Below, in pieces: positions 1 to 22,747 of a DNA stretch of 22,747 nt (positions within the stretch are counted from its first letter, which is position 1; every line of letters begins with the position of its first letter). The notes beneath the pieces were generated by a model, which worked only from the letters and a program-made list of their open reading frames with translations, made no database searches and was not told where the DNA came from. Source of the DNA: a virus; IMG/VR virus record IMGVR_UViG_3300030333_004864, positions 1-22,747 of that record, one strand, 5' to 3'. Both the position numbers and the translations under genes were made by a program.

Positions 1-1
1 T

Positions 2-736
2 GAAGTTGCTCTAATTGAGTCTTCTAACTCCTTGATTACATTTGAATACACTGGATCTGTTAAGGGTAGAAATGCTGATGCTATCTCAGAGATTACCTCT
101 GGTCAAATCACTAACGCAGTACTAACCAATCCTGGTGATGGTTACACTGATCGTCCTAACGTGGATGTTATTTCATCCTCTGGATTTGATGCTAAGTTAA
201 AAGCATTGATGGGTATTACACGTATTGACGTTAAGACATCTGGTGTTGGTTATGCTGCTCCTGTTGTCGCAATCGATAACGTAGTCCCAGATGACTTTAC
301 ACCTCCTGAAGGTGGTCCAATTAACGGTGGATTTGACGTACTCGCTGGCGAAGGTCCTGGTGGTGAAGAAGGTGGTGGAGGTGGAATTACTCCTGGCACA
401 ATTGCAATCACTACAGACCCAGTTAACGTAACTGTTAACCAAGGTCAGACTGCTGCATTCACAGTTGTCTCTACTGTAACTAATGATCAGACAATGAATT
501 ATCAGTGGCAGAAGAAGGAGTATGGTACACAGACTTGGAGCAACATCATTGGTGCTAACCAAGCAACATACAATACAAATGCAGCACAACAAGCAGACGA
601 TGGTGACGAATACAGAGTCGCAATCACTGCTGCTGGTGCAACTCCAGTTTACTCACTATCCGCTATCCTTAGCGTCCAGACAGGTGCTACTGTAATCACA
701 GGATTTACACCTAATCTGATCTTTGACGACATCTAA
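2..736 (+). CDS. Partial virion structural protein with GxGY repeats and C-terminal Ig-like domain
   Basis: The reading frame is open from the first bases, so this is the 3' end of a longer gene whose start lies upstream. A TTG at 32 is in frame but nothing marks it as a start. The visible 244 residues begin with two beta repeats of the type 'NPGDGY...P.V.V' (about 116-181) and 'TSGVGYAAPVVAI' (about 221-280). A Gly/Glu-rich linker follows at 353-385, then an Ig-like domain at about 398-676 with the typical 'VNQGQTAAFTV' strand and a 'YQW' core Trp. A short tail ends in 'LIFDDI'. Ig-like domains at the ends of phage structural proteins are common and are thought to help surface attachment. 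The same architecture occurs in the next gene. The exact product is not recognised. A virion location is inferred from the domain types and from gp8 downstream. Confidence 0.8.
   Translation, partial: EVALIESSNSLITFEYTGSVKGRNADAISEITSGQITNAVLTNPGDGYTDRPNVDVISSSGFDAKLKALMGITRIDVKTSGVGYAAPVVAIDNVVPDDFTPPEGGPINGGFDVLAGEGPGGEEGGGGGITPGTIAITTDPVNVTVNQGQTAAFTVVSTVTNDQTMNYQWQKKEYGTQTWSNIIGANQATYNTNAAQQADDGDEYRVAITAAGATPVYSLSAILSVQTGATVITGFTPNLIFDDI
398..676 (+). other. Ig-like domain, C-terminal in gene 1
   Basis: About 93 residues. The B strand reads 'GQTAAFTV', the core Trp lies in 'NYQWQKK', and a late 'DDGDEYRVAI' resembles the 'DxGxYxC' corner of Ig folds without the Cys, as is usual for bacterial and phage Ig-like (Big/I-set) domains. 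It aligns by eye with the domain at 1948-2250. Confidence 0.7.
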
Positions 737-739
737 ATA
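732..739 (+). promoter_or_regulatory. T4-type late promoter motif (TCTAAATA)
   Basis: TCTAAATA matches the T4 late consensus TATAAATA at 7 of 8 positions and lies 11 bases before the ATG at 751. The TAA stop of the preceding gene (734-736) lies inside the motif. Similar octamers precede three other genes here. With initiation several bases downstream of the motif, the leader would be very short. Confidence 0.5.
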
Positions 740-750
740 AAAGTAAAACA

Positions 751-2343
751 ATGGCAGCAACCGCTTCCTATAATAACGCAACTAAGATTATCACAGTAGC
801 ATCGGATGCCCTCCCTGCTCCTGTGATTCCTGGTGCGTTTCCTAATGAAAATAACCCTAATACAATACAAGAGAAGGATTGGGATCATGATTTCTTATAC
901 CGTGGAGGCACATTTGGAATTACTCGCACATTTGATAATAATGGATATACGCATGACGGATTTGTTAGAACAGCAACAATCTCAGCAAACGACTTAACTC
1001 TTTTTACTGGTCCAACCCCTCATATTAGGGAAAATGATGAGATAATGGTCGTCTTTAGTGACGGATTAAAGCAAAAATTCATCTTTAGAAGCACAACATT
1101 TACTTCAATTGATGGTGAATGTTGGTTATCTACTGATACTACACTAGATTTCATCGTAGCAGACCAAGCAACTACTCCTGTTAGCGGTACAATGGAGTAT
1201 TATGACCAAAGAAATGGAAGAGGTGACACTCCTTTAGGTCAAATTGGCATTGCTGGTAATGGAGTTGCTATTTTTAACCCTTCTGCTGGTGCTGGACTCA
1301 ATCCTCCATCAGGTTTTAGTTGGGTTGCTGCTGGAGATCTCACTTTTGTTAACTCTGGAGAGGATAATTGTGGTGGTCACCCAGAACAATCAGGTCAATA
1401 TCACTATCATGACCCACATTTCCTAGATTGTTGGAAAGCAGGGTCATCTATGGCATCATATAACGATTATTATGGTGGTACTCAGTATAATGGAGACAAT
1501 ATTCGTCACCCAGACGGTCATTCTAAGATAATCGGCATAGCATTTGATGGATTTCCCATCTACGGACCTTATGGATATGACGTACCATTCGATAATTTGA
1601 GTGGTACTAGGACAATGAGGACAGGTTATGCTGTAAAAGACACAGAAGCACCTGGAAGACCTGATTATGGTAACACTAGTGATAATCCTCCAGCTGGTAC
1701 TCTTATGGAGGACTATGAATATGTCGAAGGAACTGGTGATTTAGACCTTCATAACGGTAGATTTGCTATTACACCTGAATATCAGGATGGTACATATGCA
1801 TATTTCCTAACAGTAGACGAAACTAATACTGATATCACTAAGTTTCCATTCATTGTTGGACTAAAAACTAGAGAAATTATTGATACAACGTTCACTGTTG
1901 AGGCTCCTCCTTCTGGTGGCGGTGGTGCTGGTGGCGGTGGAGTGGTACCAACCCTAACATTTACCCAACAACCACAGAATGCAACAGTTAATGCTGGTCA
2001 AACTGCTACATTCACAATTCAGAAAGAAGTCTTACCAGAAGACGGACCTGTGGCATATCAATGGTATAGATCCACTGACGGTGGATTCGCATTTGCTGCT
2101 ATAACTGGTGCAACAACTGACACATACTCAGTTACTGCACTCTCATATATGACTGGTTACAAATTCCGTTGTAGGATCGCTGGACCTGTAGGTGCACCTG
2201 TAGCAGCAAGTAACTCACCACTAGATTCTAATGCAGTAACATTGACTGTTGCGGGTGCTGGAGATGGTGGAAGCACTGATAATAGATTCGATAGTACCTC
2301 AGCTACTATGGACTCCACACTACAAACATTTGATGGCACCTAA
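751..2343 (+). CDS. YHYH-domain virion protein with C-terminal Ig-like domain
   Basis: 530 residues. The centre is a YHYH domain: C207 and H210 in 'NCGGHP', then Y217-H-Y-H220 in 'QYHYHDPH', H253 and H257 in 'RHPDGH', and 'DGFPIYGPYG' from residue 266. These His/Cys residues cluster as in a metal site, but no function is established for the family that I know of. A Gly-rich linker (389-397) leads to an Ig-like domain at 400-500 ('VNAGQTATFTI', 'YQWYRS'). The N-terminal ~200 residues are probably the virion-binding part. The ATG at 751 was chosen because it follows a late promoter motif and the preceding stop by 14 bases. The gene lies in a late structural cluster, between two other proteins ending in beta domains. 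It may be a baseplate-associated or fibre-like decoration protein; a catalytic role cannot be excluded. Confidence 0.85.
   Translation: MAATASYNNATKIITVASDALPAPVIPGAFPNENNPNTIQEKDWDHDFLYRGGTFGITRTFDNNGYTHDGFVRTATISANDLTLFTGPTPHIRENDEIMVVFSDGLKQKFIFRSTTFTSIDGECWLSTDTTLDFIVADQATTPVSGTMEYYDQRNGRGDTPLGQIGIAGNGVAIFNPSAGAGLNPPSGFSWVAAGDLTFVNSGEDNCGGHPEQSGQYHYHDPHFLDCWKAGSSMASYNDYYGGTQYNGDNIRHPDGHSKIIGIAFDGFPIYGPYGYDVPFDNLSGTRTMRTGYAVKDTEAPGRPDYGNTSDNPPAGTLMEDYEYVEGTGDLDLHNGRFAITPEYQDGTYAYFLTVDETNTDITKFPFIVGLKTREIIDTTFTVEAPPSGGGGAGGGGVVPTLTFTQQPQNATVNAGQTATFTIQKEVLPEDGPVAYQWYRSTDGGFAFAAITGATTDTYSVTALSYMTGYKFRCRIAGPVGAPVAASNSPLDSNAVTLTVAGAGDGGSTDNRFDSTSATMDSTLQTFDGT
1369..1590 (+). other. YHYH motif core
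   Basis: This segment codes for C207/H210, the Y217-H-Y-H220 signature, H253/H257 and the 'DGFPIYGPYG' block. The order matches the YHYH family (PF14240), recognised from memory of the signature. Confidence 0.8.
1915..1941 (+). repeat. Poly-Gly linker with repeated GGTGGCGGTGG
   Basis: Encodes GGGGAGGGG between the YHYH and Ig-like domains. The 11-mer GGTGGCGGTGG occurs here twice (1915-1925 and 1930-1940), and again at 2991-3001 and 4543-4553 in the next two genes. Confidence 0.7.
1948..2250 (+). other. Ig-like domain, C-terminal in the YHYH protein
   Basis: Residues 400-500. Strand motifs 'NAGQTATFTI' and 'AYQWYRS' and the 'YKFRCRI' strand resemble Ig/I-set folds. Similar in layout to the domain at 398-676, which suggests shared ancestry. 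Confidence 0.7.
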
Positions 2344-2346
2344 ATA
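2339..2346 (+). promoter_or_regulatory. T4-type late promoter motif (CCTAAATA)
   Basis: CCTAAATA sits 20 bases before the ATG at 2367. As at 732-739, the stop codon of the upstream gene (TAA, 2341-2343) is part of the motif. Two mismatches to TATAAATA, both in the two 5' positions. Confidence 0.45.
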
Positions 2347-2366
2347 ACACTGTAAAGACTACTATC

Positions 2367-3851
2367 ATGGCAAAGCAAACCCTAGCAATTGGATCGTCGG
2401 CAAACGATGGGACTGGAGACAGTCTGAGAGATGGTGCTATTAAATTGAATAGCGTCATTGATGAATTGTATACTAATCTCGGTAACGATACCAATTTACA
2501 AATCAACGTTGGCACTCCAGCTCAGGATCAACTACTTAAGTGGAATGGTGCTCAGTTTGCTGAGGGGTCATTTAATAAGTTTACAGAAGATGTAGACGTT
2601 GGTGGTCATAAAATTATATCAGCAAACAATGGTGATATAGTAGTCCAACCAAATGGCAGTGGAGACATTCATCTCTGGGCTGGTGGCACAGGATCTGCTT
2701 TAACTTACATTGATGGTGCTGATGGTAAACTAAAATATAGTAATCACTTCCCTACAACTGGTGATCTCCCTGATGCTGTTACTCATCATGGTATGTTTGC
2801 ATATGTATCTGGTGATGGAGCAGCGAGATATGCTACTAGTAGTGGTTGGAAGAAGATTATAGGTGAGGATCACAGTCTTGGTGATCTTGGCGACGTAGAT
2901 ATGACAGTAGGTGGAGGTCCTAGCGATGGTCAAGTTATTAAGTGGAATGCTGGCAACAGTGCATGGGAGCCTGCAAACGACGATTCATCAGGTGGCGGTG
3001 GTGGTGGAACCACTCAAAATCTATTTGAAGGAATCACTGCTGACACTGGCAGTACTACTGCTAGTGCTCCTACTGATGTCCTTACAGTTGCGGGAGGCAC
3101 TAATATCTCGACTGCAATCACAGGAGACACCCTCACAATAAACATGACAGGGGCATTAGGTGATGCAAACCAAAATGCCTATGGTGTAATTGGAAGTGAT
3201 TCGGGAAATAAGACAGCAAGTAGCACTACTGCTACTATTAATTTACTTGGTGGCACTGGTATAAGCACTGCTATATCAGGTGATAACCTTACAATCACCA
3301 ATGATGCTCCAAACGTATCACAGAATATATTCCAGACAATTGCTGGTGATAGTGGTACAACTGCTGCTGGAAGTGCAACTACTACATTAACCGTAGCGGG
3401 TGGTAATGGAGTTGCAACTGTTGCAACAGCAGACACGTTGACTATAAACGCAGATCTTTATACCTCTTCTACTCCATCCAATAATGATAATATCGTATAC
3501 AATGGTACTTCATGGGATCCTGTAGAGAGTCCTACAGTTGGTTTTACAGTTACTGCACCTACCATGTCTGACTATCAATTCTCAGGTGGTGGTATGGATT
3601 CATCCGCAAATAATCCAACAATCTATGTTTATAGAGGATTTACATACAGATTTGACAACTCAGGTCCAGGTGTAGCACACCCATTTGAATTAAGACAGTC
3701 AGCAGGTGGTGCTGCTCTATCTGTTGGTGTTACTGGATCTACTACAGGAGTCCAATATTATACTGTGCCTCAAAATGTTTCTGCTGGCACAACCTATGTT
3801 TATCAATGCACACTCCATCCTGCAATGGTTGGTAATATAGTAATCGTCTAA
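2367..3851 (+). CDS. Fibre-like structural protein with C-terminal cupredoxin-like domain
   Basis: 494 residues. The N-terminus carries 'ANDGTGDSLRDGAIKLN' (12-28), an adaptor sequence frequent at the start of phage tail and fibre proteins. Three 'KWNG...W'-type motifs lie near residues 59, 193 and 383. A poly-Gly linker (209-214) leads into three ~50-residue beta repeats (3012-3458), each starting with a (T/N/S)QN triplet and ending 'LTI'. The last ~100 residues resemble a cupredoxin: H438 in 'AHPFEL', then C481, H484 and M487 in 'YQCTLHPAM'. This is the His-Cys-His-Met set of type 1 copper sites, although Cys to Met is shorter than in plastocyanin. The ATG at 2367 is the first after the late motif; no strong Shine-Dalgarno is visible. 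Its role is probably a baseplate-attached fibre or decoration. Copper binding is inferred only. Confidence 0.8.
   Translation: MAKQTLAIGSSANDGTGDSLRDGAIKLNSVIDELYTNLGNDTNLQINVGTPAQDQLLKWNGAQFAEGSFNKFTEDVDVGGHKIISANNGDIVVQPNGSGDIHLWAGGTGSALTYIDGADGKLKYSNHFPTTGDLPDAVTHHGMFAYVSGDGAARYATSSGWKKIIGEDHSLGDLGDVDMTVGGGPSDGQVIKWNAGNSAWEPANDDSSGGGGGGTTQNLFEGITADTGSTTASAPTDVLTVAGGTNISTAITGDTLTINMTGALGDANQNAYGVIGSDSGNKTASSTTATINLLGGTGISTAISGDNLTITNDAPNVSQNIFQTIAGDSGTTAAGSATTTLTVAGGNGVATVATADTLTINADLYTSSTPSNNDNIVYNGTSWDPVESPTVGFTVTAPTMSDYQFSGGGMDSSANNPTIYVYRGFTYRFDNSGPGVAHPFELRQSAGGAALSVGVTGSTTGVQYYTVPQNVSAGTTYVYQCTLHPAMVGNIVIV
3012..3458 (+). repeat. Three tandem ~50-residue beta repeats in gene 3
   Basis: Units at 3012-3167, 3168-3317 and 3318-3458. 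Shared pattern: (T/N/S)QN, an aromatic residue, D(T/S)G, a Thr/Ala-rich stretch, (A/L)GG(T/N)(N/G), then (G/A)D(T/N)LTI. Repeats of this type are typical of elongated phage fibre shafts. The copies differ at many codons, so they are old. Confidence 0.7.
3543..3848 (+). other. Cupredoxin-like domain with H438-C481-H484-M487
   Basis: C-terminal ~102 residues of gene 3. The order is a Tyr/Phe-rich strand, 'AHPFEL' with the first His, a Gly/Thr-rich segment, a 'YYTVP' strand, then 'YQCTLHPAMVG'. Relative to plastocyanin the Cys-x2-His spacing is kept, while His to Met is x2 instead of x4. Confidence 0.6.
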
Positions 3852-3852
3852 T

Positions 3853-5760
3853 ATGGCAAGAACAGTCCCTGGATCTGGAGCACAAATCTTCCCTGTATTT
3901 AATAGTATATCAGGGGTGAGGGATGTCTATGTGATTAATCCTGGGAGTGGATATGATCCTAATGATCCACCTAGACTTCGTATTGAAAATTGTGGCACAC
4001 CTATTCGTGATGCTGTATTGAGACCTGTCATAGAAGGTGAAGCAGGGGAGATTACTGCTGTTGAGGTGTTAGATCCTGGTGAAGGATATAACCCATTGAA
4101 ATTGGTAATTGAAGATGATGGTTCAGATAACCATGCAGATGGTATAGTCTACCTTAAGGAAGATGGTAGTATAGATTTCATTCAGATGACCACACCTGGT
4201 GATGGTTATTTTAATGCTACTGCTCGTATTGAAGGTGGTGGTGGATCAGGGTCTGAATTAGTACCAGTAACAGGATTGATAACTGGTCTTTCTATTGAAG
4301 AGCAAGGTAGAAACTACACTGAAGAGGACGTTAACCTTATCATTTCAGGTGGTGGAGGACAGGGTGCAACTGGTGTTGCTGCTGTTAATCCATTCGGTCA
4401 GGTTACATCTATTACTCTAACAAATCAGGGTGAATTCTTTGAAGATCCTCCTCTTATACAGATAATAAAAGGCGGTGGATCTGGTGCAACGGCCGAAGCG
4501 TTTATCAACCTCGGAAAGATTACAAACATTGACCTCTTGGCAGGTGGCGGTGGATATAGCACACCTCCAGAGATTATCTTTACTAGGGATACTAACCTTA
4601 TTAGAGAAGCAAGAGTTAGACAGTCGTTAAATGCAGTTACATATAACCTTACAGGTATAACATCTGATCTAACATCAAGTCAAACAGAAATACCAGTTGA
4701 AACTACTGCTCCTTTCCCAGGTTCAGGTAAAATCCTACTTGGTAGAGAGTTAGTTAGATATACAGGTAAACTTGAAGCTGGTGTAGACGGTGCAACATAC
4801 GATGCTTTCACTGGATGTGATAGAGGTATTAACTTCCGTTTTGACCAGAAGGTTATATTAGATAACTTACAGGATGATCCTAATACTGGGTTATCTGCTT
4901 ATAGTTTTAGTGTTACTGACAAAGTAAGAAGGGTTGAAGAGTCATCTAACAACCGAGTTGCTATTGTATATGACTGGGATGTTGCTCAAAGAGCACTCTA
5001 CTTAACCTTTGAGGTTGATGAATTAGCATTCATTGATGCTGGTAGATCTAATGAGAAAGCAAAGAATATAGCATTCGTTGCAGGTACTTCTGGATCATCT
5101 GGCACAGGTATTGAGCCTCACGTTTTAGTTGAAAAGGAAGGAAGTGACATTGTTACTTTCACTGTACCACTAGGACTCATCCTAAATAGAGCATTTGAAG
5201 ATGATGATGAAGAGTATACTGATAGTGAAGGTGTACAAAGATTTGGTGATGGTATCATTGACCTTGTTAACACTGGTACAGACTTTGAAAACCAGATTAA
5301 TCTAGATGGTGGTATTGCATCGTCTAAATATGGTATAGAGGAGACTCTTGGTGGACAAAACACCACCCTATTACAGATAGGGGATCAGATATATGACGGT
5401 AGTCAGAATGCATTAGTTGCAACAGTACAGTCTGCTGGTCAATTAGGAGATGGTGATACTCATACATCTACTGCTGATATAATTATAGAATATACTACAC
5501 AGAACCTACATACCGTTGAGAGCAGTCCTTCGGGTGCAGAGCAATTAGAAGGTGTTACAACTGGTGTTAAGTGCACTTCTGTTAGTAGGATATCTGGACC
5601 TAAGACAGGTCAATACACTATTAGTGTTAAGAGTTTAATACCTAATGGTGACACTTACAAGTTTAATGTAGGTGAAGTGCTTAGAGGTAATACTTCTGGA
5701 GCATTAGCCAACATCAAAGCTGTTGAATATAATACATTCTCCCGAAACGAGGGTGAATAA
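3853..5760 (+). CDS. Virion structural protein with six GxGY beta repeats
   Basis: 635 residues. The ATG is one base after the previous stop, so translation is probably coupled. Residues ~25-245 contain six repeats about 40 residues apart, each with a 'NPGSGY..(D)PP.L.I'-like core (3925-4590); cores four and five are degenerate ('EQGRNY', 'NQGEFF'). Residues 275-330 form a module with 'FPGSGKILLGRELVRYTG' and 'GCDRGI', which also occurs in the DUF4815-like protein at 13461-13715. Residues ~345-540 are not recognised. The C-terminus has a 'VGEVLRGNTSGALA' motif shared with the DUF4815-like protein. There are no signal or membrane segments. Lying directly before gene 8, it is probably a baseplate or baseplate-fibre component; a T4 counterpart is not evident. 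Confidence 0.8.
   Translation: MARTVPGSGAQIFPVFNSISGVRDVYVINPGSGYDPNDPPRLRIENCGTPIRDAVLRPVIEGEAGEITAVEVLDPGEGYNPLKLVIEDDGSDNHADGIVYLKEDGSIDFIQMTTPGDGYFNATARIEGGGGSGSELVPVTGLITGLSIEEQGRNYTEEDVNLIISGGGGQGATGVAAVNPFGQVTSITLTNQGEFFEDPPLIQIIKGGGSGATAEAFINLGKITNIDLLAGGGGYSTPPEIIFTRDTNLIREARVRQSLNAVTYNLTGITSDLTSSQTEIPVETTAPFPGSGKILLGRELVRYTGKLEAGVDGATYDAFTGCDRGINFRFDQKVILDNLQDDPNTGLSAYSFSVTDKVRRVEESSNNRVAIVYDWDVAQRALYLTFEVDELAFIDAGRSNEKAKNIAFVAGTSGSSGTGIEPHVLVEKEGSDIVTFTVPLGLILNRAFEDDDEEYTDSEGVQRFGDGIIDLVNTGTDFENQINLDGGIASSKYGIEETLGGQNTTLLQIGDQIYDGSQNALVATVQSAGQLGDGDTHTSTADIIIEYTTQNLHTVESSPSGAEQLEGVTTGVKCTSVSRISGPKTGQYTISVKSLIPNGDTYKFNVGEVLRGNTSGALANIKAVEYNTFSRNEGE
3925..4590 (+). repeat. Six GxGY beta repeats in gene 4
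   Basis: Cores begin near 3943 (NPGSGY), 4072 (DPGEGY), 4195 (TPGDGY), 4303 (EQGRNY), 4423 (NQGEFF) and 4540 (AGGGGY). Each is preceded by an 'I..V.V' strand and followed by a 'PP.I.I'-type strand. Spacing is 108-129 bases. Confidence 0.7.
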
Positions 5761-5764
5761 CCCA

Positions 5765-5772
5765 CATAAATA
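5765..5772 (+). promoter_or_regulatory. 8: T4-type late promoter motif (CATAAATA)
   Basis: CATAAATA lies between the stop at 5760 and the gp8 start at 5795, with one mismatch to TATAAATA. The gap is only 34 bases and also holds the ribosome binding site. Confidence 0.6.
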
Positions 5773-5774
5773 AA

Positions 5775-5781
5775 AAGAAGG
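5775..5781 (+). promoter_or_regulatory. 8: Ribosome binding site for gp8 (AAGAAGG)
   Basis: A purine run with AAGG, 13 bases before the ATG at 5795. It supports this start although the spacing is long. Confidence 0.4.
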
Positions 5782-5794
5782 CAATTGTATAGTA

Positions 5795-7330
5795 ATGGCA
5801 TTACTTACCGACCAATTTAGAATATTTACTGCCGAAAGGTTCAGGAAGGCACTTGAAGGGCCAAATCCTACTCAGTCTGACCTGGAAGCGGGTACTAGTC
5901 GGGATCGCCTTTATGTGTTTATCGGTAGACCACAACCATGGGATAACGAAAACGCACCTCCAGACCCAGTAGATTCATTCCAAGAATTTTCCGATGACTA
6001 TTCGGATATGATCTCCCTGAAGAGGGTGTTAGCAAATGACACCATTCAGGTTATCCGTCGTACTGACTGGATTCCCCCAGAGCAAACCACTGGTGGTCTG
6101 GGTTATGTTTATGATATGTATCGTCATGATTACTCCTCGACTAAAACGGCATCGTCGGGTGCTACCAAACTTTACGACGCAGATTTCTACGTTGTTAACT
6201 CGTCTTATCAAGTTTACAAGTGCATATACAACGGCACCAGTCCTAGTGATCCTAATGGTAAACCTAGTACTGTTGAGCCTACTGGCACCTCCACTTCAAT
6301 TATCACAACTGCTGATGGTTACCGTTGGAAGTATATGTTTACGATCCCTGTTGGTCAAGTCTTAAAATTCTTCTCCAACGAATACATGCCAGTGTTATTT
6401 GACACTGCTGTTGTGGCGGATGCTATCGGTGGAGAGATTGATACTATTGTTATTGGATCATCTGGTGCGGGTTATAACAACGGTACCTATGAAAACGTCC
6501 CTATTAAAGGAGACGGAGTTGGTGGTAGGGTTTCACTTGTTGTAGATGGTGGTCGTATTGCATCTGCTACTGTTACATCTGGTGGATCTGGATACACCTT
6601 TGGTAAAGTAATCATCGATGAAGTCAATGGTATTGGTGCTGGAACAGGTACTGGTGGTAGCGTTGAGGTTGTCATACCTCCAGTAGGAGGACATGGTAAA
6701 TCCCCTGCAACTGAATTGGGTGGTTTCCGTGTAATGATTAACACTAAGTTCACCTACGATGAAGGATCTGGTGACTTCCCAACTGATAACGACTATCGTC
6801 GTATTGGTTTGGTAATTAATCCTAACAAGTTTGGTACTCAGGAATTAACGTCTGACCTGACATTAAGTGCCACAAAGGCTGCAATATTTGCACCTACGTT
6901 TACTGGAAACTTCCAGACTGACGAGATTATAACCCAGTCTCGTACTGTTGGTGGTCAACAGGTAACGGCAAGAGGACGTGTTATATCATGGAATGCAACT
7001 ACAAAAGTGCTTAAGTATTATCAGAATAGAATTGATGGTATCTTCCCTGAATTCACTGGTAACTTAATCGAGTTTGAAGGTGGTAACCCAATTGTGGGTG
7101 CTATCTCAGGTGCATCTGCTGACCCAGATATTAACTTCCCCATTGTTTCTGGATCCTCCACGAGGGTTATTAACAATGCTGAGTATGACCTAGGTATGGC
7201 ATTTACTAATGGTTATGCAAAAGCAGAAGTTGATCCTAACTCAGGCGATGTCATCTACATAGATAACAGAGGAGCAATTACTCGTGCTGGAGACCAAATT
7301 GAAGACATCAAAATCGTAATCGAGTTCTAA
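5795..7330 (+). CDS. 8: Baseplate wedge subunit gp8 (T4-like), with beta-repeat insertion
   Basis: 511 residues, against 334 in T4 gp8. Gp8 is a dimeric component of each baseplate wedge, built with gp10, gp7, gp6, gp53 and gp25. Blocks matching T4 gp8 from memory, in order: 'FIGRPQPWDNEN' with 'PPDPVDS' (42-61; T4 has GRSEPW and PTDS), 'VIRRTDW' (86-92; T4 VIPRRDW), 'YKC' (141-143; T4 YRC), 'DGYRWKYMFTIP' (174-185; T4 DGYVWEYLFEIP), 'SNEYMPV' (194-200; T4 TNEYIVV), 'RRIGLVINP', and the C-terminus 'IYIDNRGAI...DQIEDIKI' (T4 IYMENRPPI...DQTEEINI). Residues ~211-300 interrupt this match and contain two GxGY repeats plus a Gly-rich loop, which accounts for about half of the extra length. It starts 34 bases after gene 4 and ends 4 bases before the giant gene. 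Identification is firm. Confidence 0.92.
   Translation: MALLTDQFRIFTAERFRKALEGPNPTQSDLEAGTSRDRLYVFIGRPQPWDNENAPPDPVDSFQEFSDDYSDMISLKRVLANDTIQVIRRTDWIPPEQTTGGLGYVYDMYRHDYSSTKTASSGATKLYDADFYVVNSSYQVYKCIYNGTSPSDPNGKPSTVEPTGTSTSIITTADGYRWKYMFTIPVGQVLKFFSNEYMPVLFDTAVVADAIGGEIDTIVIGSSGAGYNNGTYENVPIKGDGVGGRVSLVVDGGRIASATVTSGGSGYTFGKVIIDEVNGIGAGTGTGGSVEVVIPPVGGHGKSPATELGGFRVMINTKFTYDEGSGDFPTDNDYRRIGLVINPNKFGTQELTSDLTLSATKAAIFAPTFTGNFQTDEIITQSRTVGGQQVTARGRVISWNATTKVLKYYQNRIDGIFPEFTGNLIEFEGGNPIVGAISGASADPDINFPIVSGSSTRVINNAEYDLGMAFTNGYAKAEVDPNSGDVIYIDNRGAITRAGDQIEDIKIVIEF
6425..6694 (+). repeat. 8: GxGY repeat insertion inside gp8
   Basis: Residues ~211-300: 'IDTIVIGSSGAGY' and 'IASATVTSGGSGYTFGKVII', followed by a Gly/Thr-rich loop. 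T4 gp8 has nothing similar at this place as I remember it. The repeats resemble those of genes 1 and 4. Confidence 0.65.
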
Positions 7331-7334
7331 AGAC

Positions 7335-10300
7335 ATGCCACAGAATACTAATTTAAACATTAGTCCTTACTTTGATGACTTCGATAAGGACAAGAATTTT
7401 TACAGAGTCCTCTTTAGACCAGGATATCCGATACAGGCACGTGAGCTCACGACCATGCAGTCCATACTGCAAAACCAGTTGGAGTCTGTCGGACAACACT
7501 TCTTCAAAGAAGGAAGTATGGTTATACCAGGTCAGGTGGGTTATGACCTTCAGGTGCAAGCAATTGTACTCCAACAATCATTCCTAGGGGTAGACGTTGA
7601 GACGTATCGTACCCAGTTAACTGGACAGATTATTGAGGGTATTACTACAGGTATTAAGGCAAAGGTATTATATTCTATCCCCTCTACAGAGTCTACTAAG
7701 GGTTATGTTACTCTGTACGTTAAGTATGTTGAGTCAGGTGACACCACAAGTGACACTACCCTCAAGACTTTTCAGCCCAACGAGCAATTATTGGCCGAAA
7801 ATGAAATCACCTTCGGGACTACACTGATTGAAGTCGGATCACCATTTGCTCAGTTATTGCCAGTTAATGCAACTGCGGTAGCATCTACTGCATACATTAA
7901 TGCTGGTGTGTACTTTATCAGAGGTCATTTCGTTGATGTTCCAAGCTCATATCTTATCCTTGATCAATACGACAACAACCCATCTTACAGAGTTGGACTT
8001 GAGGTCAGTGAGTCAATCGTTACACCAGAAGACGATCCATCACTTAATGATAATGCAGCAGGTACATCTAATTACTCTGCTCCAGGTGGTCACAGATTTA
8101 GAATTAAAACTACTCTCACTAAGAAGCCAATCAATGATGAGACCGATAAGAACTTCATTGAATTACTTCGTATCAACAACTCAAAGGTTGAACAGTTTGT
8201 TACGCACACTGCTTATTCAGAACTTGAGCGATCACTCGCAAGAAGAACCTTTGAAGAAAGTGGAGACTATGTAATTGATACCTTCACAGTTAAGGCAAGA
8301 GAGAGTCTTGATGATGGTTTCAACAATGGTGTATACCGTGCAGGTGATACTACCTCTGGTGGACAGTTAGCATCAGATGATTTAGTAGCATTTGAGGTAT
8401 CTCCAGGACGTGCATATGTTAAAGGTTATAGGACAGAATTCTTAGTGCCACAATATGTGGATGCTCCTAAACCAAGAGACTTTGCTTCAGTACAAAATAC
8501 TATCCTACCATTCAGATTAGGACAGTATGTAAAAGTTTATGATGTGTATGGATGGCCCGACCTAACTGGTGAAGGTGTTACATCTGCATATCAAACCTTA
8601 GAGATATATGATGATTGGACATTAAACACTACTAATAGTGTCCAAGGTACACTCATTGGTAGGTGTCGCACAGTCCAGATTCAAGAGACTAACATAAATG
8701 GTGTCTGGGATTTGTGGATATTTGATGCCCAAATGTTTACTGCAATCAACTTTGCAGCAGGTAATAACTCCGTACAGGTGGGTGATTTACTCAAGGGAAG
8801 GACATCTCAGGCAACAGGTTTCGTTGCAGAGCAAGGATCAGGTACCAACTGTAGACTAGAGCAAGTCTCAGGGGTCTTCCAAAATGGCGAGGTTATCGAG
8901 CGTGATGGCCGAGTTATTGGTACTCTAGAGGCAGCACATACATTCAACCTAACTGATGGTAGACATGTAGTTGGTAGAAACACAGGTAATGCTATTATCT
9001 TTGGTGCTAACTTAATGCTTAATGATGTAAGAATCATTGAAGGCACAACTATTACTATCGATCAAGCAGGTAATAGTAGATTAGAAGGATTTAGATCTAA
9101 GTTTGCACAAGACTTACGTCCAGGAGATGTTGTCACACCAACTAATACATCTGAAGAGGGTGAGAATACTCTTAGAATTGCAACAGTTGATGTTACTGCA
9201 ATTAATACTTCAGCTACAAATGCTGCTACAGGTCAGTCGTCGTATATTTTTGACTACTTAAACCAGTATGCATTACTAGAAGTTGGTCTGAAGAAAGGTA
9301 CTGTTAATGATGGGGAAGTAAGTGCTCTTGCACGTATGAGACCATTCATCTTCCAGAAAGACTACCAGAATGGTGAGCTATCTATTGACTGTCCACGTAC
9401 ATCGATGAAGTCAATCTCTGACGAATCATTCTTTGTATTCAGGACATTCACTAATAAGACTGTTGTATCAGGTGGTGTTACTGTATCACTACCAGAATCA
9501 GAGCAGTTTGCAACACTTGACGATGAAAACTATATTCTAACTATCATTGCAGAATCAGGATCTGCATGGTCAGTTGGAGAAAACTTAGATATAGATTCAC
9601 TTAACACTGCTGGTACTTTGACAGTTACCTTTGGTGCTGATAGACAGTCAATTACTATTGATGGTCTTGCTAACGTATCTACTATCAAACTAACTGCATT
9701 GGTATCTAAGAATATCGTCAGTAAGAAGATTAAGACTGCTGCTAAGATGAGAGCGTTGAAAGTTATCCGCACTCGTATTAACAACGACCAACAAAAATAT
9801 GGTTTGGCATATGGTAACCTATATGGCACACGTATTGAAGATGAAGAGATATCATTTGCTCTTAATGATGTATACAAAGTACATGCTGTATATGAGTCAG
9901 AGAATGATAGCGATGCATCACCTCCTTATATTGTATTAACAGAGTCAACCTTCTTTGATAACGGCACAGTTATTATAGGTAAGACATCTGGTGCTCGTGG
10001 TAGAGTTATTCAGTTTATCAACTCTACTCTAAGACTATACTATGTCCAGTTAAATGAGATTCCATTTGCTGCTGGTGAGACTGTTGAGGGTGTAGATGAT
10101 GATGGAATTCCACTATCAGCATTCGTTGATGATGCTGAAGGATCAGTATTCAGAGGTAGTAAAGTTATTACCACACAATTTACTTTAGATCCAGGTCAGA
10201 AAGCACACTACTATGATGTGTGTAAGATCAGTAGGTATCCACAGTATACTCCACCTATTCGTAAGATGTTAATCATCTTTGATTACTTCATCCATGAATC

Positions 10301-13300
10301 ATCTGGAGATTACTTCTCATCACAATCATATACTGGTATTAGTTACAAAGATATTCCAACCTATAAACTTGATGGATCTATTAACTTCCTAAGAGACCAA
10401 GTAGATTTCCGTCCAGGTGTAGGTGAATTAGCATCTGGGTCAGGTACAGTTACTGCTCCTTTCTATGTTAACTGTGCATCACTAGACTTTGCTGCTAGAC
10501 AGTTTGATACCTCTGGAGGTACTGGAGGATCAACCATCTTCGATATACCGAAGGTGAATACTGAGATCCGTATGGATTACTCATACTATCTCCCTCGTGC
10601 TGACAAGTTATACTTGACACATGATAACCAACTTAAGATAGTTAAGGGTGTATCCTCTGAGGATCTACCACCCCCTGATGGAATTCAGAATGCTATGTTA
10701 TTAGCACAGATTGAATACCGTCCATTTACATATGATGTAGAAAGAGATATTCTAATCAGTCCTGAGATTATTAGACGATATACCATGAAGGATATCGGTG
10801 ATCTTGAGACAAGACTAGAGCATGTAGAGTACTACACATCTCTATCTCTATTAGAATCACAAGCAGAAAATACTAAGACTTATGATGATAACGGATTTGA
10901 CCGTCTTAAGAATGGTTACGTTGTTGATGACTTTACCGATCACAACGTTGGTGACGTTTTCTCAGTTGACTACAAATGCTCTCTCGACTTCAAGAATGGA
11001 TTCCTTAGACCATCCCACTACACAACTAACGTCCCACTTGAATTAAACCTTGGTGCTTCAAGTAATATTGTTAAGACTCCTGGTAACATGGCATTGTTAC
11101 CATGGGAAGATCTAGCAATCATTACACAACCATATGCATCTAGAGTAGAGAATGTAAACCCATTTAACGTGTTTACTTTCATTGGTCGTATTGACTTAAC
11201 TCCTGCATCTGATGACTGGGTTGACATCAAGAGATTACCAGCACGTGTTGAGAACGTAGAAGGTGACTTCTCTGCTGTATCAAGAGACTTACAAGTTGAC
11301 CAGAATGGATTTGCTCCTATTCAGTGGGGATCATGGAAGACCAACTGGACAGGTGAATCATTACAATCTACCTCACAGTTTAGAAACAGATCTGGATCAT
11401 TCAGTGCAGGTGGTCGTAGACTCGGTAGATTAGGTCACGGACAAGGAAGACAGCCTCTATTCGTACATGAAAGACGTACTTGGAGGGTTGTTAATAACCA
11501 AGCAAGACAGGGTATTAAGACTCGTGTTGTTGCTAAGATTGATAAGAAATCTTTAGGAGATACACAGTTATCACAAACAGCGATTCCTTGGATTAGATCT
11601 CGTAACGTTTCATTCAACTGTGATAGGATGAAGCCACGCACAAGAATCTATGCATTCTTTGATGGTGTTAATGTTACAACTTATATCACACCTAAAGTTA
11701 TTGAGATTGTTAAATCATCTACTGCTGATCCACAAACTAACGAGACACCTTTCGTTGAAGGTGAGACTGTAGTTGGTAGTATCTCAGGATGTAGATTTAA
11801 GGTTGCTCCAGCAAATGATGGATACAAGACTGACCCATATGGAACAGGTACTGCGACATTAGCAGAGTCTTATGCATCGCAGACACCTTATATTAATATT
11901 GATACTGCATCTCTATCAGAGAGTGTCAACCCTAACTACTACGGCAATATGAATGTCGGAGAAGTATTGGTAGGACAGACATCTGGTGCACGTGCAGTTG
12001 TTAAAGACCGTCGTTTACTTACAGACAATGTTGGAAGTTTCAAAGGATCATTCTTTATTCCTAACCCAGGTAACGATTCAAACCCTCGTTGGGCTACAGG
12101 TACAAGGACATTCCGATTCACAACGTCATCGACGAACAGTAAGGCGAGTGGAGAGGTAGATTCATCTGCTGATACCACATACTCAGCACAAGGTACATTG
12201 AAGACTGTTAGAGAGAATATCTTAGCAGTTAGAAATGCTGAATTGGTTAAAGATACCGTTTCAGATACTAGACAGGTTATCACAACTAGGACTGAGACAA
12301 GACAGATTGGTTGGTATGACCCTCTTGCTCAATCATTCATTGTTGATGATGAGGGTGGTGTATTCTTAACTGGTATTGATGTATTCTTCAAGACCAAAGA
12401 TACTAACATTCCTATCTCTATGCAGATCAGGACTATGGAGAATGGTTATCCTACTAAGGATATTCTTCCTTTCTCTGACGTAACAATTACACCTGATCAG
12501 ATTGAATTGTCAGACAATGCAGCGATTGCATCTCGTTTCACATTCAGATCCCCTGTATACATTAAGGCATCTACTGAATATTGTTTCGTATTACTATCTG
12601 ACTCTAACGAATATCAAGTCTGGATCTCCAGAATGGGTGACGTTGATGTCTCTGGTACTAGGACAATATCTGAGCAGCCATATGCAGGTGTGTTATTCAA
12701 GTCACAAAACGCATCTACTTGGACAGCAGACCAGTATGAAGACATGAAGTTTACTGTCTATCGTGCTAAGTTTACTGAATTGTCAGGTACTGCAATACTT
12801 AATAACGCAGAATTAGGTAAAGGTAACGGTGGTATTCACAACCTTATTGAGAATCCTATCTTAACCTTGAAACCAACTCAGTTACTAACACTTCCAGCTG
12901 GTCAAAACTTTAACTTTACTATCGGTGCAAGAATCACACAGAGTCCATCTGGTGCATCTGCTACCATTAAAGAATTTGATGCTAACTCAGACCCTGAGAA
13001 GATAACCATTACAGATATAGATGGTGCATTCGCAGCAGGTTTCTTAGATGCTAACGGTGACCCATTCCAAGGTCTTGCTTCATCTCAGTCAGTATCAACT
13101 ATAGTACTATCTGCTATCTACAACGGTGTATTTGAAGTAGGTGACGTAGTTAGTGGATCTACATCTGCTGCTACTGGTATAGTAACAGAATATGATGCAG
13201 GTACTAGCACATTGACTCTAAACTATATCACTAAAGCATTTGATGTTAGTGATACATTATCAGAGCCAGGAGGCACAAGTGCTACCATTACAAGTATCTC

Positions 13301-14660
13301 TTATAGTGGTGACTCTTATGTTGCATATCCAACTGCAACTCCTTCATATCCTTCAGACGATAAGGAAATCGCAATCTCTTGTAGAAACCATGGTATGCAT
13401 CAACGTACCAACAACGTAGAGATTGAGGGTGTAATATCTGAGGTGCCTCATACAACCTTGACAACTACTCTGTCTCAAGCAGGTACTTCTATACAGGTTA
13501 CTGATGCATCTCAATTCCACCAGATCATTGGTGGTGCTGCAATCGATAACTTAAATCCAGGTTATCTTAAGATTAATGATGAGATCATCCAGTACAGCAG
13601 CATCTCTGCTAACGGACAAGTAATTACAGTTGCTAACTCTGGTAGAGGTAACAGTGGTACTGCTGATGTAGAGCATGCTTCTGGATCTATAGTTGAATGC
13701 TATAACCTAGATGGCATACCTTTAACAGAAATCAATAAAGTCCATAGTTCTATTGAGTGTCCATGGTTGGATACATTCATGTTACAGGTTGAGCATGTTG
13801 CAACTAATGGTATTAGAGGTGGTGGTGCTGATGTATGGTCATCTCAAAACGTCCAGTTTGAAACTCTGACACCTACCGTATCTACTATGGTACTGCCAGA
13901 TACTGAGATAACTGCTCGTATTAATACTACTACTGCTACCTCTGTTGGAGATGGTGGTGGTGAGGGTGCATCATCTGCTCGTGACCAATCATCATTTGTT
14001 AACAATGGTCAGTATCTTGACATCGTATTAAATGAGGAAAATGCTTTCACAAGTCCTCAAATGATTGCGTCTAAGATCAACGAGCAAAATAAATTGGATG
14101 GTAATAAGTCGTTGACTATGGCACTGACTTTAACTTCTGAGTCTGATAAATTCTCTCCTTGTATTGACTTGGATAGATTGTCATTGATCACAACTACCAA
14201 CCGAATCAACTGGTGGCCTGGTGGTCCTGCTCCTTATGGACAGCAAGGACAAATTGATAGGACAATGGATGTATCAGTCCTACCAACAGGAGATCAAAAC
14301 GATGCCGTGTATCTAACACGTCTCGCTCGCCTAGGTTCTGAGGCCAGATCACTTAAGATCGACTTCCAGATAACTAGACATCCAAGTACTGAAATTAAAG
14401 TATATTATCGTGCATTTAAGACAGGTGATACTGCTGATCCTAATACGATTGGTTGGACATATGTCGGTGCTCCATCTAATGACTCACAAGGACAGGCATA
14501 TGACTCTACTCCTTCAGATGAGCCTCTTTGGAAGGACTATGCATACGAAGTGCGAGGTTTAAATTTCAATGCTTTCCAGGTTAAGATTGTTATGAGATCT
14601 AAGAATCAGGCACGTGTGCCTCTGATTGCTGATCTACGTGCTATTGCCTTAGCTACATAG
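7335..14660 (+). CDS. Giant DUF4815-like baseplate/tail structural protein (2441 aa)
   Basis: The N-terminus ('ISPYFDDFD...FYRVLFRPGYPIQARELT') and the block 'RRYTMKDIGDLE...YYTSLSLLE' (1148-1174) are typical of the large DUF4815 family of tail/baseplate proteins in cyanophages and other myoviruses, recognised from memory. Further regions: an Arg/Gly-rich loop (1350-1373); 'NVSFNCDRMKPRTRIYAFFDG' (from 1424), a phage tail motif; 'YDPLAQSF' to 'YRAKF' (1661-1813), a recurrent phage beta-sandwich that may bind sugars; and a 'YLKINDEIIQY' module (2043-2127) related to part of gene 4. Five clear 'VGExVxGxTSGA' motifs are scattered through it. It starts 4 bases after gp8, probably co-transcribed and coupled, where T4 has gp9 and gp10. 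A peripheral baseplate or fibre-anchoring role is inferred. The frame is uninterrupted. Confidence 0.85.
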   Translation: MPQNTNLNISPYFDDFDKDKNFYRVLFRPGYPIQARELTTMQSILQNQLESVGQHFFKEGSMVIPGQVGYDLQVQAIVLQQSFLGVDVETYRTQLTGQIIEGITTGIKAKVLYSIPSTESTKGYVTLYVKYVESGDTTSDTTLKTFQPNEQLLAENEITFGTTLIEVGSPFAQLLPVNATAVASTAYINAGVYFIRGHFVDVPSSYLILDQYDNNPSYRVGLEVSESIVTPEDDPSLNDNAAGTSNYSAPGGHRFRIKTTLTKKPINDETDKNFIELLRINNSKVEQFVTHTAYSELERSLARRTFEESGDYVIDTFTVKARESLDDGFNNGVYRAGDTTSGGQLASDDLVAFEVSPGRAYVKGYRTEFLVPQYVDAPKPRDFASVQNTILPFRLGQYVKVYDVYGWPDLTGEGVTSAYQTLEIYDDWTLNTTNSVQGTLIGRCRTVQIQETNINGVWDLWIFDAQMFTAINFAAGNNSVQVGDLLKGRTSQATGFVAEQGSGTNCRLEQVSGVFQNGEVIERDGRVIGTLEAAHTFNLTDGRHVVGRNTGNAIIFGANLMLNDVRIIEGTTITIDQAGNSRLEGFRSKFAQDLRPGDVVTPTNTSEEGENTLRIATVDVTAINTSATNAATGQSSYIFDYLNQYALLEVGLKKGTVNDGEVSALARMRPFIFQKDYQNGELSIDCPRTSMKSISDESFFVFRTFTNKTVVSGGVTVSLPESEQFATLDDENYILTIIAESGSAWSVGENLDIDSLNTAGTLTVTFGADRQSITIDGLANVSTIKLTALVSKNIVSKKIKTAAKMRALKVIRTRINNDQQKYGLAYGNLYGTRIEDEEISFALNDVYKVHAVYESENDSDASPPYIVLTESTFFDNGTVIIGKTSGARGRVIQFINSTLRLYYVQLNEIPFAAGETVEGVDDDGIPLSAFVDDAEGSVFRGSKVITTQFTLDPGQKAHYYDVCKISRYPQYTPPIRKMLIIFDYFIHESSGDYFSSQSYTGISYKDIPTYKLDGSINFLRDQVDFRPGVGELASGSGTVTAPFYVNCASLDFAARQFDTSGGTGGSTIFDIPKVNTEIRMDYSYYLPRADKLYLTHDNQLKIVKGVSSEDLPPPDGIQNAMLLAQIEYRPFTYDVERDILISPEIIRRYTMKDIGDLETRLEHVEYYTSLSLLESQAENTKTYDDNGFDRLKNGYVVDDFTDHNVGDVFSVDYKCSLDFKNGFLRPSHYTTNVPLELNLGASSNIVKTPGNMALLPWEDLAIITQPYASRVENVNPFNVFTFIGRIDLTPASDDWVDIKRLPARVENVEGDFSAVSRDLQVDQNGFAPIQWGSWKTNWTGESLQSTSQFRNRSGSFSAGGRRLGRLGHGQGRQPLFVHERRTWRVVNNQARQGIKTRVVAKIDKKSLGDTQLSQTAIPWIRSRNVSFNCDRMKPRTRIYAFFDGVNVTTYITPKVIEIVKSSTADPQTNETPFVEGETVVGSISGCRFKVAPANDGYKTDPYGTGTATLAESYASQTPYINIDTASLSESVNPNYYGNMNVGEVLVGQTSGARAVVKDRRLLTDNVGSFKGSFFIPNPGNDSNPRWATGTRTFRFTTSSTNSKASGEVDSSADTTYSAQGTLKTVRENILAVRNAELVKDTVSDTRQVITTRTETRQIGWYDPLAQSFIVDDEGGVFLTGIDVFFKTKDTNIPISMQIRTMENGYPTKDILPFSDVTITPDQIELSDNAAIASRFTFRSPVYIKASTEYCFVLLSDSNEYQVWISRMGDVDVSGTRTISEQPYAGVLFKSQNASTWTADQYEDMKFTVYRAKFTELSGTAILNNAELGKGNGGIHNLIENPILTLKPTQLLTLPAGQNFNFTIGARITQSPSGASATIKEFDANSDPEKITITDIDGAFAAGFLDANGDPFQGLASSQSVSTIVLSAIYNGVFEVGDVVSGSTSAATGIVTEYDAGTSTLTLNYITKAFDVSDTLSEPGGTSATITSISYSGDSYVAYPTATPSYPSDDKEIAISCRNHGMHQRTNNVEIEGVISEVPHTTLTTTLSQAGTSIQVTDASQFHQIIGGAAIDNLNPGYLKINDEIIQYSSISANGQVITVANSGRGNSGTADVEHASGSIVECYNLDGIPLTEINKVHSSIECPWLDTFMLQVEHVATNGIRGGGADVWSSQNVQFETLTPTVSTMVLPDTEITARINTTTATSVGDGGGEGASSARDQSSFVNNGQYLDIVLNEENAFTSPQMIASKINEQNKLDGNKSLTMALTLTSESDKFSPCIDLDRLSLITTTNRINWWPGGPAPYGQQGQIDRTMDVSVLPTGDQNDAVYLTRLARLGSEARSLKIDFQITRHPSTEIKVYYRAFKTGDTADPNTIGWTYVGAPSNDSQGQAYDSTPSDEPLWKDYAYEVRGLNFNAFQVKIVMRSKNQARVPLIADLRAIALAT
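11382..11453 (+). other. Arg/Gly-rich basic segment in the DUF4815-like protein
   Basis: Residues 1350-1373 hold six Arg, one His and many Gly with no acidic residue, in a protein that is otherwise acidic or neutral. Likely an exposed flexible loop. Confidence 0.55.
13461..13715 (+). other. Small beta module shared with gene 4
   Basis: Residues 2043-2127. The pattern 'T.L......I.V.D...F...G...I..E.I.Y....G....V..RG..GT' parallels 4675-4842, where 'GKILLGRELVRYTG' and 'GCDRGI' occupy equal positions. Confidence 0.5.
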
Positions 14661-14671
14661 AACCTCAACCC

Positions 14672-14688
14672 CAACCCTTACATGGTTG
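14672..14688 (+). terminator. Weak hairpin before an AT-rich run
   Basis: CAACC (14672-14676) pairs with GGTTG (14684-14688) around a 7-base loop and is followed by ATTATAATTATTATT up to the next ATG. The 5-bp stem is short for a Rho-independent terminator. It could instead affect translation of the next gene. Confidence 0.2.
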
Positions 14689-14703
14689 ATTATAATTATT
14701 ATT

Positions 14704-14988
14704 ATGACAGATGTCAAGTCCCAAAATCCTGAAGACCATATCAAAATCTTTAAGGATGACCTAATCCCAGTTGACGGCCACGATGGTTGGTATCGTGATC
14801 CCGATTCTAATGCTATTGTAAATTGTAACCAAACTCAATATGATGAGTATATGGCTTCATTTAACAAGAGACAGAAGAAGGAAGACGATTTCAACACTTT
14901 ACAAAATGACGTTGATGGATTAAAATCTGATATAAGTGATATTAAATCATTATTACAAAATTTAGTGGAGAGAAAAAATGCCAGCTGA
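14704..14988 (+). CDS. Small coiled-coil protein (94 aa), unknown function
   Basis: ATG at 14704 gives 'MTDVKSQNPEDHIKIF'. An in-frame TTG at 14686 would add six residues (MIIIII) from an AT-rich leader and was rejected. There is no good Shine-Dalgarno before 14704. The first ~55 residues hold 'GWYRDPDSNAIVNCNQTQYDEYM', which I associate with small conserved proteins of T4-like cyanophages but cannot name. From about residue 60, spaced Leu/Val/Ile residues ('LQNDVDGLKSDISDIKSLL') predict a coiled coil. It overlaps the next gene by 11 bases. Located between two giant structural genes, it may be an assembly factor or small virion part; this is inference only. Confidence 0.75.
   Translation: MTDVKSQNPEDHIKIFKDDLIPVDGHDGWYRDPDSNAIVNCNQTQYDEYMASFNKRQKKEDDFNTLQNDVDGLKSDISDIKSLLQNLVERKNAS
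14967..14973 (+). promoter_or_regulatory. Ribosome binding site for the 73-aa gene (GGAGAGA)
   Basis: GGAG at 14967-14970, 7 bases before the ATG at 14978 and inside the preceding gene. It supports independent, coupled initiation rather than a frameshift fusion. Confidence 0.6.
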
Positions 14989-15199
14989 TGTGACCGAAAC
15001 AAAAGATCCTGCAGTACTAGTAGGAGAATTCAAAGAAAGATATCAAAATTTGATAAATGAAAACAATCAGTTATCAAAAAAGATCAAAGATAATGAAGCA
15101 ACAGCGTTAAAACTTCTTGGTGCCATTGAGACACTAGAGTATCTAAATCCCCCAGAGGAGGAAGGAACTAAAGAGGAGACTACCACTGCTGCTGAGTGA
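14978..15199 (+). CDS. Small coiled-coil protein (73 aa) with acidic tail, unknown function
   Basis: 'MPADVTETKDPAVLVGEFK' is followed by a predicted helix with spaced hydrophobics ('FKERYQNLINENNQLSKKIK', then 'ALKLLGAIETLEYL') at residues ~17-55, and a Glu/Thr-rich tail after 'NPPEEE'. A clear GGAG site 7 bases upstream fixes the start. The reading frame is +1 relative to the preceding gene, with an 11-base overlap, so translation is probably coupled. The TGA stop (15197-15199) directly abuts a TATAAATA late promoter for the fibre gene. No family recognised. It could act together with its overlapping partner, for example as a chaperone pair for the adjacent fibre. Confidence 0.75.
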   Translation: MPADVTETKDPAVLVGEFKERYQNLINENNQLSKKIKDNEATALKLLGAIETLEYLNPPEEEGTKEETTTAAE

Positions 15200-15207
15200 T
15201 ATAAATA
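15200..15207 (+). promoter_or_regulatory. T4-type late promoter (exact TATAAATA)
   Basis: An exact match to the T4 late consensus, immediately after the TGA stop at 15197-15199 and 41 bases before the fibre ATG. AGGAT at 15233-15237 may be the ribosome binding site, 11 bases from the ATG. Confidence 0.75.
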
Positions 15208-15248
15208 AACCAGTAAGACTGTATGCAGTGCTAGGATCCTTATAAGCA

Positions 15249-15404
15249 ATGGCAAATAGAATACAATTAAGACGTGACGGTGCACAGCAGTGGGCGAACG
15301 TCAACCCAATCTTAGCTCAGGGTGAGTTAGGTATCGAAATAGATACTTCTCGACTGAAGATAGGAGATGGTGTTACCTCATGGAACTCTCTAAAGTATGA
15401 GAGA
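15249..15404 (+). other. Mtd_N-like fibre head domain
   Basis: Residues 1-52, with 'IQLRRDG', 'ILAQGELGIEIDT', 'LKIGDGVTSWNSL'. This pattern is common at the N-terminus of phage fibres and resembles the N-terminal domain of the major tropism determinant. Confidence 0.75.
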
Positions 15405-18400
15405 CCATTAGAAACGGAATCAAACACTGCAAATACTCTAGTAAAGAGAGATGCTGACGGTAACTTTGAAGCAGGTGCTATCACCGCTTCTATTATCGGT
15501 AACGCAGCAACCGCAACACGACTAGCAAATGCCCGATCTATCGCACTTGGTGGTGATATGTCGGGTAGTGGTACGTTCGATGGATCCTCGAACTTAACCA
15601 TCACTGCTGAATTGAACTATGTTGTTGCTCTACCTCATTATGATCCTAATGATCTAGATGCTCAAGGTACATACAGTCAGGTAACAGTTGACTCCAGAGG
15701 TAGAATTATTGATGCCTCTAACCCAACAACTCTTGCTGCGTATGGAATTGCTGACGCACAACCATTAGATACAGATCTAACTTCTCTTGCAAGTATGACC
15801 ACCTTTGGTCTCTTATCAAGACAAGCAGAAGGTACTATTGTTAGTAGATCTATTACTGGTGGTGCGAACCGTATTATTGTACAGAATGGTAATGGTCAGT
15901 CATCTAACCCATACATTGACCTTGCTGATACTACAGTTGTTGTCGGTACCTATAACCCAATAGGTAACTTAGACACACCTTTAATATCTGCAACTACAGG
16001 TGATGAGACTGTTAACACAACTAACTTCACAGTAGATAGATATGGTCGTCTGACTTATGCTCAGACCTCTGCTATTGCTACTGCTAAAGAAGGTACATTA
16101 ACTGCTGCATATGATAACGCAGCAACCTATTCAAGATACGATACTGTAAAGAATAGTACTGATAAACTTTATCAGGCAATTGCTGATATCGCTGCTGGAG
16201 GTGGTGAACCATCACATAGTGATACATCAGATACAGGGTCTTGGAGATACTTAGGATCAGGACTAGCACCTCAGAAGGGACTAGCATCCTTTAACCAAGA
16301 AGATTTTGATGTTACCGCATGGGATAATGGTAACAGTATAGAAGGTGGTTTTGTAACCATCGCACAAGCAGGTGTAGATAACACACAATTACAAAATAAT
16401 AGAGTCTCTTTTGCTGATGGTAATACACATGAGCATTTTGAGCTAGACCAAGAATTAACTCCTATTACTGGTTATAGAGGATTTAACTATCTTAATTATA
16501 CTAAGGTAAATGATACTGGAGGTAACCTTCTTGTAGGTGCTAATAATACTGGAGATGGATCTGGTGGTACTCAGTTAGCGGTACAGGAAGTTGCTGTTAC
16601 TGTAGGCACAGACACAGTAGGTGGACAAGCAACAGGTGTATTCTACTTAGATGGAGTAGAGACTCCTTCAAACTTCTCTCTTAAGAGAGGTGTTAAGTAT
16701 ATCTTTAATCAGGATGATTCTACCAATGAAACATTTGGTGGTGCAAATCATCCTCTAATGGTTTCCGATGGTAGTGATGGTGAGCATAATGGTAATGACC
16801 ATTATATGAAGGGCATCACCTATAAGTTGGATGGTGTTGTCGTCAACATGATGGGATACACCACTGGATTCAATGCAGCGACTACTCGTAGTATGGAATG
16901 GGAGGTGCAGGTTGAAGCACCTAATACATTATACTATTGGTGTCATCATCACACAGGTCAAGGTGATAGTTTTGCTATTACTGATGGTGGTGCAGGTGAA
17001 CTTGATATTAATGTAAAGACATTATTCAGTGATCCAGATCTTATACTTGATGGTGGATGGACACAGACTGTTGATAAGACTGGTGATGGAGATCTATGGA
17101 TTAAGAGTACTCAGAATTCAGATGATGATAGAATACTTGATATTCAGATTACTAACGCTGGAGCAGGTTCATCTAGATTAAACATACGTGCTGAGGATGG
17201 TATAACACTTCATGCTACTGATGCGTCAGGTGCATATAATCATGGTCGTGTTTGTTTCGAGAATTTCCATACTAAACAAAACGTTTTAGCATGTGATCCT
17301 GTAGGTAACATGATCCTTGATCCTAATGATACCAATGATTCCTCATCTGGTGTTGTTGAGATCTGGGGTGACCTCTTAGTACAAGGTACAACTACCACAG
17401 TTAACAGTACTACATTAACTGTAGACGATCCTATTATTACATTAGGTGGAGATACAGCACCTACAGTTGCAGATAACCTTGATCGTGGTATAGAATTTAG
17501 ATATTACCAAAGTAGTTCTGCAAGAGTAGGATTCTTTGGTTGGGATTCAAGTTATGCAAACTCTAATATATGGTCAGGCACTGGCGGCTTTAGGTTCCTC
17601 GTCGATGCCACCAACTCATCTGAAATTTTCTCTGGCACTGATGCTCCTGTCATTGCTGGAAACCTCGCTCTCACAACAAACACAGGATCTACCTCGACCA
17701 CTACGGGGACTCTGGTCGTAACGGGTGGTGTTGGTATAAGTGAGAATGTCCATGTCGGTGGTACCACTACTATTGCTGGACAAACAGAGGTAAATAATAA
17801 TGTAATCTTTAAAGCAGATAACAAATCATTTAACATCCAGAATAATGCTGGTGTAGATAAGTTTACTGTAGATTACGACAATGGTAATACAGTCATTGAG
17901 GGTACAGTTGATATTCAGTTAGAGACTGAGATCACAGACAACCTCATTATTAAAGCAGACAATAAGAAATTTGATATCCAGACTGCTGCTGGTGTCAGTG
18001 TATTCGATGTAGATACTGACAATGGTAACGTCCATACAGATGGTACTCTGGATGTAGATAGTGGAGTAACGTTTAATAGCACTCTTGATGTTGATGATAA
18101 CGTAACCTTTAATGCTGAGTTAGATGTAGATGGTGACGTAGTATTCCATAATGACTTCCTAATGGATGTCACTGGTAAGAATTTTACAATAACAAATGGA
18201 TCTGCTACCAAGTTCACAATTTCCACTACTAACGGAAATACCGATATTGAGGGTAGTCTTAATATTGGTGGCTTCAATACTTTTGAGCGTACTAACAATA
18301 TTGCAGTTGATGCGTCTTCATCTGAATCAGACATTACCCTTTCCACTGCTGGTAATGCTACTTTCGCTGGTGGCGTTAATATCGATAAAGATGTCCGTAT

Positions 18401-21400
18401 CGGGACTGATCTATATGTTGCCGATAGGATCGTAGTTAAGGATGACGGCACTGGAAGAGGCCGTCCATCATTAATGAATAACCTTGATGTTTTATATCAT
18501 GGTTACTTTGGTGCTACTACACAACATAACCCAACATTCGCTAATGACCCTGCGTCTAACTTAAGGGTTGCTGGTGGTGCAGGTATTGTACAAGATCTAT
18601 ATGTTGGTGACGACTTCTATGTTGGTAAGGTCGCTACTAATGATACGGTTGAATTTGAAATATTAGGAGAGAGTGGTAATACAACTATTGGTCGTGTTGG
18701 TCAGGGTAGCGGTACTGCTGGTACATTAACTGTCCATGGTGACGTAGAATTAAATCGTGAAGTTAATATAACTGGTGCACTAACAACCATTGGTGATGCT
18801 AACACTGACGTACTTACAGTCAATGCAGTATCTCAGTTTACTGATGATGTCACAGTTGATGGATCGCTGACAGTTAACACTAACGCATTAGTTGAAGGTA
18901 ACCTCACAGTTAATGGTACTACAACTACTGTGAATAGTACCGTAGTTACAGTAGATGACCCTGTATTCACTTTAGGTGGTGATACAGCACCAGGTAGTAA
19001 TGACGCTAAGGATCGTGGTATTGAATTCAGATACTATGACACTTCAGCAAGACTTGGATTCTTCGGATGGGATAACTCTGCTAGTAGATTTGCTTTCTAT
19101 CATAATGCAACTAATAGCTCTGAAGCATTCTCAGGTAATAGATCAGGTATTGATGCTGGATCTGTAAAACTATTTGATACGACTAATTCATCATCTGCAT
19201 CTTCAGGTACATTAATCGTAGGTGGTGGTGCTGGTATTGGTCTTAACTTATATGTTGGAGCAATTCTTGATGTAACATCACATGCTTCTGTCGGTGGTAA
19301 TGCTGATATAACAGGAACACTTGATGTCACAGATGACTTTGCTGTTAACACACAGAAATTTACAGTTGCTGCTTCTACTGGTAACACAGTTGTCCAAGGT
19401 ACATTACAGGTAGATGGTAATGCAACTATTGGTAATGCCTCTGGTGACTCACATGTAATTACAGGTGTAGTCCAGTTTAACCAAGCAATTACATCAACAG
19501 ATATCACTGCTGATAACGTCCAGATCGGTGTAGATGGCACTAATGAAATTAGCACTACTTCTGGCAACTTAATATTAGACTCTGATGGTGGCACAGTTAA
19601 TGTCACAGATGATCTAGATGTAGATAATAACTTAAATGTAGATGGAAATACTAAGGTCGATGGTACCCTTACAGTTGACGGGAATACTACTATCGGCAAT
19701 GCTTCTGGTGACGCTCATAGCTTTACTGGTACAGTTCAGTTCAACCAAGCAATCACCTCCACAGATATCACAGCTGATTCTGTTACCATTGGCGTGGATT
19801 CTGATGGTGAAATTAGCACTACTACTGGAGTCAATCTCATACTCGACTCCGCAACTGGAGAAACTCAAGTCGATGATAACCTCACAGTCACTGGCACCTT
19901 AGATGTAGATGGTAATACACAGATTGGTAACAACTCTGGTGATGCTCATGCCTTCACAGGTACAGTAACATTCAATCAGGCAATTACATCTACTGATATT
20001 ACTGCTGATAACGTGCAGTTGGGTGTATCTGGTGCTTCTGAAGTTGATACTGCATCAGGTAACTTAACTCTTGACTCTGCTACTGGTGAGACAGTTATTG
20101 ATGATAACGTAACTGTTAATGGCACAGCAGATATTGATGGTCTTACTACTATTACAGACGGTCTAACAGTCAAGGCTGATAACAAACTTGTCCAGATTCA
20201 GACTGCTGCTGGACTAACCAAGGTCAGCATTGATACTGACAATGGTAATACAGATATTCAAGGCACTCTCAACGTAGAAGGTGCTACAACTATTGATGAT
20301 ACATTCAATGTCACAGGTGCAACTGATTTAGATAGCACTCTGAATGTAGATGGTGTTGCAACATTCCAAAACAATGTTGTATTGAATGCTGACGATAAAG
20401 AATTCGCTATACAGTTAGATGATGGCACAGACAAGTTTACAGTCCAATCGGCATCTGGTAACACAGATATTCAAGGAACGCTCGACGTTAATGGTGCTAC
20501 AAATATCACTAATACTCTTGGTGTTACTGGTATTACCTCCATCACTAATGCTACTAATCCTTCTAACCTTATAGGTGCTGCTGCACTACAGGTTACAGGT
20601 GGTGCGGTAATTAATAAGGATGTCTTCTTAGGTGAAGACTTCTACATGGGTCCAAACAATGCTCCATCATTCTCCATTGTTGGTACAACAGGTAATACTC
20701 TTATCGGAGGCACACTAGGTGTCACTGGTACAACTACTCTAGGTATTGCTGATGTAGGTACACTTAACCTATCATCCAACGCTAACATCTCTGGATCGAT
20801 TATCGTTAACACCAGCAAGTTTATTGTTGCAGGTGCTACTGGTAATACTACTATAGACGGCACACTTGATGTTGCTGGACGCACAATCATCGATGATACC
20901 TTACAGGTAACACAGAATGTAGACTTTGATTCTGACCTTAATGTAGATGGTAATGCCCAGATAGATGGCACACTTACTGTTGACACAACCTCTTTATTCA
21001 AAGATAGTGTTACATTAAAAGGTGGTAGTAAGACATTAAAACTTCAGAATGGATCTGGCACAGATAAGATTACCTTACACTCAACATCTGGTAATGCTGA
21101 GATAACTGGTACTTCAACTCTTGGCACTCTTGCTGTAACAAACAACACCACCATAGGTGGCACACTTGGTGTAACAGGACAGATCACTGGTAATGTAACT
21201 GGTGACCTAACAGGTAATGCAGACACAGCATCGTTGGTTGACGTAACTGAGACTGCTACATCAAACTTGACATACTATCCTACTTTCGTTTCTGCTAACA
21301 CAGGTAACACTGAAATCAGGACAGACTCAAGCAACTTAACTTATAATCCTTCAACTAATACTCTTACAGTTAATAACTTCAAGTCAACTACTGACTTCGA

Positions 21401-22747
21401 GGTACAAGGTAACTTAAACGTTACTGGAGCATTAACATTCTTCCAGTCACAGGTTGGTAGTATTGCTAACCATGATACTGATGATTTGGTAGAAGGGTCA
21501 TCTAACAAGTATTTCACTAACGAAAGGGTAGATGATAGAGTTAACAACCTAATCAATGCTGGAACAGGTATATCTGCAACATATGATGATGCAGGTAATA
21601 TGCTCACCTTAAGTGCAGTCCAGTCAGATCTTAATACTGACAACTTCACTGAAGGATCTACCAACCTCTTCACCACTGCAGCTAGAACGAGGACTCACTT
21701 CACCTACGGAACAGGTGTCGAGTTGTCGGGTGGTGGAGAACTTTCTGTTACTCAGTCAGACATTAATACTGATAACGTAACCGAAGGTTCTACTAATCTC
21801 TTTACTACTGCTGCAAGGACTCGTGGACACATCAGTGTAAGTGGAGACTTAGCATACAATGCTTCTACTGGTGTTATCTCATACACAATCCCAACAACTA
21901 TCGCATCTCTATCCAACCATGATACAGATGATGTAGCAGAGGGATCAACTAACAAGTATTATACAGATGAGAGAGTAGATGACAGATTGAATGCTGTTAT
22001 CATCGCTGGTACTGGAGTCGAGAAGGTATACGACGATGCTGCAAACACTTATACACTATCTGTTACTCAAGCCGATATTAATTCTGATACTATTACTGAA
22101 GGCAGCACTAACCTCTTTACCACTGCTGCTCGCACTCGTGGTCATATCAGTGTTGGTGGATCTCTAGCATACAACAGTGGCACTGGTGTTATTTCTTACA
22201 CTACACCTGATACTGATGGTGTTTCTGAAGGATCTTCTAATCTATACTATACAGATGCTAGAGCAAGAGCTGCAATCTCTGAAAACAGCACACAACTAGC
22301 ATACAACTCCACCACTGGTGTATTGACATATACTCAGGGTGATACTGATACAGTATCTGAAGGATCAAACAATCTTTACTATACAGATGCTAGAGCAGAC
22401 GCACGTATTGCTGCTGCTGATACTGACGATCTATCTGAAGGATCCTCTAACCTATACTTCACTAATGCTAGAGCAGATGCGAGAATCGCTGCTGCTGATA
22501 CTGATGATCTATCTGAAGGATCAACCAATCTATACTTCACTAATGCTCGTGCTGATGCTCGTGTAACAGCAGGTATAACTGGAAAACTTGATGCTTCTGC
22601 TGTTAGTGCTTTCGGTCTAACATTAGTTGATGATGCTGACGCTGCTACTGCAAGGACAACTCTTGGACTTGGCACTGCTGCTGTTGCTGCAACTGGTGAC
22701 TTCGCTACTGCTGCACAAGGTACAACTGCTGACAACGCACTCGCTGC
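15249..22747 (+). CDS. Giant tail-fibre-like protein, 3' end outside window (>2499 aa)
   Basis: The frame is open from the ATG at 15249 to the window end. N-terminus: 'IQLRRDGAQQWANVNP...GELGIEIDTSRLKIGDGV', typical of Mtd_N-like fibre heads (residues 1-52). Next come a fibre repeat with 'LAAYGIADAQPLD' (~155-240), a possible CBM5/12-like module (288-336), an HxH pair (H394/H396), a cupredoxin-like domain (463-577) with H501 and C565-H-H-H568, and a long shaft of 'GTLDVDGNT'-type beta repeats (~700-1990). The shaft includes two ~120-residue duplicated modules and three ~80-residue modules. The visible end has repeats of the 'SEGSSNLYFTNARADARI' type. Related fibres often end in an S74 chaperone or receptor-binding tip, which would lie downstream. 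A shaft of this size suggests a long host-recognition fibre; the receptor is unknown. Confidence 0.88.
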   Translation, partial: MANRIQLRRDGAQQWANVNPILAQGELGIEIDTSRLKIGDGVTSWNSLKYERPLETESNTANTLVKRDADGNFEAGAITASIIGNAATATRLANARSIALGGDMSGSGTFDGSSNLTITAELNYVVALPHYDPNDLDAQGTYSQVTVDSRGRIIDASNPTTLAAYGIADAQPLDTDLTSLASMTTFGLLSRQAEGTIVSRSITGGANRIIVQNGNGQSSNPYIDLADTTVVVGTYNPIGNLDTPLISATTGDETVNTTNFTVDRYGRLTYAQTSAIATAKEGTLTAAYDNAATYSRYDTVKNSTDKLYQAIADIAAGGGEPSHSDTSDTGSWRYLGSGLAPQKGLASFNQEDFDVTAWDNGNSIEGGFVTIAQAGVDNTQLQNNRVSFADGNTHEHFELDQELTPITGYRGFNYLNYTKVNDTGGNLLVGANNTGDGSGGTQLAVQEVAVTVGTDTVGGQATGVFYLDGVETPSNFSLKRGVKYIFNQDDSTNETFGGANHPLMVSDGSDGEHNGNDHYMKGITYKLDGVVVNMMGYTTGFNAATTRSMEWEVQVEAPNTLYYWCHHHTGQGDSFAITDGGAGELDINVKTLFSDPDLILDGGWTQTVDKTGDGDLWIKSTQNSDDDRILDIQITNAGAGSSRLNIRAEDGITLHATDASGAYNHGRVCFENFHTKQNVLACDPVGNMILDPNDTNDSSSGVVEIWGDLLVQGTTTTVNSTTLTVDDPIITLGGDTAPTVADNLDRGIEFRYYQSSSARVGFFGWDSSYANSNIWSGTGGFRFLVDATNSSEIFSGTDAPVIAGNLALTTNTGSTSTTTGTLVVTGGVGISENVHVGGTTTIAGQTEVNNNVIFKADNKSFNIQNNAGVDKFTVDYDNGNTVIEGTVDIQLETEITDNLIIKADNKKFDIQTAAGVSVFDVDTDNGNVHTDGTLDVDSGVTFNSTLDVDDNVTFNAELDVDGDVVFHNDFLMDVTGKNFTITNGSATKFTISTTNGNTDIEGSLNIGGFNTFERTNNIAVDASSSESDITLSTAGNATFAGGVNIDKDVRIGTDLYVADRIVVKDDGTGRGRPSLMNNLDVLYHGYFGATTQHNPTFANDPASNLRVAGGAGIVQDLYVGDDFYVGKVATNDTVEFEILGESGNTTIGRVGQGSGTAGTLTVHGDVELNREVNITGALTTIGDANTDVLTVNAVSQFTDDVTVDGSLTVNTNALVEGNLTVNGTTTTVNSTVVTVDDPVFTLGGDTAPGSNDAKDRGIEFRYYDTSARLGFFGWDNSASRFAFYHNATNSSEAFSGNRSGIDAGSVKLFDTTNSSSASSGTLIVGGGAGIGLNLYVGAILDVTSHASVGGNADITGTLDVTDDFAVNTQKFTVAASTGNTVVQGTLQVDGNATIGNASGDSHVITGVVQFNQAITSTDITADNVQIGVDGTNEISTTSGNLILDSDGGTVNVTDDLDVDNNLNVDGNTKVDGTLTVDGNTTIGNASGDAHSFTGTVQFNQAITSTDITADSVTIGVDSDGEISTTTGVNLILDSATGETQVDDNLTVTGTLDVDGNTQIGNNSGDAHAFTGTVTFNQAITSTDITADNVQLGVSGASEVDTASGNLTLDSATGETVIDDNVTVNGTADIDGLTTITDGLTVKADNKLVQIQTAAGLTKVSIDTDNGNTDIQGTLNVEGATTIDDTFNVTGATDLDSTLNVDGVATFQNNVVLNADDKEFAIQLDDGTDKFTVQSASGNTDIQGTLDVNGATNITNTLGVTGITSITNATNPSNLIGAAALQVTGGAVINKDVFLGEDFYMGPNNAPSFSIVGTTGNTLIGGTLGVTGTTTLGIADVGTLNLSSNANISGSIIVNTSKFIVAGATGNTTIDGTLDVAGRTIIDDTLQVTQNVDFDSDLNVDGNAQIDGTLTVDTTSLFKDSVTLKGGSKTLKLQNGSGTDKITLHSTSGNAEITGTSTLGTLAVTNNTTIGGTLGVTGQITGNVTGDLTGNADTASLVDVTETATSNLTYYPTFVSANTGNTEIRTDSSNLTYNPSTNTLTVNNFKSTTDFEVQGNLNVTGALTFFQSQVGSIANHDTDDLVEGSSNKYFTNERVDDRVNNLINAGTGISATYDDAGNMLTLSAVQSDLNTDNFTEGSTNLFTTAARTRTHFTYGTGVELSGGGELSVTQSDINTDNVTEGSTNLFTTAARTRGHISVSGDLAYNASTGVISYTIPTTIASLSNHDTDDVAEGSTNKYYTDERVDDRLNAVIIAGTGVEKVYDDAANTYTLSVTQADINSDTITEGSTNLFTTAARTRGHISVGGSLAYNSGTGVISYTTPDTDGVSEGSSNLYYTDARARAAISENSTQLAYNSTTGVLTYTQGDTDTVSEGSNNLYYTDARADARIAAADTDDLSEGSSNLYFTNARADARIAAADTDDLSEGSTNLYFTNARADARVTAGITGKLDASAVSAFGLTLVDDADAATARTTLGLGTAAVAATGDFATAAQGTTADNALA
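16110..16256 (+). other. Possible CBM5/12-like carbohydrate-binding module
   Basis: Residues 288-336: 'YDNAATYSRYDTV', 'DKLYQAIADIAAGG', 'P', 'S..GSWRYLG'. The order of Tyr, Val, LY-x-A, Pro and a late Trp resembles chitin/cellulose-binding modules of the CBM5/12 type. It is a short motif match judged by eye. Confidence 0.4.
16635..16979 (+). other. Cupredoxin-like domain in the fibre (C565-HHH)
   Basis: Residues 463-577: 'GVFYLDGV' start, 'NHPLMVSDG' with H501, a long loop rich in His/Asp/Asn, then 'TLYYWCHHHTGQGDSFAI'. H501, C565 and H568 fit three copper-ligand positions. No Met follows; Gln571 is the nearest candidate axial ligand. Confidence 0.55.
17388..17762 (+). repeat. Fibre module A, copy 1
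   Basis: 125 residues from 'TTTTVNSTTLTVDDP' through 'TLGGDTAP', 'DRGIEFRYY', 'ARVGFFGWD', 'NSSEIFSG' to 'GGVGISENVHVGG'. Matches 18918-19262. Confidence 0.8.
18918..19262 (+). repeat. Fibre module A, copy 2
   Basis: 115 residues with the same blocks: 'TTTTVNSTVVTVDDP', 'TLGGDTAP', 'DRGIEFRYY', 'ARLGFFGWD', 'NSSEAFSG', 'GGGAGIGLNLYVGA'. It is ten residues shorter than copy 1, mainly between 'FFGWD' and 'NSSE'. Confidence 0.8.
19401..20123 (+). repeat. Fibre module B, three tandem copies
   Basis: Units at 19401-19664 (88 aa), 19665-19895 (77 aa) and 19896-20123 (76 aa). Each has 'TLxVDGN', '(T/Q)IGN.SGD(S/A)H', an invariant 'FNQAITSTDITAD' and '(N)L.LDS..G'. The residues are conserved but the codons are not. 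Confidence 0.85.
21471..22571 (+). repeat. 'EGSxNLYxTxARxxAR' repeat array near the fibre end
   Basis: Degenerate repeats with 'DTDD(L/V).EGS(S/T)N(K/L)Y(F/Y)T(N/D)' and the variant 'EGSTNLFTTAARTR'. The last three units (22341-22418, 22419-22496, 22497-22571) are almost exactly 78 bases each and the most alike. Earlier units carry 'GVISYT' or 'YDDAGN' spacers. Confidence 0.8.

Follow-up and report, generated by a model that had tools for sequence, protein, structure and literature searches.

A predicted type-1 copper module in the tail-fiber connector gp9 of marine cyanophages

We found that gp9, the tail-fiber connector of a T4-like marine cyanomyovirus, ends in what is, by predicted structure and profile homology, a genuine cupredoxin. 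It comprises the last 107 residues of the protein and carries a complete predicted set of amicyanin-type type-1 copper ligands (His438, Cys481, His484, and Met487). The fold, together with a ligand set that is complete and invariant in gp9, suggests that the tails of these viruses probably contain copper. The data are best explained by a type-1 copper module located at the gp9 fiber socket, and we give this reading a probability of about 0.78. The stretch of DNA analyzed (the window) is a virus record of 22,747 bases covering part of the structural region of such a phage. The relevant features of gp9 are as follows.

2367..3851, plus strand: gp9, baseplate-wedge/tail-fiber connector, 494 aa (PF07880, phrog_677, gp9 annotation in isolates)
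2373..2585, plus strand: N-terminal gp9/gp10-type domain, residues 3-73 (PF07880 match; gp7-binding end in T4, PMC3004832)
3528..3848, plus strand: C-terminal type-1-copper-like cupredoxin domain, residues 388-494, 107 aa (AlphaFold2, Foldseek, profile homology)
3678..3680, plus strand: H438, predicted first His ligand, in an HP motif; aligns with amicyanin His53
3807..3809, plus strand: C481, predicted thiolate ligand, sole cysteine of gp9; aligns with amicyanin Cys92
3816..3818, plus strand: H484, predicted second His ligand; aligns with amicyanin His95
3825..3827, plus strand: M487, predicted axial Met ligand; aligns with amicyanin Met98

The earlier note on this DNA had spoken of a phage structural protein, which can now be named. 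PF07880 (T4_gp9_10_N) matches the ORF at 3.5e-9 (37.4 bits against a cutoff of 25), phrog_677 (“baseplate wedge tail fiber protein connector”) matches it at 1e-141, and its homologs in phage isolates are annotated as gp9. Moreover, a profile built from gp9 N-termini recovered T4 gp9 and gp10 themselves. The gp8 gene lies downstream (5795-7330), and the window, P-TIM40, and S-WAM1 have a common gene order: a giant structural protein, a YHYH-type protein, gp9, one ORF, and gp8. The YHYH domain protein upstream of gp9 spans 751-2343, with its domain at about 1237-1824 (PF14240, 5e-35); YHYH domains have been predicted to be tail-associated Zn-dependent hydrolases (PMC7824862). Methylamine dehydrogenase was absent from the window.

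Single-sequence searches were too weak to assign the C-terminal fold, which was thus decided by profiles and structure only. The window protein alone did not match PF00127 (Copper-bind) in a Pfam search, reached 15.3 bits against the equivalog cutoff of 110.2 for NCBIfam amicyanin (TIGR02657), and gave no significant phmmer match to PDB sequences (best amicyanin E 0.24); 25 of 36 close homologs matched PF00127 weakly (best 0.0021). AlphaFold2, run on residues 388-494 with 36 homologs, predicted an all-beta domain with a mean pLDDT of 93.1 and a pTM of 0.86. When this model was compared with the PDB using Foldseek, every match at E<1e-3 (23 of 23) was a type-1 copper protein, among them rusticyanin, amicyanin, plastocyanin, pseudoazurin, and Cu-nitrite reductase. 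The TM-scores of these 23 best matches were moderate (0.42-0.56, rmsd 4-7 Å), as expected for a distant member of the family. Independently of structure, a sequence-only profile of 20 diverse phage cupredoxin domains (profile A2) gave 95 matches to PDB sequences at E≤1, and the 60 listed comprised only type-1 copper proteins and CuA domains related to them. Cu-nitrite reductase was the best (7.8e-6), followed by amicyanin (2.2e-5) and plastocyanin (3.5e-5), in a range extending to 1e-4. The earlier note had proposed a cupredoxin-like domain at 3543-3848 and suggested a structure prediction and a fold search; both were run and returned a cupredoxin, whose end is as proposed but whose start lies slightly upstream, at 3528. 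By fold alone, the domain also matched BFVD entries labeled as pithovirus or marseillevirus “beta-sandwich proteins” (A0A481Z6J5, A0A481YY19, and others).

The four ligand residues stand exactly where the earlier note had placed them (nucleotides 3678, 3807, 3816, and 3825). In the profile alignment, positions 50, 93, 96, and 99 fall over H53, C92, H95, and M98 of amicyanin, and the four residues of gp9 are therefore predicted to converge as their amicyanin counterparts do. The ligand loop of gp9 (CTLHPAM) has the same length as that of amicyanin (CTPHPFM), both being C-x2-H-x2-M. This agreement removes a doubt raised earlier, that a short Cys-Met distance makes binding uncertain, since the spacing is not anomalous for a cupredoxin of the amicyanin kind. 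The fold matches also included PDB entry 2vmj, a nitrite reductase rebuilt with this amicyanin loop.

Conservation of the site was assessed in gp9 genes retrieved via N-terminal peptides, a query unbiased toward the ligands, which gave 76 homologs with a complete C-terminus. All 76 contained the domain and all four ligands, even though domain identity averaged 56% and fell as low as 35%. Codon use at the ligand sites was mixed, Cys and His each being represented by both of their codons, and the ligand Cys was the sole cysteine of gp9 in 70 of the homologs. Three had the loop C-x4-H-x2-M and one C-x2-H-x3-M; because the ligands are kept in proteins of altered loop length, they survive loop indels. 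Natural gp9 loop-length variants were seen at loci L287, L291, L296, and L300. Across the 20 diverse phage domains, only six columns were invariant (H51, P52, Y92, C94, H97, and M100), those other than the ligands being the Pro right after the first His and the Tyr two positions before the Cys. In our viral scans, the ligands formed part of one of six search patterns in the first and of the pattern used in the second, which makes conservation there partly circular; we therefore repeated the analysis with a ligand-masked profile, in addition to the N-terminal gp9 query. With the ligands masked, 82 of 88 non-redundant domains still had a complete set.

Ligands have been lost in some sister domains. 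Of 18 non-anchor HCHM-type domains long enough to be judged, 15 were complete and three had lost ligands (two copies at locus L184 and one at L199). In addition, Syn9, S-SSM5, P-SSM4, and P-SSM7 each encode a third cupredoxin without the Cys and His, whereas the gp9 copy of the same phage is complete. This ligand-less cupredoxin appears to interrupt the YHYH domain encoded by the gene that follows gp9 (T4-GC 399; loci L257, L266, L268, and L269). At L157, L161, L167, and L199, a single phage ORF encodes several cupredoxin domains in tandem, most of them with complete ligands. Since sister domains lack ligands yet are folded, the cupredoxin fold does not by itself demand them, and something else must require them in gp9; by the same token, some copies can do without a metal.

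The window encodes one further domain of this fold, in a fiber-like ORF.

16587..16988, plus strand: second cupredoxin-like domain, residues 447-580 of fiber-like ORF 15249-22745 (AlphaFold2, Foldseek, alignment A4)

Its model was of similarly high confidence (pLDDT 94.7, pTM 0.88), and its best 50 Foldseek matches were multicopper oxidases, with the laccases CotA and CueO scoring best (E from 2.2e-3 upward). Alignment A4 places its ligand positions at H501, C565, and H568, with a conserved Gln571 at the axial place of Met, and the loop WCHHHTGQG thus resembles stellacyanin-type sites with axial Gln. Relatives of this domain were found in 292 phage records. Some gp9 variants of 641-645 aa contain both a Gln-type and a Met-type domain (loci L023, L031, L032, L034, L035, and L036). 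The fiber-like ORF itself opens with an Mtd_N domain, the N-terminal type of major tropism determinants (PF18454, 2.9e-13; window 15249-15380).

The gp9-type domain was present in 326 phage records: three bear marine-virus names, and the other 323 are called Synechococcus phages, Prochlorococcus phages, or cyanophages. Isolates with the domain have from one to five profile matches per genome at the threshold used, with five in P-HM1, and it recurs in other tail proteins of cyanomyoviruses as well as in one podovirus, P-GSP1, which has a single cupredoxin domain. It was not found in the whole genomes of T4, KVP40, S-PM2 (at E≤0.001), HTVC008M, S-CRM01, P-SSP7, and Ma-LMM01. A scan of a genome collection gave three matches (L117, L118, and L119), each a gp9 with the domain, in assemblies labeled Nonlabens and Euryarchaeota. 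These are probably cyanophage contigs within cellular assemblies, and thus no cellular donor was identified. We also considered whether YHYH and cupredoxin domains form one metal system. YHYH domains are common in the same phages, yet presence was not matched: S-PM2 has YHYH without a cupredoxin, while P-GSP1 and C48C1 have a cupredoxin without YHYH. As this excludes a strict coupling, the idea was set aside.

In T4, the N-terminus of gp9 binds gp7 and the remainder of the protein, present in 18 copies, is exposed; the long tail fibers attach to the C-terminal domain, and gp9 acts as a joint that swivels with them (PMC3004832). By analogy, the cupredoxin would lie at the end of the gp9 trimer that faces the solvent and that attaches the fibers in T4, and the earlier suggestion of a surface-exposed C-terminus would fit that description (PMC3004832). 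We infer that each gp9 subunit would bind one metal ion, most likely copper, a step that we consider quite likely; if gp9 is arranged as six trimers as in T4, a virion could carry up to 18 metal ions. More tentatively, with odds somewhat below even, the docking face of the fiber socket, or a face that contacts the host surface, may be formed by the site with its metal in place together with the rigid loop that bears the ligands. The metal would then fix the geometry of the ligand loop; electron transfer would be possible but is not needed for this proposal, in which docking of fibers on the cupredoxin is extrapolated from T4. One point against the copper module is that virions assemble in a cytoplasm considered nearly devoid of free copper; loading would then have to take place at or after lysis.

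Several other explanations of the domain can be weighed against a copper module. The fold could have been retained merely as a beta-sandwich display module, an adhesin whose ligands are relics, as the earlier note had allowed. Such a role would suit a fold that is used in many tail proteins beside Ig, lectin, and YHYH domains and that persists without ligands in Syn9, S-SSM5, P-SSM4, P-SSM7, L184, and L199. However, those copies show what happens when ligands decay and the fold stays, whereas the gp9 ligands are unchanged through loop indels and deep sequence divergence; the contrast weakens this reading, which we regard as highly improbable. Alternatively, the metal bound in vivo could be zinc or some other ion that acts only as a structural staple; type-1 copper sites can take up Zn in vitro. 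A precedent is the iron at the tip of T4 gp37, which is held by HxH motifs (quoted in PMC11705849). Against a staple, cupredoxins use a His2-Cys-Met set spaced in this way for copper. Moreover, apo-cupredoxins fold without metal, and we judge this explanation unlikely. A further proposal is that virions capture copper from seawater, either as a lure or nutrient mimic for attachment (a copper “Ferrojan Horse”) or for protection against reactive oxygen. The exposed position of the domain and the presence of as many as five domain matches in a genome, which would mean multiple sites per virion, are consistent with such capture, but no receptor is known and copper is toxic to picocyanobacteria; we consider this proposal very unlikely.

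A switch governed by the metal or redox state of the socket would be a more elaborate use of copper. Here, reduction or delivery of copper close to the host surface would alter the socket domain and thereby control fiber docking, deployment, or contraction, aiding fiber release or triggering tail contraction; in this way the phage would sense that a cell is alive and illuminated. Such a switch would call for a full set of redox-type ligands at a joint that swivels with the fibers in T4, as is seen here. Adsorption is light-dependent in some cyanophages, including P-HM2, and is not light-dependent in P-SSP7 (PMC7112961). P-HM1, a relative of P-HM2, has the five domain matches noted above, and P-SSP7 has none. 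However, this correlation with light rests on two phages. S-PM2, which lacks the domain at the threshold given above, is nevertheless said to adsorb in a light-dependent manner (reportedly in Jia et al. 2010), and light-dependent adsorption was therefore down-weighted as a general function. We also know of no electron donor or acceptor for the gp9 site, and overall we consider a switch distinctly unlikely. If true, it would constitute a redox- or metal-gated infection trigger made from a blue copper protein.

The type-1 copper module thus remains the preferred reading. If abundant ocean phages have a complete, invariant type-1 site in their tail-fiber connector, their virions would be copper-binding particles, and the debate on iron in the tails of phages would extend to a second metal. 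The predicted site provides a concrete, testable point for fiber docking in cyanophages and possibly for host sensing, and the ligand-bearing, Gln-axial, and ligand-less copies offer a ready natural comparison series. Among the open-access papers covered by the search, we found none that connects cupredoxins with the baseplates of phages or the tails of cyanophages.

The known role of cupredoxins is to carry electrons, either as soluble proteins or as parts of enzymes. Amicyanin (Paracoccus; TIGR02657, PDB 1AAC), one of the best profile and fold matches of the gp9 domain, has the same fold, ligand order, and C-x2-H-x2-M loop. In contrast to amicyanin, the gp9 domain has Pro rather than Asn after the first His, scores far under the equivalog cutoff, and is part of a virion protein. 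Plastocyanin (PF00127) has the fold and ligand set in common with the gp9 domain, at significant profile similarity, and its ligand loop is longer (C-x2-H-x4-M). The best profile matches, 6hbe and 9cck, belong to the type-1 domains of Cu-nitrite reductases and laccases (CotA, CueO); in laccases, too, the first His occurs in an HP motif. Unlike these enzymes, the gp9 module is a single domain without a second copper-binding His set. Compared with T4 gp9 (PDB 1S2E), the cyanophage protein has a homologous N-terminal part and the same gene role and name, but in the window gp9 a cupredoxin stands at the position of the T4-type C-terminal fiber-binding domain. The iron-binding HxH fiber tips of T4 gp37 and Alteromonas phage R22Y (PMC11705849) resemble gp9 in placing a metal site in the tail-fiber system; they hold octahedral, His-only iron at the tips of fibers, whereas gp9 is predicted to have a type-1 copper-type site at the fiber socket.
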